A stretch of DNA of 64,000 nt, from the NCBI GenBank assembly GCA_020974905.1, contig CP087563.1, positions 186,001 through 250,000 on the forward strand, read 5' to 3'. Made by a program: the position numbers and the translations under genes. Position 1 is the stretch's first letter; each line of letters begins with the position of its first letter. The stretch comes from Planctomycetes bacterium syqfu. GTDB lineage: Bacteria > Planctomycetota > Phycisphaerae > Phycisphaerales > Phycisphaeraceae. Below, piece after piece: positions 1 to 64,000 of this stretch. Under the pieces are notes generated by a model. The model made no database searches. It saw only the letters and a list, made by a program, of their open reading frames with translations, and was not told the DNA's origin.

Positions 1-1
1 T

Positions 2-193
2 CTTCCCGTTCTCATGGACACACAGGCCAAGGTCGCTCATGCCTATCGCGTGGGTGCGATCCCGCAGACGGTGATCATTGCCAACGGCATGGTGCGCCAT
101 GTCCATGTCGGCAATCCGTCGGACTTCCAGACGGTGCTACGTGCCCAGATCAATGATCTGCTTGGTCCGCCTGTTTCAATCACACGGAAATAA
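2..193 (+). CDS. Thioredoxin-like protein, C-terminal part (cut by window start)
   Basis: Only the last 63 residues are present. They read LPVLMDTQAKVAHAYRVGAIPQT, the segment around the cis-proline of a TlpA/ResA-type thioredoxin fold. The next gene downstream has an almost parallel segment (LPVLMDTDSKVTAAYRAYSIPQT), so the two are probably tandem paralogues. The redox CxxC lies outside the window, so activity cannot be judged. Family placement is secure; function is by analogy (periplasmic thiol-disulfide exchange). Confidence 0.75.
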   Translation, partial: LPVLMDTQAKVAHAYRVGAIPQTVIIANGMVRHVHVGNPSDFQTVLRAQINDLLGPPVSITRK

Positions 194-299
194 ATCACTC
201 TCGCCACAGATTGATTCAATGGGAAATGCATCCCAAAGATGTCGCTGATAGTAAAGCCTGTCACGCGAGATCGTTCGTTATCCAATTGAAAGTTACACA

Positions 300-1529
300 A
301 TGCGCATCAAGTTTCAATCGTCTTATGTTTTGTTGGCCATGTTACTGCTCAGCCTCGCAGCCCTTGTTCATGCACAGCAAACCCCGCAGGCAGAACCGTT
401 GAGTATTTCACAGTGGCAACAGAAGATCATTGATACCTACAAGGATTTGGATCGCTACAAAGTCCACAAGACCATCAAGATCACCCAGACCATTGATGCG
501 GTCAGCGAGCATGATCAAGTCGAAATCGACATCGCGCTGGACCGCACGAAGAAACAGATCATGGTCCAGGCCGACCGACTTCGTATGGTGGGTAAGGACA
601 ATATTCTTCGCACGCAGATGGTCCCTGCCAGCACGTCACATCTGCACATGGACAATGTCGATCCGCTGGACCCAGCAACCATTCAAAAGGCTTGGCCGAT
701 GTTCCCGGTCTGGCTGTGGGTACCTGATCTGTCGCTTTATCTGGGGACCGAGGTGCAACTGTACATCAAGAGTGATGACTTCAAATTTTCGATGCGTGAT
801 ACCAAACTGCCTGATTCTCAGATCGAATTTGAAACCCAACTCGGTGGCTTGAAAATGTATCTCACCGTCATCAAGAAAACCGCGATGATCCAAAAAGTTC
901 TGTTGGTTGCAAAGAACCAAACCCCTGAAGGCAAGCCGGTCACCACCGAGATGGATTACGACATCAAGTTCAGCCAGCCCGAGTCATGGGATGCCAAGAC
1001 CTTTGCAATGGATGTCACCAACAGCAAGCCGGTGCAGACGGTTTCTCAAATGATTGAAGATGCCCAGTCGCCCAAGGCATTGCAGGGGAGCGATGCGCCG
1101 CCTGTCGTGCTCAAGACACTCAAGGACAACAAGACGGTTGACATTGCCAAACTCAGCAACAAAGTCATCGTGCTCGACTTCTGGGCAACGTGGTGTGGTC
1201 CCTGTCGCCGCGCTATGCCGGAGTTGATTGCCTTTGACAAATGGGCCAAGGAAAACAAGCTGGATGTCGCGGTGTTTACGGTGAACATCGAAGAGGAAAA
1301 AGAGCTTGTTCAGCAATTTGTTGATCAGCAGAACATGACACTGCCCGTGCTCATGGACACCGACAGTAAAGTGACCGCAGCCTATCGAGCCTACTCCATC
1401 CCCCAGACCGTCTTTATCGTTGATGGTAAAATTCAGCGTATTTTCCAGGGCTTTTCACCACGTGTCGCAGACGAGTGGCGCAACGTCGTCAATGATGCAT
1501 TGGGTGTCGATCCATCAACAAAGCCGTGA
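300..1529 (+). CDS. Exported TlpA-like thioredoxin with N-terminal LolA/DUF2092-like domain
   Basis: This 409-residue protein starts with a signal peptide (about residues 1-25, ending VHA). Residues 30-235 form a beta-rich domain resembling the outer-membrane lipoprotein carrier-like DUF2092 family. A thioredoxin domain follows, with the redox motif WCGPC at residues 298-302 and the cis-proline segment SIPQT. The likely role is thiol-disulfide exchange in the periplasm or envelope. It lies about 100 bp after a truncated relative, so the pair may be one operon. The N-terminal domain call is from the overall pattern; the thioredoxin call is firm. Confidence 0.85.
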   Translation: MRIKFQSSYVLLAMLLLSLAALVHAQQTPQAEPLSISQWQQKIIDTYKDLDRYKVHKTIKITQTIDAVSEHDQVEIDIALDRTKKQIMVQADRLRMVGKDNILRTQMVPASTSHLHMDNVDPLDPATIQKAWPMFPVWLWVPDLSLYLGTEVQLYIKSDDFKFSMRDTKLPDSQIEFETQLGGLKMYLTVIKKTAMIQKVLLVAKNQTPEGKPVTTEMDYDIKFSQPESWDAKTFAMDVTNSKPVQTVSQMIEDAQSPKALQGSDAPPVVLKTLKDNKTVDIAKLSNKVIVLDFWATWCGPCRRAMPELIAFDKWAKENKLDVAVFTVNIEEEKELVQQFVDQQNMTLPVLMDTDSKVTAAYRAYSIPQTVFIVDGKIQRIFQGFSPRVADEWRNVVNDALGVDPSTKP

Positions 1530-1606
1530 CTCTCCAAAGTCACGGGTTGCCTTGATAATGATTGGGCATGACACATGTCTTTGGATGTCGCGTGATTTTG
1601 ACATTA

Positions 1607-2284
1607 TTAAACGTCAGCGATCTGCGGTTTCCTGATCACACGACAAACCATCGCGCTGAACAATAAACCAATTGTCCAACCCACGATCACATCACTTGCA
1701 TAATGCGCCCCGACAAAGATGCGACTTATTGCAATAAGCAATCCCAAACACAACCACAGCCATCGGAACCGTGGCATGAATTGGCAGGCCAGTATCATCA
1801 ACGCCGCAGCCGTGGCCGAGTGACCTGACGGGAATGAGTGGACCATGTAACCATGTTCAAAGAACGCAAAGCCGAATTGATCCTTGGTCAGTAACATCGG
1901 CGGGCGATACCGACCGAAGATCCATTTGAACAGATTAACGACTAAACCACTGCCACCAATGCAGGCCACGATCAACCAACACCGCCAGGCAATCATCGCG
2001 TCACGCGTGATGAGTTTGTAAACCACCAGCATGAAGCCGGCAAGCACCAGGTACCATTCCGAAAGTCCGAAACGCGTCACCAACTGCCAGGCATCATTGG
2101 TCTGCGGACTGAGTGTGTCAGCCCAGCGAGCCAGTGGCCGGTCGATGGTGAAATAGCAGATACCGCCAAGGAGCAGGGCGATTCCCATCATCAGTGTCTG
2201 ACGTCCACGATTTGCCAGAAACCATGAAATGAGCTGTGGGGCAGCCAGTTTTGTTTGTGATGTTTGTGTCATATCTTGATTTTG
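1607..2284 (-). CDS. PAP2-family membrane phosphatase
   Basis: All three parts of the PAP2/phosphatidic acid phosphatase signature are visible: a lysine followed by RYRP, then PSGHS, then SRIFVGAHYASD with the catalytic histidine and aspartate. Several hydrophobic segments place it in the membrane. It probably removes phosphate from a lipid phosphate such as undecaprenyl pyrophosphate or phosphatidic acid. I chose an ATG with GAGGGA just upstream; a start 14 codons earlier (2326) is possible. Convergent with the thioredoxin gene. Confidence 0.85.
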   Translation of the reverse strand, partial: QNQDMTQTSQTKLAAPQLISWFLANRGRQTLMMGIALLLGGICYFTIDRPLARWADTLSPQTNDAWQLVTRFGLSEWYLVLAGFMLVVYKLITRDAMIAWRCWLIVACIGGSGLVVNLFKWIFGRYRPPMLLTKDQFGFAFFEHGYMVHSFPSGHSATAAALMILACQFMPRFRWLWLCLGLLIAISRIFVGAHYASDVIVGWTIGLLFSAMVCRVIRKPQIADV

Positions 2285-2507
2285 CATCAGTCCCTCATGA
2301 TAACACCAGTCGGACCTGAACGACATAAAACCAGCGACCCATGCAGGTTTAATCCCATTTGTGGAAAAATATCGCCTTGAATATTGAAATAGTTTGGCCT
2401 CTTTGACCGATGTACCTATTAGGGAATAAGCAATTTGGTCCTTGCTTTAAACGTGAACGTATTGCATGTTTCAAGCAGTCCAAAGCACCTTTCGTAAAGG
2501 GACGCAA

Positions 2508-2957
2508 ATGACTACGCAAAATGCAGCATTGACCCTCTCCCGTGCCCCCAAAGCTGGCAAGAAGTATTTCTCCGTTGATGAAGCCAACCAGGCACTGGCC
2601 TACGTTCGGCCTGTGACACGGGACTTGATGGACTGCTATGCTCATGTGGTGGACATCCGCCGTCGTATCGAAAAGCCCCAGGAGTTCGACAGTCGCGAAC
2701 ATCTGGAAGCTGAGTACGAAACCACCATGGATCGTCTGAGTGAACTCGTGGACGAACTGCACATGGTGGGCGTGGAACTCAAAGACTTTGAACGCGGCCT
2801 GATCGACTTCCCTTCGGTCCATGATGACCGGGAAATCTATCTCTGCTGGCAATTCAAGGATCAGCAGGTCGAAGCCTGGCATGAAACCGATGCCGGCTTT
2901 GCAGGAAGACAGAATGTCTCCTTGCTTTGCGAACCAGCCTGCGACAAGGCAGCATAA
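2508..2957 (+). CDS. DUF2203-family protein
   Basis: A 149-residue soluble protein with the layout of the DUF2203 family: KYFSVDEANQALAYVRPV near the start, a helical middle rich in E/R/L, then KDFERGLIDFPS and REIYLCWQF. The end of the family is usually a conserved glycine/tryptophan segment, seen here as EAWHETDAGFAGR. Function is unknown. The ATG at 2508 is preceded by AAAGGGA; an upstream in-frame ATG at 2466 lacks a comparable site. Confidence 0.8.
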   Translation: MTTQNAALTLSRAPKAGKKYFSVDEANQALAYVRPVTRDLMDCYAHVVDIRRRIEKPQEFDSREHLEAEYETTMDRLSELVDELHMVGVELKDFERGLIDFPSVHDDREIYLCWQFKDQQVEAWHETDAGFAGRQNVSLLCEPACDKAA

Positions 2958-3149
2958 AACCCCTCGATTTAAGGCATCAAACGACCTTAAATCACCAAGC
3001 CCCGTCCGTCAGTGGTCCATCACCAGCAGGGCGGTTATTCAACCCAATCAAATAAACCAATCAAACAGGATGAGCATCACGTTCATCCTGTTTTTTCATA
3101 GCTTAAGAGCGCTCGGATTCCAGTAGCTTTTTCGTGCCGTTCAACGAAT

Positions 3150-3297
3150 TATATCAATCCCGCCAATAACTCGTGCGTTCCAATTCATTGAGCACCGGGT
3201 GTCAACCCGGTGCCCCACGGCGTAACGTTGACACAACGGACACCGGATAGACATCCAGTGCTTAAGAAAGCACGAGTTTTTACTGGGATTGGTATTA
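3150..3297. repeat. Palindromic repeat with inverted ends (family B)
   Basis: The left end reads AATCCCGCCAATAACTCGTGC and the right end is its approximate reverse complement (GCACGAGTTTTTACTGGGATT). A fragment of the same family (ACCAATCCCGCTAAAAACAC) recurs at about 42463. No ORF inside. It looks like a small non-autonomous element, directly followed by the family A repeat. Confidence 0.5.
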
Positions 3298-3309
3298 ATC
3301 TCCACCTGC

Positions 3310-3395
3310 CGTCACTCCCGCGCAGGCGGGAGTCCAGTGGAACCTGCAAACGTCATCAGAATGCCACTGGATTCGGGCCTTCGCGGGAATGACGA
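3310..3395. repeat. Dispersed palindromic repeat, family A, copy 1
   Basis: An imperfect hairpin with outer arms GTCACTCCCGCG...CGCGGGAATGAC and an inner CCAGTGGAAC...GCCACTGGATTC pair. Three further copies lie at about 16337, 24579 and 38353. This copy has the palindromic core but not the longer outer ends seen in the others. Confidence 0.75.
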
Positions 3396-3483
3396 AACCT
3401 AAAACGCATGGAGATTAATCCGCAGGATCAAATCACGATCTAAAAATATAATTGATTTTCCGTCTCAATTGCGGCAAATGCTA

Positions 3484-3535
3484 TTGACATTGAATCTCAT
3501 CGAGATAAAATATGTTTGTTGAGAGTGATTCTCAA
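3484..3535 (+). promoter_or_regulatory. Sigma70-type promoter with Fur-like operator
   Basis: TTGACA at 3484-3489 and TAAAAT at 3506-3511 are 16 bp apart. The palindrome TTGAGAGTGATTCTCAA at 3519-3535 sits at the expected transcription start. It fits the 7-1-7 inverted-repeat layout of Fur-family operators. Iron (or zinc/peroxide) control of the small gene downstream is inferred from this. Confidence 0.55.
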
Positions 3536-3554
3536 TAAAGAAATGGAGATTGTC

Positions 3555-3704
3555 ATGCAACGATCCACCACAACCATCAGCAGTGCGGACAAGAGCATTC
3601 GAACGCGACGTTTCGGGTACCTGCACATGGGGTACGGTCCAGCCAGCTTGGCTGCCGGACTGATTGTGGCAGGCATTCTCGGGATGATGATTTCATTCAC
3701 CTGA
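3555..3704 (+). CDS. Small single-pass membrane protein, probably Fur-regulated
   Basis: A 49-residue protein starting MQRSTTTISS, with one membrane segment near the C terminus (ASLAAGLIVAGILGMMISF). The ATG has GGAGATT upstream. It is the only gene behind a strong promoter with a Fur-like box. I do not recognise the family. Small membrane proteins in iron regulons often assist iron transporters, but nothing here proves that. Confidence 0.55.
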   Translation: MQRSTTTISSADKSIRTRRFGYLHMGYGPASLAAGLIVAGILGMMISFT

Positions 3705-3719
3705 TTTGATATGAAAAAC

Positions 3720-3852
3720 ACAGGTTGACTCCCTGTCACGATACAACGGCGAAGCGTTCTCACCACGGAGTCAGCAGGCTAGTATGGCCTGCAGGTGAAA
3801 CGCAACAGAGGATTCCAGGCCGTCTCGTTCTTGAGACGGCCTGTCCTTTTTT
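3720..3852 (+). ncRNA. Structured RNA / 3' UTR ending in an intrinsic terminator
   Basis: Visible pairings are: TGACTCC (about 3725) with GGAGTCA (about 3769), enclosing AACG-GCGAAG-CGTT; then GCAGGC-like arms around TAGTAT; then a strong terminator, AGGCCGTCTC (3817-3826) with GAGACGGCCT (3833-3842), followed by a T run. It may be a stable 3' RNA of the upstream gene or an sRNA. No convincing ORF lies inside. Confidence 0.45.
3817..3852 (+). terminator. Rho-independent terminator
   Basis: A 10-bp perfect stem with a 6-nt loop (GTTCTT), followed by GTCCTTTTTT. It ends transcription from the Fur-like promoter. Confidence 0.85.
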
Positions 3853-3866
3853 CGGGGTGCTATCAT

Positions 3867-4376
3867 TCATTGCTCAAAGAACCAATTTAAAAAATCAGTC
3901 GGAACATCCCCCGTCATTTCCATGATGGCGTGGGCAACCGCTGTATTGCCTTTGCATGCTGCCAATGCGCTTAACGCACAAAGCAGATGACTCTCATCCC
4001 ATTTTTTGATGAAGGTTTTACCAATCAATGCCGGGAGTCGTTCAAGCGATTGAAAATAAGCCTGTGCCAGCACGTCACAGACAGAGATATCCTGTTCAAT
4101 CCTGCAAATTTCGACCCAAGCTGGAAATTGAAAGTACACCCAATGTGCTTGTATTGGATGCTCCGCCAAAATATCAATGATATGTGGGACTGCTGCAAAG
4201 GATGCCTGATAAACGTCACCTTGGTGGGCCAGACTTGACCAGAGCGTATCCCATAATTCGCCATCGCCTTGATCAGGTGGTAATTCCCGCAGTTGCTCAA
4301 GCACAGCAGGAATGTCTGATGCCCGGCCATAGGCATGGATTAGCTCGTCCCATAACGTGTTATCCAGTTCCAGCAT
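3867..4376 (-). CDS. Hypothetical HEAT-repeat-like protein
   Basis: A 169-residue, mostly helical soluble protein starting MLELDNTLWDELIHAYG. Segments such as YQASFAAVPHIIDIL and LCALSALAACKGNTAVAH look like HEAT-type helical pairs. Similar small HEAT proteins are common as immunity or adaptor proteins, but no partner toxin is next to it. Function unknown. Confidence 0.6.
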   Translation of the reverse strand: MLELDNTLWDELIHAYGRASDIPAVLEQLRELPPDQGDGELWDTLWSSLAHQGDVYQASFAAVPHIIDILAEHPIQAHWVYFQFPAWVEICRIEQDISVCDVLAQAYFQSLERLPALIGKTFIKKWDESHLLCALSALAACKGNTAVAHAIMEMTGDVPTDFLNWFFEQ

Positions 4377-4425
4377 CTTGGATCACCTTATATTTCAAAC
4401 AGTCGTTTCAAGTCACAAACCATCA

Positions 4426-4755
4426 TCACTTCTCCGGCAAATCGCTGACAAAGTCCACACTCAGATCAACGTATTCTTCAAGTTGTTCATCTTCACTCAA
4501 ACCTTCAGCCATGACCATTGCCCAACCTTTCATGGGACGGCCGGTGATATCGAATGGGCGGACATGCGGGCGGGTTAAGAGTTGGTCTGCGATCTCCGGA
4601 CCGACGCGGATGATCAATGCGTCTTTCCAGATACCGACACACATGTTGCCAGCAAGCAGGTAACCCAGGCCGCCGAACATTTTCTTGGTGGTGATGTCCG
4701 GCAGTTGGATGAGCAGATTGTTTAATCGTTCCGCCAGGCCTTCGTCGTATGCCAT
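4426..4755 (-). CDS. TfoX N-terminal-domain protein
   Basis: A 109-residue protein with the TfoX_N signature: TKKMFGGLGYLLAGNMCVGIW near the middle and RPMKGWAMV toward the end. TfoX N-domains occur in competence regulators and as free-standing proteins of unknown role. I chose the start at MAYDEG because the domain begins there; an in-frame ATG 12 codons upstream exists. Confidence 0.8.
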   Translation of the reverse strand: MAYDEGLAERLNNLLIQLPDITTKKMFGGLGYLLAGNMCVGIWKDALIIRVGPEIADQLLTRPHVRPFDITGRPMKGWAMVMAEGLSEDEQLEEYVDLSVDFVSDLPEK

Positions 4756-4812
4756 GAGGTGATGCTCCGAATGGTTTTTGAGGATAAGCAAAACAGTGTG
4801 ACGAGAACTTGA

Positions 4813-6003
4813 TCATTGCGCTTTGGGCGCGGACGCTAATGCGTTGATCAACTGGTCCACATGTTCCTCCGTCAAATCACAACGCAGACTCAGTCGGACC
4901 CTTGCAGCATTGGGTGCAACCGTCGGCGGACGGATGGCAGGGGCATGGATGCCCTGTTGATTCAAGTGTGCTGACAACGCGATCGCTGCATCACTTTCGC
5001 CTGTGATTAAAGGGATAATCGGCGTTTGGACGGTCGTTGTGGGTAAGACAAAACCCATTTGCGTGACCGCTTCCCGGACATGTTTTGAAAGCTCTACCAA
5101 GCGTTCTCGACGCTGTGGTTCAGCAGTGATGACATCCAATGCAGCAGCGATGCAGGCAACCTGAGAGGGCGGTGGGGCAGTGGTGTAAATCAAACTCCGC
5201 GCGTGGTTGATGAGTGTTTCAATGACCGGTTGTTGGGCGGTGACAATTCCTCCAAGTGATCCCAGGGCTTTGCTGGCAGTGGAGATGACAATGTCGACCT
5301 GGTCAGCAACGTTTTGCAGTTCACAAAGTCCGCTGCCTTGGTCGCCGAGAACCCCCGTGCCATGGGCTTCATCGACAATGGTGATCGCATCGTACTTCGC
5401 TGCCAAGGCGCATAGCGCAGGTAAGTCTGCGACATCACCATCCATCGAAAAGACCGAATCAGTGACGATCAATCGCCTGCGTGCATCGGTATAACGCTCC
5501 AGTAGACGCTCAAGTTTTTCGGCGTTGTGATGCGGGTAGACCCGAACGGTGGCACCACAAAACTGAGCAGCATCAATCAGTGACGCATGGGTGAGTTTAT
5601 CAATGAAAACCACATCATCCTGATTGGCAAGGCTGGTCAACACGCCCAGGTTGGCCATGTATCCCGTCGGGAAAATCACCGCAGCAGGAGCATGTTTGAA
5701 AGTGGCAAATTGCGATTCAAGTTGATGGACTTCACAGCTATGCCCGGTGACCAGTTTGCTGGCACCACTGCCCACACCATGCTGCTCGATGGCGGTCACC
5801 GCAGCTTCTTTGAGTTGGGGATGGTTGCTCAGCGCCAGGTAATCATTGCCCGCCAGGTTCAGCAGCTTTTTCCCACCTCGCTTGAGATACGGCCCATCCA
5901 CATCACTGGGCAGCAACTGACGGTAAAGGGATACCGTCTGGCGTTGAAGGAGATCCTTTTTAAGATCTCCCAGCCAGGACTTGGGGGAATTGGCGTTCAT
6001 CAC
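4813..6003 (-). CDS. bioF: 8-amino-7-oxononanoate synthase (biotin synthesis)
   Basis: A 396-residue PLP-dependent enzyme of the alpha-oxoamine synthase family. It condenses pimeloyl-thioester and L-alanine into 8-amino-7-oxononanoate. Visible landmarks are GNDYLALSNHP at the start, GSGASKLVTGHSCEVH, FSMDGDVADLP, the cofactor aspartate in IVDEAHGTGVLG, and the PLP lysine in STASKALGSLGG. No other bio genes are in the window. The related 2-amino-3-ketobutyrate CoA ligase is an alternative, but the GSGASKLVTG segment favours BioF. Confidence 0.85.
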   Translation of the reverse strand: MMNANSPKSWLGDLKKDLLQRQTVSLYRQLLPSDVDGPYLKRGGKKLLNLAGNDYLALSNHPQLKEAAVTAIEQHGVGSGASKLVTGHSCEVHQLESQFATFKHAPAAVIFPTGYMANLGVLTSLANQDDVVFIDKLTHASLIDAAQFCGATVRVYPHHNAEKLERLLERYTDARRRLIVTDSVFSMDGDVADLPALCALAAKYDAITIVDEAHGTGVLGDQGSGLCELQNVADQVDIVISTASKALGSLGGIVTAQQPVIETLINHARSLIYTTAPPPSQVACIAAALDVITAEPQRRERLVELSKHVREAVTQMGFVLPTTTVQTPIIPLITGESDAAIALSAHLNQQGIHAPAIRPPTVAPNAARVRLSLRCDLTEEHVDQLINALASAPKAQ

Positions 6004-6104
6004 GTAGCAAGTTGTGCCAAAGCAATGCTGTGACAGGACAGATGGACGAATGCCGTCACATCACTGCGGGCACCATAAAGACAGGTTAAACTGTCAGTTA
6101 ACGA

Positions 6105-6443
6105 TCAATCGTCGCCGTCATCGGAACTGTCGTCGAAATTCAGCTCGGTCGACTCGGGCATTTCAACCAGAGTCTGCTTCATCAAGCGACCGACCTTGAA
6201 TTTAACCGTGCGCTTCGGCGGAACCTGCACGGGTTCAAGGGTTTTGGGATTTTGAGCCTTGCGAGCACGTCGGTGCTTGACTTCAAAAACACCGAAGTCA
6301 CGGAATTCCAAGCGGTTACCTTTGCCCAACTCGACAATGATGTTGTCGAGAAAGCTCTGGACGATCCGTTTGACCACAACGCGCTTTTGACCTGTGGCAT
6401 CGGCGATCTGGTCAATAAGTTCTTTTTTCGTCACAGTAGCCAT
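6105..6443 (-). CDS. HU/IHF-family DNA-binding protein
   Basis: 112 residues. Residues 1-90 follow the HU fold (MATVTKKELIDQIADATG..., then NRLEFRDFGVFEVKHRRARKAQNPKT), with the DNA-intercalating NP in AQNPKT. The C terminus adds an acidic tail rich in D and S, longer than canonical HU. Such proteins bend DNA and compact the nucleoid, and IHF-like members assist site-specific recombination. A likely promoter lies upstream (TTGACG at 6588-6593, CATACT at 6565-6570, minus strand). Confidence 0.9.
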   Translation of the reverse strand: MATVTKKELIDQIADATGQKRVVVKRIVQSFLDNIIVELGKGNRLEFRDFGVFEVKHRRARKAQNPKTLEPVQVPPKRTVKFKVGRLMKQTLVEMPESTELNFDDSSDDGDD

Positions 6444-6660
6444 TTTTCAATAGCCCCTTTGCTTTGAGTGTCCATCGTGGCGGATTTATCTGATGTACCA
6501 AACAGTAACGCTAAACCTCTAATATGGCAGACATTCACACAAAACATGTCATGTTGCTGTCTAAGTATGACATTCCTACCCCATAACGTCAAGGCATTGT
6601 CATATCGGGTTTAACAAACATTTTTCCAACTTGTCCTTGCATTCATTACGATTTAACATC

Positions 6661-7176
6661 ATGGCTATGAACACGGCACCTGAAAATCTGTCCATCGTCC
6701 ATCATCCAGCACCCATTCTCCGCAAGGTATGTCAACCGGTTGAAGCGGTGACGCCGGAGATTGTTGCTATTTGTAAACGCATGCTTGAGTTGATGCATGA
6801 AGCTCCGGGCGTAGGCTTGGCTGCACCGCAAGTTGGTCTACCCTTACGCTTGTTTGTTGCCAACGCATCAGGTGAACCCGAAGACGATATGGTGTTCATC
6901 AATCCCGAGATTACCGTCGAAGGTAAAGCAATGGAAGACATGGAAGAAGGCTGCCTGTCACTGCCGGGAATCAATGCCAGCATTCGACGTCCCAAAGCTG
7001 TAACGATTGAAGCGACAGACATTGATGGCAATCGCTTCCGCGCAACCAGTGACGATCTGCCCGCACGCATCTGGCAACACGAAAACGATCACCTCGATGG
7101 CGTGATGATCATCGACAAGATGTCACCCATCGACAAGATGGCCAACCGCAAAGCGCTTAAGGAAATGGAAGGGTGA
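6661..7176 (+). CDS. def: Peptide deformylase
   Basis: About 171 residues. The three catalytic motifs are clear: GVGLAAPQVG, EGCLSLPG (metal cysteine) and WQHENDHLDG (metal histidines and catalytic glutamate). It removes the formyl group from nascent peptides. fmt follows immediately, the usual pairing of the enzymes that add and remove formyl-Met. Starts at 6661 or two codons later are equally plausible. Confidence 0.95.
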   Translation: MAMNTAPENLSIVHHPAPILRKVCQPVEAVTPEIVAICKRMLELMHEAPGVGLAAPQVGLPLRLFVANASGEPEDDMVFINPEITVEGKAMEDMEEGCLSLPGINASIRRPKAVTIEATDIDGNRFRATSDDLPARIWQHENDHLDGVMIIDKMSPIDKMANRKALKEMEG

Positions 7177-7179
7177 AAG

Positions 7180-7290
7180 ATAGGGAGTAGGCAATCGTGA
7201 ATAGGGAGTAGGGATAAGACAACTACTCCCCATGTCACAACAGAATATAGCTTTCTTTTCTACTCCCTAATCACTACTCCCTGATTTAAC
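7180..7290. repeat. GGGAGTAG direct and inverted repeats between def and fmt
   Basis: The word AGGGAGTAG occurs twice in the first half and its complement CTACTCCC three times in the second half. The spacer can therefore fold into a long imperfect hairpin. It may be a small repeat element or a transcript-processing structure between the two genes. Confidence 0.5.
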
Positions 7291-8226
7291 ATGCGAATTA
7301 TCTTCTCTGGTTCTGGTGCATTTGGTTTACCCACGCTCAAAGCCCTTCATCAAAAGCATGAAGTGGTTGCTGTCTTAACCCAACCCGATCAACCGGCAGG
7401 GCGTAAGCGTGTTCTCACCCCAACGCCGATTGGACAATGGGCTACCGAGCAGAATCTGCCTGTATATAAGTTCGAAAACGCCAACGAGCCTGATGCCATA
7501 TCGCAGATCGCATCACACCAACCCGAGGCTGGCGTGGTCATTGCCTATGGCCAGAAACTCTCCGAAGAACTGATCGCAGCAATGGGCAAACTCGCTGTGA
7601 ATCTCCATGCGTCGTTGCTTCCTGCGTATCGCGGTGCAGCACCGATCAACTGGGCGATGATCGATGGCTGTCAACAAACCGGTAACGCCGTGATCGCGTT
7701 GGCTCAGAAAATGGATGCAGGTGATGTCTACGCAACCAACGTCACCGACATTGATCCATTGGAGACCGCAGGCGAACTGCATGACCGTTTGGCGGACATG
7801 GGGCCGGAGTTGATTCTCAAGGTTTTGGATCAACTCCAAAGCAACACGCTTGATCCAAAACCGCAAGATCACGACAAAGCGACGCTCGCACGTAAGCTCA
7901 AGAAGACTGATGGCATCATCGAAGATTGGACGCAATCCGCAACACAACTCCGCCAACATATTCACGGCCTAAATCCCTGGCCTGGTGTCACCGTGCAACT
8001 CAAGCAGGGCGATGATCAAACCATGCCGTTAAAAATTCTGCGCGTCAAAGACCTGCCCGAAACCAAACACGACAAAACACCGGGAACGTTACTCAAAGAC
8101 TTGACGGTCGCTACAGGCAGCGGCGCATTACAACTGCTCGAAGTCCAACCCGCTGGCAAACGTCCCATGTCCTTCGACGACTTCGCCCGTGGCTACAAAG
8201 TGCAACCGGGTGATCAGTTGGTTTGA
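7291..8226 (+). CDS. fmt: Methionyl-tRNA formyltransferase
   Basis: A 311-residue protein with the formyltransferase core. It begins MRIIFSGSGAFGLPTL and carries the folate-binding and active-site segment NLHASLLPAYRGAAPINWA, followed by a C-terminal tRNA-binding domain (WPGVTVQL...). It formylates initiator Met-tRNA. Its place after def matches the widespread def-fmt pair. Confidence 0.95.
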   Translation: MRIIFSGSGAFGLPTLKALHQKHEVVAVLTQPDQPAGRKRVLTPTPIGQWATEQNLPVYKFENANEPDAISQIASHQPEAGVVIAYGQKLSEELIAAMGKLAVNLHASLLPAYRGAAPINWAMIDGCQQTGNAVIALAQKMDAGDVYATNVTDIDPLETAGELHDRLADMGPELILKVLDQLQSNTLDPKPQDHDKATLARKLKKTDGIIEDWTQSATQLRQHIHGLNPWPGVTVQLKQGDDQTMPLKILRVKDLPETKHDKTPGTLLKDLTVATGSGALQLLEVQPAGKRPMSFDDFARGYKVQPGDQLV

Positions 8227-8255
8227 GTTTTCAAGGTGCATGATTAGGGGATGAT

Positions 8256-8549
8256 ATGGACGCTACTGAACCAACGGTTCCCCATACAAAACCTCATCGC
8301 ATCAAAATTCTCATGCAAGCGTTTGTTTTGTTGCTAGTGGGGGTTTTCTGGGCTAGAGGCACTTATGTCGTTTTCCACTTTTGGGCCTATTTGGCATGGG
8401 GGCAACCTTCGTTAATTGGCGGGGTTGTCATGCATACCATTTGCTTGATTTATATAGGCTTGTTTGTGTTGGCTGGATTGTTAGTCAGTGGATGCTTGAT
8501 CATGAAATCTATCAAGTGTTTTGTCTTGGCAATGGATCGTAAAAATTAA
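8256..8549 (+). CDS. Small hypothetical membrane protein
   Basis: A 97-residue protein with two strong membrane segments (around IKILMQAFVLLLVGVFWAR and ICLIYIGLFVLAGLLVSG). It starts 29 bp after fmt on the same strand and may be co-transcribed. No family recognised. Confidence 0.5.
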   Translation: MDATEPTVPHTKPHRIKILMQAFVLLLVGVFWARGTYVVFHFWAYLAWGQPSLIGGVVMHTICLIYIGLFVLAGLLVSGCLIMKSIKCFVLAMDRKN

Positions 8550-8552
8550 TTT

Positions 8553-9251
8553 TCACCGCCCCGGCAAACCAATAACAAGGTCCGGCTTGCGCATGCGGGT
8601 TAGCACCAGATCGCGGTTGGCATCATCCGTTCGTCTGACATATTCAATGGCATCTTCACGGGTGCGACCGCCACGGACATGTCGGGCGATGAGGTCTTCG
8701 CGTATCTTCTCGGGATCGACTTTCAAATACCAACTCTCATCCACCAGGTGGACAAGTTCATTCCATGGTGTTTGATCGAGCAACAGAAATTGACCTTCGG
8801 TGAAGAGGATTTTGACGGTGGGTTTGACCACCTGAGACCCGCGCCAGATCGGGTTGTGAATCCCACGATCATACACCGGGTAAAACACGTCTCGTTGTGT
8901 TTGCGTTTTGAGTTGCTTAAGCAGATGCATGTATGAAATCACATCATAGGTTTGCGGCGAACCTTTGACCTTGCGCAAGTCCAATGCATCAAGCTGGACA
9001 TTCATCAGGTGGTAGGCATCCATCGACACAGCTGCTGCGGTTGCGGGTTTGATGGCATTGATGCGGTCGATGAGTTTGAGCATGAGCGTAGTCTTGCCAC
9101 TACCAGGGATGCCTGCAATGGCAATGAGTTTTCGTGGTGATTGCTCGGTGATGTCAGCCAGCATTTGCTTTGCAAAATCATCAAGCTGGTCATCGCCTAG
9201 AATCATCTGCGGCACATCCGTTAACTGTTTTTCACCAACATCCAATGGCAT
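8553..9251 (-). CDS. P-loop nucleoside/sugar kinase-like protein (uridine kinase/PanK superfamily)
   Basis: 232 residues. Walker A is GIPGSGKTT near residue 45. MDAYHL follows as the acid/base and substrate region, then FTEGQFLLLD, and a lid-like RHVRGGRTREDAIEYVRRTD. This is the phosphoribulokinase/uridine-kinase-like fold (YggC/FrcK type). The exact substrate cannot be read from sequence. Divergent from the M20 peptidase. Confidence 0.75.
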   Translation of the reverse strand: MPLDVGEKQLTDVPQMILGDDQLDDFAKQMLADITEQSPRKLIAIAGIPGSGKTTLMLKLIDRINAIKPATAAAVSMDAYHLMNVQLDALDLRKVKGSPQTYDVISYMHLLKQLKTQTQRDVFYPVYDRGIHNPIWRGSQVVKPTVKILFTEGQFLLLDQTPWNELVHLVDESWYLKVDPEKIREDLIARHVRGGRTREDAIEYVRRTDDANRDLVLTRMRKPDLVIGLPGR

Positions 9252-9283
9252 TGTTTGATCTTCCTGTCGTATAATCGCGGACT

Positions 9284-10441
9284 ATGAGTGCTACCAGCAT
9301 ACCGCAAGACGTTGTCCAACTCCTCCAGTCCATGGTGCAAATTCCGTCGGTGAATCCTGCAGCCTGTGATGATCCGCTGTCGGAACGTCGGTTGTTGGAA
9401 CACAATCAAACGGTTGCACAAGCGATGGGGTTTGAGACGAAACATTTGCTGGTCAAGGACAGGGCGGGGAACCTACTGGTCACGCATCGTGTGAATGACA
9501 GTGACGATTGGTTGATGTTTCAAAGTCATATGGACACGGTGACGGAAAAGGGCATGACCGTTGATCCGTTTGCTGCGGAAGTCCGTGACGGCAAACTCTA
9601 TGGACGTGGCAGTTGTGATACCAAGGGGACCGGCGCGGCGATGTTCTGGGCGCTGCATCAATATACTCAACGTGAATCACAACCCAACAACATTGCCATC
9701 CTCTTTGGCATGGATGAAGAGTACGGCATGACGGGGATTCGACATTTCGTCAAAGACCACCTGCCGACGTTGGGGATGAAGTTGCGGGGGGTGATCGTGG
9801 GCGAGCCGACACTCTGTCGGCCCATCTACACACACAACGGATGCATGCGCGTGACGATTCAAACGCGTGGCAAAGCAGCACACTCATCGACACCAGCCCT
9901 GGGACATTCTGCGATCAGTGACATGGTGCGCGTGGTCGATCTGCTGGAGTCGGATTACATTGCCAATCTGTCTGCCAGCCATGAACTCACGGGCAAGGCT
10001 CAGGCGAGTATCAACCTGATTCAGGGTGGGATACAGATCAACATCATCCCCGATCACTGTGAGATTCAGATGGATCGACGCATGGTGCCGGGCGAAAATC
10101 CGCATCAGGTTTATCGTGAGATTGATGAACTGCTGACCGAGAAACTACCCAAAATCGATTGGCAGATGGCATGCAATTTTATGGCACCACCTTTGCCCCC
10201 AGCCGAAGATGGCAAATTGCTGCTAACGGTCCAGCAGGTGTTACGTGACATGGGCATGAACCCCAAGCCTTTGGGGGTCCCTTATGCGACCGATGCCGGT
10301 GATCTGGGCTCTGCGGGTATCCCGACGGTGGTGCTCGGCCCCGGTGACATTGCCCAGGCCCATACCAAGGACGAATGGATAGCCATTGAGCAGTTGGAGC
10401 AGGGCGTCAAGGTCTATGAGCAACTCATGGCCCGTTCGTGA
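9284..10441 (+). CDS. M20-family metallopeptidase (ArgE/DapE-like)
   Basis: A 385-residue two-domain zinc hydrolase. The metal-site motifs are FQSHMDTVTE, GRGSCDTKGTGAA (bridging aspartate) and MDEEYG (catalytic glutamate). A dimerisation domain follows with GKAAHSSTPALG. The C terminus contains GVPYATDAGDLGSAGIPTVVLGPG with the last metal histidine in AHTKDEW. It is likely an amidohydrolase or dipeptidase acting on N-acyl amino acids, and could be an acetylornithine deacetylase; specificity is unresolved. Confidence 0.85.
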   Translation: MSATSIPQDVVQLLQSMVQIPSVNPAACDDPLSERRLLEHNQTVAQAMGFETKHLLVKDRAGNLLVTHRVNDSDDWLMFQSHMDTVTEKGMTVDPFAAEVRDGKLYGRGSCDTKGTGAAMFWALHQYTQRESQPNNIAILFGMDEEYGMTGIRHFVKDHLPTLGMKLRGVIVGEPTLCRPIYTHNGCMRVTIQTRGKAAHSSTPALGHSAISDMVRVVDLLESDYIANLSASHELTGKAQASINLIQGGIQINIIPDHCEIQMDRRMVPGENPHQVYREIDELLTEKLPKIDWQMACNFMAPPLPPAEDGKLLLTVQQVLRDMGMNPKPLGVPYATDAGDLGSAGIPTVVLGPGDIAQAHTKDEWIAIEQLEQGVKVYEQLMARS

Positions 10442-11028
10442 GTCTGAAATCCCAAACCAGTGATTGATTACAGTCTGTAGGGCATCGTTCCAAGGCAATC
10501 GAGCCAACACGACACAGCTATCGATACAATGCCCGGCCATCTTGACCGGGATTGATTCAATACAAATGACATGCAATGGCCCCCGGTTGATCAATCTCAT
10601 TTCGATCTGATGCTCATCCCCCCCCCACAAGTTGTCGTGGTTGGGACTGTCTAACATCAATTTGAGATGTAGATCAAGCGTTTCATTGGTCTATCGCAAT
10701 GTATAACAATGGCTTACACGTGGTTCTTACACGGGTCTTGACATCTTGCGGTGGGTAGGGGTGTCTGACATTGGACTCTAGTTTCAGTTTTTAGCTGGAC
10801 TTACATCCGCGACAACCCCATGTTCTTGTGTTTCGGGGAGTGTGTTAGCACCGGATATGGTGTATTTTTGGTCAGAAGACGAAAAATATTTTGTGGATAA
10901 ACTGGCAAATTCTGTCAATTTTGGATCGATTCCCAAAACGGGTAAAACCCCTACCTTTCCTAACCCTGTGTTTTTATTGGATTTATTAGAGGTTCAAAAA
11001 AAGCCCCAAGATTTATGTCCAAAACCTA
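10442..11028. other. Long intergenic region without a convincing gene
   Basis: About 590 bp follow the peptidase gene. Open frames here lack a ribosome-binding site and family features. A CCCGG...CCGGG hairpin-like stretch at about 10532-10550 resembles the CCCGGTCATCTTGGCCGGG motif also seen at 24540 and 42498. Nothing else is recognised. Confidence 0.4.
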
Positions 11029-11056
11029 TTGCAGCCACAATATATTGGGGTAATAT
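11029..11056 (+). promoter_or_regulatory. Likely promoter of dcd-nrdJ
   Basis: TTGCAG at 11029-11034 and TAATAT at 11051-11056 have a 16-bp spacer. This gives a leader of about 230 nt before dcd. Confidence 0.45.
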
Positions 11057-11062
11057 GACTCA

Positions 11063-11296
11063 AGTTGCCGATAGCACTAGTAAGCAGCACGGTAACACAA
11101 CGCTGGTATTCACCAGCCGAGACGTGAGGGCGAAAAATCGCAAATTCTGAGACGCAGGGGTCGTGGTCCAACCACAGCGCGGTCAGTCTAGGCATATCTC
11201 GCCCGGAGTGGAAAATTTCAGGTACCTCAGCCAGGTGGAACGTTTGACTGCTTTGTCATCGAACGTCAGGCTGACAGAAAAAACAGGGGTGACGCA
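11063..11296 (+). promoter_or_regulatory. Structured 5' leader of dcd-nrdJ, class unknown
   Basis: Several hairpins are visible: CTGGT-attc-ACCAG, GTGGT-cc-AACCAC, and CCT-cagcc-AGG near the 3' end. I looked for cobalamin, purine and c-di-GMP riboswitch hallmarks and did not find them. A long structured leader before nucleotide-metabolism genes suggests RNA-level control, but the ligand is unknown. Confidence 0.35.
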
Positions 11297-11869
11297 ATGC
11301 CCGTCTTATGTGATTCGCAAATCCGTGAACTTGTGCCTATCGAACCGTTTGCCGACAACGTCAAGCGTCCTGGTCACGTCTCTTATGGCGTCTCCAGCTA
11401 CGGCTATGACTTCCGTGTTGGACCCATCTTCAAGATCTTTACCGATGTCTCGCCCACAGGTGGTCAGGCCATTGTCGACCCCAAGAACTTTGGTGAAGAC
11501 ATGTTCGTGACGATCGACACCGACCAAACCGGTCTGGATCACGTCATCATCCCGCCCAACAGCTTCGCGCTGGCTGAGACGGTTGAAGTGATCGAGGTGC
11601 CGCGTGACGTGTTGGCGATCTGCGTGGGTAAGAGCACCTACGCCCGCTGCGGTCTGATCGTCAACGTCACACCGTTGGAACCGGAATGGCGTGGCAAGGT
11701 CACATTGGAAATCTCCAACACCACGCCGCTTCCCGCCAAGGTGTATGCCAACGAAGGCATCGCTCAAATGATCTTTCTCAAAGCCGATCGCGTCTGTGCG
11801 ATCAGTTACGCGGACAAGGGTGGCAAATACCAGGATCAAGCTGGTCTGACTCTCCCGCGTGTTGACTGA
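11297..11869 (+). CDS. dcd: dCTP deaminase
   Basis: A 190-residue trimeric dUTPase-fold enzyme that converts dCTP to dUTP. Landmarks are [36 protein letters not shown] with the catalytic glutamate, [21 protein letters not shown], and the C-terminal [13 protein letters not shown] lid. It sits upstream of nrdJ, both genes serving deoxynucleotide supply. Confidence 0.95.
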
Positions 11870-12023
11870 CAATTAGCACTCCGACTCTGTATCCAGATGT
11901 GCGCCCACAGCCTGTGCACATCGGGGTTTGCATTGGGCATACAGAACTCGGTCACAATACCAATGGCTGATATTCGTCTTTTAATCTTATTTTTTTCACC
12001 ACAAATCAGGGGTTTTTTGATCA

Positions 12024-15000
12024 ATGAGGATCGAACGTAAATTCACCAAGGACGGCGTTGATGTCTTTTCCACCATCAAGTGGACCACTCGCTCAAGCAA
12101 GATCAGCAATCTGGATGGCTCGGTCGTGTTTGAAATGAACGATGCGAAGGTGCCCGCAGACTGGTCGCAGCTTGCGACCGACATCATGGTCAGCAAGTAC
12201 TTCCGCAAAGCCGGAGTCCCGCAACTCGACGAGAACGGCGAGGTGCTCAAGGACGAGGACGGCAAAGTGGTCACAGGTCCCGAACGCTCGGCACAGCAGG
12301 TGATCCATCGCCTTGCCGGCTGCTGGCGTTACTGGGGGGAAACGCATGGCTACTTCGATTCAGCCAAGGATGCGCAGGCTTTCTATGACGAACTGTCATA
12401 CATGATGCTTAACCAGATGTGTGCACCCAACAGCCCGCAGTGGTTTAACACCGGCTTAAACTGGGCGTATGACATCAATGGTCCAGCGCAAGGACACTGG
12501 TACACCGATCCCACGACCGGTGAAACCCAGTTGGCCAAAGACGCCTACGGTCATCCCCAGCCTCATGCCTGCTTCATCCAATCCATTAATGACAGCCTCG
12601 TCAACGAAGGCGGCATCATGGATCTGTGGACCCGCGAAGCTCGCCTGTTCAAATACGGTTCAGGCACCGGCACGAACTTCTCGAACATCCGCGCGGAAAA
12701 CGAACCCCTCTCCGGCGGTGGCAAGTCCTCAGGTCTGATGAGCTTCCTGAAAATCGGTGATCGTGCAGCAGGTGCCATCAAGTCCGGCGGGACCACCCGT
12801 CGTGCTGCCAAGATGGTCTGCCTTGACCTGGATCACCCGGACATCCCTGAATTCGTCAACTGGAAAGTTCGCGAAGAAATCAAGGTCGCTGCACTCGTTG
12901 AAGGTTTCAAAGCCATCAAGAATGCCAAGACCAGCGTTGATGACCAGGAAACCGTCGGCGAAACGGCCGAACGTCTGGGCCTCAAACTCGACTACGATTT
13001 CAACGGTGAAGCCTACCAAACCGTCTCCGGCCAGAACTCCAACAACTCCGTGCGAATCCCCAACGAATTCTTCAATCGCGTTGATGAAGACGGCACATGG
13101 GAAACCATCAATCGCACCAACGGCGAAGTGGCCAAGAGCTTCCCCGCCCGTCAGCTTTGGGATCAGATCAACTACGCAGCCTGGCGATGTGCTGACCCCG
13201 GCGTGCAGTTTGATACCACCATCAACGAGTGGCATACCTGCCCGCAGGCCGGTCGCATCAATGCGTCCAATCCCTGCAGCGAATACATGTTCCTGGATAA
13301 CACCGCCTGCAACCTCGCGTCGCTTAACCTGCTTAAGTTCTACAACGCAGAGACCGGCGAGTTTGATCTGGAACGTTACGAACACGGCATTAAACTCTGG
13401 ACCATGGTGCTTGAAATCTCCGTGCTCATGGCAGCATTCCCCTCCAAGGAAATTGCTCGCTTAAGCTACGAGTACCGCACACTGGGTCTGGGGTACGCCA
13501 ACATCGGTGCCATGCTCATGCAGGCTGGCATCGCTTATGACTCTGACGAAGGTCGTGCAATTTGTGGTGCACTGACTGCCATCCTCACCGGTCGCAGCTA
13601 TGCAACCAGTGCCCAGATGGCTGCTGAACATGGTCCGTTCCCGGGTTACCATCCAAACAAGGATCATATGCTCCGAGTGATCCGGAACCATCGCCGAGCG
13701 GCGTATGGCGTGAGTCGGGATACGGACATTGCACGTGACCACGAGCTCGGTGACTACGAAGGTTTGCAGATCAAGCCTGTCCCCGTTGACTCGTATTACT
13801 TAAATGAGGGTTCCGACGAGTTCCGTACACTCGGCAACGCCTCGGACATTCTGCGTGCTGCTCGTGCATCGTGGGATGATGCCCTCAAACTCGGCCAGGA
13901 ACACGGCTATCGCAACGCCCAGACGACCGTCATCGCCCCCACGGGCACCATCGGTCTTCTCATGGACTGCGACACCACCGGTGTCGAGCCGGACTTCTCC
14001 CTGGTCAAGTTCAAGAAACTCGCTGGCGGTGGTTACTTCAAGATCGCCAACCAGTCACTCAAGCCCAGCCTCAAGCATATGGGTTACGACGAGCAGCAGG
14101 TCAAGGACATCATCAGCTACGTGATGGGCTCCCTGCACCTGGACATCGCCTTCGAGAAGGGCACCTTTGCTGACTTCCTCAAGGACAAGGGCATGAACGA
14201 TGCGGATCTGAAAAAGATTACCGACGCATTGCCCACCGTCTTTGAAATCGGTCAGGCGTTCACCGTCTGGACCGTTGGCGAAGATTGCATCAAGCGTCTT
14301 GGTTTTGAAGAACAGGCCAAGGCTCCTGATTTCAACCTGCTCAAGGCATTGGGACTCAACGCCAAGCAGATCGTTGAACTCAACTACCAGGTCTGTGGTA
14401 CGCAGACGATCGAAGGTGCCCCGCATCTGACTGATGAGGATCTACCGGTCTTCGATTGTGCCAACACCTGTGGCCCGCTTGGCAAGCGTTTCATTCACGC
14501 TCATGGTCACATCCGCATGATGGCTGCCGCCCAGCCGTTCATCTCCGGCGCGATCAGCAAGACCATCAACCTGCCCAACGATGCTTCAGTAACTGACATC
14601 GCCAACTCCTATCGTCTGAGTTGGGACCTGGGGCTCAAGGCCAACGCGCTTTACCGCGATGGTTGCAAACTCTCTCAGCCGCTTAACTCCAAGATGGATG
14701 CGGATGAAGAAGTGGATGACGAGGAAAACGTCGAAGCGGGAAAGCAGGCAGTTGCAGACGATGTTGTGAAGGCAGCCCAGACGGTTGCAGCTGAGCAACC
14801 CAAGCCAATCGAAAAGATCATCGAGAAGATCATCGAACGCCCCATGCGTCGTCGCCTGCCCGACACCCGCCGCAGCCTGACCCACAAGTTCAACGTGGCT
14901 GGTCACGAAGGTTACATCACCGTCGGTCTGTATGAAGACGGTAACCCCGGCGAACTGTTCATCACCATGGCCAAGGAAGGTTCGACCATCGGCGGTCTGA

Positions 15001-15617
15001 TGGACTCCCTGGGTACCGCGATCTCCATCGCACTGCAATACGGCGTGCCGACTGAATCACTGGTCACCAAGTTCACGCATCAGCGATTCGAACCAGCAGG
15101 TATGACGCATAACCGCGACATCCCGTTTGCCAAGTCGCTCGTGGACTACATCTTCCGCTGGTTGGGCATGGAGTTCATCCCCGGATACCGTGCAGCCAAC
15201 GCGCCGCAGCGTCCGGCTGACAAGAAGCCCGCGGGTGGCAAAGCCCAGTCCAAAGCTCAGTCCGTCGCCGAACACAAAGGTTCAACCAACGGTAACGGCA
15301 ATGGTAATGGGAACGGTAACAAGTCCAAAGCCACTGAAACCGTCAAGCTCGATAAGTCTTCACGACTGCAAAGCACACTCGGGAAGGCCGGTCGCCTCAG
15401 CGATGATGCCGACACCTCATCGAGCAAGTCCAACGGTAACGGCAGCAATGGTGGCAAGGAAGTCTCCGGCGACGGGACCGCCACCGCTGCCATGACCGCC
15501 GCCATGACTCAGATGCAGGCCGACGCGCCGGCATGTGATGTCTGCGGCACCATCACCGTCCGCAGCGGCACCTGCTACAAGTGCCTCAACTGCGGTGCGT
15601 CGATGGGATGCAGTTAA
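12024..15617 (+). CDS. nrdJ: Adenosylcobalamin-dependent (class II) ribonucleoside-diphosphate reductase
   Basis: A 1197-residue protein. Active-site and substrate motifs include NPCSEYMFLDNTACNLASLNL and PTGTIGLLMDCDTTGVEPDF. No small radical-donor subunit gene is adjacent, as expected for the class II enzyme that uses vitamin B12 instead of NrdB. The C-terminal part has a conserved domain (RRRLPDTRRSL...GYITVGLYEDG), then a low-complexity linker rich in G, N, K and S, then a CxxC...CxxC zinc-ribbon tail (CDVCGTI...CYKCLNCG) that probably re-reduces the active site. Confidence 0.93.
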   Translation: MRIERKFTKDGVDVFSTIKWTTRSSKISNLDGSVVFEMNDAKVPADWSQLATDIMVSKYFRKAGVPQLDENGEVLKDEDGKVVTGPERSAQQVIHRLAGCWRYWGETHGYFDSAKDAQAFYDELSYMMLNQMCAPNSPQWFNTGLNWAYDINGPAQGHWYTDPTTGETQLAKDAYGHPQPHACFIQSINDSLVNEGGIMDLWTREARLFKYGSGTGTNFSNIRAENEPLSGGGKSSGLMSFLKIGDRAAGAIKSGGTTRRAAKMVCLDLDHPDIPEFVNWKVREEIKVAALVEGFKAIKNAKTSVDDQETVGETAERLGLKLDYDFNGEAYQTVSGQNSNNSVRIPNEFFNRVDEDGTWETINRTNGEVAKSFPARQLWDQINYAAWRCADPGVQFDTTINEWHTCPQAGRINASNPCSEYMFLDNTACNLASLNLLKFYNAETGEFDLERYEHGIKLWTMVLEISVLMAAFPSKEIARLSYEYRTLGLGYANIGAMLMQAGIAYDSDEGRAICGALTAILTGRSYATSAQMAAEHGPFPGYHPNKDHMLRVIRNHRRAAYGVSRDTDIARDHELGDYEGLQIKPVPVDSYYLNEGSDEFRTLGNASDILRAARASWDDALKLGQEHGYRNAQTTVIAPTGTIGLLMDCDTTGVEPDFSLVKFKKLAGGGYFKIANQSLKPSLKHMGYDEQQVKDIISYVMGSLHLDIAFEKGTFADFLKDKGMNDADLKKITDALPTVFEIGQAFTVWTVGEDCIKRLGFEEQAKAPDFNLLKALGLNAKQIVELNYQVCGTQTIEGAPHLTDEDLPVFDCANTCGPLGKRFIHAHGHIRMMAAAQPFISGAISKTINLPNDASVTDIANSYRLSWDLGLKANALYRDGCKLSQPLNSKMDADEEVDDEENVEAGKQAVADDVVKAAQTVAAEQPKPIEKIIEKIIERPMRRRLPDTRRSLTHKFNVAGHEGYITVGLYEDGNPGELFITMAKEGSTIGGLMDSLGTAISIALQYGVPTESLVTKFTHQRFEPAGMTHNRDIPFAKSLVDYIFRWLGMEFIPGYRAANAPQRPADKKPAGGKAQSKAQSVAEHKGSTNGNGNGNGNGNKSKATETVKLDKSSRLQSTLGKAGRLSDDADTSSSKSNGNGSNGGKEVSGDGTATAAMTAAMTQMQADAPACDVCGTITVRSGTCYKCLNCGASMGCS

Positions 15618-15630
15618 GAGAGTGAAGATT

Positions 15631-15957
15631 ATGGAAAAAGATGTCTGTGGAATCTTAGATCAAATTGATGGCTATGCAATTACCGAGCCATGGACCAATA
15701 ATGTCGAAACAATATTGGCAATCAATTCTTCTTTAGAGAAACTACAAGATGAAATTGAAACAACATATGCATATGAAAATTGCTCTAGAGAAGAAAGGGT
15801 GTTTATTAATAGAAGCCTTGAGCAATTACAGATTAACTTTCATGTCATGTGTGAAAGACAAGATTTTAGTTTGGATATTAAAGTGAAATTTGAAGAAAGT
15901 ACACAAATTATAACCGATTTTCTAAGATTAAAACTTGGTCTTGATTGTGACATATAA
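15631..15957 (+). CDS. Hypothetical protein, A+T-rich
   Basis: A 108-residue, mostly helical acidic protein starting MEKDVCGILDQIDGYA. It lies 13 bp after nrdJ with GAGAGTGA upstream of the ATG. Its base composition is clearly more A+T-rich than nrdJ, which suggests a separate origin. No family recognised. Confidence 0.5.
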   Translation: MEKDVCGILDQIDGYAITEPWTNNVETILAINSSLEKLQDEIETTYAYENCSREERVFINRSLEQLQINFHVMCERQDFSLDIKVKFEESTQIITDFLRLKLGLDCDI

Positions 15958-16140
15958 ATCTAAGTTTGTTATTCACCAACCCGGTCAAAAACAAGTCAAC
16001 CCCTCTTGTTTAGACCATCGTGAAAGGAAGCGGCAGGGATGTTAATGGGCGTTACGGAGAATGCCAGACAATTCCAAGATGGGTAATTCTTAACCCCTGT
16101 TCCTGTCTTGGAAAAACAATCCGCTTCCTTCTCCCTCCTC

Positions 16141-16176
16141 CCCCTCGGGCCCCACCACCCGAGGGGGACTTTTTTT
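16141..16176 (+). terminator. Rho-independent terminator
   Basis: CCCCTCGG (16141-16148) pairs with CCGAGGGG (16159-16166), followed by ACTTTTTTT. It probably ends the dcd-nrdJ transcript. Confidence 0.75.
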
Positions 16177-16232
16177 ATACGGGTGGCGTGTTTTGTGAAT
16201 TGGAGCTTTGAGGGTTTCAGATCCATCTGATT

Positions 16233-16640
16233 TAAACCACGAAGCACGAAGGTCACGAAGCCAAGGCAAAAAGACATTTCTTACCGCAGAGAACTCAGAG
16301 TTTCACAGAGAAGAAATTGTCTTGTTTTGCTTTATAGCAACTCACATAAACAATCGCCCACTTTCGTCACTCCCGCGCAGGCGGGAGTCTAGTGGAACCT
16401 GCAAGCGTCAACTGAATGCCACTGGATTCCCGCCTGCGCGGGAATGACGAATTGATTTTTCGCTTGGCGATTAATGACGCATGCCAGTCTAGCTGGCTTG
16501 TGTATACCAGGATGAAATACAGCGAATGAACAGTCTCCCTTACCTCTGAGACCTCTGTGCGGTAAAAAACTGTCTTGGAATTGAATTGAAAACTTCGCGA
16601 CCTTCGTGTTCTTCGCGCCTTCGCGTTAAACACAATAGCA
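16233..16640. repeat. Nested repeat: inverted CACGAAGG arms flanking family A copy 2
   Basis: The left arm (about 16238-16310) contains ACCACGAAGCACGAAGGTCACGAAG and TTACCGCAGAGAACTCAGAG. The right arm (about 16540-16635) carries the reverse-complement equivalent (GAGACCTCTGTGCGGTAA ... CTTCGCGACCTTCGTG). The family A palindrome lies between them at 16337-16484. There is no gene in the 690-bp gap. Confidence 0.6.
16337..16484. repeat. Dispersed palindromic repeat, family A, copy 2
   Basis: The core hairpin (CACTCCCGCGCAGGCGGGAG...CGCCTGCGCGGGAATGACG) has outer imperfect terminal inverted repeats: GCAACTCACATAAACAATCG on the left and CGATTAATGACGCATGCC on the right. A size near 150 bp and terminal inverted repeats fit a MITE-like element. 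Confidence 0.7.
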
Positions 16641-16649
16641 CGAATACCA

Positions 16650-17729
16650 TCACATCGCCGAAGTCGCGATCACCGGTAAATCCAGTGTGTCGAAATCACC
16701 AGCAATGAATCGGTGATGAGCCAGGCCTGCGAGCATGGCAGCGTTGTCCAGACACACGGACATGGGAGGAAGGCAGACCTGCATGTTGCGTTGCTCACCC
16801 AACGCCAACATCTGTTTGCGAATCTCAGAATTGGCACTCACACCACCACCCACGAGAATGCGCTTCGGTGTCTTACCTTGCTCTGCCATCTGATCCAAAG
16901 CGCGTTTGACTTTTTTGGTCACCGCCCCGATTGCGGCCTGTTGAAATGCCGCAGCGAGATTGGCTTTTTCTTTAGCAGATAAATCTGAAGCAGAGCGTTC
17001 GAAGGTGACGTCCTTACCTTTACCCGACGGATTGCCACGCACGCGGTAAAGCAGCGCGGTCTTTAAACCTGAGTAGGAAAAATCAAGCGAGTCTTTATCG
17101 AGTAATGAAATCGGCAGGGGATCAACCCCTTTGGGATCACCGGTCTGAGCGAGCTTGTCGAGCATCGGCCCGCCGGGATAGCCCGCATCGAGAATCACCG
17201 CAGCTTTGTCATACGCTTCACCCACCGCATCATCAATCGTGTTACCCAGCTTGGTCATCTCAAGCGCGCTGGTCACGTGATACAGACAGGTATGCCCGCC
17301 CGAAACAACCAACCCCAATGCGGGATAAGTAGGTTCGCTGAGCGGGGTTTCCACGTCCATCACCAGATCCGCTGCATAGAGATGGGCCTGCACATGGTCC
17401 ACGCCGATGAGCGGTTTACCCAGAGACCAGGCAAGGGATTTGGCAGCACTGACTGCAATGAGAAGTGAACCAATCAACCCCGGTCGATTACCCACCGCGA
17501 TGGCGTCCAGATCATCAAACGTCACCCCAGCTTTGGTCACCGCCTGATCGATCACCGGCAGGATTTTTTCAATGTGCGCTCGGCTTGCGATCTCCGGCAC
17601 GACGCCGCCGTACTCGACATGCAGCTTATGCTGGGTCGCAATGACATTACTGAGAATCACCCGCCCATCACGCACAACGGATGCAGCGGTTTCATCACAA
17701 CTCGATTCGAGGGCAAGGATCAGAGACAT
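16650..17729 (-). CDS. tsaD: tRNA N6-threonylcarbamoyladenosine transferase
   Basis: A 359-residue ASKHA-fold protein that transfers threonylcarbamoyl to A37 of ANN-reading tRNAs. It starts MSLILALESSCDETAASVV. The metal-binding HxxxH is in DHVQAHLYA, and SGGHTCLYHV and GGGVSANSEIR follow. Length and all blocks match the Kae1/TsaD family. Confidence 0.95.
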   Translation of the reverse strand: MSLILALESSCDETAASVVRDGRVILSNVIATQHKLHVEYGGVVPEIASRAHIEKILPVIDQAVTKAGVTFDDLDAIAVGNRPGLIGSLLIAVSAAKSLAWSLGKPLIGVDHVQAHLYAADLVMDVETPLSEPTYPALGLVVSGGHTCLYHVTSALEMTKLGNTIDDAVGEAYDKAAVILDAGYPGGPMLDKLAQTGDPKGVDPLPISLLDKDSLDFSYSGLKTALLYRVRGNPSGKGKDVTFERSASDLSAKEKANLAAAFQQAAIGAVTKKVKRALDQMAEQGKTPKRILVGGGVSANSEIRKQMLALGEQRNMQVCLPPMSVCLDNAAMLAGLAHHRFIAGDFDTLDLPVIATSAM

Positions 17730-17774
17730 GTTGATGACTTATGGTTAAAAATGTCTTGTCAATACGAAGCTTGT

Positions 17775-19319
17775 TTACTCAGCAGGCACCAGTTCGGCGT
17801 CTTCGGTTTTGTCCTTCATGGCACCGGAAGCGACGGGCTTGACATCTTCTTCGATCTTTTCACCTGCTTCGATTTTCTTGATCTGTTCCTGTACTTCGTC
17901 CATACGTTCCTTGAGCAGTTCGCGGGTGCGGATCAGGTTTTCCAGCAGGATGGCATTACGGACATCTTCCGTGCCTTCGGTTCCAACCTTGGGCCAGTCA
18001 CCGGTTTGGATCTTGCCAATGGCAGCTTCGAGTCCTGCAGCCAATTGCAGGTCCTTGAGGTTGTCGGTGATCCACTTGGGTGAGATTTCCTTACGGATTT
18101 CCGAGCCGTTTTCGTCATTGAGGATATCGCTGTCACGGCGAATCTTGAGCATGTCTTTGATCTGCTCGGGGCTCATGGCTACATAGAAACCGGGGTCCGG
18201 ATTGACGCCCCAGTTCTTGGCATCCTTGACGCGGTGAATCTTTTCGCCGTTGGGCAGATAGTAGTAAGCGTTGGTGATTTTCAGAGCACCTTCACCGGTA
18301 GCCAGCGGGCGAACCTGCTGGACGGACCCCTTACCGAAGGTACGTGTGCCGACGAATTTTGCACGGTGATTATCGTGTAATGCACCGGTGACGATTTCGG
18401 AGGCTGATGCCGATGATTCGTTGGCAAGGACGACGACTTCACCGTCAAAGACGGTGCCTGCGTCGGTGGAGTAGGTCACGTCTTCGGGGACGACACGACC
18501 TTTGACGGAGACGATCTTCTTGCCACCGGGCAGGAACATGTCTGCGACTTCAATGGCGGTAGGGAGCAGGCCCCCCGGATCAAAACGCAGGTCCAGGATC
18601 AAGGCCTTAGCACCATTGTCCTTGAGTTGTTCCAGAGCAGCCTTCATGTCCGGGCCGGAGTTCTTATTGAACTGGGTGAGTCGGATGTAGCCGATCTTGT
18701 TGACCGGGTCGAGCATGTAATCCCAGTGATGTTCTTTATCACGGGTGAAGCCTTTGACGGTTTGGATGTTGATGATCGCGCGGGTGATTTTGATGGTTTC
18801 CTTTTCGCCTGTCTTGTGACGAACGACGATGGTCACTTCGGTTCCCACTGGGCCGGTGAGACGATCGACTGCATCGGTGATGGAAAGGCCTTCGGTGTCT
18901 TCACCGTCGATTTCGTAGATGATGTCACCCGCCAGCACGCCGGACTTCCAGGCGGGGGATTCTTCCAGGGGGGAGACGATCTTCACGCGGTTGAGCGTTT
19001 CGTCGATCATGACTTCCGCACCGATCCCTGAGAAGCTGCCACCGACATGCTTGTCGAATTGCTTGATGTCTTCGGGGAAAAGGTAGGTGGTGTAAGGATC
19101 GTCCAGTGAACTGATCATGCCCCGGACAGCTGCTTTGAGCATTTTTTCCTGATCGGGCTCTTCGACATGCGAGACCACCAGTTCACGTCGGAGTGCGGTG
19201 AGCAGGCCGATCTGTTCAAAAGCGTCGCTGCGACGTGCCATGGTGTTGGAGGTCCATAGCAGGATGTTGCCTGCGACGAGTACCGCCAATAAGAGAACGA
19301 TCTTTGAGTTTTTGGGCAT
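17775..19319 (-). CDS. S41-family C-terminal processing peptidase
   Basis: About 514 residues: an N-terminal membrane anchor or signal (KIVLLLAVLVAGNILLW), a PDZ domain (SPAWKSGVLAGDIIYEIDGEDTEG) and the S41 serine protease domain. The catalytic serine is in NESSASASEIVTGAL and the lysine in GTRTFGKGSVQQ. The C-terminal tail is long and charged. It degrades or processes periplasmic proteins. The ATG of MPKNSK was chosen; a GTG three codons earlier is possible. Confidence 0.9.
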   Translation of the reverse strand: MPKNSKIVLLLAVLVAGNILLWTSNTMARRSDAFEQIGLLTALRRELVVSHVEEPDQEKMLKAAVRGMISSLDDPYTTYLFPEDIKQFDKHVGGSFSGIGAEVMIDETLNRVKIVSPLEESPAWKSGVLAGDIIYEIDGEDTEGLSITDAVDRLTGPVGTEVTIVVRHKTGEKETIKITRAIINIQTVKGFTRDKEHHWDYMLDPVNKIGYIRLTQFNKNSGPDMKAALEQLKDNGAKALILDLRFDPGGLLPTAIEVADMFLPGGKKIVSVKGRVVPEDVTYSTDAGTVFDGEVVVLANESSASASEIVTGALHDNHRAKFVGTRTFGKGSVQQVRPLATGEGALKITNAYYYLPNGEKIHRVKDAKNWGVNPDPGFYVAMSPEQIKDMLKIRRDSDILNDENGSEIRKEISPKWITDNLKDLQLAAGLEAAIGKIQTGDWPKVGTEGTEDVRNAILLENLIRTRELLKERMDEVQEQIKKIEAGEKIEEDVKPVASGAMKDKTEDAELVPAE

Positions 19320-19563
19320 GGTGATCACTTATTTAAAAGGATGGTTCAGGTTGCATCATATTTTAGGGTCAAGCGGCCTATGTATCAAAGAACCATTGAC
19401 TTGGAAAAAAGTTGCATTGGACGGATGAGTCTTTTGATGGCGGTTCAGACGCTGATGCCTGGTCAGGTAATTCGTGATCATGCAACTTGAAGATTCCTGA
19501 AACCGCCGTATTCTGATACGTGTATGATTCAACGAGATTAACCACTATCCATGACAGGTCCAC

Positions 19564-20079
19564 ATGATGCAGCGAATTTTTATCGGGATGATTGCCGTAT
19601 TGTTTTTGGTCGGATGCCAATCAACCCAACCGTTACCTTATGCCGCAGGTGAAGAAGGTGCTGCGCGGTTCATCCGCGCGGACTATCAACAGGTCGGTAG
19701 CAAGATTCAGGTGATCATTGATGGCTCAGCTTACAAGGTCAAGAGCGCATACATGCTCCGATCCAATGATCAGCAGGTTCAACCACTGGCGATCCAGCAT
19801 CCCAATGCCAGTTCCAGTGACATGAGCAACATCGGCAGCATCGGCGAAGGCTACATTGGTGGGAGTCGCCGAACGGGTGCGACCATCGGCGTCAGTAATG
19901 CCGGCAATGCGGTGCAATCCAAGACCTATGTCTGGTTTGACATGTTGTCGCTGGGTGATGCACCCTGGACATTGAAACTGGATGTGGAGGGCATCGGTGA
20001 ACTGGATATCGAACTGCCCGCCAAGGTCACCGAACCGGACGCTGCGATGCAGACGCCGACGCCTCAGCCAGTAAACTGA
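19564..20079 (+). CDS. Putative lipoprotein
   Basis: 171 residues with a type II signal peptide whose lipobox is LVGC, followed by a beta-rich mature part starting QSTQPLPYAAGEEGAARF. It probably sits in the outer or inner membrane. No family recognised. The alpha/beta hydrolase gene follows after 12 bp, so the two are likely co-transcribed. Confidence 0.6.
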   Translation: MMQRIFIGMIAVLFLVGCQSTQPLPYAAGEEGAARFIRADYQQVGSKIQVIIDGSAYKVKSAYMLRSNDQQVQPLAIQHPNASSSDMSNIGSIGEGYIGGSRRTGATIGVSNAGNAVQSKTYVWFDMLSLGDAPWTLKLDVEGIGELDIELPAKVTEPDAAMQTPTPQPVN

Positions 20080-20091
20080 TTTAACTTTCCC

Positions 20092-20862
20092 ATGTCTGAA
20101 ACCTTTGCCAAAGAGTCCATCAAGCTTGATGTCTGTGATATCGCCTGGCCTGCGATGGTCATGGCACCGCATGAAGTCTGCGATGAGCCGTGGTTAATCG
20201 TGAATTTGGCAAACGACTGTTTCTCAGCCTTGCGTCATACCACGTTTGGTGGGTTGATTCGTCCCATGCTCCGTGCCGGTCACTATGCAGCAAGCTTTAC
20301 GCTGCCATATCACCGTGAGTTGACGGACAAGTCCATGGGCCATGAACTTCAAGCCTTTTTTGCAGCGATGAAGCAGGGGATTGATGTCTTTGGGCAGATT
20401 CGTCAGGCAGGGCAAGCACTCATCGATCATGTCACCGAAACCATGATGCTCGTCGAACCGAAGCATGTGGTCATCGCAGGGACAAGTCGCGGGGGGATTT
20501 CCGCATTGCATGTGATGTCAGCCGACGAGCGCGTGCAGGCAGCAGCATTGGTCTGCCCGGTGACCGACCTGTCCAGACTTACGGAGTTTGAGCAATTGAC
20601 TGGCAATCCGTTGTATGACCGATCCCATGCCATGTCACTGCTGGAGAAGGTTTCCAATCGCCCGATCTGGATCACCATCAATGAGTCGGACGAACGTGTG
20701 GATGAAAAAGCATGTCTGGCATTTGCTGATGCGTTGGCCGAGCAACATCCGATTCACCCCAAGCCGGTGATCTGGCCGGAGTCGGGCCATGCCGTGCCGC
20801 TGGAAGCCTATGCGTTGGGTGGCGAGCATCTGCGAGATTGGATTGCCCAGCAGAATGCGTAG
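20092..20862 (+). CDS. Alpha/beta hydrolase
   Basis: 256 residues. The nucleophile elbow is GTSRGG (GxSxG type). An aspartate follows in NESDERVDEKACLAFAD and the histidine is near the end in PESGHAVPLEAY, giving the expected Ser-Asp-His order. The substrate is unknown; the dipeptidyl-peptidase/acylglycerol-lipase style of core suggests an ester or peptide. Confidence 0.75.
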   Translation: MSETFAKESIKLDVCDIAWPAMVMAPHEVCDEPWLIVNLANDCFSALRHTTFGGLIRPMLRAGHYAASFTLPYHRELTDKSMGHELQAFFAAMKQGIDVFGQIRQAGQALIDHVTETMMLVEPKHVVIAGTSRGGISALHVMSADERVQAAALVCPVTDLSRLTEFEQLTGNPLYDRSHAMSLLEKVSNRPIWITINESDERVDEKACLAFADALAEQHPIHPKPVIWPESGHAVPLEAYALGGEHLRDWIAQQNA

Positions 20863-20962
20863 CAATTGCGTTTTTACCCAGAGTCACAGTGCCAAAGCAA
20901 AAGCATCACATCAGACTTCCGGGGGTGCAAAGCAGGTCGATTCGACCTACAATATCCCGACT

Positions 20963-21283
20963 ATGAGCAATCCACCTAGCAACAAACAGGTTCTGGAAGT
21001 TGTCGAGCCGCTGGGCAAGCGCGTCCTGATTCGCAAGGACCAGGACAAGAAGACAACCAAGTCGGGCATTCACCTACCGGACAAGATTGAGATTCCAACA
21101 TTGACCGGCCGCGTGGTGAGTATTTCTGCACAGGTTGAAAACGACATTGACTACCCGATTCAGCAGTATGACCGGGTGTTGTTCAACCCCAAGGAAGCGA
21201 TCCCCGTGGACTTTGAAGGTGATAATCGTTTGTTTGTTGTTCCGATTGAAAACATCGTTGCGGTGTTCCGAAAGGCGGACTGA
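20963..21283 (+). CDS. GroES-like co-chaperonin
   Basis: 106 residues with the GroES beta-barrel pattern: VEPLGKRVLIRKD, KSGIHLPDK (mobile-loop region), TGRVVSISAQV, YDRVLFNPKEAIPV and ENIVAVFR. No groEL gene is adjacent, so it is probably an extra co-chaperonin. The mobile loop is shorter than in E. coli GroES. aroA starts 3 bp downstream. Confidence 0.75.
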   Translation: MSNPPSNKQVLEVVEPLGKRVLIRKDQDKKTTKSGIHLPDKIEIPTLTGRVVSISAQVENDIDYPIQQYDRVLFNPKEAIPVDFEGDNRLFVVPIENIVAVFRKAD

Positions 21284-21286
21284 TCG

Positions 21287-22600
21287 TTGGTCGATACGCT
21301 GCTCATTGAACCCTTAACCGATTCCTTTACGGTGAGTCTTTGCCCGCCTGGGAGTAAGTCGCTGACCAACCGCGTGGTGCTGCTTGCTGCGCTGAGTTCA
21401 GGCACCTGTGACCTCACCGGCCTGCTCGTAGCTGACGATGCCAATCGTATGCGTGAAGCGCTCATTGCACTGGGAATCGATTGGCAGGCCACCGGCCCGA
21501 CGTCCGCGAAAATCACCGGCAACAGTGGCAGCTTCCCAACGCCCGATGCCGACCTGTTCCTGGGCAATGCCGGGACCGCCACCCGCTTTCTCACCGCAGC
21601 CTGCTGTCTGGGGCAAGGCAAGCGGACCATTGATGGCATCCAGCGCATGCGCGAACGTCCCATTGCCCAACTGGTCGATCCACTTCGCCAACTCGGTGCG
21701 GACATTCAATACGTTGGCAATGACGGTTTCCCACCCTTAACCATCACCGCTGCCCCCGGAAGTTTGCACGGCGGTGAGATCACCTTACAGCCGACACTCT
21801 CCAGCCAGTACATCTCCGCGTTATTGCAAATCGCACCATACCTGCCCGGTGGTCTGACCCTTCACTTTGACGGTCAACCCATCAGTATCCCGTACATCAC
21901 GATGACGTTGGCGATGATGCACCGGTTTGGTATCGAAGCGGATGTCGCGCCGGGCTTCAAGTCCATTACCGTGCCCGAGGGGGTGTACAAGCCGGTGGAC
22001 CTGCACGTTGAACCCGATGCCTCCAATGCCAGTTATTTTCTCGCTGCCGCTGCCGTGGTCCCGGGAAGTAAATGCACGGTCGAAGGTTTAGGCTTCCGGA
22101 GTGTGCAGGGCGATAGCGGGTTTGCTGAAGTACTCCAATTGATGGGGGCATCGGTGATCTGCGAACCGGACAGCATCACCGTCATCTCACCGCCCAAGGG
22201 TGAAAAACTCATCGGCATTGACATTGATTTAAACCATATGCCCGACATGGCGCAGACGCTTGCAGCTGTCGCCTATTTTGCAGACGGCCCGACCACGATC
22301 CGCAACGTCGGCAATCTCCGCGTCAAGGAGACCGACCGCATGGCAGCGATCCAGGTGGAGTTGATGAAGCTTGGTGCTGAAGTCGACATTGAAGGTGATG
22401 ACATCACCATCACACCGCCGGAAAATCCGTTGCATCCTGCAGACGAATCGGTGACGATCCACACCTATGACGATCACCGCATGGCCATGAGTTTTGCCAT
22501 CATCGGTCTGTGTAAGCCGGGCGTGGTCCTGGAAGATCCTAGTTGTGTGAACAAGACCTTTCCTGACTTTTACGATTACCTGAACCTGCTGCGCGGTTGA
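21287..22600 (+). CDS. aroA: 3-phosphoshikimate 1-carboxyvinyltransferase (EPSP synthase)
   Basis: 437 residues starting at TTG. Shikimate-pathway step joining shikimate-3-phosphate and PEP. Key blocks are PPGSKSLTNRVVLLAALSSG, LFLGNAGTATRF, RMRERPIAQLVDPL, HVEPDASNASYFLAAAA, RVKETDRMAA and YDDHRMAMSFA. The start lies 3 bp after the GroES-like gene. The unusual TTG is accepted because no ATG fits before the conserved PGSKS segment. Confidence 0.93.
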   Translation: MVDTLLIEPLTDSFTVSLCPPGSKSLTNRVVLLAALSSGTCDLTGLLVADDANRMREALIALGIDWQATGPTSAKITGNSGSFPTPDADLFLGNAGTATRFLTAACCLGQGKRTIDGIQRMRERPIAQLVDPLRQLGADIQYVGNDGFPPLTITAAPGSLHGGEITLQPTLSSQYISALLQIAPYLPGGLTLHFDGQPISIPYITMTLAMMHRFGIEADVAPGFKSITVPEGVYKPVDLHVEPDASNASYFLAAAAVVPGSKCTVEGLGFRSVQGDSGFAEVLQLMGASVICEPDSITVISPPKGEKLIGIDIDLNHMPDMAQTLAAVAYFADGPTTIRNVGNLRVKETDRMAAIQVELMKLGAEVDIEGDDITITPPENPLHPADESVTIHTYDDHRMAMSFAIIGLCKPGVVLEDPSCVNKTFPDFYDYLNLLRG

Positions 22601-22632
22601 TTGCGTTTTGCCGTTCGACGATTGATCCATTT

Positions 22633-24531
22633 ATGAATGACGCTTTTAAACAACTCGCTAAAGACCTGCTGCGGTTCAAGAAATTGTTCATCCTGGCATT
22701 CGTTGCTGCACTACTCAATGCCATTTGTTTCGGTGCTGGCTTGGGCATGTTCAAGTCTGCCAGCGAATTGCTTTTCAGCAGTCCTGATGATGGCAATATT
22801 CTTGCCAACAACATTCAACCCATCGTCGATAAAATCCAGGTTGTCGCGGACAAGCTTTCCGATGATGGCTGGAATGTGATTTCGGATCAGACCGTTGCAA
22901 ACATAGAGTCGGCTTTGCATACCATTGTCCTGTGGATGCCTGAAAAGCCGATGCATGCATGGGTTCTGGTTTTACTGGTCATTTTGTTTTTGACATTAAT
23001 CGGTAACACCGGGCGATTTCTGCATGAGTACATCGTGATCACCGTGGTGATGCGCACCGCGATGAATTGGCGTGCGCGATTGATGCGCCGCGTACTCAAT
23101 GGCCATGTACAACTGCTTCAACAGCAGGGCCAATCCGATCATCTGATTCGTGTTACAAACGATACTGCTGTTTTGGCCAACGCGCTGCGTGAAATTTTCG
23201 GCAGAACCGCAGGTGAAATGCTCAAAGCCGTCTTCGGAATCGGCACCGCATTTCTGCTTAACTGGAAATTGACACTCCTTGCATTAATTGGTGCGCCTGC
23301 CATTGCGATCCTTCTCCGTAAATTCGGCAAGACGATTCGCCGTGCCTCAAAGCGAGCATTGGGGCGTCGAGGGAATCTGGCAGCGATTCTGCTTGAGTCG
23401 GTCAGCGGCATTCAAGTGGTCAAGATCTTTGGTGCTGAAGGGTTTGAACGTCGACGTTTCTCCAACGTCAACCGTCAACTCTACAAAGATGAAATGAAGA
23501 TGCGTACCGCCCGTGCGTTGTCTTCACCTGTTGTGGAAATGATCTCGATGGTTGGGGTTGTGATTGTTGGGGCTGTGGCTGGTTGGTTGATCTTTGAACA
23601 TGATCAGCCGCCAAGTGAACTTGTTGCGGTGTTGCTTGCTTTGGGAGCCTCTGCTGCGGGTCTTAAGCCACTTTCGAATCTCAATAATCAGCTCCACGAA
23701 AGTGCCGCTGCTGCCGACCGTATTACCGAAATGTTGGCCATGCCCCAGGAACCTTTGGGGATTCATGCCAAGGATTTACCCGCATTGCCCCGTCATAAGA
23801 CATCGGTTCAATTCGACAACGTGGCGTTTACCTATGCATCTCAGGACAATCCAGCCATTGAGCACATCAACTTGACCATTGAGCATGGCATGGAAGTGGC
23901 CATCGTGGGGGGCAATGGTTCGGGTAAGTCGACATTGCTGAGTCTGCTGCCGCGATTGATACGACCTTCAGACGGCACGGTTAAAATTGATGGCACGGAT
24001 ATCAATACCATTAACCTGCGTAGCCTTCGCCAGCAAATTGCCGTCGTGACTCAGCAATCCATTCTGTTCAAAGGCACCATCGCAGATAACATCGCCTACA
24101 ATCACCGACACATTTCACGTGAAAAAATCGTCGAAGCTGCCAAGCTCGCATACGCCCATGATTTCATTGAAAACCTGCCCGGTGGCTATGACTACGAATT
24201 GGTCGAAGGGGGTAAGGGACTTTCCGGCGGACAATGCCAGCGTCTATGCATCGCGCGTGCGATTCTGCGTGATCCTGCCATTCTGATTCTTGATGAAGCG
24301 ACCAGCCAGATCGACGCAGAGTCCGAAGCCAAGATCAATGCAGCCTTGCATAAAATCCGCGAAGGTCGCACGGTGATGGTCATTGCGCATCGTTTAAGCA
24401 CCGTCGTCGATGCAGATATGATTGTTGTGATGGATGCAGGAAAGATCATCGATCAAGGTAAACACGACGAACTGCTTGAACGTTGTGACATTTACAAGCA
24501 ACTGACGCTGAATCAAATGGTCAGAACCTGA
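22633..24531 (+). CDS. ABC-type exporter, fused membrane and ATPase domains (MsbA-like)
   Basis: 632 residues: a six-helix transmembrane domain (to about residue 320), then an ATPase domain with Walker A VGGNGSGKSTLL, signature LSGGQCQRLCIARAIL, Walker B LILDEATSQID, and an H-loop in VIAHRLSTV. It works as a homodimer that exports lipid or other hydrophobic substrates; the cargo is unknown. An ATG at 22597 inside aroA is possible, but 22633 fits better. Confidence 0.88.
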   Translation: MNDAFKQLAKDLLRFKKLFILAFVAALLNAICFGAGLGMFKSASELLFSSPDDGNILANNIQPIVDKIQVVADKLSDDGWNVISDQTVANIESALHTIVLWMPEKPMHAWVLVLLVILFLTLIGNTGRFLHEYIVITVVMRTAMNWRARLMRRVLNGHVQLLQQQGQSDHLIRVTNDTAVLANALREIFGRTAGEMLKAVFGIGTAFLLNWKLTLLALIGAPAIAILLRKFGKTIRRASKRALGRRGNLAAILLESVSGIQVVKIFGAEGFERRRFSNVNRQLYKDEMKMRTARALSSPVVEMISMVGVVIVGAVAGWLIFEHDQPPSELVAVLLALGASAAGLKPLSNLNNQLHESAAAADRITEMLAMPQEPLGIHAKDLPALPRHKTSVQFDNVAFTYASQDNPAIEHINLTIEHGMEVAIVGGNGSGKSTLLSLLPRLIRPSDGTVKIDGTDINTINLRSLRQQIAVVTQQSILFKGTIADNIAYNHRHISREKIVEAAKLAYAHDFIENLPGGYDYELVEGGKGLSGGQCQRLCIARAILRDPAILILDEATSQIDAESEAKINAALHKIREGRTVMVIAHRLSTVVDADMIVVMDAGKIIDQGKHDELLERCDIYKQLTLNQMVRT

Positions 24532-24534
24532 TAC

Positions 24535-24558
24535 ATAGCCCGGTCATCCTGGCCGGGT
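24535..24558. repeat. Short palindromic repeat AGCCCGGTCATCCTGGCCGG
   Basis: An imperfect palindrome also found at about 42496 (AGCCCGGTCATCTTGGACGG) and, more diverged, at about 10532. At two of the three places it lies beside other palindromic repeats. Confidence 0.5.
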
Positions 24559-24578
24559 TGTCTTGGATGACACTGATA

Positions 24579-24731
24579 GTAACTTGCATAAAGAAATCGC
24601 CGCATCCGTCACTCCCGCGCAGGCGGGAGTCCAGTGGAACTTGCAAGTGCGCACGGAATGCCACTGGATTCCCGCCTGTGCGGGAATGACAAATCAAATA
24701 TCAATTTGGCGATTAGTCGCACGAACGGCTC
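24579..24731. repeat. Dispersed palindromic repeat, family A, copy 3
   Basis: The core is at 24608-24690, with outer ends GTAACTTGCATAAAGAAATCG and TTTGGCGATTAGTCGCACG. It has the same layout as the copies at 16337 and 38353. Confidence 0.7.
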
Positions 24732-24770
24732 TATCAAACCCATAACCAACAGAGTCAAGATGACTCGGCT

Positions 24771-24804
24771 ATATAAAAACAGACAAGCTGTTGGGCTTGT
24801 CTGT
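24771..24804 (-). terminator. Rho-independent terminator of trpS
   Basis: Read on the minus strand, ACAGACAAGC and GCTTGTCTGT (24779-24788 and 24795-24804) form a 10-bp stem followed by TTTTTAT. It is placed just after the trpS stop. Confidence 0.85.
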
Positions 24805-24831
24805 GTGGTGCGTTTATTGTGATACGTTGTC

Positions 24832-25803
24832 TTACAACCCAACGGCCTTGCGGGCGCGCTCGGTGACTTCGCCAACTTTTTCGCGGGCTGCTGCTGCACC
24901 GTCTGCAAGAACCTTTTCGACGTAACCCGGATCAGCCATCAACTCTTCGCGGCGTTTACGGGCATCACCGAAGTGATCGAGAATCAGATCAGCTAAGGCT
25001 TTCTTGGCATGACCGTAACCCATGCCACCAGCACGGTACTGGTTGGCTAAATCAACAGTCCGCTGATCGTCGCTGCCTGCAATGGCTTTGAAAATCTTGT
25101 ACACCGTACACGTTTCCGGTTCCTTGGGGTCTTCCATCGGCGTGGAATCGGTGACGATCTTGTTAAGCAGCTTCCGCAGCTTCTTCTCCGGCATGAATGG
25201 GTCGATGGTGTTGCCATAGCTCTTGGACATTTTCTCACCATCAAGTCCAGGCAATACGCCGGCGTCGGCACGGATGCGATGAGCAGGCAGCTTGAAGACT
25301 TCGCCGTAATGGTGGTTGAACTTCTGAGCTAAATCGCGCGTGATTTCGATGTGTTGAATCTGGTCTTCACCCACCGGCACAAAGTCGGGGTCCACACTCA
25401 AAATATCCGCAGCCTGCAAAATCGGGTACGTATACAAACCAATCGATGCGGCAAGGCCTTTGGCGGTTTTGTCTTTGTAGCTGGTTGCCTTATCCATCAT
25501 GTGCTTGGGGCACACGCACGAGAGTATCCAACTCAGTTCGGTGACCTGCGGGACATCATGTTGCAAATAAATGTTGGCTTGTTTGGGGTCCAGGCCGAAG
25601 GCGATGTAATCAATCACGATTTGGCGGATGTTATTGCCAAGGACCTCCGGATCACGAGTGGAGGTCAGAGCGTGATAGGAAGCGACGAAGACATAGACTT
25701 CGTACTCGCCCTGCATTTCGACGAACTGACGAATCGCGCCCGCATAGTTGCCAAGATGCAACTGGCCGGACGGTTGAATACCTGAAAGAATGCGTTTTTT
25801 CAT
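24832..25803 (-). CDS. trpS: Tryptophanyl-tRNA synthetase
   Basis: A 323-residue class I aminoacyl-tRNA synthetase. The HIGH-type motif appears as GIQPSGQLHLGNYAGA and the KMSKS motif as GEKMSKSYGNTI. PVGEDQIQHIEITRDLA, typical of bacterial TrpRS, lies between. Length matches the family. Confidence 0.95.
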   Translation of the reverse strand: MKKRILSGIQPSGQLHLGNYAGAIRQFVEMQGEYEVYVFVASYHALTSTRDPEVLGNNIRQIVIDYIAFGLDPKQANIYLQHDVPQVTELSWILSCVCPKHMMDKATSYKDKTAKGLAASIGLYTYPILQAADILSVDPDFVPVGEDQIQHIEITRDLAQKFNHHYGEVFKLPAHRIRADAGVLPGLDGEKMSKSYGNTIDPFMPEKKLRKLLNKIVTDSTPMEDPKEPETCTVYKIFKAIAGSDDQRTVDLANQYRAGGMGYGHAKKALADLILDHFGDARKRREELMADPGYVEKVLADGAAAAREKVGEVTERARKAVGL

Positions 25804-25862
25804 AGTCGGTACATGATAGCTATTTTCAAGCCTTTGCGCAGGTCTTCACTCGTGAAATCAAT

Positions 25863-25975
25863 TCATGAAACCACAGATAAACACAGATGAACGCAGATAA
25901 AGACAAAATTCACAGCATGTGGGTAAAACACCGCATCAGTATTTATCTGTGTTCATCTGTGGTTAATTGTCTTGA
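25863..25975. repeat. Inverted repeat ACCACAGATAAACACAGATG / CATCTGTGTTTATCTGTGGT type
   Basis: Left arm at about 25868 and right arm at about 25945-25973, about 50 bp apart between trpS and upp. This type of repeat is common in planctomycete and related genomes. No gene inside. Confidence 0.65.
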
Positions 25976-25986
25976 AACGAGATGCG

Positions 25987-26625
25987 TTACAACGTGCCAT
26001 AGAGTCGGTCACCCGCATCACCAAGACCGGGGACGATATAGCCGATATCGTTGAGACATTCATCGAGCGCTGCTGTGTAAATCGGCACATCGGGATAGGC
26101 GGTGGTGAGTTTCTCGACACCTTCGGGCGCAGCGATCAAACTCAAAAAACGAATGTCGGAGCACCCCTTGCCTTTGAGCAGTTCAATTGCAGCAGCAGCA
26201 CTGCCACCGGTTGCCAGCATCGGGTCGATCAGCAGCACCGGGCCGTCCGCAATCTGTGTCGGTAACTTCTCATAGTAACTCACCGGCTTCAGCGCTTCTT
26301 CATCACGGAACATGCCCACGTGTCCCATCACCGCCTGGGGCAGCAGTTGCATAACCCCCTCAGCCAACCCTAGACCCGCGCGCAGGATCGGCACCACCGT
26401 CACCGGCAATTGCAACTCATAGCCATCCGTTTCCTTGATAGGCGTTTTGACTTTAACCGTCTTGGTGGGCAGATCGCGTGTCGCTTCATAGGCAAGTAAC
26501 ATCCCAACCCGTGCCACCAACTCCCGAAATCGCGGGGTCGGCGTCTCTTCATCCCGAATCCGCGTGACAAGATGCGCAGCAACAGGATGATCCAATACAA
26601 ACAGTTGGCCAGTGTCTTCATTCAT
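25987..26625 (-). CDS. upp: Uracil phosphoribosyltransferase
   Basis: About 212 residues. Salvages uracil with PRPP to UMP. Family landmarks are FRELVARVGMLLAYEATRDL, VVPILRAGLGLAEG, the PRPP loop DPMLATGGSAAAAI, and a C-terminal uracil-binding GYIVPGLGDAGDRLYGT. I chose the start at MNEDTG for the normal family length. Confidence 0.95.
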   Translation of the reverse strand: MNEDTGQLFVLDHPVAAHLVTRIRDEETPTPRFRELVARVGMLLAYEATRDLPTKTVKVKTPIKETDGYELQLPVTVVPILRAGLGLAEGVMQLLPQAVMGHVGMFRDEEALKPVSYYEKLPTQIADGPVLLIDPMLATGGSAAAAIELLKGKGCSDIRFLSLIAAPEGVEKLTTAYPDVPIYTAALDECLNDIGYIVPGLGDAGDRLYGTL

Positions 26626-26686
26626 GTGTTGTATTGGACAACAGAGAAACAATTCTGGCAAGTATGAATCACTGTCATCACGAAGA

Positions 26687-26977
26687 TCAAAGCTTGATCT
26701 GATGATTGACTGGTGCAGTGAGAAGCAGGTTTAAAGCACCAGTCAGGATGTATCCCCACAATCCCATTATTAAGACAATACAGCCAAAATAAGTTGCATG
26801 ACTATGATTACCACCGAAAAACGGCATCCAGCCGAAATAGACAATTCCCAGGCAGGTTGTAAGTGTTGCAAGCACATAGCCCGCAACACATATCAGATGG
26901 TTGGAGAACTTGAAGATTGCTAAAAAGCCAAATCCAATGAATAGAATCATTGAACTGAAGATCATTAAATCACGCAT
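26687..26977 (-). CDS. Small hypothetical membrane protein
   Basis: 96 residues starting MRDLMIFSSMILFIGFGF, with about three membrane segments. The ATG is preceded by GGGGAAG at good spacing. The frame stays open to an ATG at 27061, which has no clear ribosome-binding site. Family unknown. The 265 bp between it and nfo hold nothing I recognise. Confidence 0.5.
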   Translation of the reverse strand: MRDLMIFSSMILFIGFGFLAIFKFSNHLICVAGYVLATLTTCLGIVYFGWMPFFGGNHSHATYFGCIVLIMGLWGYILTGALNLLLTAPVNHQIKL

Positions 26978-27327
26978 TGAAATCGCTTCCCCGGTAAGTG
27001 TTTGAATTGCGAGACATGACTGGAATGGATACTGACGAACACTTGGATTAAATCCGCGCATAAAAAAAGATCAGGACGAAGTTCTCAAATAAAGGAATGA
27101 ATAATATCGAACACTGAGTATTTTGCTTCGCCTGATCTACTCTCTAGCCACCAGTATGTTGCACTGTTCCTGTGTCGGATAGCTCCTTTCCAGGAAGGGC
27201 CCTTTGCTGTGACCCGTGTTGTTCGTCTCTTGTATTATGCAAAATTGATGAGCGCAGGTCAAGGGTTGAAGGGGGGTATTTTGAGATTTTTTACAATGTT
27301 GCAATTTGTCTTTTAATAACCAGCAAT

Positions 27328-28203
27328 TCACTGTTTACGGGCTTTGATGCCTTGTTTTTGCAAGGTCTTGAGCGTTTTGATGTTCACCACGTCCCACGGC
27401 TTGCCATCAGGGTGGTCTTCCTTGGCGGTCTCCAGGATTTTGGGCAGGTCCATCAAGGCCGGTTCGGAGAGCAGATGCGCGAAGGCAGTCTTGGCAATCG
27501 TGCCATGGCCGATGTGCTCGTGGCGGTCGACGCGTTTACCAAGTGGGATTTTCGAGTCATTCAGATGCAGCACCTTGATGCGTTCAAGTGTGAGTTTCTC
27601 TGCCATCTCGTCGATGACACTCGCACAACCGTCACGTGATGTCAGATCGTAACCCGCAGCAATGAGGTGTGCCGTGTCCACGCAGATGCCAAGTCGTTCG
27701 GACTGGGCCGTGTCGCTGAGCATTTGCTGTAGGTGTTCAAATCGCCAACCCAAACATGTCCCTTGGCCAGCAGTGGTCTCCAGGCAAGTGATTACTTTCA
27801 GGCCCGGCAGGTCCTTGTGAATCTGCCCCAGTGTTTTGCAGTAGCGTTTGATACCTGCTTCTTCACCTTCACCCAGGTGAGCCCCCGGATGCGTGACCAG
27901 ATACGGGATGCCCAACTGATCACAGCGAAGCAGTTCCTCGCGGAACAAGGCGACGGCTTTATCACGCTTGGCCTTGTCCGGGTTGGCAAGGTTGATCAGG
28001 TAACTGTCATGGCTGACGATGTCGATGATCCCGGTATGCTTGCGTGCATCGTCCCATGATTTGATCTGCTCATCCGTCAGTGGTTTGACCGTCCATTGAC
28101 GTTGGTTCTTGGTAAAGACCTGCACGCAGTCCATCTTCAGGGATTGGGCTTCGTTCAGTGCGTTATGCATGCCACCGGCAACGGAAAGGTGAGAGCCAAA
28201 CAT
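27328..28203 (-). CDS. nfo: Endonuclease IV (AP endonuclease)
   Basis: A 291-residue TIM-barrel zinc enzyme of base-excision repair. Landmarks are MFGSHLSVAGGMHNAL, VFTKNQRQW, VSHDSYLINLANP, VTHPGAHLGEG, ETTAGQG, CVDTAHLIAAGYD, LHLNDSKIPLGKRVDRHEHIGHG. AAGGA precedes the ATG. It follows the GT-C-like gene by 25 bp and may be the tail of the heme operon. Confidence 0.95.
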   Translation of the reverse strand: MFGSHLSVAGGMHNALNEAQSLKMDCVQVFTKNQRQWTVKPLTDEQIKSWDDARKHTGIIDIVSHDSYLINLANPDKAKRDKAVALFREELLRCDQLGIPYLVTHPGAHLGEGEEAGIKRYCKTLGQIHKDLPGLKVITCLETTAGQGTCLGWRFEHLQQMLSDTAQSERLGICVDTAHLIAAGYDLTSRDGCASVIDEMAEKLTLERIKVLHLNDSKIPLGKRVDRHEHIGHGTIAKTAFAHLLSEPALMDLPKILETAKEDHPDGKPWDVVNIKTLKTLQKQGIKARKQ

Positions 28204-28228
28204 GAGGTATCCTTGTGATGTTTGTGAA

Positions 28229-30391
28229 TCAGGGGAGGGTGTAAATGGTGATGACTTGTTTCATCTCAAAGGCAACGGGCCAGCCTTGCGTGAGCTTGGC
28301 CAGCGTCTCTTCGGTGACATTGGCGTCATAGCCATAAGTCGCATGGAGTCTTGCCAATTCGGACCAGTGGACGTAAAGATGTGTGACGCCCCGGGCTTTG
28401 AGTTGCTCGTGGACTTGTTTCATGTTGCCATTGCTTTGGCGAATCAGATCACCGAGCAGTGATGGGTCAAAGGCACTGTGATAGATGTTGTCGGTTCGGA
28501 CATAGAGCATGCGCGACGCATCAGCGACGAAATAGACTTTACTGCCTGCTGGCAGGTGATTGACGATGTGATCGCCAGCCATGGCTTGACCGAGCTCGAT
28601 ATGATCAAGGTCCTCTTCGGGTATCAGTGAGTCTGCAAATTGCCAAACGGGCATGTGTGATGTTGTCTGAGAGAGCATCACGTTGAGTGAAATGCTTGTT
28701 GAAAGCAGGATCAGTGAAGCGAAGGCGACGCGGTAGATCCATTGCGTGATGACACTGTTTTCAAAACGTCCAAAGCCGACTCCGAGCATGAGACAGCCGG
28801 GCAAAAGTGTCCAGATCAGGAATCGTGCCTGAAGGTGTGTAGCCAGTAACCAGAAGAATAATTGGACGATGAGGAACACAAATAACACGGTCGCCAGCTT
28901 GCGATATTTCCTGTCGAAGAACAGGGTGATACCGCCGATTAACGCAAGAACCCACCACGGTGAGATGCCCCATTCGTAATCAAATCGGGCGATGTTCTGG
29001 GATTCAATCGCGCCGGGAAGTCGCATGCGTTGTTTGCCACCTATTGCAGCATAGCCTTGGTTCCCCAGCCACTGCCACCCCAGCGCTTTTAGACGTTCGC
29101 CGACGGGTTTGTCGTTTTGATGTCCCTTCTTCCAGCGGTCGACATCGGATTGTTCCCAGTGCCCGGTCCCAATGGAGTTGGCAGCAAACGGGAAGACAGG
29201 GTTGCCTGCCTGGATGGTGTTGCGAATGAAGTAGGGCGAGAGTGTCATTCCTGCAGCAAGCAACAGCAGGACCATATGCCAACTTTGTCGATCACGTTGA
29301 GCGTTGGCTTTGCAGAGTACCATCACCGTCAAGGGTAAAACCAGCATCGGTCCGGCAGTGAGTTTGGCAAAGGTCGCAACACCGCCACAAACGCCAGCAA
29401 GGATCACCGCTATTTTGGCTTTGAGATTTTCATTAAAGAGTAGCAACAATGCCGTGGTGCCCATCGCCATGACGGTCATCTCGTTGTATGCCATACTCCC
29501 GACGATCAACGACCAGGGGATGGCAATCAACGCCGCGCCGGTGAGATTGGCTGAGAACGGTTTAAGCCATTTACCTGCGAGTTGGGCCAACTGCACCGCT
29601 GCCAGAATCAGCATTGAAAAATGCAGCATCTGACAAAGATAGATCGAGCGATACACACTGCCGAGCATGTTCCCGCACATCAGGTACAAGCCTTCGGTGA
29701 GACTGGGGAAATAGCTGTAGACATTGTGATCAAGCCCGCGCAACTGACCTATTGCCATCCATTCCTTGGGCAACTGCAGATGGTAACTCGTCACGTCATA
29801 GCCGTAGGCTTCGACTTTCCAAAGCGTCCCCGGTGGGCAGCAGCAGGCAACCAATGCCAAGCCAATCATCGGGCAGGCAATGAGCCATGCGCTTGACGAG
29901 ATGGGTAAACCACCGGACGACGATGCGTTTTCACGCTGACGCAGGAAAAACAACACGATGGCTAGTACAAGTCCGGCACCAATGAGTCCCCATGCCGAGG
30001 CCAGATTCAAGACGCCCAACGCGCCCATGATCCAGTTGATGAGACTCAACGTTGCCAATCCCAGCCCAGTTGCAAGTGGCAGGTTGATGCGCAATTTGCC
30101 AAAGAGTATCCGGCTTAGCAGTAAACCATAACCGAGCATCGCTGAATAAATCAGAAGCAGCAGCGGCAAGTGTTTGAACACCTGATACAACACGCCGGAG
30201 AATCGCGCTCCCGGCAGGGATTGCAATGCAGCTGCCTGTTCCATCGTAAACTGTGAGAAGTCAGGCGAAAGACCGTCATGCGTCCCCATCCAGATACCCA
30301 GAACGATCATTGCCAACATGCCCGGCAGAATCCAGATCACATGTGGCATTGAGCTGTCTTCAAAATCGAATTCTTTTGGAACTTGTTTCAT
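28229..30391 (-). CDS. Polytopic membrane protein, GT-C glycosyltransferase-like
   Basis: 720 residues with about 12 hydrophobic segments and a soluble C-terminal part (about residue 580 onward, containing LPAGSKVYFVADASRMLYVRTDN). The layout resembles lipid-linked-sugar-using GT-C transferases (PMT/ArnT group). I cannot point to the catalytic aspartate with confidence. The start overlaps the hemA stop by 4 bp (ATGA), so it belongs to the same operon although its role in heme synthesis is not obvious. Confidence 0.6.
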   Translation of the reverse strand: MKQVPKEFDFEDSSMPHVIWILPGMLAMIVLGIWMGTHDGLSPDFSQFTMEQAAALQSLPGARFSGVLYQVFKHLPLLLLIYSAMLGYGLLLSRILFGKLRINLPLATGLGLATLSLINWIMGALGVLNLASAWGLIGAGLVLAIVLFFLRQRENASSSGGLPISSSAWLIACPMIGLALVACCCPPGTLWKVEAYGYDVTSYHLQLPKEWMAIGQLRGLDHNVYSYFPSLTEGLYLMCGNMLGSVYRSIYLCQMLHFSMLILAAVQLAQLAGKWLKPFSANLTGAALIAIPWSLIVGSMAYNEMTVMAMGTTALLLLFNENLKAKIAVILAGVCGGVATFAKLTAGPMLVLPLTVMVLCKANAQRDRQSWHMVLLLLAAGMTLSPYFIRNTIQAGNPVFPFAANSIGTGHWEQSDVDRWKKGHQNDKPVGERLKALGWQWLGNQGYAAIGGKQRMRLPGAIESQNIARFDYEWGISPWWVLALIGGITLFFDRKYRKLATVLFVFLIVQLFFWLLATHLQARFLIWTLLPGCLMLGVGFGRFENSVITQWIYRVAFASLILLSTSISLNVMLSQTTSHMPVWQFADSLIPEEDLDHIELGQAMAGDHIVNHLPAGSKVYFVADASRMLYVRTDNIYHSAFDPSLLGDLIRQSNGNMKQVHEQLKARGVTHLYVHWSELARLHATYGYDANVTEETLAKLTQGWPVAFEMKQVITIYTLP

Positions 30392-31761
30392 GAGGTTGCC
30401 TCTTCGTCACTAGCTGAAGGTGCCTCGGTGGGTGTGGGGAATTTTAACAGGGGATGGTCATGTGCCGCGTCATCATTCTGTTCCAACTGAAACAGCCGAC
30501 GCAATGCAGCAGCATAAAATCCAAGGGGGGCTTCCGAACGCTTGGCATTGAGTTCGGTCAGGGGCATGTTCAGAATTTTGTTGATCACACGCTGTGTATG
30601 CTGCTCGATGATCTTTTCCAACTGCTCACCTTCAACGCCCTGAATTTTATTGCTCGTTCGGATCATTTCCTGTTCACCAATCTCATGGAGTTTGGTGCGC
30701 AGTTCCTTGATCAAATGCCCGATGTCACGATGCTGAATCTGTGACAGGCAGGAACGGACTTTCTCGGTAATCATCGCCTCGGCTTGGGTGACGTGTTCAT
30801 GACGTTGATGATGCGTCTGTTCGACCACCTGTTGAAGGTCATCGACGTTGTACAGATACACGTTTCGCAAAGCGCCGACCTCGGGCTCAACGTCACGCGG
30901 AACAGCAATATCCAGTAAGAACAGCGGTCGGAACCGGCGTTTTCTCAGGAGTGGTTTGAGAAACTCACTGGTGATAATCGGATGCGGCGCTGCTGTGGAA
31001 CTGATGATGATGTCAGCATCGACCAGCAGTTGGGGCAGGTCTTCAAACTGGCGCACACCGCCAAGGTCACCTTTGATTTCAAGTTGATCGAGCAGAGCTT
31101 GGGCACGTTCTATGGAACGATTAACCAACCAGATTCGCTGAGGCTCTAAATCTTTGAGATGTCGCAGGGTGACTTTTGCCATCTCACCTGCACCGACACC
31201 CACGACGGTCTTGTCATTAAACCGATCAAAAATCTGGCGGGCAAAGTCCACCGCTGTGGATGCAACCGATGTCCGACCTTCATCGATACCGGTTTGGTTT
31301 CGGACCTGCTTGCCAACGGTTAAAGCCTGTTGAAAGAGTTTATGCAGAGATGGCCCGACAGTGTTGAATGTGCAGGCATCATCGTATGCCCGCTTGACCT
31401 GCCCGAGAATCTGTGGCTCGCCAAGCACCATGGATTCAAGTCCACTGACCACACGGAACAGATGACCGATCGCCTGCTCATTTTCCCGATGGATTGTTGC
31501 TGCGGTCAGCCCTGCCAGATCCACTTCACAGAAGTTCGCTAGAAACGAACGCATCTGATCAATATCCGGTGGCATGTTCGCAGGATGCGCGACATACATC
31601 TCCGTGCGGTTACAGGTCGAAATGAAAACAAACTCGGCATGCGGGAATTGATCCCGTACCTGCAGGGAAGCCTGATGCAGATGCTTGTGACTTAACGCCA
31701 GCTTCTCACGCATCTGGATCGGCATGGTTCTATGATTGGCACCCAGTAAGGTGATCCTCAT
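30388..31761 (-). CDS. hemA: Glutamyl-tRNA reductase
   Basis: 457 residues. It reduces Glu-tRNA to glutamate-1-semialdehyde, the first step of C5 heme/siroheme synthesis. The catalytic cysteine lies in VFISTCNRTEMYV; GLESMVLGEPQILGQVKRAY, GAGEMAKVTLRHL (NADPH site) and LFLLDIAVPRDVEPEV follow. The C-terminal dimerisation helix is longer than average. Overlaps neighbours by 4 bp on each side. Confidence 0.95.
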   Translation of the reverse strand: MRITLLGANHRTMPIQMREKLALSHKHLHQASLQVRDQFPHAEFVFISTCNRTEMYVAHPANMPPDIDQMRSFLANFCEVDLAGLTAATIHRENEQAIGHLFRVVSGLESMVLGEPQILGQVKRAYDDACTFNTVGPSLHKLFQQALTVGKQVRNQTGIDEGRTSVASTAVDFARQIFDRFNDKTVVGVGAGEMAKVTLRHLKDLEPQRIWLVNRSIERAQALLDQLEIKGDLGGVRQFEDLPQLLVDADIIISSTAAPHPIITSEFLKPLLRKRRFRPLFLLDIAVPRDVEPEVGALRNVYLYNVDDLQQVVEQTHHQRHEHVTQAEAMITEKVRSCLSQIQHRDIGHLIKELRTKLHEIGEQEMIRTSNKIQGVEGEQLEKIIEQHTQRVINKILNMPLTELNAKRSEAPLGFYAAALRRLFQLEQNDDAAHDHPLLKFPTPTEAPSASDEEATS

Positions 31762-32654
31762 CCATCAGCCTCCCGGTCCTGAATCGCAGATTGCGTGGGA
31801 GGCTGGGAATGCTCCACACTGACGGTGAAGGTGTGCACCATGGCAAAGGTCAACAGCAGCAAAAACAAGCCCAGCAAACTCAGCCACGCCGCCCGATTGC
31901 CACGGAAAAACGTCGTGTGTCGGACATTAAAAAGTAACGCATAGATCAGCCACACACAGAAGGACAAAATGATTTTCGGTTCATACCACCAACCCGCCGG
32001 GCGCGGTTCATGCATGGAACTGATACTGATTAACCCGGTGACCAAACCCAGACTGATAAACGCAAAGCCGACTGCTGAACTGATGACAATCATGCGTTCC
32101 AGTGTCTCAAGGCTTGCAAATTTGCGGGGCTGTCCCAGGTCTTTTTTGTTCTTGAGTCGACGCTGAACCGTCAGGTAAGTCCCGCCATAAATCGCAGCGA
32201 TGAACACCGACAACGCGCCAAGATACACCGCAAATAGATGCACCACCTTCATGACATCACCCGGCGTAAACGCGCGGAAAGACCAACGGCTGGCGCACAA
32301 CGCCCATAGCAGAACAAACGTCACACCCGGATATCCGACGTAAGATAAGCCCCGCGCTTTACCCCGTTTTTCCAGGTACATCAGCGTTGGGCAAAGTAGA
32401 CCCGCCAGCAGCGTCAACCCGTCGACATGGGCTGTTAACGGTCGCCAGCTTTGATGAACTGCAATGACGCGGAAGAGAAACAGGGCGATCGCGCCGAGTG
32501 TCAAAACAATGAACAGTCGATCCGTCATTGCGTGATAAGCGTTGTCTTCGTCGACTTTGTATTTGGGATGAATCTGCCGACATTTCCGGTAACTGCACCA
32601 GGCTCCCAGCAGCACCAGCAACGCCAGCCAACTCGTGGTCATCATGCTATTCAT
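31758..32654 (-). CDS. HemX/CcsA-like membrane protein
   Basis: 298 residues with about eight hydrophobic segments. The segment WWYEPKIILSFCVWLIYALLFNVRH and the histidine-bearing helix VVHLFAVYLGALSVFIAAIY resemble HemX/CcsA proteins, which handle heme or stabilise glutamyl-tRNA reductase. Placement between a siroheme-synthase-like gene and hemA supports a heme role. Confidence 0.75.
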   Translation of the reverse strand: MNSMMTTSWLALLVLLGAWCSYRKCRQIHPKYKVDEDNAYHAMTDRLFIVLTLGAIALFLFRVIAVHQSWRPLTAHVDGLTLLAGLLCPTLMYLEKRGKARGLSYVGYPGVTFVLLWALCASRWSFRAFTPGDVMKVVHLFAVYLGALSVFIAAIYGGTYLTVQRRLKNKKDLGQPRKFASLETLERMIVISSAVGFAFISLGLVTGLISISSMHEPRPAGWWYEPKIILSFCVWLIYALLFNVRHTTFFRGNRAAWLSLLGLFLLLLTFAMVHTFTVSVEHSQPPTQSAIQDREADG

Positions 32655-33330
32655 GGGGCCGACTCCCCGCCTGTTGTTTGCTGGTCATGGGCCCCGGACT
32701 CGGGACGCCGATGTCTGCCAGCAGGGATTCACAGTATTGAATGTAGCGCATCACACCCTGGGACTTGATGATGCCAAAGCCCTGGTCACCTGCCATTTGC
32801 TTAAGCAGCTTCTGACGCAAAACGGTGTCTGACACCTTTTCCTGAAGCTGGGTTCGGTAGGGGGCCATCGCAGCCAATAATGCAGGCCACGCCGGGTCGA
32901 TGTGATCAAGCAGACAGTCACGGATGGCGGCGGCGGCTGTGGCGCTGATGCGATTGGTATGCACCGCGACGGTCACCGGTCCGCAATGAGCATGGGCAGG
33001 GATCGAGATGTCACCGGCTGCCGGATCATCCACACGATTGACCAGCACATTTTTTGCATCCGCCAACGCGTTGATCTGATCGTTGACCGTTTTGTCATCC
33101 GTCGCAATGATCGCCAGAAACGTGTTGTCCAGATCAGACTCGGTAAATGCACGCTGCTGACATGTCACGGTGTCCATCGCCAGCAGTTGTTCATCACAAC
33201 TCGGTGCCACCACGGTGACGATCGCCCCCACGGACACCAGTGACTCGGCACGACGCAGGGCGACTTTACCCCCGCCGACAATCAGGCAGCGTCGATCTGT
33301 GAGTTTCAAGATGACGGGTAAATCATTCAC
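32647..33330 (-). CDS. Siroheme synthase N-domain protein (precorrin-2 dehydrogenase/ferrochelatase)
   Basis: 227 residues starting at GTG (VNDLPVILKL). The Rossmann motif LIVGGGKVALRRAESL and NVLVNRVDDPAAGDISIPA match CysG N-domain/Met8 enzymes. They oxidise precorrin-2 and insert iron to give siroheme. The C-terminal methyltransferase of CysG is absent, as in Met8/SirC. First gene of the overlapping operon (8-bp overlap with the next). Confidence 0.85.
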   Translation of the reverse strand: MNDLPVILKLTDRRCLIVGGGKVALRRAESLVSVGAIVTVVAPSCDEQLLAMDTVTCQQRAFTESDLDNTFLAIIATDDKTVNDQINALADAKNVLVNRVDDPAAGDISIPAHAHCGPVTVAVHTNRISATAAAAIRDCLLDHIDPAWPALLAAMAPYRTQLQEKVSDTVLRQKLLKQMAGDQGFGIIKSQGVMRYIQYCESLLADIGVPSPGPMTSKQQAGSRPHE

Positions 33331-33344
33331 GGCTGTATGGTAAC

Positions 33345-33480
33345 GGGAATTTAGATTTGTTGATTTGGGATTTGGGATTTCGGATTTAAAAAAAGCAAAA
33401 TTCAGTCGATATCGAATCAATCAGCTGTTTGAAGCAAATCCGAAATTCGAAATCCAAAATCCGAAATTCAAATTTGACTC
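33345..33480. repeat. Inverted repeat of GATTTGGGATTTCGGATTT type
   Basis: TTTGGGATTTCGGATTTAAA at about 33366 is matched by inverted AAATCCGAAATTCGAAATCC near 33437 and following bases. It fills the divergent gap between the siroheme gene and rarA. Confidence 0.55.
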
Positions 33481-33495
33481 TGCTATCATATCCCC

Positions 33496-34857
33496 ATGTC
33501 AGGATTATGGGATCAACGCAAAGCTGAGAATCTCCAACGGGCTGAACCGTTGGCGATGCGTATGCGCCCGCGCACACTTGATGAGTTCATTGGCCAGGAA
33601 CATCTGCTCGGTGAAGGACGCATGCTCCGACGGATGCTCCAGGCGGACCGCTTGACCAGTGTGATTTTCTATGGCCCACCGGGGACCGGCAAGACGACCC
33701 TCGCCCGTCTTATTGCCGACTACACCAAGCGTCGCTTCGAGCAGGCCAATGCCGTGGCCGTGGGTGTCAAGGAAGTCCGCGACATTCTCAAGCGTGCTCA
33801 GGATCACTTGGCCATGGACAGCCGCCAGACGATTCTATTTCTCGACGAAATCCATCGTTTTAACCGTGCTCAGCAGGATGTCTTACTCGGTGATGTCGAA
33901 CGGGGCGTGGTCACGCTCATCGGTGCCACCACGGAGAATCCGTACTTTGCCATTAACTCCGCGCTGGTGAGTCGTTCGCAGGTCTTCCAGTTTGAGTTGC
34001 ATGATAAAGCGCAGGTTCTGACCATCCTCAAACGTGCCATCGAACATCCGAATCGCGGGTTTGGCAAGCTGAATCTCAACGTGACCGATGAAGCGCTGGA
34101 ACACTGGGCGACCCTCTGCGATGGTGATGCCCGCCGCGCGTTGACAGGGCTTGAGATCGCGGTGCTCAGTTCGACGGATGCAGCGGAAAATGATGACACG
34201 CCGATCACCATTGACCTGGAAGTCGCACAGGAATCCATCCAGCGTAAAGCCATTGTCTACGATGGGACCGGCGATGATCACTACGACACGGTCAGCGCGT
34301 TTATCAAGTCCATGCGCGGCAGTGATCCGGATGCTGCAATTTACTGGCTTGCTAAAATGCTCGAAGCCGGCGAAGACCCACGCTTCATCGCGCGTCGCAT
34401 CGCGATCCTGGCCAGTGAGGATATTGGCAATGCCGACCCACGGGCGATCTCCGTTGCTGCTGCAGCGTATGACATCACCGAACGCATCGGCATGCCCGAG
34501 TGTCAGTTGACTTTGTCCCAGGCCGTGATTTACATGGCAACGGCGCCCAAGAGTAATGCATGTACCATGGCCATCGGCAAAGCCATCTCCGATGTCAAAG
34601 CAGGGCGAACCGTCCCCGTCCCCAAACACCTGCGTGATGGACATTATGCAGGTGCCAAGGAGCTTGGACATGCAGTCGGATACCAATATGCCCACAATTC
34701 TGAAACCGGCTACGTGGATCAGGAGTATCTCGGCGTAGACGTGCAATACTACCAACCCACGCAACGGGGATACGAGCAGCGGATATCGCAATTTCTCGAG
34801 TGGATTGCCAACCAGAAAAGTTCGACAGATAATGCCCAATCGCCCGATAAAAAATAA
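33496..34857 (+). CDS. rarA: Replication-associated AAA+ ATPase RarA/MgsA
   Basis: 453 residues. AAA+ clamp-loader-like ATPase acting at stalled forks. It opens with RMRPRTLDEFIGQEHLL. Walker A is YGPPGTGKTTLA, Walker B FLDEIHRFNRAQQD, sensor 1 GATTENPYFAINSAL. The C-terminal block (AIYWLAKMLEAGEDPRFIARR, then YQYAHN) is characteristic of RarA/WRNIP1. Confidence 0.93.
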   Translation: MSGLWDQRKAENLQRAEPLAMRMRPRTLDEFIGQEHLLGEGRMLRRMLQADRLTSVIFYGPPGTGKTTLARLIADYTKRRFEQANAVAVGVKEVRDILKRAQDHLAMDSRQTILFLDEIHRFNRAQQDVLLGDVERGVVTLIGATTENPYFAINSALVSRSQVFQFELHDKAQVLTILKRAIEHPNRGFGKLNLNVTDEALEHWATLCDGDARRALTGLEIAVLSSTDAAENDDTPITIDLEVAQESIQRKAIVYDGTGDDHYDTVSAFIKSMRGSDPDAAIYWLAKMLEAGEDPRFIARRIAILASEDIGNADPRAISVAAAAYDITERIGMPECQLTLSQAVIYMATAPKSNACTMAIGKAISDVKAGRTVPVPKHLRDGHYAGAKELGHAVGYQYAHNSETGYVDQEYLGVDVQYYQPTQRGYEQRISQFLEWIANQKSSTDNAQSPDKK

Positions 34858-34904
34858 GTGTGGGGATCGGGATGGATTACGTTGTTTGCCAGGAACGCAG
34901 AAGA

Positions 34905-36230
34905 ATGACATTACCCTCACAAGTTGGACGCATCTCCGGCCCCGGCGCTCGAGTCACACGTAAACGCAGACGTGGGAAAGGGCCGTCGCTTTTGCTGCCG
35001 TTGATTATCCTTGCGGTGATCTGTGGTGGTGGTTATTACGCATGGGCCAAGTGGTTCTCACCGCAGCAGCCCGGTGATGAGGTCGATTCAACGCAGGTCA
35101 CTACGCCCTCGGACAGCAATACCTATGCGTCTGCTGCCACGTCGGACAATCAACCTGTTCGCCTCTTCCCACCACCGACATCAACAATGCGCCCATCACA
35201 CGTCGAGCCGGACCCATTGGTGTATGACGATCCCAAGCCTGCTACCAATACCAATACGCCAACGGATCAGCCGATCAAGCCGGTGTTCATTCCTTTGCCT
35301 GAGGTTTCAGTTGAATCCGTGACACCGCCGCAACCTGTCACGCCGACACCTGCTGCAACGAACAAGAACAACGCGACACCCGTGGGCATCGACACCCCCG
35401 AGCCGGTCCCCGGTACGCCGGAGTTAGCGCCGGCGGTCCCGATTCTCGCAGAGGATGCCAGTATCGCGGGTCAGATTGCCCAGGCCATGAGCATGCTCAA
35501 CGCCGGCCAGAAACTCCAGGCCCGCGCCAAACTCAGTAACCTGATTTTCGATCAGCATGACAAACTCACACTCAGCCAGGCCAGTCGCATCCGCACAACG
35601 CTCAAAACACTCAGTGACGATCTGATCTTCTCCAAGCGTGTGCTTGAAGGTGATCCCGTGATTGCTGAGCATCTGGTTCGCACGGGTGATTATCTTGGCC
35701 CCATTGCCCGCGGCTACAAGACCGAATACCAGTTGCTCGAACGCATCAACAAGATCAAAGCCACCCGCATCTGGGCTGGCATGAAACTCAAGGTCATCAA
35801 AGGCCCGTTCCATGCCATCGTCGATAAGTCCGACTACCTCATGGATGTCTACCTCGAAGACGATAAAGCAAACAAAGTCTACGTTGCCACCTATCCCATC
35901 GGCTTGGGCGAACAGGATTCCACGCCCGTTGGCACATGGCGCGTCCGTCCGGGAAGCAAAGTCGAAAACCCCTCCTGGTCCGATCCGCGTGATGGCAAGC
36001 TCTACCAACCCGACGACCCGGACAACCCCATCGGCGAATACTGGATCGGCCTGCAAGGCACCAGTGAAAACACCCAAGACAAACAAGGCTACGGCATCCA
36101 CGGCACCACCGAAGCTGAATCCATCGGCCAACAAATGTCCATGGGCTGCATCCGTATGCGTGCTGACGATCTCGTCTGGGTGTATTACATGATGGTGGAT
36201 AAGGATTCGACGGTGACGATCCGTCGGTGA
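34905..36230 (+). CDS. L,D-transpeptidase (YkuD) with N-terminal membrane anchor
   Basis: About 441 residues: a basic N terminus, one membrane helix (PLIILAVICGGGYYAWA), a long Pro/Thr-rich linker, a helical repeat part, a LysM-like stretch (VRTGDYLGPIARGYKTEYQLLERIN) and a C-terminal YkuD domain. The catalytic signature is YGIHGTTEAESIGQQMSMGCIR, with histidine and cysteine in place. It forms 3-3 cross-links in, or attaches proteins to, peptidoglycan; its presence suggests the host has a wall. Confidence 0.88.
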   Translation: MTLPSQVGRISGPGARVTRKRRRGKGPSLLLPLIILAVICGGGYYAWAKWFSPQQPGDEVDSTQVTTPSDSNTYASAATSDNQPVRLFPPPTSTMRPSHVEPDPLVYDDPKPATNTNTPTDQPIKPVFIPLPEVSVESVTPPQPVTPTPAATNKNNATPVGIDTPEPVPGTPELAPAVPILAEDASIAGQIAQAMSMLNAGQKLQARAKLSNLIFDQHDKLTLSQASRIRTTLKTLSDDLIFSKRVLEGDPVIAEHLVRTGDYLGPIARGYKTEYQLLERINKIKATRIWAGMKLKVIKGPFHAIVDKSDYLMDVYLEDDKANKVYVATYPIGLGEQDSTPVGTWRVRPGSKVENPSWSDPRDGKLYQPDDPDNPIGEYWIGLQGTSENTQDKQGYGIHGTTEAESIGQQMSMGCIRMRADDLVWVYYMMVDKDSTVTIRR

Positions 36231-36239
36231 CGAACTGGG

Positions 36240-36734
36240 TCAATCCATATTTGCATTCAATTGATATCGCCAAAAAATGCTTGCTAAAACACAAGCAGCA
36301 TTAAAATCACTTGACTTGGCAATTTCAGCGATGAAGCCATCACGATTGATGTGAATATATAACTCATCAGGTATGACTTCGATTGCTTTGCTGGCGTATC
36401 TGTTGTCGGTTGGCCGAATGACCCTGAGTCGTTCGTCGCTCCATGTCACAGCGATGGAAGACATAAAAAATTCTTTGATCCCAATCTTACATGAAAACAA
36501 CAGATTGCCTGATGTGTCTATGATTTGACTGGCATTAAATGTATTGTTGGATTTTACGATTAAGCGATCGTATGGATCAAGCAAACGAACTTGGTATGGA
36601 GCACTACCTTTAATCTCCACACGATAAAAATCGTTTCCACTGTACAATTCAAGCAGACATGAATGGTATCCCTGTGAATGCTTGCGGGAATACATGGCAC
36701 GGATTCGGTAACGTTGTCCCGGATTGATATTCAT
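36240..36734 (-). CDS. Hypothetical protein
   Basis: 164 residues starting MNINPGQRYRIRAM, soluble and beta-rich, with a helical C terminus. No signal peptide and no family recognised. Convergent with the L,D-transpeptidase gene and separated from eno by a terminator. Confidence 0.55.
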   Translation of the reverse strand: MNINPGQRYRIRAMYSRKHSQGYHSCLLELYSGNDFYRVEIKGSAPYQVRLLDPYDRLIVKSNNTFNASQIIDTSGNLLFSCKIGIKEFFMSSIAVTWSDERLRVIRPTDNRYASKAIEVIPDELYIHINRDGFIAEIAKSSDFNAACVLASIFWRYQLNANMD

Positions 36735-36764
36735 GATGTTAATATCATAAGACAAACAAAAACC

Positions 36765-36803
36765 CTCTGACGTCTAAACGCCAGAGGGTTTTATTTTTGC
36801 TTA
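36765..36803. terminator. Bidirectional rho-independent terminator after eno
   Basis: AAACCCTCTG and CAGAGGGTTT arms enclose a shorter CGT/ACG pair, with A/T runs on both sides. It ends eno on the minus strand. Confidence 0.85.
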
Positions 36804-36833
36804 TCGCAATTCTATTTTACAGACTAATTCAAA

Positions 36834-38306
<1,473 letters not shown>

Positions 38307-38352
38307 TTAGACCCATCAAAACAATTTGAGCAGAGCGAAAAGGGGGGCTAAA

Positions 38353-38503
38353 GCAACTCATTTCGTCATTCCAGCGCAGGCGGGAATCCAGTGGCATTCT
38401 GTGCGCACTTGCGAGTTCCACTGGACTCCCGCCTGCGCGGGAGTGACGGAAGTGTGCGATTGTTTATGCGAGTTGCTGTTTGGCGATTAATGATGCGAAT
38501 TGC
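38353..38503. repeat. Dispersed palindromic repeat, family A, copy 4 (inverted)
   Basis: Core at 38365-38447 with ends GCAACTCATTTCGTCATTCC and TGGCGATTAATGATGCGAAT. It lies within 2 bp of the stop codon of the beta-helix gene and fills the gap to eno. Confidence 0.7.
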
Positions 38504-38504
38504 T

Positions 38505-40340
38505 CTATTCCCCGGTGTTTGGGCTCATTACCACGCCGTTGGTCGCAAAGACTTCCGCTGACTCATCCGCTACCAGTAGCCGCTTCATGTACGAGCCGGG
38601 GTTCTGGACGGTGTTGTCCTTGAGCATGACTTTCTGTGACTGGCTGACCCAGAAGACGGCATCCGCCGGGACACCGAAGCGTGAACCATTGCCACCGGCT
38701 GCGATGTTGGGTGCGATGACTTTGTTGCCGGTGATGGCAACGTCGTATCCTGAAACCACCTGCACCGCAGTGCCAGTCGTCTTCTCGATGATGTTGTCCG
38801 CGATGACGATGTTACGTTGACCACCAGCAGGCATGGGGCGGTTGGCGCAGACACTGATCGCGCCAGCAAAAAAGTAACCGGGGTTGGCGATCATGCGATT
38901 GGCCTGAATCACGTGATTGCCTTTGATGATGACATCGCGCGAAAAGTCCGCTTCCATCCAGCCGGTGAGTTCGGGCGCCAGGACGATCCCGCTGGCAAAG
39001 CTGCGGTCCACCGTGTTGTTTTCAATCACCCCGTCACTGGCTTTGATCAGAATTCCACGTGCGCGGTTTAAGCCAATGTGATTCTTGCGAACCACAAAAC
39101 CCGAGCCGTTACGATCCGGGCAGGACACCAGGTCACCGGGTGAAACGGAAATAGGTTTATCCAGTATCAAGCGATAGGCATTGCTGACATACACATCTTT
39201 GCGATGCAATTTGAGATGAGCCTGTTCGTGTGTCTGGTTGATCTGATCTTCGGTGACATCCAGTTTTTCAATCCCCACCACGCGACTTTCCCCCAAGGGA
39301 ACACCCGTCTCACGACTCAAACCCAGTACACGATCACCCGGTTGAACATAAAGCTCCTGACGCTTGACGATGATGTCCATGCTTGGTTTGGCTGCGTCTG
39401 AACTACGACCCATCACCAACAGGAAATCACCGTTGATGGCAATCCCGTCATCACCCATCCGTTCAAACCGACAGTTTTCAACCACCGGGCCGACCTTGGC
39501 ATGCTTGGAGTGAAAACCATCCGCACGGCTGCTCATGAACCGTTCAACTGTCGCGCCTTGCGGTGTCGGCCCCGGCTTGATCACCAGACCGTCATAGCGA
39601 TTGGCAGAACAATTGCTTTCAAAAAATCCGAAGCAGGATGAGGTGAGTAATGTCACATTGCGCAGCGTGCAGTTGGAAGATTCGGTGAGAAAAATCGTAT
39701 GCGGGATATCGTCGCGACGATTGATCAGCGCATAATCACCCACGACCATGGCATCAATCATCGGGCGCTTTTGATCAATACGATAATGTCGGTCCCCAAG
39801 CTTTTCGAAGCTGCCGTTGTATCGGGACCATGTGTCTGCTTTGATGATCCTGGTAGTAGGATCAATCACGCTGCATACCAGCTTGAAATCCACATCAATC
39901 GGCGGATACCCATCGCATAATTGCACTTCGAAATACCGACGGTCTTCAGAAATGCTCGTGATCAAACCTTGGGTAAACGGCAGGGGATCGTAATCAATCG
40001 TCAAGCCCTGCAACGTCAGGTTTTCACAATTCTCAATTTGAATCGCGCGGTTTAAAGACGTGAGAATGAATAGAACATTATCAGCAATGATCGTTAAATC
40101 TTTGGCGTTGGCGATGGTGAGAAATGTTGATCGTGTTGGCACAGCCAAACGGTACACGCCCGGCTTGATGACCAGTTGCTTCTGGTGGGTTGCGATGGCA
40201 TGATTGATCTGTTGCTGCAGGTCCAATCGTGCTTGCTGCTCAGGCGAGGGAGTCTGACCATGCACTTGAGTGAAAAGCATCGCCATCAGTAGACAGCAGA
40301 ACATGAGCATATGGGGCAACCTGCGTTGGCAGTTGTTCAT
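38505..40340 (-). CDS. Secreted right-handed beta-helix protein, polysaccharide lyase-like
   Basis: About 611 residues with a signal peptide (cleavage near VHG). The mature protein has the repeating N-x-hydrophobic pattern of parallel beta-helices, with many short turns such as VVENCRFERMGDDGIAINGD and VIENNTVDRSFASGIV. Such proteins bind or cleave polysaccharides. It is the last gene of a three-gene set led by a GntR/LacI-type regulator, which fits carbohydrate-induced expression. Confidence 0.75.
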   Translation of the reverse strand: MNNCQRRLPHMLMFCCLLMAMLFTQVHGQTPSPEQQARLDLQQQINHAIATHQKQLVIKPGVYRLAVPTRSTFLTIANAKDLTIIADNVLFILTSLNRAIQIENCENLTLQGLTIDYDPLPFTQGLITSISEDRRYFEVQLCDGYPPIDVDFKLVCSVIDPTTRIIKADTWSRYNGSFEKLGDRHYRIDQKRPMIDAMVVGDYALINRRDDIPHTIFLTESSNCTLRNVTLLTSSCFGFFESNCSANRYDGLVIKPGPTPQGATVERFMSSRADGFHSKHAKVGPVVENCRFERMGDDGIAINGDFLLVMGRSSDAAKPSMDIIVKRQELYVQPGDRVLGLSRETGVPLGESRVVGIEKLDVTEDQINQTHEQAHLKLHRKDVYVSNAYRLILDKPISVSPGDLVSCPDRNGSGFVVRKNHIGLNRARGILIKASDGVIENNTVDRSFASGIVLAPELTGWMEADFSRDVIIKGNHVIQANRMIANPGYFFAGAISVCANRPMPAGGQRNIVIADNIIEKTTGTAVQVVSGYDVAITGNKVIAPNIAAGGNGSRFGVPADAVFWVSQSQKVMLKDNTVQNPGSYMKRLLVADESAEVFATNGVVMSPNTGE

Positions 40341-40390
40341 CACAATTCACTCCAATGAAATAATAACTCAGAACCAGTGAGACGGGGGGA

Positions 40391-41143
40391 TTACTTGCGG
40401 GCCCACCAGTTGGCACGCATCCCATTGAAATACAGTTCCGGGTCATAGCTGAGTTTGGGGTCACTATCAGTTGCATGTCCGTCGACAAAGAGGAACGAAG
40501 CGGTTTTGCCGTGTGGCTTTTTCCCGCTTTCGGTTTTAAAGAAATTCGAACCTGATCCATAGACACCCGGTGTTGTGCCGTACGCCGTGCCCCATTGTTG
40601 ATTGGTGCGGCCGAGTGTGGCATTACTGAATGATTCAGCAAGCAGTATGCAAGTGGATGTTCGCAGTACATCAGCAACACGGATTTTCATGTAGTTTGTG
40701 GACGAAGTGGAAATCACGCCATCGTTGCCAACATAGGCCGTGTTTGGATCGCGCGTCAGGTTGGCGGCATACGAACGCAGATGACGACCTGCCGCCAAAG
40801 TCACACTTGAGTTGTCCAACGGGCAATGCAGGATTGACAGTTCTTCATTGGGAACCGGGCCACCGGAATATGAAACATTGAAGCCTGGTGCGATGAGTAA
40901 ATCCCATTGGTTATAGCGATTCGTGGCACTATTCCAGTCGCGGTGAATGGGAAACAAGGTGTTGTTGTCAGATTGATACACACCAAAGCCAATCCCAAGT
41001 TGACGTTGATTGGCAAGGCATTGCATGCGACGACTCGCTTCGCGAGCTTTGCTCAAAGCGGGCAGGAGAATCGCAATGAGCAGCGAAATAATGCTGATGA
41101 CCACAAGCAGTTCGATGAGTGTGAATGCAGATTTTCGTGACAT
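40391..41143 (-). CDS. Type II secretion-like pseudopilin, DUF1559-related
   Basis: 250 residues starting [20 protein letters not shown], a classic prepilin cleavage and methylation segment (cleavage before F7). The C-terminal [11 protein letters not shown] is the H-X9-DG-like ending found in large numbers in planctomycetes and Lentisphaerae. AAGGAG precedes the ATG. Probably a surface or secretion-associated pseudopilin serving the adjacent polysaccharide locus. Confidence 0.85.
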
Positions 41144-41160
41144 GTGAAACTCCTTGTACA

Positions 41161-42267
41161 TCAGATACCTTGCGGGTGATTGGATTGACGCTTGGCAATC
41201 ACGCTTTCACGCTGAACAATCTGGCAGGGCAATGCAATTTTCCTGGCAGGTGTTGTCGGATCATCAAGCTGACCTTCAATCAAATCCAGCACGCTGTGTG
41301 CATAGTCATTGACGTTGGTCTGAAGGGCGGTCAAAGGTGGATTCAGGTAGGGGATAATCAACGATTCGCCTGCATAAGTCACCAGACTCACATCATCGGG
41401 GACCCGCCAATTGCCCACGTCTTTGAGCGCTTTCATCACAGCCAAAGCCCCTGTCCATGCAACGCAGAAAACCGCGGTAAACTTCGGGCGTTTGGGACTG
41501 ATCAGAAACTCGCAGAAACTTTCGTAAGTCATCGCAATGCTGTCTTCGCCATGACGAATACGACAATCCAAAATCAAATCGTCAGCGTTGGTTTGGCCTT
41601 GAATCAGCATTTCATCACGCGCGCCTTGAGCCCGTTGAACAATCGACTGTGCACGCGGTTCACTGATGACGGTGAGAATCTGCTCGTGGCCTTGGGATAT
41701 CAGATGTTCAACAGCCATCCGACCGATGGCAATGTTGTCCGTACCCACGCCCGAAATCTCCGGATCGTCAGGCACCTGGATCACTGTCACAACCGGTCGA
41801 TTCGGGCGACGCAAAACGTTCATCAAATGATCCGGGATATTAACCATCGAGGTCATCAAAATGCCCGCATCACGATTGCCAATCGCGCGGTTGAGTTCCA
41901 GTTCATGCATCTCGCTATGACTTGCATCAACCTCCAACTGCCACCCACGCCGCGTGCAGTCGGTGACCATCGCACGTTGCAACGCATCGTAATCCGGTGA
42001 GGACCATGAAGGGCGAACCAGCACCACACGCTGGGCAGCCTTGGGTGGCATCTCCGAAACCACCAGGCGATTCCGACCATCCGGCCGACGAATCAAACCT
42101 TCTTCCTGTAATGTCGACAACGCCTGCGAGATCGTCGCCTGCGAAGCATTGAACCGTTTCTTAAGTTCATTGACCGTTGGCACGAACGTACCGGGTTCCT
42201 TCAAACGCAACTCCTGTCGGAGTGTCCGCATCACATGAAAATGTCGTGTTGCAGTGAGTGGTTTGGC
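41161..42267 (-). CDS. GntR-type HTH / LacI-type sensor transcription regulator
   Basis: 368 residues. Residues 1-75 are a winged-helix GntR domain ([33 protein letters not shown]). The rest is a periplasmic-binding-protein-like sensor as in LacI/AraR regulators ([21 protein letters not shown], then [12 protein letters not shown]). It probably represses the pseudopilin and beta-helix genes and itself, responding to a sugar. The tandem palindromes upstream are candidate operators. Confidence 0.85.
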
Positions 42268-42335
42268 CATGATCGAATCCTTCGGTTCATGATGCTCCAA
42301 TGAATCCTTGGATGCATCACAATAAAAGGCAATGT

Positions 42336-42389
42336 ATATCGATATAAAATTTCACAAGGATGGATATCTTGATAAATTCATATCGATAT
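42336..42389. promoter_or_regulatory. Two ATATCGATAT palindromes, candidate operators
   Basis: Perfect copies at 42336-42345 and 42380-42389, both followed by AA, 44 bp apart centre to centre (about four helical turns). They lie about 70-120 bp upstream of the regulator start, as expected for autoregulation by a dimeric GntR/LacI-type protein. Confidence 0.55.
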
Positions 42390-42399
42390 AAGTTTAGAC

Positions 42400-42880
42400 C
42401 GCCAAAATTGTAAATCAAGCGAAATGAAGGAAAATTCTGCTGTGTTATCTATCAGTCATACCAATCCCGCTAAAAACACGTGCGATGCATTACATAGCCC
42501 GGTCATCTTGGACGGGTCTCAAACACAACAAATCAGCTGCAACGAACCACTGGTGCAGGTGCCTTGATGCGTCTTCTGGCATCGCATTGACATGTGGTGC
42601 TAATTGAGACACACGCGCCTCAATGGATTGGGTGTCAGACGTTGAACCGTCAATCCTTTTTGTGAAAACATGTTGATGCGACACAACGAAAGTTCTGAAA
42701 GACTTAAACGCATCGATTGTGACATTAAAGACTTTGCATCGAATGGAATAGCCACGTAAAATTCGACTCTGAAAAACACCGGCGGACAGGCCGCTGGGCA
42801 GCTTTGACAAGTCAAGATTTCGATCCTGATAACAAGGGAAAGACAGCCACAAGACCGCCCTGCTTGTTTATTTTAGTGAG
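42400..42880. other. Intergenic region left of the proviruses
   Basis: Contains fragments of family B repeat (about 42459-42486) and the AGCCCGGTCATC palindrome (about 42496). A 120-residue open frame on the minus strand (42490-42852) has no family features and overlaps the repeats, so I do not call it. Confidence 0.4.
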
Positions 42881-42907
42881 TTGAACATAACGTATATTAA
42901 CTCTTTA
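42880..42907 (+). other. dif-like attachment site 1 (left end of provirus 1)
   Basis: Left arm GTTGAACATAA, centre CGTATA (42891-42896), right arm TTAACTCTTTA. The arm-6-arm layout and the CATAA-N6-TTA pattern match bacterial dif sites (E. coli: CATAA TGTATA TTATG). By its position the left arm should be the host's. Confidence 0.6.
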
Positions 42908-42917
42908 TAAAATAAGG

Positions 42918-42948
42918 GTTTACGTAACATTGTAAAATGTATAATTGG
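42918..42948 (-). other. Inverted second dif-like sequence in provirus 1
   Basis: Read on the minus strand it gives CCAATTATACAT (42948-42937), then TTTTACAATG, then TTACGTAAACC. The first 12 bases are identical to those at 52676-52687, so in the circular form the two form a perfect 12-bp inverted repeat with a 48-nt loop. This resembles attP1/attP2 of CTX phage. Confidence 0.45.
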
Positions 42949-42951
42949 AAA

Positions 42952-42980
42952 TTGACACCCATCTTAACCGTCTGTAATCT
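42952..42980 (+). promoter_or_regulatory. Early promoter of provirus 1
   Basis: TTGACA (42952-42957), 17-bp spacer, TAATCT (42975-42980). Provirus 2 has the matching TTGACG-17-TAATGT at the same place, and both are followed by GTCCAATAA and then the same hairpin. Confidence 0.7.
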
Positions 42981-43000
42981 CTAGTCCAATAAATGAAAAC

Positions 43001-43031
43001 GGCTCAGCGGATGTTGACGCATCCCTGAGCC
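43001..43031 (+). promoter_or_regulatory. Conserved leader hairpin H1, possible replication origin
   Basis: GGCTCAG-c-GGATG ... CATCC-CTGAGCC, a long near-perfect stem just after the predicted transcription start. The same hairpin lies at 63710-63741 in provirus 2. It could be an RNA leader element, a terminator of incoming transcription on the other strand, or the Rep nicking hairpin. Confidence 0.6.
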
Positions 43032-43088
43032 AGAGCCGGTGCTTGTTGTTTCTGTAGGAAACCAGCTATGACAGATGTTACTAAACTC

Positions 43089-43125
43089 ACAGCCTGCGTC
43101 AAGTTTTTGGACGTAGGCTGTTTTT
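43089..43125 (+). terminator. Leader terminator/attenuator hairpin H2 of provirus 1
   Basis: ACAGCCT-g-CGTC and GACG-t-AGGCTGT form a stem with loop AAGTTTTTG, followed by TTTT. It sits inside the early leader, upstream of the first gene. Provirus 2 has the equivalent at 63621-63651. It may attenuate early transcription or end transcription that has travelled round the circular genome. Confidence 0.65.
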
Positions 43126-43160
43126 CGTTAATGCGTCTGTAATCGGGCAAACAAGGCGAC

Positions 43161-43181
43161 CGGCTCCACGGATTGGAGCCG
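43161..43181 (+). promoter_or_regulatory. Hairpin presenting the ribosome-binding site (H3), provirus 1
   Basis: CGGCTCCA and TGGAGCCG form a perfect 8-bp stem with loop CGGAT, ending 4 nt before the start codon. In provirus 2 a different stem (GCTGCCA/TGGCAGC) encloses AGGA. Conserved structure with changed sequence indicates selection on the RNA fold. Confidence 0.65.
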
Positions 43182-43185
43182 TTGA

Positions 43186-43737
43186 ATGCAGCAAGGATGT
43201 TTCGTAATACCGGGCGACCGGGTTCGAGTTTTTACATGCTATCGACGGCGTGACGGGCAGGGCGTTTATCAAGGCGGCTTTGGTCGCTTTCCCGGTATCG
43301 TGCGTCGTGTCGATCCCCATAACCGCAAAATTGCGGTGTTGGTCATCCTGCCAGACAAGTCAGAACGCGAAGAAATTCACAGCGAAGTAACACGAGCCGG
43401 ACGGCTAAAGCGTGTCGCTATCCAGTGGCCGCATGGTGTCGAATACGAGTACCGGCGGGAAATCATCAAACAAGTTGAAACGGTCTATTTGCAAGGCCGG
43501 TGCGTGTGCATCGAGCCGGGCGATATCACATTACCCAAGCAACGGAAGGCGAACAATGGGAGCAATCAGACAGGGGCAAGGACAGCGGGGCGGCATGTCT
43601 GCGGAAGTGCTGGACGTGTTACAGGGCGACGGTGCGGAATGGACACCGTGTCCAAGCGTGGGCAAAGAGGTAACGCGAGCCGACAAAATCGCAGAACTCA
43701 AGCGCAAGGTGGTCAACGGTTATCCGGTGTTGCTTGA
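43186..43737 (+). CDS. Provirus 1 early protein with KOW/SH3-like N-terminal part
   Basis: 183 residues. The N-terminal half (IPGDRVRVFTC...FPGIVRRVDPHNRKIAVLVIL) has the turn-and-strand pattern of KOW/SH3-like barrels. The homologue in provirus 2 is 203 residues and shares PGDRVRVFTC, TRAGR and REIIK. The basic C-terminal tail overlaps the next gene by 182 nt in another frame; provirus 2 keeps a similar overlap (176 nt). First gene after the leader; a nucleic-acid-binding or antitermination role is a guess. Confidence 0.6.
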   Translation: MQQGCFVIPGDRVRVFTCYRRRDGQGVYQGGFGRFPGIVRRVDPHNRKIAVLVILPDKSEREEIHSEVTRAGRLKRVAIQWPHGVEYEYRREIIKQVETVYLQGRCVCIEPGDITLPKQRKANNGSNQTGARTAGRHVCGSAGRVTGRRCGMDTVSKRGQRGNASRQNRRTQAQGGQRLSGVA

Positions 43738-44083
43738 GACGTTGAAGGATTGTCGCGTCATGCGTCTGCGTGATGACGTTCCGGCTGGATCGCTTGCATA
43801 TCTTGCGTATGAATCGCAGATCGACGGTGACACCTATTACCGTCAATGCGAAGTGTTGCAGGTCGGTAAACATTTCTGTCAGTTGTTCATGAATGATACC
43901 GGTGAAAAGCTTGATGGTGTCATGCGTGAAAGCGTTCATTTGTTATTGGCTGGCCGTGGGCGTGTCGAGGTTGCCCGGTGCATCACGTGCGGCGGTGACA
44001 TCTCAAGCAAGCGTGCAGGTTCCAAGTATTGCAATGACGCATGTCGTATGCGTGATTCGAGAGCAAGGCGGGGAGGGCGTTGA
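43556..44083 (+). CDS. Provirus 1 early zinc-finger protein
   Basis: 175 residues starting MGAIRQGQGQ with GGAAGG upstream. The middle contains SLAYLAYESQIDGDTYYRQCEVL; the C terminus is a four-cysteine zinc motif (CITCGGDISSKRAGSKYCNDAC). The provirus 2 homologue (158 residues) keeps both parts (ALAYVSWINHTDGDEYWRLCRIL; CVTCGREIKGRSARSIYC). A DNA- or RNA-binding early protein; exact role unknown. Confidence 0.65.
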   Translation: MGAIRQGQGQRGGMSAEVLDVLQGDGAEWTPCPSVGKEVTRADKIAELKRKVVNGYPVLLETLKDCRVMRLRDDVPAGSLAYLAYESQIDGDTYYRQCEVLQVGKHFCQLFMNDTGEKLDGVMRESVHLLLAGRGRVEVARCITCGGDISSKRAGSKYCNDACRMRDSRARRGGR

Positions 44084-44233
44084 ATGAATTGGTTTGAGTT
44101 GATGTTGTGGGTAATTCTTTTTGTCGAAATCATATCGATGGAAAGAGAGTTGGCCGTCATCCGAAGGAATCAAGGGGATAGGCCGGTTGTGTTTGATCAG
44201 TGGGGAAAGAGAGGGAGTAAAGATGTCGATTGA
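44084..44233 (+). CDS. Provirus 1 small membrane protein
   Basis: 49 residues (MNWFELMLWVILFVEIIS...) with one N-terminal membrane segment and a charged tail. It begins directly after the preceding stop and overlaps the next start by 11 nt. No counterpart seen in provirus 2. Confidence 0.5.
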   Translation: MNWFELMLWVILFVEIISMERELAVIRRNQGDRPVVFDQWGKRGSKDVD

Positions 44234-44429
44234 AGGGATCAATTGTCGTGTTGCTCATTGTCGCGGTGCGTTGTGGGTGATTCATGCCGTGTTGGTGGAT
44301 GTGTCTGGTGAGTTGGACGAGATCGGCGGGCAGGCCAAGCGAATTGAACGGGTCGAAAAGTTGCGGATTGAACTGTCAAAACTGCGTGACGATCTGCTGA
44401 AGATCGAAACCGAAAAACTACTTGGATAA
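44223..44429 (+). CDS. Provirus 1 small helical protein
   Basis: 68 residues starting MSIEGINCRVAHCRGALW, with GGGAG before the ATG and a coiled C-terminal half ending EKLLG. The 64-residue protein of provirus 2 at 62466-62660 has the same layout (KCALWSLKEAEKSL...EKLLR). Function unknown. Confidence 0.55.
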   Translation: MSIEGINCRVAHCRGALWVIHAVLVDVSGELDEIGGQAKRIERVEKLRIELSKLRDDLLKIETEKLLG

Positions 44430-44441
44430 AGGGGAAAACTG
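44410..44441 (+). repeat. Cassette-junction repeat (copy in provirus 1)
   Basis: CCGAAAAACTACTTGGATAA followed by AGGGGAAAACTG up to the next ATG. Near-identical segments occur twice in provirus 2 (62056-62087 and 62455-62484), flanking a 366-bp gene. They encode the EKLL end plus a ribosome-binding site. Confidence 0.7.
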
Positions 44442-44639
44442 ATGCGAGTAAGAACAATATTTCGTTTTGGATTTGGTGCAGGTTTGTTCCTGGGGTTGCT
44501 TTTGCCTGATGAATTGAAAGTCAAGTTGGCACGCTCGGCGGCGGCTGTGTTGGAGGAAGCGAACCGGCAAAAGCGTATGAAGCTGATCGAAACAAAACGG
44601 GAAAGCGAGGATGGGAATGAGGCTGAGAAAAAGGTGTGA
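44442..44639 (+). CDS. Provirus 1 small membrane protein
   Basis: 65 residues: basic start MRVRTIFRF, glycine-rich membrane segment FGAGLFLGLLLP, then a charged helix ending EAEKKV. Strong ribosome-binding site (AAAGGGG). No provirus 2 counterpart. Confidence 0.5.
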   Translation: MRVRTIFRFGFGAGLFLGLLLPDELKVKLARSAAAVLEEANRQKRMKLIETKRESEDGNEAEKKV

Positions 44640-44841
44640 AGGTTTTGATTTGTCATGGGCAGAGATGGAATGCGGGGATGCGGTGTCCAAGCTTGAGGAA
44701 GCGGTTAAACGGCTCTACGGCGTTGATCGGAAGTTTGCAAGGCGTGCCCATGTGCGACTGAGACAGGTCAGGCGATTGTACGGTGAGATACGAAGCTTGC
44801 GGACTGACAGGATGGTTAACGGAAAACGAAAGCGACGGTGA
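44617..44841 (+). CDS. Provirus 1 small basic protein
   Basis: 74 residues starting MRLRKRCEGFDLSWAEM, rich in R and K, helical. The ATG at 44617 has GAGG six bases upstream; another ATG at 44611 lacks spacing. It overlaps the previous gene by 23 nt. Possibly nucleic-acid binding. Confidence 0.45.
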   Translation: MRLRKRCEGFDLSWAEMECGDAVSKLEEAVKRLYGVDRKFARRAHVRLRQVRRLYGEIRSLRTDRMVNGKRKRR

Positions 44842-44844
44842 GTG

Positions 44845-45051
44845 ATGAAATATAGTGATTGGTTATTTGGTTTTGGTGTCACGTGGATTTTTTTGGCCTA
44901 CATCAGGAAGGCACGCGAGTGTCAGCGTCTGTCGCTTGCGGTGTGCCATGAGGTTAGAAAGCGTGTGAATGCTGAATTTGAGTTGAAAGAGTTCAAGCGT
45001 ATCAGGAAGCAATGGGAGGATGTCAAGGATGACAAGCAAGGCGACGATTGA
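44845..45051 (+). CDS. Provirus 1 small membrane protein
   Basis: 68 residues, MKYSDWLFGFGVTWIFLAYI and then a long charged helix ending in DDKQGDD. Overlaps the rep start by 23 nt, suggesting translational coupling. In provirus 2 an unrelated zinc-ribbon gene holds this position. Confidence 0.5.
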   Translation: MKYSDWLFGFGVTWIFLAYIRKARECQRLSLAVCHEVRKRVNAEFELKEFKRIRKQWEDVKDDKQGDD

Positions 45052-46456
45052 TCGAGAAAAAAATGGGGGGCTGATTGACTATCAGCCCCCCTGCAAACCG
45101 GCATCGGGCTTTGCAGGTGGGGCGATCTTGGCGGATGACTCACCAGCTAAAGTCCTTTGTTCCGGGATTGACACGCTATACCTTACCGTTGATGTCGAAT
45201 GGATACCAACGGCTGCAAAGCCGGGCGGTGAGCAGACAACGCAATGGTTCAAGCGACTGCACGACGATAAGCGACGGGCAGCCAATGAACACGGTAACGT
45301 GTTCCCCGACGTGTTGCGTGTCGATGACTTCCCAGCGTGGCAATTCAACGTGTCCAGCTACGGCATGGGCGGTTATTCGTTCATGCTTGCAAGTCGCTTC
45401 ATGACGTGGAAGCTTGGCGACTGGATGCAGCCGTCAAGCCGTCCGTCGATCCTGATTGAGTTTCGTTCTGAAACACTATGGACGTTTGGCGTGTTGGAGT
45501 GCATGCGGTGGACAAGGTTGCTTATTGAAGCGATGGGAGGCATCGTCAAGACAATGAAACCTTCCCGCGTCGATATGTGCGTTGATGTCTTGATCCGTGC
45601 AGATGATTGGTGTACCGGGATCACCGAGAAAACAGTCACGCGAACGCGGGATTTTCAGGTTTACATGCAGCATCGACAATTAACCGGGCTTGGATTCGGT
45701 GGCAAGTCTGCAAAGATCAAATGTCGCATGTATGACAAGCCAAAAGAGATTGCCAGGGCGAGTGGAAAATATTGGATGTATGACGTTTGGGGCATCCGCC
45801 AGGACGAATTGACCGACGATTACCGTATTATCCGCGTCGAATTTCAGTTGATGCGTGAAAAAATCAAAGAGTTGGGCATGGACAACATGGTAGACCTGCG
45901 CAATAAGCAGGATCAATGCTGGTCTTATCTGACTCGAAAATGGTTGTTGGTTGTAACGCGGGTTGATAAACGCGACCGTCGATCCGATGCAGCATGGTGG
46001 AAAGCCGTGCAACGCGGTTATCGTGGTTCTCAATTGGCTTGTCCATTGATCCCGGCAAAGGCCGTCAAGCGGGACGTGAGACAGCTAAAAGCACAATTTG
46101 ACGGCATGCTTGTATCAATCCTTGCGTGTCATCAAACAGATATTGAGGACGGGCAACCGATCACCATGCGTGAGGCGTTACGGTGGGTTGCCGAGAATTT
46201 TCGCAAAGGTCTGGACGATGATATCTCAGACTTGGTTAAGGGCCGACTCGCCAAGTACGCACGGGCTGAAATGAAGATTCAGGAAGCGATGAATCATCAG
46301 GCATACAGGCCTGTACAGATTCAACGGGATAGTCCAGAGATTCCGCCAATAGAGCCAATGACGGCTGATCAGCTTTATTTGGAATTGATGCAGAAGATCG
46401 ACGAGACTTCAGGACGGCTAGAAGTCCCAGACCGACCGTCAGGGTCGGGAAAATAA
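45029..46456 (+). CDS. Provirus 1 replication initiation protein (Rep_trans-like)
   Basis: 475 residues. Segments match rolling-circle initiators of the Rep_trans family (CTX RstA, Tn916-type): GIDTLYLTVDVEW, KPSRVDMCVDVL (about residue 180), KIKCRMYDKPKEI (about 230) and IIRVEFQLMREKI (about 270). It should nick the origin and start circular replication. The provirus 2 protein (463 residues) shares YQPPCK, GIDTLY, KPSRVDMCVDV, CRMYDKP and RVEFQ. The last 221 nt are overlapped on the other strand. Confidence 0.78.
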   Translation: MTSKATIDREKNGGLIDYQPPCKPASGFAGGAILADDSPAKVLCSGIDTLYLTVDVEWIPTAAKPGGEQTTQWFKRLHDDKRRAANEHGNVFPDVLRVDDFPAWQFNVSSYGMGGYSFMLASRFMTWKLGDWMQPSSRPSILIEFRSETLWTFGVLECMRWTRLLIEAMGGIVKTMKPSRVDMCVDVLIRADDWCTGITEKTVTRTRDFQVYMQHRQLTGLGFGGKSAKIKCRMYDKPKEIARASGKYWMYDVWGIRQDELTDDYRIIRVEFQLMREKIKELGMDNMVDLRNKQDQCWSYLTRKWLLVVTRVDKRDRRSDAAWWKAVQRGYRGSQLACPLIPAKAVKRDVRQLKAQFDGMLVSILACHQTDIEDGQPITMREALRWVAENFRKGLDDDISDLVKGRLAKYARAEMKIQEAMNHQAYRPVQIQRDSPEIPPIEPMTADQLYLELMQKIDETSGRLEVPDRPSGSGK

Positions 46457-46535
46457 CGGTAGCACACAGACAAGCAACGGTGACGATGACGGTGATAACG
46501 GTGATTTTCACGGTGGTGATGACGATGTTTTGCAT
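46236..46535 (-). CDS. Provirus 1 antisense membrane protein overlapping rep
   Basis: 99 residues starting MQNIVITTVKITVITVIVTV, with GAAAGGA upstream. It has one long membrane segment then a hydrophilic tail. It starts in the divergent control region and runs convergently into rep, overlapping it by 221 nt. Provirus 2 has the same arrangement (60093-60431, AGGAGGT before GTG, 218-nt overlap) with a similar N terminus (KITVYTVATVAITVTV). A lysis or superinfection-exclusion role is possible. Confidence 0.6.
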   Translation of the reverse strand: MQNIVITTVKITVITVIVTVACLCATVIFPTLTVGLGLLAVLKSRRSSASIPNKADQPSLALLAESLDYPVESVQACMPDDSSLPESSFQPVRTWRVGP

Positions 46536-46569
46536 GATTGAGAATCCTTTCACGGTCAATGGTAACGGT

Positions 46570-46590
46570 GTGTTCGGTTAAACCGAACAC
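46570..46590. promoter_or_regulatory. Perfect palindrome, candidate operator of provirus 1
   Basis: GTGTTCGGTT and AACCGAACAC are separated by one base, between the two divergent genes. The half-site TTAAACCGAACAC recurs at 47802-47814 before the membrane protein-capsid block. Not found in provirus 2. The ribbon-helix-helix protein at 52416 is the natural candidate binder. Confidence 0.6.
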
Positions 46591-46642
46591 GTTGTTACGG
46601 TGTTAACGGTGAATTTAACCGTGAACACAGGGAGGTAACACC

Positions 46643-47314
46643 GTGAGCGTCATCGACTCTTTACCGTCTGACAACCCGTCAGAGTCCGCAAAATCCGTAT
46701 CCGATGCGTTGAAGGGCAACAAGGCATCATCGCAAGCCGTGCAGGGCGGTGATACACCGTCAAGCGACGGTAAGCCCACCGTGAAACGTGCGTCCGTCAA
46801 ACGGTCACAACCCCGTGGGTCGGGCGGTAAGTTCGCCCGTAAAAAACCGGCTGACACCGTCGAAAAACCGCAAAACACCGATGATCCGTTACCCAAACCG
46901 CAAGCCGATACGGTGCAGGGCGGTGACGGTGACGGGTTTGTCCGTGTTCCAACCGATCCGCAACCGTTAACCGAGCCGTCAGGCGTGGACATGGGGCCGG
47001 AAGCGGGTCAGGTCATCACGGACGGCATTTTCAACATTGCAACCAAGCGGGGCGGTAAACGGTGGGAACCGACCACCGGCGAGCGTGACATGATCAGCAA
47101 GGCCGCAAACGGTGCGGTAAGCGGTCGGCGTGTCCCGTGGTGGTTGGCGTTGACGGCTGGAATTGGTTTTTACATGGCCGCGAGAATCGGCGTTAAACAG
47201 ATCACGGAGGACAAAAAAGATGTCGTTAACAAACACAGCAATCATAGGCCAGACGCAAAGCGGAAAGACGTTGTACGCTCGGAGACTGGCTGGGCATTTG
47301 AGGACGCAATCTAA
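46643..47314 (+). CDS. Provirus 1 late membrane protein with low-complexity N-terminal part
   Basis: 223 residues from GTG, with GGGAGGT upstream. The N-terminal 120 residues are rich in K, P, S, D and G; a membrane segment (RRVPWWLALTAGIGFYMAARIGV) follows, then a polar tail. The provirus 2 homologue shares LPSDNPSE, NKAS, AVQGGDTPS, SRSQPRG-type and FVRVPTDPQP words. The last 95 nt overlap the ATPase start, exactly as in provirus 2. Probably virion membrane-associated or packaging-vertex protein. Confidence 0.65.
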   Translation: MSVIDSLPSDNPSESAKSVSDALKGNKASSQAVQGGDTPSSDGKPTVKRASVKRSQPRGSGGKFARKKPADTVEKPQNTDDPLPKPQADTVQGGDGDGFVRVPTDPQPLTEPSGVDMGPEAGQVITDGIFNIATKRGGKRWEPTTGERDMISKAANGAVSGRRVPWWLALTAGIGFYMAARIGVKQITEDKKDVVNKHSNHRPDAKRKDVVRSETGWAFEDAI

Positions 47315-47786
47315 GCCGGTCATCGTCTGGGACCCAACGCAGCCACAACGCGGGGCGAACGTTGCAGGATGGCAAGCCAACTATGTGACGTATGACTTTG
47401 ATGAATTCATCAAGGTTTATTGGCAGAGTAAGTATTGCTGCGCAATCATCGACGAATCTCCGCGACTGTTCAAGGATCGGAATTACCGCAAAGAGATCAT
47501 GGACATGATGGGCATGGGCAGACACCTAAACGCGATGCGTGGCGGTGGTGGTGGTCATTCAAACGTGTTGATTGCTCAGGGCTGGAAAGGCTACATGGAC
47601 AAACCGAGCCGGTCGCAGTGCAACCGCTTGGTTTGCTTCAATGTCGAGCGTAAAGAATGCGAAGATTTATCGAGTGAATGGAATTGCCCACCGTTGGCAA
47701 ATGCTCATTTGCTCAAGAAATTTGAGTATATCCGCATGGATCGTTTAGGTGATCCGGTGGGCGGTCGCGTTGAAATTCCGCGTTAA
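47220..47786 (+). CDS. Provirus 1 genome-packaging ATPase (FtsK/HerA-type)
   Basis: 188 residues. Walker A is IIGQTQSGKT (residues 8-17); Walker B is CCAIIDE (about residues 77-83). A glycine-rich loop (GGGGGHSNVLIAQGW) and a downstream arginine (PSRSQCNRLVCF) resemble the compact packaging ATPases of PRD1/PM2-like viruses. The Zot-like ATPases of filamentous phages are the alternative. GGAGG precedes the ATG. Confidence 0.75.
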   Translation: MSLTNTAIIGQTQSGKTLYARRLAGHLRTQSKPVIVWDPTQPQRGANVAGWQANYVTYDFDEFIKVYWQSKYCCAIIDESPRLFKDRNYRKEIMDMMGMGRHLNAMRGGGGGHSNVLIAQGWKGYMDKPSRSQCNRLVCFNVERKECEDLSSEWNCPPLANAHLLKKFEYIRMDRLGDPVGGRVEIPR

Positions 47787-47878
47787 AAAAAAGGCTAACA
47801 CTTAAACCGAACACGTGTATACGGTAGTTCATGTTCTCAGGAAAGGACACCAAGGGCATAAACACAGGAGATACAAAA

Positions 47879-48019
47879 ATGCTCGGTTTGAAAAAGTCTG
47901 AAACCAAAACCATCGTGATCACCGGACTTGGTCTGGCAATCGGTTCCGTTCTGTTCATCCCCGCGTTGCAGTGGGCCAAGAGCAAATTCGCGGGCGGTCT
48001 GTCCAACGTCACCGGCTAA
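47879..48019 (+). CDS. Provirus 1 small membrane protein
   Basis: 46 residues: MLGLKKSETKTIVITGLGLAIG..., a single membrane segment. The provirus 2 homologue is also 46 residues (MFGLKKTEIRTIVITGLALA). GGAG upstream. Placed just before the capsid gene in both; a virion membrane protein is likely. Confidence 0.7.
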   Translation: MLGLKKSETKTIVITGLGLAIGSVLFIPALQWAKSKFAGGLSNVTG

Positions 48020-48077
48020 GGTCGGCCAGGTCGTATTGATATCAAACAAACAAAGTGGAAAGAGAGAGCCATTAACC

Positions 48078-49061
48078 ATGTTTGGTGATTTTAAGAAATA
48101 CCGTATTCAGCGTTCCAACGCTGACAACTTCGAGTACATTGCAAACAACACTCGAAGCATCAACATTCCCAACGAAAACGCGATTGATCGTTTGGCGTTG
48201 CGTCTGAAATTCGACTGGACAAGTTCCGGTGGTGCTCTTTACAGCGGTGCAGGTCTGAACCTGATTGATCGTCTGGAAGTTCGCGTCGGTGGTTCAAAGG
48301 TCGTTTACAACGTCCCCGGCAAGCTGTTGCAGGTGCTGACCCATATCTATCATGGCAAGCCCTACACCAAGCATCCCGGCACGTCTGGCAGCGGTACAGC
48401 CGAATACAACTTCGTTGTCCCGTTCAACGCTGCAACTGCACAGGGCGACGGTGCTGGCTTTGTGTCTCTGCTGGATGCAACCAAGTCAACCGTCAAGGCT
48501 CATGCAACGTTCAAGGACAAGTCGGTCATCTGGTCGGCTGGTACAAACACCATCAGCAACATCGAATTGACTTGCGATGTGATCTCAAGCTATCACCCCG
48601 ATGCAGGCGTGATCGGCTCGGTGGGTTATGACAAGAACTCGCTGCATTTGATGACAACCGATCAAAACCCGGTGTTGCAGTCGCGTACCGACTGGCCGTT
48701 TGATCTGACGGCGGCTCACGTTCACAAACGTGCAATCATCCTCACCGAAACCGACGGCATGCTGACCGATGACATTCTCAACAAGGTGATTGTCAAGGCG
48801 TCGGAAAACAACATGCAGCCGATCAAGCGTGAGGATATTCAGGTCGAAAATATGATGCGTTACGGCTTCGATGCTCCGCTTACCGGCATCTACATCGTCG
48901 ATCACATGGACAAGGGCATGTGGCCGCAGATGATGTCGATGGACTCCAATCAGCGTTTCCGCTACGAATTGGATGTCAACAAGCCGGGCAGCGGTACGGA
49001 ACACACGATGCACATCCTGCACGACAAGTTCATCGTCCCCAAGGTCAACAAGGCAGCTTGA
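48078..49061 (+). CDS. Provirus 1 major capsid protein, putative double jelly-roll
   Basis: 327 residues, beta-rich, no signal peptide. Strand-turn pattern in the first half (NTRSINIPNENAIDRLALRLKF; DRLEVRVGGSKVVYNVPG) and again in the second (FDLTAAHVHKRAIILTETDG; GIYIVDHMDKGMWPQMMSM) suggests two stacked jelly rolls as in PM2 P2 and FLiP. The provirus 2 homologue shares WSAGTN.ISN, LHLMTTD, PFDLT, TETDG and D.ILN. Structural class is my inference; the position after the ATPase fits. Confidence 0.65.
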   Translation: MFGDFKKYRIQRSNADNFEYIANNTRSINIPNENAIDRLALRLKFDWTSSGGALYSGAGLNLIDRLEVRVGGSKVVYNVPGKLLQVLTHIYHGKPYTKHPGTSGSGTAEYNFVVPFNAATAQGDGAGFVSLLDATKSTVKAHATFKDKSVIWSAGTNTISNIELTCDVISSYHPDAGVIGSVGYDKNSLHLMTTDQNPVLQSRTDWPFDLTAAHVHKRAIILTETDGMLTDDILNKVIVKASENNMQPIKREDIQVENMMRYGFDAPLTGIYIVDHMDKGMWPQMMSMDSNQRFRYELDVNKPGSGTEHTMHILHDKFIVPKVNKAA

Positions 49062-49102
49062 TCCAGGGCGACTAACCCACAACACAACGAAAGGGCGGCA
49101 TC

Positions 49103-49510
49103 ATGTTTCAAATGGATGCAGCCTACGTGATTGACGATTGGTTCGGCGGTAGCGGGACGGCAGGTCTGCCGTCCGCTACTGCGACCGATCCGGGATTAGG
49201 CGTAGGCGGTGAAACGACGGACGTGGACACCAAGCCGGGAGGTAACTCCGATTGGTTTGGCGACGTGTTCAAACAACTCACACAGACCGGCGTCAGTGCA
49301 GCGTCAACGGCTCTTAATAGCTGGATCACTGATTCATTGTCAGGGACGGCAAAAGAGTCAAGCGAACGTCAGGCGTATACGTCAGGCGAACCGGCTCAGG
49401 CGTCAACCGGCTTGTTCGGCGGTTTGACTGCGACAACTGGAACCGGCTTGCTCATGGTGGCCGGTGGCGTTGCTGGTCTGGTCGGTCTGGTCTTTGCCTT
49501 ACGAAAGTGA
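49103..49510 (+). CDS. Provirus 1 Gly/Thr-rich membrane protein
   Basis: 135 residues with a C-terminal membrane segment ending LVGLVFALRK. The provirus 2 homologue (122 residues) is similar mostly at the end (GGLTKTTGTGVVMIIAGVAGLIGLVALLRK-type, shown here in part). Likely a virion membrane protein. Confidence 0.65.
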   Translation: MFQMDAAYVIDDWFGGSGTAGLPSATATDPGLGVGGETTDVDTKPGGNSDWFGDVFKQLTQTGVSAASTALNSWITDSLSGTAKESSERQAYTSGEPAQASTGLFGGLTATTGTGLLMVAGGVAGLVGLVFALRK

Positions 49511-49519
49511 GGGTAAGAC

Positions 49520-49852
49520 ATGGCGACAGTAACACAAGCCGAAGTCGAAGCAACGATTGGTCGAAAACTCACATGGTTTGAGCGTCTTGGTTTTTGGTGG
49601 GAAGCATTAACCGCTAAAGCTGATAACCAAGGACTTGTCGAGGATCAGGATTCAATCTTTTACGGCGGGTTCACTGCAACCGGTGATTTTGCGGATTGGT
49701 GGTCACAGACTCCAACCGGGCAAATCGGTGCGGACATTGGCGAAATGACAATCACACTAGCCGAGGAAACCACCAAGCGCAATTGGTGGGCAATCGGTGG
49801 TATCAGTGCAGCCGGTCTGCTTGGTGCATATGCGTTTGGGAGGCTCAAGTAA
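49520..49852 (+). CDS. Provirus 1 membrane protein, 110 residues
   Basis: 110 residues in both proviruses. Conserved start MATVTQAEVEATIGRKLTW and GEMTIT near residue 75, then a C-terminal membrane segment. The stop overlaps the next start (TAATG). Likely a virion membrane protein. Confidence 0.7.
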   Translation: MATVTQAEVEATIGRKLTWFERLGFWWEALTAKADNQGLVEDQDSIFYGGFTATGDFADWWSQTPTGQIGADIGEMTITLAEETTKRNWWAIGGISAAGLLGAYAFGRLK

Positions 49853-50076
49853 TGACAGGTTTACCAAACATCACAGGCGGGCCGGTGGTCAGTTCGACCG
49901 GGCCAGCGATGCAGGGCGACAACATCAGCGGCATCAGCGGCGGCGGGATCGTCGAGGCGTTCAGCGATATTTCACGGAGAAATCAATGGTTGATACCGGG
50001 ACTGATCGGTCTGGCTGCTGTCTGGCTCTTGACGCGAAAGTCTGGCCGTCGTCGGAGTCGTGGCCGCAGGAAGTAA
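49852..50076 (+). CDS. Provirus 1 membrane protein with basic tail
   Basis: 74 residues: Gly/Ser-rich start, membrane segment (WLIPGLIGLAAVWLL), then the basic tail RKSGRRRSRGRRK. The provirus 2 homologue keeps the same order (GRSGKRGKRGRRKSSKA). The tail may contact DNA inside the particle. The last 91 nt also encode the start of the next gene in another frame. Confidence 0.65.
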   Translation: MTGLPNITGGPVVSSTGPAMQGDNISGISGGGIVEAFSDISRRNQWLIPGLIGLAAVWLLTRKSGRRRSRGRRK

Positions 50077-50477
50077 TTGACGGCTTTGCGTACCTCTCTG
50101 CATGGCAATACGTCGTTTGGGACGTGTTTGCCATGCAGGAGGCACACGCAGCAAGGAAGCTTGATTTGGTGGTCTGGTATGAGGCCGGGCAGATCGTCGG
50201 GGCCAACGTGATCAAGCTAAAGCAATGCGTCGGCGGTCTGGATATGGAATTGCTTTGCAGCTACGGCAAGGCAGACGGTCGTATCAGGTCGGCGTATGTG
50301 CTGGAAAGGTTGATCGCGTTGGCAGAGTCAAAAGATTGTCAGAGCGTGAGCATGGCAAGCCCGCGACGAATCGACAAGTTGTTCAACAGATTGAGCAAAG
50401 GCAAACGTAAATTTGTGCCGGTGGAAACACTCTATCGGCTGGAGATAAACAATGGGCAAGGGCGACAGCAAGAGTGA
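49986..50477 (+). CDS. Provirus 1 GNAT-like protein
   Basis: 163 residues (162 in provirus 2). The ATG has GGAG upstream and lies within the preceding gene. Conserved segments are WPQEVIDG, LDLVVWYEAGQIVGA, GGLDMEL, and SVSMASPRRIDKL. The succession of strands and a late helix resembles small GNAT acyltransferase folds found in phages. No acetyl-CoA loop is certain. Confidence 0.6.
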   Translation: MVDTGTDRSGCCLALDAKVWPSSESWPQEVIDGFAYLSAWQYVVWDVFAMQEAHAARKLDLVVWYEAGQIVGANVIKLKQCVGGLDMELLCSYGKADGRIRSAYVLERLIALAESKDCQSVSMASPRRIDKLFNRLSKGKRKFVPVETLYRLEINNGQGRQQE

Positions 50478-50823
50478 ACAGAATCAAAAGTCGTTGACGG
50501 CTAACGACGAATCGATTCTATCGGCGTCCGGTGGTTCAACCGTGTACGACGTGTCCAACGTGGACGGCGGCGTAGCGATTGAGGTTAACGGATTACCGGG
50601 TTCGGATGCGGTCAAGATCGTGCAGGAGTTAACGAGTCTCGGCACGACGATGGCCGAGGGATTCCAAGCCCAATTGGACAAGACACAAACGGCGGTAAGC
50701 AGCATCGCCACAACCGCGACAGGAACACAAACCGAGTTAGACCGGCTGGTCAACAAGCTGATTTTACCGGGTGTTCTGCTGGTCGGTGGCATGATGCTTT
50801 TGCCAGTAATCAAAGGAAAATAA
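50452..50823 (+). CDS. Provirus 1 coiled-coil membrane protein
   Basis: 123 residues (124 in provirus 2) and among the best-conserved: EVNGLPG, then a helix, then the near-identical ATTATGTQTELDRLVNKLIL leading to a C-terminal membrane segment. Probably a structural link between membrane and capsid or spike. Confidence 0.7.
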   Translation: MGKGDSKSEQNQKSLTANDESILSASGGSTVYDVSNVDGGVAIEVNGLPGSDAVKIVQELTSLGTTMAEGFQAQLDKTQTAVSSIATTATGTQTELDRLVNKLILPGVLLVGGMMLLPVIKGK

Positions 50824-50825
50824 AC

Positions 50826-51530
50826 ATGAGTGCAGGCGATTTTTTTGATCAACCATACCGCGTGTATGACATTGACTTGACGACGGCTCAAGCCCGTTTC
50901 GAGATTCCCGAAGATGCAAGCGGGATGCGTTTCATCAGTGCAGATGATGCGACACAGGAAATTAACGTGCGATTCAATGACAGTTCAGCGAATCCCGTTC
51001 CGATCTCCGTGGGTGGTGGTGTCAAGCATTATGAGATTAAGACGGTGTATCTCGATTGGGAAGCAAACCCCGGCAAAATCGCCCGGCTCGCTTTCGTCGG
51101 TTCATCGTTTGATGTCGATCCGACCAAGATGGAAGTTTACCCATCAAATCCGGTGAGCAACGTTGAGATTGTCAACGATGGCGACAATCCCGTGATCATC
51201 GGCAAGGGATTGACGGACGTTCAAAACGCATTACCGGCAGGTGCGACGATCTGGGAAAAAACCGGGACGGGTAATTTCTCAACGTATCAGGTCCCCGGCG
51301 GAAAAAAGCTGATCGTGACCGACTTTGTTGCAGGTTCTGCAACGGCAAACGAGTGCGGGCACGTGGCTGCACAGACAAGTTTGTTTGACCAATACCTGCG
51401 CAAGCCGTGGGGAGTTGCAAACCCGATACAACCCTATTGGGTGATCCCTGCCGGGCATTACTTTGGCATCTATGTCACCAGCGGAAACGATGTCGATTAC
51501 CGTGCAGACGGTTATCTCGTGGACGCATAA
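50826..51530 (+). CDS. Provirus 1 spike-like protein
   Basis: 234 residues, beta-rich. The N-terminal about 110 residues resemble the same part of the 578-residue provirus 2 protein (FISADDATQEINVRFNDSSA; YEIKTVYLDWEANPGKIARL; FDVDPTKMEVYP). After that the two are unrelated. This is the usual picture of a receptor-binding spike: conserved particle anchor, variable tip. Confidence 0.6.
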   Translation: MSAGDFFDQPYRVYDIDLTTAQARFEIPEDASGMRFISADDATQEINVRFNDSSANPVPISVGGGVKHYEIKTVYLDWEANPGKIARLAFVGSSFDVDPTKMEVYPSNPVSNVEIVNDGDNPVIIGKGLTDVQNALPAGATIWEKTGTGNFSTYQVPGGKKLIVTDFVAGSATANECGHVAAQTSLFDQYLRKPWGVANPIQPYWVIPAGHYFGIYVTSGNDVDYRADGYLVDA

Positions 51531-51573
51531 ACCAACCATGCAAGCAATCCAACACCAACCAAGGAAACCGGAA

Positions 51574-52032
51574 ATGAAATCAATCATCAGCCTTATCGTC
51601 ATCATCATTCTGGCCGTCTACGCTGCAACATCGACCGGCTGTGCAACGTCGTCCAGCCAGCCACAGGTGCAAGCCCAAGCCAGCGAAAACGGCGGTTCAT
51701 GGACGCATCAGAATACAGGTCAATACGTTGACTTGTCCGGCGTCAGTAGTGGCGGTCTGAGTATTCCACAGCAGGACAAAGACACAGGCAACCCGATCAG
51801 CCTGGGCGAATCTGATATCAACCCCGATCAGGCACAGCAGGCCGCGAGCGACGGCGGCAGGCCGTTTGTGTACATCAGGTCGTTGACAATCAGTCAGAGC
51901 GTCCGAGGCGGTGCAGACGCCAAGCGTGGCGGTGAAGTGAGCCAGTCACCGGGCAACGGTAACACCGATCAGACCAGCGACAACAAGCCAGACATCGACG
52001 GCAAGCTTGATGTCGGCGGCATCGGTCTGTGA
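51574..52032 (+). CDS. Provirus 1 lipoprotein
   Basis: 152 residues with signal peptide and lipobox TGC (MKSIISLIVIIILAVYAATS, then TGCATS). The provirus 2 homologue has the same lipobox and GGSWTHQNT, GESDI-, FVYIRSLTISQSV- and GGADAKRGGEV-type words. The ATG has AAGGAAA upstream. May act in entry, exclusion or release. Confidence 0.7.
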   Translation: MKSIISLIVIIILAVYAATSTGCATSSSQPQVQAQASENGGSWTHQNTGQYVDLSGVSSGGLSIPQQDKDTGNPISLGESDINPDQAQQAASDGGRPFVYIRSLTISQSVRGGADAKRGGEVSQSPGNGNTDQTSDNKPDIDGKLDVGGIGL

Positions 52033-52070
52033 TGAAATGAGGCTTGACGGTGCCTGTCTTGAAACCGTCC

Positions 52071-52143
52071 GGCGATGTCGTCTAATCGGGAGGACGCCTG
52101 CACCATGTGCGGGAAATGTGGGTTCGAGTCCCACCGGTCGCCA
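52071..52143 (+). tRNA. tRNA-like gene, apparent anticodon CAT
   Basis: 73 nt. D-arm GTCT...GGAC, anticodon stem CCTGC/GCGGG with loop ACCATGT, T-arm GTGGG-TTCGAGT-CCCAC, acceptor GGCGAT with 3' TCGCC and discriminator A. Oddities: C instead of T at position 33 and weak pairing at the base of the acceptor stem. It could be a diverged tRNA or a mimic. It occupies the same slot as the tmRNA-like gene of provirus 2. Confidence 0.6.
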
Positions 52144-52183
52144 TTTGTTTAGTTTGTGAAGGTAAACAAAAAGGTAAACAAAC

Positions 52184-52558
52184 ATGAGGCGTCAGATTAG
52201 AAAACGAAGTCAAGTCGGTGTTGTCGGTCTGATGCTGGTCATGCTGATGAATGCACAGAGGGAAATGTGGCAGATTCGATCCGATTTGAATCTCGTCATG
52301 GTGGCCGTGGGCGTGGCAAGAGTTGAACCAAAGCAGATAACTGCGGACGTTGACAGCAAACAAAAACCCAAGTTTAATACCGTTATAAGTGATTACTTTT
52401 TGACGGGGATTGACCATGGGCCGACATACGAAAAACCGTACGCGAACATCGGTGATGATAGACAATCAAATCCTGAACCGCCTTCGGCAGAAGGCACGGA
52501 GCAAAGGGACGTCAGTATCGGAAGAAATGAACAAGCTGATGTGGCAAGGTGTTTTTAA
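52184..52558 (+). CDS. Provirus 1 small membrane protein (conserved N-terminal half)
   Basis: The first 47 residues (MRRQIRKRSQVGVVGLMLVM, then MNAQREMWQIRSDLNLVM) have a close match in provirus 2 (LMNTQRDMYQIRSDLNLVMVA). The rest is not conserved and overlaps the next gene's frame, so the functional protein may be mainly the first half. Confidence 0.55.
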   Translation: MRRQIRKRSQVGVVGLMLVMLMNAQREMWQIRSDLNLVMVAVGVARVEPKQITADVDSKQKPKFNTVISDYFLTGIDHGPTYEKPYANIGDDRQSNPEPPSAEGTEQRDVSIGRNEQADVARCF

Positions 52559-52661
52559 CGGACCCAATTATGCCGAAAAAGTAACATTATCGAAAAAATG
52601 GGATAACATCAGTACTATCGTTAAATCTTTACTAGAAAACAACCTAGAGATTCGTTCTTGA
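52416..52661 (+). CDS. Provirus 1 ribbon-helix-helix regulator
   Basis: 81 residues: MGRHTKNRTRTSVMIDNQIL..., the strand-helix-helix layout of Arc/CopG-type repressors (RTSVMIDNQ as the DNA-contacting strand; GTSVSEEMNKLM as second helix). Likely represses the element's promoters; the palindrome at 46570 is a candidate target. Confidence 0.65.
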   Translation: MGRHTKNRTRTSVMIDNQILNRLRQKARSKGTSVSEEMNKLMWQGVFNGPNYAEKVTLSKKWDNISTIVKSLLENNLEIRS

Positions 52662-52675
52662 GAACAAGCAAATAT

Positions 52676-52706
52676 CCAATTATACATAACGTATATTATC
52701 GGACCT
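52676..52706 (+). other. dif-like attachment site 2 (between proviruses)
   Basis: Left arm ATTATACATAA, centre CGTATA (52690-52695), right arm TTATCGGACCT. The left arm resembles site 1 (CATAA); the right arm is identical to site 3, including the following TTAAA. Confidence 0.65.
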
Positions 52707-52763
52707 TAAATTGGAGAAGGGCGGTAAAGTAGTATAGGCCAATAACTTACAATCTTGCCTGTT

Positions 52764-52797
52764 TTGACACTTATGGACGAAAATTTCCATAAGTCAA
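52764..52797. promoter_or_regulatory. Hairpin at the end of provirus 2
   Basis: TTGAC and TTATGGA pair with TCCATAA and GTCAA, with AC bulged. It lies just beyond the stop codon of the last minus-strand gene and may protect or end the transcript, although no long T run follows. Confidence 0.45.
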
Positions 52798-52807
52798 CCC
52801 CGTTTTG

Positions 52808-53128
52808 TTACCGATTCGGGGTATTTTTGTCTGAAAAGCTACCGGATTCCAACACGCATTCCTCCGCATCCTGCATCACATCTGCCAGACTCACCCACCA
52901 TGCAGAATCCTTGTCCTGATCATAACGACACGCCCGGTAAGTCCCGGCGTTGATCCGTCGCATAATCGTGTTATGGCTCACGCCCAGCATGCGGGACGCC
53001 TCGGCCCGTGTGACTACCGGCCCGATCTCTTTGGCTACCTTCCGCCAAAAGAACATGCGACGAACCTCCACGCTCGGATTGTTCTTGCCACGCTTGAACG
53101 GCGGTCCCATCTTGGGACGTTCGCCCAT
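52808..53128 (-). CDS. Provirus 2 helix-turn-helix regulator (MerR/excisionase type)
   Basis: 106 residues starting MGERPKMGPP with CGGAG upstream; earlier in-frame starts at 53191 and 53227 exist. The core VVTRAEASRMLGVSHNTIMRR followed by AGTYRACRYDQDKDSAWWVS is the HTH_17/MerR-like layout of excisionases and small repressors. It takes the place of the ribbon-helix-helix gene in provirus 1. Could be a repressor or a Xer recombination directionality factor. Confidence 0.65.
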   Translation of the reverse strand: MGERPKMGPPFKRGKNNPSVEVRRMFFWRKVAKEIGPVVTRAEASRMLGVSHNTIMRRINAGTYRACRYDQDKDSAWWVSLADVMQDAEECVLESGSFSDKNTPNR

Positions 53129-53369
53129 ACGACGACTCCGGCGTTTTGGATTTAGTGGCGTTTCCACCCGGTTGAAAATGTCGAATTCCATGACCGGAAT
53201 TATCATCTGACATTGCCACCGGGTCAACCCTTGCCACGCCCACGGCCACCATGACGAGATTCAAATCGGATCGAATCTGATACATGTCACGCTGAGTATT
53301 CATCAGCATGACCAGCATGACCGCAAGTGTTCCTGCTGTCCCGCGTTTTCTAATCTTGCGCGTGATCAT
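52971..53369 (-). CDS. Provirus 2 small membrane protein (conserved N-terminal half)
   Basis: Starts MITRKIRKRGTAGTLAVM and keeps the same about 47-residue block as the provirus 1 gene. The remaining frame overlaps the regulator gene and is not conserved. Its start overlaps the preceding stop (ATGA). Confidence 0.55.
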   Translation of the reverse strand: MITRKIRKRGTAGTLAVMLVMLMNTQRDMYQIRSDLNLVMVAVGVARVDPVAMSDDNSGHGIRHFQPGGNATKSKTPESSYGRTSQDGTAVQAWQEQSERGGSSHVLLAEGSQRDRAGSHTGRGVPHAGREP

Positions 53370-53497
53370 CGCTTTTTCTTCCGCTTGGGCTTGCTCCGCG
53401 TGTGAGCCTTGACGCTGACACGTGTGGACGTTTTACGCTTGGTTGACTTGCGACGCTTGCGGGTTGTCCCGCCGCCGAATAACGATAGCTGACTCAT
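53366..53497 (-). CDS. Provirus 2 43-residue basic protein
   Basis: Starts MSQLSLFGGGTTRKRRKS; more than a third of residues are K or R, ending PKRKKKR. The ATG has AGGAG upstream. Composition fits a DNA-condensing protein packed with the genome. No counterpart in provirus 1. Confidence 0.6.
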   Translation of the reverse strand: MSQLSLFGGGTTRKRRKSTKRKTSTRVSVKAHTRSKPKRKKKR

Positions 53498-53522
53498 GGG
53501 TACTACTCCTGATCCTGATTAA

Positions 53523-53604
53523 TGGAGCCGGTGGGATTTGAACCCACGTCCGAGCATTTCCGTCATGCGGTTTTAACGCCCGTCGATTCCAGACTCGCGG
53601 CCCC
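53523..53604 (-). ncRNA. tmRNA-like RNA gene without tag region
   Basis: 82 nt. The 5' part GGGGCCG...GTCTGGAATCGACGGG is the hallmark tmRNA start (GGGGCTG...CTGGATTCGACGGG in E. coli). The 3' part CGGACGTGGGTTCAAATCCC plus ACCGGCTCCA is the tmRNA T-arm and acceptor. A perfect 7-bp acceptor stem (one G-T) and 5-bp T stem form. Pseudoknots and tag ORF are absent. Either a virus-encoded tRNA-like-domain RNA or a captured, deleted ssrA. Confidence 0.75.
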
Positions 53605-53609
53605 GATGG

Positions 53610-54068
53610 TCACTTACCCAGCAGACCGCCCGCGTCAAGGTTAACGTCTGTCTGGGGGCTGTTGGTGGGCGTCTGTGCAGTGTCGCTAGCTGGCGTCTGT
53701 GTGACCTCACCGCCGCGTTGGGCGTCTGCACCGCCTGTCACGCTCTGATTGACCGTCACGCTCTGCACGTAGACAAACGCCCGGCCTTCCTTGCTCGCGG
53801 CCTGCTGCATGGCTTCGGGCGTGATATCACTATCGCCCAGGGTGACCGGTTTCCCGGTTTCGTCGCTCTGTGGTGCTACGGGGCGAACGCTTGCAAGGTC
53901 GCCGAGATTGACGCCGACTTGGTTGGTGTTCTGATGCGTCCAAGAACCTCCTTGCTCGGTTGCGGTCGCTTGGTTCTGTGGTGTGCTGGTGGATGTTGCG
54001 CAGCCGGTCGATGCTGCAGCATACAGGCAAAGCAGGATTGCGACGATGATGGTGATGATTGTTTTCAT
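53610..54068 (-). CDS. Provirus 2 lipoprotein
   Basis: 152 residues from the ATG with AAGGAAA upstream, equal in length to provirus 1. Signal MKTIITIIVAILLCLYAA with lipobox TGC. Shares SWTHQNT, FVYVQSVTVNQSV and GGADAQRGGEV with the other copy. Confidence 0.7.
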   Translation of the reverse strand: MKTIITIIVAILLCLYAAASTGCATSTSTPQNQATATEQGGSWTHQNTNQVGVNLGDLASVRPVAPQSDETGKPVTLGDSDITPEAMQQAASKEGRAFVYVQSVTVNQSVTGGADAQRGGEVTQTPASDTAQTPTNSPQTDVNLDAGGLLGK

Positions 54069-54113
54069 TTCAGGTTTCCTTGGTTGGAAATGGATTACTT
54101 GCATTGGTTAAAT

Positions 54114-55850
54114 TCACTTGGCAGTGATTGTCTTAAAGAACGTTGCAGGATCGGACCAGTTCGCCTGCTCAGTCGCACGCTGGGCAGCACTGACTACCGA
54201 ACGTCGCCAAGTGACATGACGGAGCGTGCCGACCATGTTTAACATTGGTGTTGATGTGCCGACGATACCGCCGCCGATACGGATGGCGTTACCGGTTTCC
54301 CAATCCACGCCGACCGAATCCTGATCGTGGGACGTGCCACCGGTCGCACCGTCAACGTATGCCCACGCCGCACCGCTTGTACTGTCGTAGGTATTGAGCA
54401 ATCGTCGTAGCGTGCCGTTAGACAGGGCGTCTGTCCGATACTGATGAGCCGATGCCCCCGCCGCATTCGTCACACCCCACCAAACCGCCTCAGTATCGCC
54501 GTACATCACTGCCGCACACTCAAGATCAGTACCATCCTTGGTGTTGGTCACAAGGTTGTTGTAGTCGTTGGACAACAACGTTGTTTTTAGTTCAAGGCCA
54601 ATCGACAGATCACCGGCCCCGGCATCAAGAATCCCGCCCGTGTTGGGTACGACCAAATGACCCGCACCACCAAAGACCAGACCATCGGCAGACGTTGCAA
54701 GCGTGCCGGATACCGTTGCGTGCAAATCGTTCGGTGACAGGTCGTACATGGTTCCACCTGCCGGATCGTCCAGCATGGGGAGGAACAAATCATAGTCCAC
54801 CATGGCAGCATGCCTGCCGTACGTATCGCCCGCTGCTGGCTCGCTACGTGTTCCGTCATACTCAAGCCGCACCGTTGTATCAGATGAGTCTGAAACGTTG
54901 GGGATCAGGGCGAGCCAGCCAATAGCTACACCCCACTGTTTAACGGTCGCTCGCGGATACTCCGTAGCACCATCAGCAGATTTAACACGGACATCACCGC
55001 CGTCGGGACGAATGATGGCACGGGCTTGATTGCTCATGATTGATTTGGGGAACCAGACCAAATGAGACGTATGACCACCGGCTCCAACTTCGCTTGAGTC
55101 GATGGTGATTTCATCGTATGGGGTTGCACCGCCCGTAATGGTGAGAATACCGGCGTATGAAAACTTGGCGGTGTTCGCTGCATCGGTCGAACGCAAAAAC
55201 AGCTTGTGACCAGACGCAAGTATCCACTTCTCGATTTTGTTGCCAGCAGTCCCGCCCATTTCAATCCAACGCTTGGCGTCATTCTCGTCACGAACTTCAA
55301 TCACGCCAGTATCACCAGACACGACCGCCGACTTGATATCCAACGTCCGACCCGTTGCCAACTCAATGACCAAATCGCCATCGACAGACGTTGTGTCTTT
55401 CGTGCCATCCAACCAGAAAGCCGCCGGTTGTTCTGACATATCGATTTGAGCCGCTTCGACCGGCAACGTTGACACCGCTTCAATCGGAACGGGCTTGTCA
55501 TCAGTGTTTGTGATTTGAACCGTACTCGAACTTGTTACCGGGAACACTTCAAACTTAGACGGGTCTGCCATGGATGCAGCACCTGCAAGCTGTACCGTTG
55601 CCTTCTTGCCCTCATTGGCATCATAGGCTATCCAAATCCTTTCGATAGCCATGTGGGCATATCCCATGCCTACCTGCCATGTTTCCCACTCTGCGGTACT
55701 GTCATTGATCTTCACCCTGATTGCTTGGTCGGCATCACTCGCGGACGTGAATCGGATAATGTGTGCATCGACTGCAAACTCATAACCTACCTCGGCAGTG
55801 TCGAGATTGATACGAATCTGTCGTCCCGGATTTCTTAATACATCTGGCAT
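54114..55850 (-). CDS. Provirus 2 spike-like protein with LamG/concanavalin-like C-terminal domain
   Basis: 578 residues. N-terminal about 110 residues match the provirus 1 spike (FTSASDADQAIRVKINDSTA; IERIWIAYDANEGKKATVQL; DPSKFEVFPV). Residues 370-570 look like a LamG/concanavalin A-type beta sandwich (YDLSPNDLHATVSGTL; GAGHLVVPNTGG; RRLLNTYDSTSGAAWAYVDG), a carbohydrate-binding fold. Likely binds a surface glycan of the host. Confidence 0.7.
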   Translation of the reverse strand: MPDVLRNPGRQIRINLDTAEVGYEFAVDAHIIRFTSASDADQAIRVKINDSTAEWETWQVGMGYAHMAIERIWIAYDANEGKKATVQLAGAASMADPSKFEVFPVTSSSTVQITNTDDKPVPIEAVSTLPVEAAQIDMSEQPAAFWLDGTKDTTSVDGDLVIELATGRTLDIKSAVVSGDTGVIEVRDENDAKRWIEMGGTAGNKIEKWILASGHKLFLRSTDAANTAKFSYAGILTITGGATPYDEITIDSSEVGAGGHTSHLVWFPKSIMSNQARAIIRPDGGDVRVKSADGATEYPRATVKQWGVAIGWLALIPNVSDSSDTTVRLEYDGTRSEPAAGDTYGRHAAMVDYDLFLPMLDDPAGGTMYDLSPNDLHATVSGTLATSADGLVFGGAGHLVVPNTGGILDAGAGDLSIGLELKTTLLSNDYNNLVTNTKDGTDLECAAVMYGDTEAVWWGVTNAAGASAHQYRTDALSNGTLRRLLNTYDSTSGAAWAYVDGATGGTSHDQDSVGVDWETGNAIRIGGGIVGTSTPMLNMVGTLRHVTWRRSVVSAAQRATEQANWSDPATFFKTITAK

Positions 55851-56224
55851 TATTTACGTCTCCAGAACATCATTGCCAATACCAAACCGCCGACGATAAA
55901 TCCGGGCAAGATCAGTTTGTTAATGATGCGTTCAAGTTCTGTCTGTGTGCCGGTTGCAGTTGTTGCAATGGCGTTAATGTTTTCCGATTGGGTTTTTACT
56001 TGATCCTGAATGCCACCGATTACGCTGGATGCACCTTGTATCAATGCGTCAACGATTCCCAGCACTTCACCACCCGGCAAACCGTTGACTGTCACGTTAG
56101 CGTCGCCTTCGGTTTGACCAAGCTTGTAGACCGTTGCACCTGAGCCCGCGTACAACACCGACTCATCGGAATTACTCAGGCTTTTTTGCTTTTGGCTTGA
56201 TTCGCTTTTGCTTTTTGTTGACAC
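55850..56224 (-). CDS. Provirus 2 coiled-coil membrane protein
   Basis: 124 residues; shares VNGLPGG and ATTATGTQTELERIINKLIL with the provirus 1 protein and ends in a membrane segment and RRK. Overlaps the previous gene by 49 nt and the spike start by 1 nt. Confidence 0.7.
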   Translation of the reverse strand: MSTKSKSESSQKQKSLSNSDESVLYAGSGATVYKLGQTEGDANVTVNGLPGGEVLGIVDALIQGASSVIGGIQDQVKTQSENINAIATTATGTQTELERIINKLILPGFIVGGLVLAMMFWRRK

Positions 56225-56664
56225 TGCAAAACCTTCCGGTATTCATAGGCTATTGGCTCGTAGCCCTTGCCCAACTTGTTAATTTTTCTCGGGCTTCCCA
56301 TCGTCACGCTGACACAACCTTTTTCCATGGCCTTAGCTTCAATGGACGGCAGGACATACTTTGCCCACATGCCACCCCGTACCGAATACGCACCAAGAAT
56401 CTCAAGGTTCAACCCACCGACGGTGTCCTGAAACTGTGTCACCGTTGCCCCGATGGTTTTGCCTTCGCAATACCAAACGATCAAATCAATTTCACCCGCC
56501 GATTGCGCTTGTTGCATCTTGTCGGTTGTCCATTGTGTGAATGCCCAACCGTCTCGAATACTCAAGCCTTCGATGACTTCCGTCGGCCACGCTTGCCACG
56601 TTTCCCAGACCTTCCCGCGAACATCCAAATCCCCGCCAGTACCAACAATCCCGCGATTAACCAT
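56176..56664 (-). CDS. Provirus 2 GNAT-like protein
   Basis: 162 residues; WPTEVIEG, IDLIVWYCEGKTIGA, GGLNLEI and SVTMGSPRKINKL correspond one-to-one to the provirus 1 protein. Starts inside the preceding gene (103-nt overlap). Confidence 0.6.
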   Translation of the reverse strand: MVNRGIVGTGGDLDVRGKVWETWQAWPTEVIEGLSIRDGWAFTQWTTDKMQQAQSAGEIDLIVWYCEGKTIGATVTQFQDTVGGLNLEILGAYSVRGGMWAKYVLPSIEAKAMEKGCVSVTMGSPRKINKLGKGYEPIAYEYRKVLQCQQKAKANQAKSKKA

Positions 56665-56807
56665 GGTTGCTGCCTTGCAATGTCGCCCAACTCGTCAACG
56701 AACCCGCCGCCGACGCTGCTGGTATTGTTACCTTGACTCTGCGGGGCTGTGCCTGAGATGGCAGGCCCCGACGATAGACTGATTGGATTACCTTGCGGAA
56801 TACTCAT
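56562..56807 (-). CDS. Provirus 2 membrane protein with basic tail
   Basis: 81 residues starting MSIPQGNPIS; one membrane segment then GRSGKRGKRGRRKSSKA. The ATG overlaps the previous stop (ATGA). Confidence 0.65.
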   Translation of the reverse strand: MSIPQGNPISLSSGPAISGTAPQSQGNNTSSVGGGFVDELGDIARQQPWLIAGLLVLAGIWMFAGRSGKRGKRGRRKSSKA

Positions 56808-57136
56808 GACAACTTGCCCCACAAATACGCAATCAGGACAACGAGCAAGCCGCCGCCGATGATGTATTTCAAATTACCTTTGGCGGTCTGCTCTGCTGTG
56901 GTGATGGTCATCTCGCCAAAGCTTGCACCAAGCCCTCCGATATCAGTTCCGGCCAGAAAATCAGCAACGTCACCCGTCGCTGGCATCTGTCCGTAAAATG
57001 CCGCGTCTTGATATTCAGCAAGTCCACGGCCTTCAACCTTGGCGGTTAACGACTCCATAAAAAAGCCGATTTCCTCCCACCACGTCAACGGCCTGCCGAT
57101 GGTCGCTTCAACTTCTGCACGTGTTACGGTTGCCAT
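56804..57136 (-). CDS. Provirus 2 membrane protein, 110 residues
   Basis: 110 residues, start MATVTRAEVEATIGRPLTW, GEMTIT at the same position as in provirus 1, C-terminal membrane segment. Identical length in both elements. Confidence 0.7.
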   Translation of the reverse strand: MATVTRAEVEATIGRPLTWWEEIGFFMESLTAKVEGRGLAEYQDAAFYGQMPATGDVADFLAGTDIGGLGASFGEMTITTAEQTAKGNLKYIIGGGLLVVLIAYLWGKLS

Positions 57137-57142
57137 GCTGCC

Positions 57143-57511
57143 CTACTTTCTCAATAGAGCCACAAGGCCAATCAGACCCGCAACGCCTGCAATGATCATC
57201 ACAACGCCTGTGCCGGTGGTCTTGGTCAGACCGCCGAAAAAGCTGTTCTGTGGCGTTGTGGTGCCTGCTGTTTGCAGACGGTCATTTCGCTCTGCCGTCG
57301 CTTTGTTCACCTGTCCGGATGCCCATGCGTTTATCGCTGCATTGCCTGCACCAACGGTGGTATTGATCAAGCCTTTCAATGCACCATCCAACCAACCGCC
57401 TGACTGTGTGACCGGTGCTACCTGCTCGGTCATGTCACGCGACTGGATGTAATAAGCGTCATTGGTGCCTGGCGTGTTCCACGGTGTATTAACAAGGTCT
57501 TGTAAAGACAT
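57143..57511 (-). CDS. Provirus 2 Gly/Thr-rich membrane protein
   Basis: 122 residues. The C-terminal membrane region (TTGTGVVMIIAGVAGL) matches the provirus 1 protein; the N-terminal part differs. Confidence 0.65.
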   Translation of the reverse strand: MSLQDLVNTPWNTPGTNDAYYIQSRDMTEQVAPVTQSGGWLDGALKGLINTTVGAGNAAINAWASGQVNKATAERNDRLQTAGTTTPQNSFFGGLTKTTGTGVVMIIAGVAGLIGLVALLRK

Positions 57512-57592
57512 GAAAAATGTCCTTTCATCCCGTGCATGCCCTGCCGGTCAGACATCACCGGCAGGGCTTGGGAAATGGAATTTCACGAAACA

Positions 57593-58591
57593 TCAAGGAC
57601 GAAGAAATCTGTCATAAACCACATACATGCGATGGCTGTCGCCTTCTGCGGGCTTGGTCACGTTGAAGTCGAGACGGAAACGCTGGTCAGACTCAAACGA
57701 AAGCATTTGCTCCCAATGGCCTGGCGTCATCAAGTCAACGACATAAACACCGGTCTGCAACTGTGTGAACTTATAACGGCTCTTGTTGCGAACCTGTAAT
57801 TTTGTCGCGGTAAGCTTCTGATGCGTTGCCTCTCCGGCTTTGATGCTGACTGAATTGAGAATGCCGTCAGCAAATTCGCCATCGGTTTCGGTGTAGACGA
57901 TCACACGCGAAAATACGTGTTCTTGCGTCAGATCGAACGGCAGGGACTCGCGGGTTGCAGTGACCGGGATTTCATCGGTGGTCATCAGGTGCAGCAGATA
58001 ACCGCCGTAACCGGTGGCTCCTGGAATGCCCTTATCCACGCTGAAAGACTGCTCAACGTCAACTTCAAACTTCACGTTAGAAATCGAGTTGGTGCCAGCC
58101 GACCAGATGTCGGACGCATCGCCCCACTGGATTTCTAAATTCGCTGTCGTTCGTGACACGTCAAGCGGTGACATCATTGCCGCCCCGCCATGCTCGGCCA
58201 AAGCCGCGTTGTTGGGGATGTAAAAATGAATCCTGGCCGAACCGCTGCCATTAACGCCTGGCTGGGATGCGTACGGGGATTCACGGAAATAAATCTGATG
58301 AATGTATGGCAACACCTTGCCCTGCAAGCTGATGATGTCCGAAGTGCCGCCCGTCTTGAGACGTAGCCACTTGATCAGATTCAACGCCTTGGCCGCCGTC
58401 AATTCACCAGCATCGTCGGACTCCCAATCAAACGACATCATGCATTCAATCCCTTGAATACACTGCTCGGTGGGAAGTCGGACATTCCGCGTGTTACCTG
58501 CTGAAAACTCGATGCCATCCGTGGCAACGAACTGTTTGCGAAAGTTGACAATCTGCTGATTTGTGACGGGGACGCCGGTTAAAGTTGGCAT
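57593..58591 (-). CDS. Provirus 2 major capsid protein, putative double jelly-roll
   Basis: 332 residues starting MPTLTGVPVTNQQIVNF, AAGGAAG upstream. Shares IWSAGTNSISN, LHLMTTDE, PFDLT, TETDG and DGILN with provirus 1, and has GSGSARIHFYIPNN at the place of GSGTAEYNFVVPFN. Beta-rich throughout. Fold assignment is inferred from the family pattern and gene order. Confidence 0.65.
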   Translation of the reverse strand: MPTLTGVPVTNQQIVNFRKQFVATDGIEFSAGNTRNVRLPTEQCIQGIECMMSFDWESDDAGELTAAKALNLIKWLRLKTGGTSDIISLQGKVLPYIHQIYFRESPYASQPGVNGSGSARIHFYIPNNAALAEHGGAAMMSPLDVSRTTANLEIQWGDASDIWSAGTNSISNVKFEVDVEQSFSVDKGIPGATGYGGYLLHLMTTDEIPVTATRESLPFDLTQEHVFSRVIVYTETDGEFADGILNSVSIKAGEATHQKLTATKLQVRNKSRYKFTQLQTGVYVVDLMTPGHWEQMLSFESDQRFRLDFNVTKPAEGDSHRMYVVYDRFLRP

Positions 58592-58639
58592 TGTTTGCTT
58601 CCTTGCTCTTGCTGATATCAAATTGACCTGGCGAACGGC

Positions 58640-58780
58640 TTAGCCTGCCACGTTGGACGCCACGCCCATTACCTTGCCCTTGCCCCAGATCAGAGCAGGA
58701 ACGAAAAGGACAGTACCGACGGCAAGAGCCAGACCGGTGATGACGATGGTTCGGATTTCGGTTTTCTTAAGGCCAAACAT
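58640..58780 (-). CDS. Provirus 2 small membrane protein
   Basis: 46 residues, MFGLKKTEIRTIVITGLALA and a single membrane segment. GGAG upstream of the ATG. Same length and position as in provirus 1. Confidence 0.7.
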   Translation of the reverse strand: MFGLKKTEIRTIVITGLALAVGTVLFVPALIWGKGKVMGVASNVAG

Positions 58781-58877
58781 TTTTGTTCTCCATGTGCTGG
58801 TTTGTGGGTTGCTCCCTTGCTTCCCTGATTCTTTTTCCAACTTCACACGCGGTATCTGTAATGCCAACCCCTTTTTT

Positions 58878-59435
58878 TCAAGATGGAATTTCGACGGTCC
58901 CGGTGACGGCCTGCTGCATGCGATCCAAGCGGATATATTTGAACTGGGGCAGACGGTATGCATGAGCCAGTTCGGGACAGTTCCATTCGCTGGCCAAATC
59001 CTTGCATTCGCCACGCTCGACGTTGAAGCAAACTAACCGTGTGCATTGGCTTCTGGCCGCTTTTTCAAGGTAGTTTTTCCATCCCTGACCGATCAGAACG
59101 GTGCTATGTCCACCACCGCCACGCTCGGGGCAAAGATGCCGACCACGGACGCACATTTCCAACATTTCGTTTCGATATTTGCGGAATGCAACCACGGCCT
59201 CGTCGATGATTGCGCAGCAAAATCTACTCTGCCAAAAAACCGAACAAAATTCTTGAAAGTCGGGTGTGACGTAATTCGCACGCCAACCGCCGACGTTCTG
59301 CCCGCGTGCCGGTTGCGTTGGATCGTAGACGATTACCGGCTTAGAATTTGCCCGCAAAAGCCCAGCCATCCTCCTTGCGTACAGAGTCTTTCCGCTTTGT
59401 GTCTGACCGATTATCGCTGTGTTCGTTAACGCCAT
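58878..59435 (-). CDS. Provirus 2 genome-packaging ATPase
   Basis: 185 residues. Walker A IIGQTQSGKT is identical to provirus 1; Walker B is FCCAIIDEAVV; the loop GGGGHSTVLIGQGW and SQCTRLVCFNVERGEC follow. The first 95 nt, including the P-loop codons, are shared with the preceding gene in another frame. Confidence 0.75.
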   Translation of the reverse strand: MALTNTAIIGQTQSGKTLYARRMAGLLRANSKPVIVYDPTQPARGQNVGGWRANYVTPDFQEFCSVFWQSRFCCAIIDEAVVAFRKYRNEMLEMCVRGRHLCPERGGGGHSTVLIGQGWKNYLEKAARSQCTRLVCFNVERGECKDLASEWNCPELAHAYRLPQFKYIRLDRMQQAVTGTVEIPS

Positions 59436-60027
59436 TTTTCCCGCTTTCCTTCTTTGCCTTGTCCAGACCGATACGAGCCATTGCATAAAATCCGACCGCC
59501 AACACCAGAGCCAACCACCACGGCACGTGTCGCCCGTCTGTGGCCCCTGCTGCTGCCTTGCCGACCATTTCCCGTTCTGAATCTGTCGGCTTCCATTTCT
59601 CGCCACCGCGTTTTTGTGCAAAGTTGAAAATACCATCTGAGATCACCCGTCCGGCTTCCGGCCCCATGGACACGCCCGTCCGTTGCTGCTCAGGTTGCGG
59701 ATCGGTGGGAACACGGACAAAGCCATCGCCGTCACCGTCCGTCACCGGTTCGGCTTGCGGTTTCGGTTTGGGTTGCTCTGTGTTGTTATCCGTGTTTTGC
59801 GGTTTTTTGACGGTGTCAGACGGTTTTTTCTTGGTGAACTTACCGCCCGGCCCACGGGGTTGTGACCGTGAGACCGCCGCACGTTTCACGGCAGGCTTAC
59901 CGTCGCCAGACGGTGTATCACCGCCCTGCACTGCTTTTGCTGATGCTTTGTTTCGGCTTAGCGTCTCACCTACGGTTGACGCGGCTTCTGACGGATTATC
60001 TGACGGTAAATGTTCCAGTTCCTTCAC
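59341..60027 (-). CDS. Provirus 2 late membrane protein with low-complexity N-terminal part
   Basis: 228 residues from GTG (KELEHLPSDNPSEA), AGGAG upstream; an in-frame ATG at 60066 lacks this. Shares AVQGGDTPSGDGKPAVKRA-type and FVRVPTDPQP words, a membrane segment (VPWWLALVLAVGFYAMA) and the polar tail with provirus 1. Confidence 0.65.
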   Translation of the reverse strand: MKELEHLPSDNPSEAASTVGETLSRNKASAKAVQGGDTPSGDGKPAVKRAAVSRSQPRGPGGKFTKKKPSDTVKKPQNTDNNTEQPKPKPQAEPVTDGDGDGFVRVPTDPQPEQQRTGVSMGPEAGRVISDGIFNFAQKRGGEKWKPTDSEREMVGKAAAGATDGRHVPWWLALVLAVGFYAMARIGLDKAKKESGKNGVNEHSDNRSDTKRKDSVRKEDGWAFAGKF

Positions 60028-60092
60028 GGTTGAAATCTCCTGTGTTACGGTGATGGTGTCCGTCATCCACCGTATCAGGAGGTATCTCTACC

Positions 60093-60431
60093 GTGAACAC
60101 TGCCCGTAAAATCACCGTCTACACCGTCGCCACCGTTGCCATCACCGTGACCGTCGCCGCATTCGCCGCCGTTGCCGCCGTTGTTTTACCGTTACTCACC
60201 GTTGCCGCCGCCGTCATGCTTGCATGTCGGAAAGCGTGTGCTGATACCCCGGCTTCTGACTCTCCCTCACCGGTTCCGGTTGTGGCCCATGTAATTGACC
60301 GACCGGATAGTGACGATACCGCCGAGCCTTCTCGTTCTGCTGATCCTGAAGCTTCAACTCCGCCCGACTATTGCGAGCAAGCCGTGCCCGAATCTTGTCC
60401 TGAATGTCACGCACTGCATTTGGCCCACTGA
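60093..60431 (+). CDS. Provirus 2 antisense membrane protein overlapping rep
   Basis: 112 residues from GTG with a consensus AGGAGGT eight bases upstream. One long membrane segment built of V, A and T, then a Pro/Ser/Asp-rich tail. Runs against rep and overlaps its last 218 nt. The strong ribosome-binding site and the matching gene in provirus 1 argue that it is translated. Confidence 0.65.
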   Translation: MNTARKITVYTVATVAITVTVAAFAAVAAVVLPLLTVAAAVMLACRKACADTPASDSPSPVPVVAHVIDRPDSDDTAEPSRSADPEASTPPDYCEQAVPESCPECHALHLAH

Positions 60432-61605
60432 ATTTTTGACGCATCACCGTATTAACCGCCTCGATCACATCAATCGGCTCGGCTTCTTCTATGTCCTTAC
60501 GCTGGCACGCAAGGACAGATATTGCACAACCGATCACCTGAGCCGTTAACTGATCCTCTTTGGCTTTGACGGCTTTGGCTGGAACCAATGCACACGCGGT
60601 CTGTGAGCCACGATAACCGTGTTGCACCACCTGCCACCAGTCAGCGTCCTGCCGTCTGCTACGCTTGTCCAGACGCTTGACGATCATTAACCACTTTCTC
60701 GTGAAGTATGACCACAAATGATCCTGCTCGCGGAATAAGTCGGCCATGGTATCAATGCCGCACTCGGTTAATTTTTGCCGCATCACCTGAAATTCAACGC
60801 GGATAACTCGGTGCTTTTCTGTCAGATCGTCGGGACTGATACCCCAGACATCGAACATCCACCATTTTTGTGATTTGTCGCGTATTTCCATGGGCTTGTC
60901 ATACATTCGGCATGACAGTTTTGACCCACCGGCCCCCCATCCGATCTGCGACAACTTCCTACGCGTCCGGTGCATTGAATCTTTAGCGGCCCGAGTAACG
61001 ACATGATCCATGATGCCGACTTTCCAGTCTCTGGCGTGCATTGCCACGTCAACGCACATATCCACGCGGGAAGGCTTCATGTCGACCACGACGCCGCCCA
61101 TGGCCTGAATGACCAATCGGCACCATCTGCACAACTCCATCACGCCGAAAGTCCATAACGCTTCTGATCGCAACTCGATCATGATTGACGGCCTGCTGTT
61201 TGGCGTCATCCAATCGCCCATCTTCCATGTCATGTATTGACTTGAAAGCATGAAGTTGTATCCACCTGCCCCCCAGCTTGAAACGTTGAACGACCACGCG
61301 GGGAACCCCTTCACGCGGATCACGTCGGGGAACTCGTTACGCTCCTCGTTATTCGCCCTGGCTTTGTCCTCGGCCAACCGCTTGAACCATTGCGTTGTTG
61401 GTTGTCCGTCTTGCTTGTAGGTCTGAGTTTGCCACTCGACATTGCAAGTGATGTACAATGTGTCTATTCCGTTGGCAAGCACTTTTGCGGGTTGATCGTT
61501 CGCCAAAACTTCTACCCCTGCATCACCGCTTGCCCGTTTGCAGGGGGGCTGGTAGTCACCAGCCCCCCTGCTTTTATTTTTCCGATTCGTCGCCGTCTTT
61601 GGCAT
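60214..61605 (-). CDS. Provirus 2 replication initiation protein (Rep_trans-like)
   Basis: 463 residues starting MPKTATNRKNK with GGAAGG upstream. Segments NGIDTLYITCNVEW, KPSRVDMCVDVAM, LSCRMYDKPMEI and VIRVEFQVMRQKL correspond to provirus 1 and to Rep_trans initiators. Expected to act on the hairpin region at 63620-63741 or an origin elsewhere in the element. Confidence 0.78.
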   Translation of the reverse strand: MPKTATNRKNKSRGAGDYQPPCKRASGDAGVEVLANDQPAKVLANGIDTLYITCNVEWQTQTYKQDGQPTTQWFKRLAEDKARANNEERNEFPDVIRVKGFPAWSFNVSSWGAGGYNFMLSSQYMTWKMGDWMTPNSRPSIMIELRSEALWTFGVMELCRWCRLVIQAMGGVVVDMKPSRVDMCVDVAMHARDWKVGIMDHVVTRAAKDSMHRTRRKLSQIGWGAGGSKLSCRMYDKPMEIRDKSQKWWMFDVWGISPDDLTEKHRVIRVEFQVMRQKLTECGIDTMADLFREQDHLWSYFTRKWLMIVKRLDKRSRRQDADWWQVVQHGYRGSQTACALVPAKAVKAKEDQLTAQVIGCAISVLACQRKDIEEAEPIDVIEAVNTVMRQKFSGPNAVRDIQDKIRARLARNSRAELKLQDQQNEKARRYRHYPVGQLHGPQPEPVRESQKPGYQHTLSDMQA

Positions 61606-61795
61606 CCTTGCCACCTTCCTGCTTTCCAACCACCCAAAACTTACCAACGGCAGTCTGACCACATTCGGCTTCAACCGCCTTACCGTCTCGCATACGACAC
61701 AACCAACAAACGCCGTCCTTATGGCCGTCAATCGTCACGTAACAACCGCACACATCGCACAGCTTTGTAACTGGGTTTGAGAACGTACAATCCAT
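61574..61795 (-). CDS. Provirus 2 zinc-ribbon protein
   Basis: 73 residues with a four-cysteine motif CDVCGCYVTIDGHKDGVCWLC, then a charged tail. Overlaps the rep start by 32 nt and the previous stop (ATGA). Replaces a membrane-protein gene found here in provirus 1. Confidence 0.55.
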   Translation of the reverse strand: MDCTFSNPVTKLCDVCGCYVTIDGHKDGVCWLCRMRDGKAVEAECGQTAVGKFWVVGKQEGGKDAKDGDESEK

Positions 61796-62055
61796 CATTT
61801 ACCGTCGCTTTCTTGTCTCGACCTGCTCTGGCGTACATACTCCGCTTCAATCCGCTTATGCTTGGCCGTAACCAACCGCTCAACACGAACCGCCTCAGCC
61901 ATCAACTTGGCCATCTCAACAATCAATTGCTTGTTTTCATCATCTTGAGTACAGCTATCAACATTCCGAAACGCCCGGCTTACCGCTTCCGTTACGCCCC
62001 ACAACATCGCAGTCGCCTCGGCGTAATAGTTAACGTCTCTTACAGGTACATCCAT
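61795..62055 (-). CDS. Provirus 2 small helical protein
   Basis: 86 residues starting MDVPVRDVNYYAEATAMLWG, helical and charged. Preceded by the cassette-junction repeat with its AAGGGA ribosome-binding site. Function unknown. Confidence 0.5.
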   Translation of the reverse strand: MDVPVRDVNYYAEATAMLWGVTEAVSRAFRNVDSCTQDDENKQLIVEMAKLMAEAVRVERLVTAKHKRIEAEYVRQSRSRQESDGK

Positions 62056-62087
62056 CGTTTTTCCCTTTATCCAAGTAGTTTTTCGGT
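62056..62087 (-). repeat. Cassette-junction repeat, provirus 2 copy a
   Basis: On the minus strand ACCGAAAAACTACTTGGATA then AAGGGAAAAACG up to an ATG. It matches 62455-62484 and 44410-44441. Confidence 0.7.
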
Positions 62088-62088
62088 T

Positions 62089-62454
62089 TTAAACGTTTTC
62101 ATAAACCAATACACGCAAATCACAATCCGCATCTGCAAACATTTTCAACAATGACATGACCGAATTCTTAAAACCGCCATTTGTCGAATCTGCCCGCATC
62201 TGAACCAACAATTTCATCTGTTCTTCGATAATTTTTCTCATCCCAATAAGTAAACGAACCACCTCATCCCGGCTTAAACGCTCATCAGTCTTCTTACAAT
62301 CACACTCCCAATCATCCGGCGGATTTACCGTTGAACAACCGCACACACTGCACGAGACTTCAACGCCCAACGGCTTACAGTTCGGACAATTCCAATCCCA
62401 CGGAGCATCAATTGCCATGCATCCACACTTGCCACACTTAACGCCTCTACCCAT
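62089..62454 (-). CDS. Provirus 2 double zinc-ribbon protein
   Basis: 121 residues. The first half has two cysteine clusters (CGKCGC...CPNC and CSVCGC...CDC), rubredoxin/zinc-ribbon style; the second half is helical. The gene sits between two copies of the cassette-junction repeat, so it looks like an inserted module. No counterpart in provirus 1. Confidence 0.55.
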   Translation of the reverse strand: MGRGVKCGKCGCMAIDAPWDWNCPNCKPLGVEVSCSVCGCSTVNPPDDWECDCKKTDERLSRDEVVRLLIGMRKIIEEQMKLLVQMRADSTNGGFKNSVMSLLKMFADADCDLRVLVYENV

Positions 62455-62484
62455 CGTTTTTCCCTTTATCTAAGTAGTTTTTCG
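62455..62484 (-). repeat. Cassette-junction repeat, provirus 2 copy b
   Basis: On the minus strand CGAAAAACTACTTAGATAAA then GGGAAAAACG. It encodes the EKLLR end of the upstream gene and the ribosome-binding site of the next. Confidence 0.7.
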
Positions 62485-62660
62485 ACTGTAATATGCCCAA
62501 CTTCCCGCACCTCTCCAACCAATTCGCCAATCATCCGGTTAACCTTGCAAGAACTCCTCGGTGCCACTTTATCCAGTGATTTTTCAGCCTCTTTAAGCGA
62601 CCACAACGCACACTTCATTGCCGCCACTGCAGCGGCCACCAAGCGTTCATCTTCGTCCAT
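62466..62660 (-). CDS. Provirus 2 small helical protein
   Basis: 64 residues starting MDEDERLVAAAVAAMKCALW and ending EKLLR; counterpart of the 68-residue protein of provirus 1. The start overlaps the preceding stop (TGATG). Confidence 0.55.
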   Translation of the reverse strand: MDEDERLVAAAVAAMKCALWSLKEAEKSLDKVAPRSSCKVNRMIGELVGEVREVGHITVEKLLR

Positions 62661-63136
62661 CACTTACCCGCCTTTCTCGCTTTTGCCGCCCGTGCATTGC
62701 ATGTGATGCTGCAATAGATCGAACGTGCCGACCGGCCCTTGATTTCACGGCCACAGGTCACGCAACGCTTAGGCTCTTTGTTCTTGACTGGCTTTCCTGC
62801 CAACAACAAACGCACCGCGTTACGACTCACACCGCCACGCTCTACGCCCGTGTCACACAACTCAATCGTCAAGCCTGTCGGCGTCACGTCCAAGATGCGA
62901 CACAGACGCCAATACTCATCACCGTCGGTGTGATTGATCCATGACACGTAGGCCAACGCCTTACGCGGCACGTCCTGCGGAACCGGCATGCTCTGTACTT
63001 CTCCGATGTGTTCGAGCATGAGCCTTGCACCGTGTTTGACTTTGCGTGACTGTTCGCGGATCAACTCCAACCGCGTACGCTCCGTTTGCAAATTGGGGTC
63101 GATTGATGACGCTTGCATCCTTGCGCTTGATTGCAT
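62660..63136 (-). CDS. Provirus 2 early zinc-finger protein
   Basis: 158 residues with GGAGA upstream. Contains ALAYVSWINHTDGDEYWRLC and the C-terminal four-cysteine motif CVTCGREIKGRSARSIYCSITC-like (given here in part), matching provirus 1. Overlaps the first gene by 176 nt. Confidence 0.65.
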   Translation of the reverse strand: MQSSARMQASSIDPNLQTERTRLELIREQSRKVKHGARLMLEHIGEVQSMPVPQDVPRKALAYVSWINHTDGDEYWRLCRILDVTPTGLTIELCDTGVERGGVSRNAVRLLLAGKPVKNKEPKRCVTCGREIKGRSARSIYCSITCNARAAKARKAGK

Positions 63137-63572
63137 TTGCTGCTCTCCTGTTTTTTGACATGACCGCCGAACGCCGACGGCTTTGATCTATGCGTTGCTT
63201 TGTGACTTGACGGACTGTGACATCCTCCGATTCAATGCACACGCATTGACCGTTAAACCAACTCACCGTTTCAATGTCTTTGATGATTTCCCGACGACGC
63301 TCAACCGCCTCACGATGGCCCACAAGGTCAAACGGTGCTATGCCCCGGTAGATCGGGTAACGCACCGTGACGGCCCGCATACGCCCCGCCCGCGTTGACT
63401 GGTGATGCCATTCCTTACGCTCTGTGCGATCCGGTAGCGTGACCAGCACTTGCACGGCCTTATCCACCTGATTGACTGTCATGATGATGCCCGGACACTT
63501 GAGCCATCGCCCATGATGGCACGTGAAAACTCGAACCCTGTCGCCCGGTAATACGAAATTATTGCTTAACAT
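62961..63572 (-). CDS. Provirus 2 early protein with KOW/SH3-like N-terminal part
   Basis: 203 residues: MLSNNFVLPGDRVRVFTC, PGIIMTVNQVDKAVQVLVTL, then REIIKDIETV, as in provirus 1, and a basic tail encoded over the next gene. First gene after the structured leader. Confidence 0.6.
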   Translation of the reverse strand: MLSNNFVLPGDRVRVFTCHHGRWLKCPGIIMTVNQVDKAVQVLVTLPDRTERKEWHHQSTRAGRMRAVTVRYPIYRGIAPFDLVGHREAVERRREIIKDIETVSWFNGQCVCIESEDVTVRQVTKQRIDQSRRRSAVMSKNRRAANAIKRKDASVINRPQFANGAYAVGVDPRTVTQSQTRCKAHARTHRRSTEHAGSAGRAA

Positions 63573-63574
63573 AA

Positions 63575-63592
63575 GCTGCCATCCTTGGCAGC
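63575..63592 (-). promoter_or_regulatory. Hairpin presenting the ribosome-binding site (H3), provirus 2
   Basis: On the minus strand GCTGCCA-AGGA-TGGCAGC: a perfect 7-bp stem with the ribosome-binding sequence as tetraloop, two bases before the ATG. Confidence 0.65.
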
Positions 63593-63620
63593 CGGTTGGT
63601 GTGTCGCACTTTAAACAAAA

Positions 63621-63651
63621 TCAGCCAACGTCAAAAAACTTGACGGTGGCT
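63621..63651 (-). terminator. Leader hairpin H2 of provirus 2
   Basis: On the minus strand CAGCC-acc-GTCAAG...CTTGAC-style stem ending GGCTG, followed by ATTTTGTTT. Equivalent of 43089-43125. Confidence 0.55.
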
Positions 63652-63709
63652 GTAATATCTGTTCCAATTGTGCATAGCTGGTCATCACCAAAACACCTTA
63701 CCGGCTCAA

Positions 63710-63741
63710 GGCTCAGGGATGCTGCTAACATCCGCTGAGCC
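63710..63741 (-). promoter_or_regulatory. Conserved leader hairpin H1 of provirus 2
   Basis: GGCTCAG-c-GGATG ... CATCC-CTGAGCC on the minus strand, almost identical to 43001-43031. On the plus strand it is followed by GTTTTTAT, so it could also end transcription leaving the element. Confidence 0.6.
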
Positions 63742-63763
63742 GTTTTTATAGTTATTGGACAGA

Positions 63764-63792
63764 ACATTAACTAAGATTTCGATCCGCGTCAA
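63764..63792 (-). promoter_or_regulatory. Early promoter of provirus 2
   Basis: TTGACG (63787-63792), 17-bp spacer, TAATGT (63764-63769), minus strand. Same spacing and following GTCCAATAA as in provirus 1. Confidence 0.7.
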
Positions 63793-63824
63793 CAAGAAAA
63801 ATGGACCTAAACCGGCTCTTAAGT

Positions 63825-63852
63825 GCTTAATTTACCGTATATTATCGGACCT
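63825..63852 (+). other. dif-like attachment site 3 (right end of provirus 2)
   Basis: Left arm GCTTAATTTAC, centre CGTATA (63836-63841), right arm TTATCGGACCT, then TTAAA. Direct repeat of site 2 over the centre and right arm. Confidence 0.65.
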
Positions 63853-63958
63853 TAAAATTTGGCAGGGGGGTGCAAGTTCGGCCCCGATATAGGCTTGTAT
63901 TTTGCCTTGGTTTGTATTGAGATGGACTTTGTTCGTCTGTCCTGTCTTAAATGACTTG

Positions 63959-64000
63959 TTAATCAAGATCGAATTCTTCAAACACCGGATACCTCAACCG
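63959..64000 (-). CDS. C-terminal end of an unknown gene (cut by window end)
   Basis: The last 13 codons read RLRYPVFEEFDLD before TAA on the minus strand. Too short to identify. It could be a host gene or the terminal gene of a third element, since the DNA before it resembles the left end of provirus 2. Confidence 0.3.
   Translation of the reverse strand, partial: RLRYPVFEEFDLD

Follow-up and report, generated by a model that had tools for sequence, protein, structure and literature searches.

In pT181, an antisense RNA of 87 nt counteracts a pre-emptor segment, and the hairpin that can then form at the ribosome site is terminator-like as well (PMC5703833). For pSK41, the same text (PMC5703833) describes an RNAI of about 83 nt with two stem-loops, together with a proposed induction of the ribosome-site hairpin without attenuation. 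In general, binding of an antisense RNA can bias a leader to the OFF fold, which results in termination or in a hidden ribosome site (PMC3753616).

In this study, we analyzed a leader that occurs twice in a window of 64,000 nt (the whole stretch of DNA that was analyzed). The genome of the window has a size of 7.38 Mb in a single contig, and the nearest named relative found was Phycisphaerales bacterium UBA7800. The leader precedes the early operons of two elements, E1 and E2, which are read here as double-jelly-roll (DJR) prophages. To our knowledge, little is known about the silencing of early genes in tailless DJR prophages. One proposal, made tentatively in PMC9966536, is that repressor-like genes are responsible. 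Judged from its sequence, the leader probably encodes in cis an antisense RNA (about 76-83 nt) of which it is itself the target, and which would repress the early operon. The repression step and a role in copy control or immunity are inferences.

Elements in the window and their relatives

E1 and E2 lie in inverse orientation on the same Phycisphaerales chromosome (Table 1). Dif-like sites were found at the element ends (window positions 42889, 52688 and 63834), and also in locus L019 (minus strand) and at position 1250 of locus L144. The name dif is given by resemblance. No integrase was recognized by inspection of the listed open reading frames (ORFs). The elements probably entered via host Xer integration at the dif-like sites.

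The replication initiator (Rep) of E1 resembles Rep_trans weakly (E = 0.047, below the cut-off). The packaging ATPase of E1 is A32/FtsK-like (Pox_A32, 23.7 bits against a cut-off of 22.8). A profile of six such capsid proteins matched the coat proteins of PDB entries 3j31 and 2bbd, which we take to be STIV, with an E-value of 5e-7. E2 carries relatives of the E1 Rep, ATPase and capsid protein. A DJR capsid was found together with an FtsK/A32-type packaging ATPase, and from the content of capsid, ATPase and Rep we therefore read E1 and E2 as DJR prophages. The closest isolates by ATPase were six Vibrio phages (29-31% identity), and the three that were examined are Autolykiviridae.

Further elements were sought with Rep, ATPase and capsid profiles in overlapping sets of 101 genomes of relatives, 397 genomes of the class and 392 genomes of the phylum. 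Three more elements in which ATPase and capsid are both present (E4, E5 and E6) came from the profile searches, and the Rep search of genome contigs gave one locus, E3. No relatives were confirmed in IMG/VR by Rep and ATPase, and a search of phage records by Rep found none.

Other features were observed in E1 and E2. A tRNA-like match lies near the 3' end of E1 (52072-52142, plus strand), and a tmRNA-family/tRNA-Phe-like match near the 3' end of E2 (53520-53604, minus strand). An inverted pair of 98 nt, 91% alike (52232-52329 and 53221-53318), lies where the ends of E1 and E2 adjoin; the longer inverted pairs listed for the window are 71-78% alike. The last genes of E1 (52410-52661, plus strand) and E2 (52808-53227, minus strand), weakly ribbon-helix-helix and HTH_17 at scores below the cut-offs, possibly encode DNA-binding regulators. 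A repeated unit of 29-41 nt was found near gene junctions in both elements (62052-62092, 62451-62491 and, inverted, 44407-44439).

Table 1. Positions of the elements, leader features and rep-start hairpins (window positions unless a locus is given)
Element	Feature	Position	Strand	Remark
E1	element	about 42.9 to 52.7 kb	+	
E1	early sense promoter TTGACA-17-TAATCT	42952..42980	+	-35 at 42952-42957
E1	H1 (P1) hairpin	43001..43031	either	
E1	H1 as terminator hairpin of predicted antisense RNA		-	U-tract 42996-42999
E1	S segment GAGCCGGT	43033..43040	+	pre-emptor-like; pairs with D 43159-43166
E1	P segment ACCAGCT	43061..43067	+	complement of first nucleotides of predicted antisense RNA
E1	predicted antisense RNA	42991..43068	-	runs from about 43068 to about 42991; 5' stem-loop and bulged terminator hairpin
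E1	predicted antisense promoter TTGACG-16-TAACAT	43075..43102	-	
E1	H2 and T-run, terminator-like	43089..43125	+	hairpin 43089-43121; 5' arm holds predicted antisense -35
E1	D segment ACCGGCTC	43159..43166	+	common to S:D helix and 5' arm of H3
E1	H3	43162..43180	+	contains orf1 Shine-Dalgarno GGAG 43175-43178
E1	orf1, first early gene	43186..43737	+	start ATG 43186
E2	element	about 63.9 to 52.7 kb	-	
E2	early sense promoter TTGACG-17-TAATGT	63764..63792	-	-35 at 63792-63787
E2	H1 (P1) hairpin	63710..63741	either	stems as in E1, loop differs
E2	S segment GAGCCGGT	63700..63707	-	
E2	P segment ACCAGCT	63676..63682	-	
E2	predicted antisense RNA	63675..63751	+	
E2	predicted antisense promoter TTGACG-17-TCCAAT	63640..63668	+	TG before
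E2	H2	63621..63653	-	
E2	D segment	63590-63596	-	
E2	H3	63575-63593	-	AAGGA in loop
E2	first gene start	63572	-	
E3	close third copy of E1/E2 leader	in G003		
E4	element	in G022 (L024)		
E5	element	window's own genome, at 3.61 Mb (L089)		
E6	element	in G008 (L090)		
E7	element	G002:C112 (L156)		
E8	element	G002:C412 (L157)		
	rep-start hairpin	45065-45091		
	rep-start hairpin	L019 5843; L020 11873; L021 2775; L022 8718; L023 1929; L024 9360; L070 3126		

The leader and the predicted antisense RNA

The leader is real and conserved. The sequence-only reading had described a promoter and three hairpins, H1, H2 and H3, as common to the two elements, and the two-sequence alignment of E1 and E2 bore this out, with the parts in the same order. 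The sequence GTCCAATAA after the sense promoter, followed by H1, is common to E1 and E2. The folding z-scores of the H1-H2 stretch were -5.0, -4.7 and -4.6 in E1, E2 and E3, and those of the whole leader were -5.6, -6.0 and -5.7, with none of 200 shuffles as good in each case. The values for H3 by itself (-1.35, -1.54 and -2.80 in E1-E3) and for the whole leader of the distant E4 (-1.9, 9 of 200 shuffles) are weak.

H1 consists of 6-7 bp, a bulged C, 5 bp and a loop of 5-7, with at most one G-U. Between E1/E2 and E3, four stem pairs of H1 differ on both sides and the pairing is kept. The leaders of E4-E6, which were recognized by eye and by folding and were chosen for this architecture, have nearly no sequence in common with those of E1-E3, and the parts stand in the same order. 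In 633,382 scanned bases, the sole sites of the strict H1 pattern were the six leaders then known (E1-E6); a looser pattern matched elsewhere too.

A sense promoter site was found 12-23 nt 5' of H1 in seven of the eight leaders (weak in E7 and E8). In the weight-matrix analysis, 10, 43, 30, 15, 3 and 107 of 200 shuffles were at least as good as the sites of E1-E6, and E6, with 107 such shuffles, is therefore regarded as having no sense promoter. The E1 site is the second-best matrix site, the best one using the same -35 with a 15-nt spacer. A simple consensus scan missed the sense promoters of E1, E2 and E3 (0/3), and the only H2 of these three elements that it called as a terminator was that of E3. 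A second copy of GAGCCGGT lies 5' of the E2 promoter (63811-63818, minus strand).

The opposite strand had no place in the sequence-only reading, nor had the long-range helix described below. A weight matrix was run over the 200 nt 3' of H1 for antisense promoters. The distances of the best sigma70-like site from H1 were 43, 41, 43, 51, 45, 43, 46 and 48 nt in E1-E8. The individual promoters are modest: in E1-E6, the number of shuffles out of 200 that scored no worse was 6, 8, 4, 26, 58 and 36. The distances in E1, E4, E5 and E6 lie within 8 nt of one another, and so small a spread was obtained in 1 of 2000 shuffled sets, and in 0 of 2000 with E7 included. The distances of E7 and E8 were not an input to the search that found these two loci. 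The simple scan also gave antisense promoter-like sites, with the -35 in H2, in E1 and E3 and not in E2.

When the start was set 7 nt past the -10, the predicted RNAs were 76-83 nt long in all eight elements, with a 5' stem-loop followed by H1 and a U-tract (z-scores of -2.1 to -4.5); the U-tract of E4 is weak. The 5' stem has 6-8 bp and is interrupted in E8. Pairing starts at nt 1 or 2 in seven RNAs and at nt 5 in E8, and the spacer between the two stem-loops is 1-4 nt. The bulged nucleotide of H1 is identical in all eight. In E1, the complement of the S segment is the 3' strand of the 5' stem of the predicted RNA.

Covariation in additional homologues, which the sequence-only reading had set as a test, was found. 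In the MAFFT alignment of six sequences (A12), 89.4% of the cells were paired and 15 of 19 pairs had changed on both sides. None of 500 shuffles reached the observed covariation, and slid partners were 32-47% paired. The eight-row model alignment, which is fitted to the structure, gave 90.1% and again 15/19. In A12 and A17, the E4 row is shifted by one column, and the counts from these alignments are therefore too low. Alignments A11, A14 and A16 were misaligned or contained chance matches and were left out of the counts. Among the seven in-register leaders, G-U on the antisense strand with C.A on the sense strand was seen in seven cells and the converse in one, which is a small strand preference; in the own fold of E4, one pair favours the sense strand.

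Two covariance models were used: R1, for the antisense strand, was built from E1-E3 only, and R2 from six elements. In an unfiltered search of 47,002 bases, the top three matches of R1 were E6 (E = 1e-7), E5 (0.0019) and E4 (0.0032), at the ends and on the strand predicted, and the next match had an E-value of 0.56. With default filters and 325,445 bases, R1 was convincing for E1-E3 and E6 only, E6 alone among E4-E6 being matched over its whole length. R2, run on 51 whole genomes, recovered the six known leaders and gave E7 (E = 5e-8) and E8 (2.2e-5), which R1 also finds (1.6e-6 and 3.4e-6). The next three R2 matches were weak, with E-values from 0.007 to 0.097. A DJR protein was sought near two of them, G044:C217 (0.007) and G031 (0.097), with no match; the third was at G022:C1:22074 (0.03).

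The contig of E7 carries a packaging ATPase with 47% identity to that of E4 and an orf2-like gene, and the predicted RNA is located just 5' of the first ORF. The capsid and ATPase queries had no match in the contig of E8. E8 adjoins an ORF of 660 aa, by eye the same as the ORF flanking E3, which is presumably squalene-hopene-cyclase-like.

The leader was also sought in more distant relatives. No such leader was seen in the stretches examined of the Rep-only relatives (L020-L023, L025, L026 and L070-L076) or of the distant ATPase/capsid relatives (L091-L094 and L141), and R2 gave nothing below an E-value of 1.7 on the distant capsid relative L141. Eleven IMG/VR contigs with the exact leader pattern, a gapped pattern of 18 bases sought in a very large collection, were judged to be chance matches. 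An H1-like hairpin with an A-tract is absent from all of them; in L123, a hairpin resembling H1 lies some 40 nt away from the match, on the opposite strand. At the gathering score, Rfam gave no family in the leader and no ctRNA family in the window. At E <= 10, the matches in the leaders of E1, E5 and E6 were at chance level, and the only ctRNA family among them was ctRNA_pGA1 in E5 (13.4 bits, E = 3.8). YUNR loop motifs were too common and were dropped.

Predicted long-range pairing, early genes and competing explanations

On the sense strand, the 22 nt 3' of H1 (S) were compared with the region immediately 5' of the first gene. Only 0-4 of 300 shuffles gave a duplex energy as strong in any of the eight leaders. 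The minimum free energy folds of all eight contain, at some transcript length, a helix between S and a segment D that lies 80-140 nt from H1; the S:D helix is absent from the longest folded transcripts of E5 and E8, and the longest unbroken listed helix of E2, E3 and E8 is another one. The S/D letters differ from element to element (GAGCCGGT/ACCGGCTC in E1, GTGGTTCGGC/GCCGAGCCGC in E4, GGCTGGTCGAAA/TTTCGGCCAGCC in E5 and GGTCTGGCCC/GGGTCAGACC in E7). In every leader except that of E4, by eye, D reaches at its 3' end into the 5' arm of a hairpin that holds or surrounds the Shine-Dalgarno sequence (SD) of the first gene.

The opening of the SD was then computed with the bases covered by the antisense RNA masked, and is given as free/antisense-bound. 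Closure was clear in E1 (0.68/0.00) and E3 (0.77/0.00) and partial in E4 (0.67/0.39). There was no or little change in E2 (0.85/0.85), E5 (0.04/0.00) and E6 (0.36/0.32), and the direction was opposite in E7 (0.06/0.32) and E8 (0.23/0.39). Since SD closure is clear in only two of the eight, the antisense RNA is better supported than the repression route.

The proposed mechanism is as follows. The antisense promoter, 41-51 nt 3' of H1, would drive an RNA that is ended by the bulged hairpin H1 and the U-tract and is fully complementary to H1 and S of the sense leader. Without this RNA, S would pair with D and so withhold D from the ribosome-site hairpin of the first gene. When the antisense RNA is present, S would be occupied, D would join the ribosome-site hairpin, and early expression would be lowered. 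The genes affected would include that of the replication initiator, located about 1.8 kb 3' of the orf1 start in E1. H2 may add premature termination in five elements. As a result, the copy number of the excised genome would be controlled, and incoming elements whose loops are the same would be excluded.

The same region could instead be a structured leader that works on the sense strand only (riboswitch-like, an attenuator or a put-like antiterminator), the antisense features being by-products of complementary hairpins. The good folding of the sense strands of E1-E3, the S:D complementarity in all eight and the terminator-like H2 in five would all be expected of such a leader. Such a leader gives no reason to expect that an antisense promoter keeps a fixed distance, that the U-tract of H1 lies on the antisense side, that a 5' stem begins where the antisense RNA is predicted to start, or that C.A cells of the sense strand are G-U on the antisense strand. 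Rfam, moreover, gave neither a family at the gathering score nor a convincing weak match in E1, E5 and E6. The part of H2 bears on the same question. The sequence-only reading had called H2 attenuator-like. A T-run follows H2 in E1, E2 (weaker), E3, E7 and E8, and none was seen by eye in E4-E6; folding of growing transcripts of four leaders gave no antiterminator alternative to H2. Attenuation is therefore only possible, its terminator part being present in five leaders and its antiterminator part in none of the four that were folded. We consider the sense-only explanation rather unlikely.

It is very unlikely, in our estimate, that H1 is a mere terminator against opposing transcription at the element edge, with an incidental long-range pairing. 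H1 and its A-tract are indeed terminator-like on the opposite strand and lie near the attachment site. For such a terminator, however, the S:D complementarity, the 5' stem-loop, the covariation in both hairpins and the promoter 41-51 nt away would be superfluous.

The sequence-only reading had left a choice between RNA-level control and an origin. The covariation in the homologues speaks for the former, and a better candidate for the latter was found at the rep start. A hairpin of a G-run and a C-run around CTATCAGCCCCCC is conserved there as DNA at eight sites (Table 1) and is translated in one of two frames, depending on the element; it is a candidate double-strand origin. No exact match to this motif was found in E2, E5, E6 or E7. 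That the leader itself is the replication origin of the virus might be suggested by hairpins 5' of an operon whose initiator is weakly like Rep_trans at a score below the cut-off. The leader is nevertheless kept in E5 and E6, where tblastn detected no relative of the E1 or E4 Rep, and we hold this reading to be highly improbable. The rep-start motif also occurs with Rep relatives in L070 and in L020-L023, the latter without a match to the E1 ATPase and capsid queries. These five loci possibly represent another class of mobile element. Least probable of all is control of termination by a leader peptide translated through H2, which was rejected as not conserved: E1 and E3 have a short ORF through H2, but the encoded peptides are not alike, translation from the first ATG of E2 would begin elsewhere, and the tested stretch has no ATG in E5, E7 and E8.

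The first protein had been proposed in the sequence-only reading as an antiterminator or autoregulator of the leader. The N-terminal region of E1 orf1 is beta-rich and weakly KOW/SH3-like (PDB sequence matches with E-values of 0.27 and 1.8). Its structure model had a mean pLDDT of 50 and no fold match at E <= 0.001, and is too poor to decide on a KOW antiterminator. The first ORF is of this weakly KOW-like type in E1-E3; by eye, another ORF is common to E5, E7 and E8, and those of E4 and E6 are others again. Since the leader persists in elements with different first genes, control of the leader by the first protein is not supported, and the KOW antiterminator was set aside. What stays constant is the predicted RNA, with variation in the first gene and in the replication protein.

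The loops of H1 bear on the specificity of the predicted antisense RNA. The H1 stems are identical and the loops different between E1 and E2, and likewise between E7 and E8, whose co-residence is less sure because G002 is a draft of 560 contigs. In E5, which shares the genome of E1 and E2, both the stem and the loop differ. A kept stem with a diverged loop would fit loop-specific antisense groups; neutral loops would give this pattern as well. We give an even chance to a wider proposal, in which an unrecognized family of antisense RNAs is the common early-operon control of a dif-integrated DJR lineage and has been kept through exchange of the first gene and Rep. The loops would then set incompatibility or immunity groups, letting E1, E2 and E5 share a chromosome.

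Comparison with described systems

Among DJR viruses, the ATPase links the elements to Autolykiviridae, and the capsid profile to the coat proteins 3j31 and 2bbd; R2 gave nothing below an E-value of 0.38 on the three autolykivirus records. The Vibrio phage NO16 is a similar case, as a non-tailed temperate phage of about 10 kb that is thought to integrate at dif via the host Xer (PMC9966536). It differs in that two oppositely transcribed genes have tentatively been named its repressors (PMC9966536). The word antisense is absent from the accessible parts of three DJR-virus texts (PMC5894146, PMC11630473 and PMC9966536). A limited literature search, with few subscription papers, found no earlier report of antisense RNA control in tectiviruses or DJR phages.

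Like the RNAI of pT181, which acts on repC, the predicted RNA is short and counter-transcribed to an untranslated leader (PMC5703833). pT181 has a Rep_trans-type Rep, and the Rep of E1 bears a weak likeness to this type. A pre-emptor is suggested by S:D pairing in all eight leaders, by the overlap of D with the ribosome-site hairpin in seven (by eye), and by SD closure that is clear in E1 and E3 and partial in E4. An antisense RNA opposite the leader is indicated by signs in the DNA only, namely the promoter position, the terminator, the covariation and the model matches. The ribosome-site hairpin of pT181 resembles a terminator (PMC5703833), whereas H3 here has no T-run and H2 is separate. 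The first gene here is also not rep, and the element is an integrated capsid virus, not a plasmid. Because the terminator feature and a match to an Rfam ctRNA family are both lacking, the predicted leader RNA is not filed as a member of these systems.

The RNAI of pSK41 is similar in its length of about 83 nt, its two stem-loops and its complementarity to the rep leader 5' of the initiation region (PMC5703833). Two stem-loops are present in all eight predicted RNAs, and ribosome-site sequestration is only partly supported in the computation. The pSK41 RNA has an unstructured 5' tail of 18 nt and a spacer of 8 nt, and pSK41 is a RepA_N plasmid (PMC5703833). In the predicted RNAs, the 5' stem begins at nt 1-5 and the spacer measures 1-4 nt, and E1 is a capsid virus. 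The E1 Rep matches Rep_trans only, and weakly.

With these differences, the present system would work like the antisense control of pT181 and pSK41. A plasmid-like switch based on RNA, if true, would tie DJR viruses to plasmid replication control. It would also give a handle on relatives whose proteins are too diverged, as with the two loci found so here, and incompatibility between co-resident prophages would become testable with reporters.
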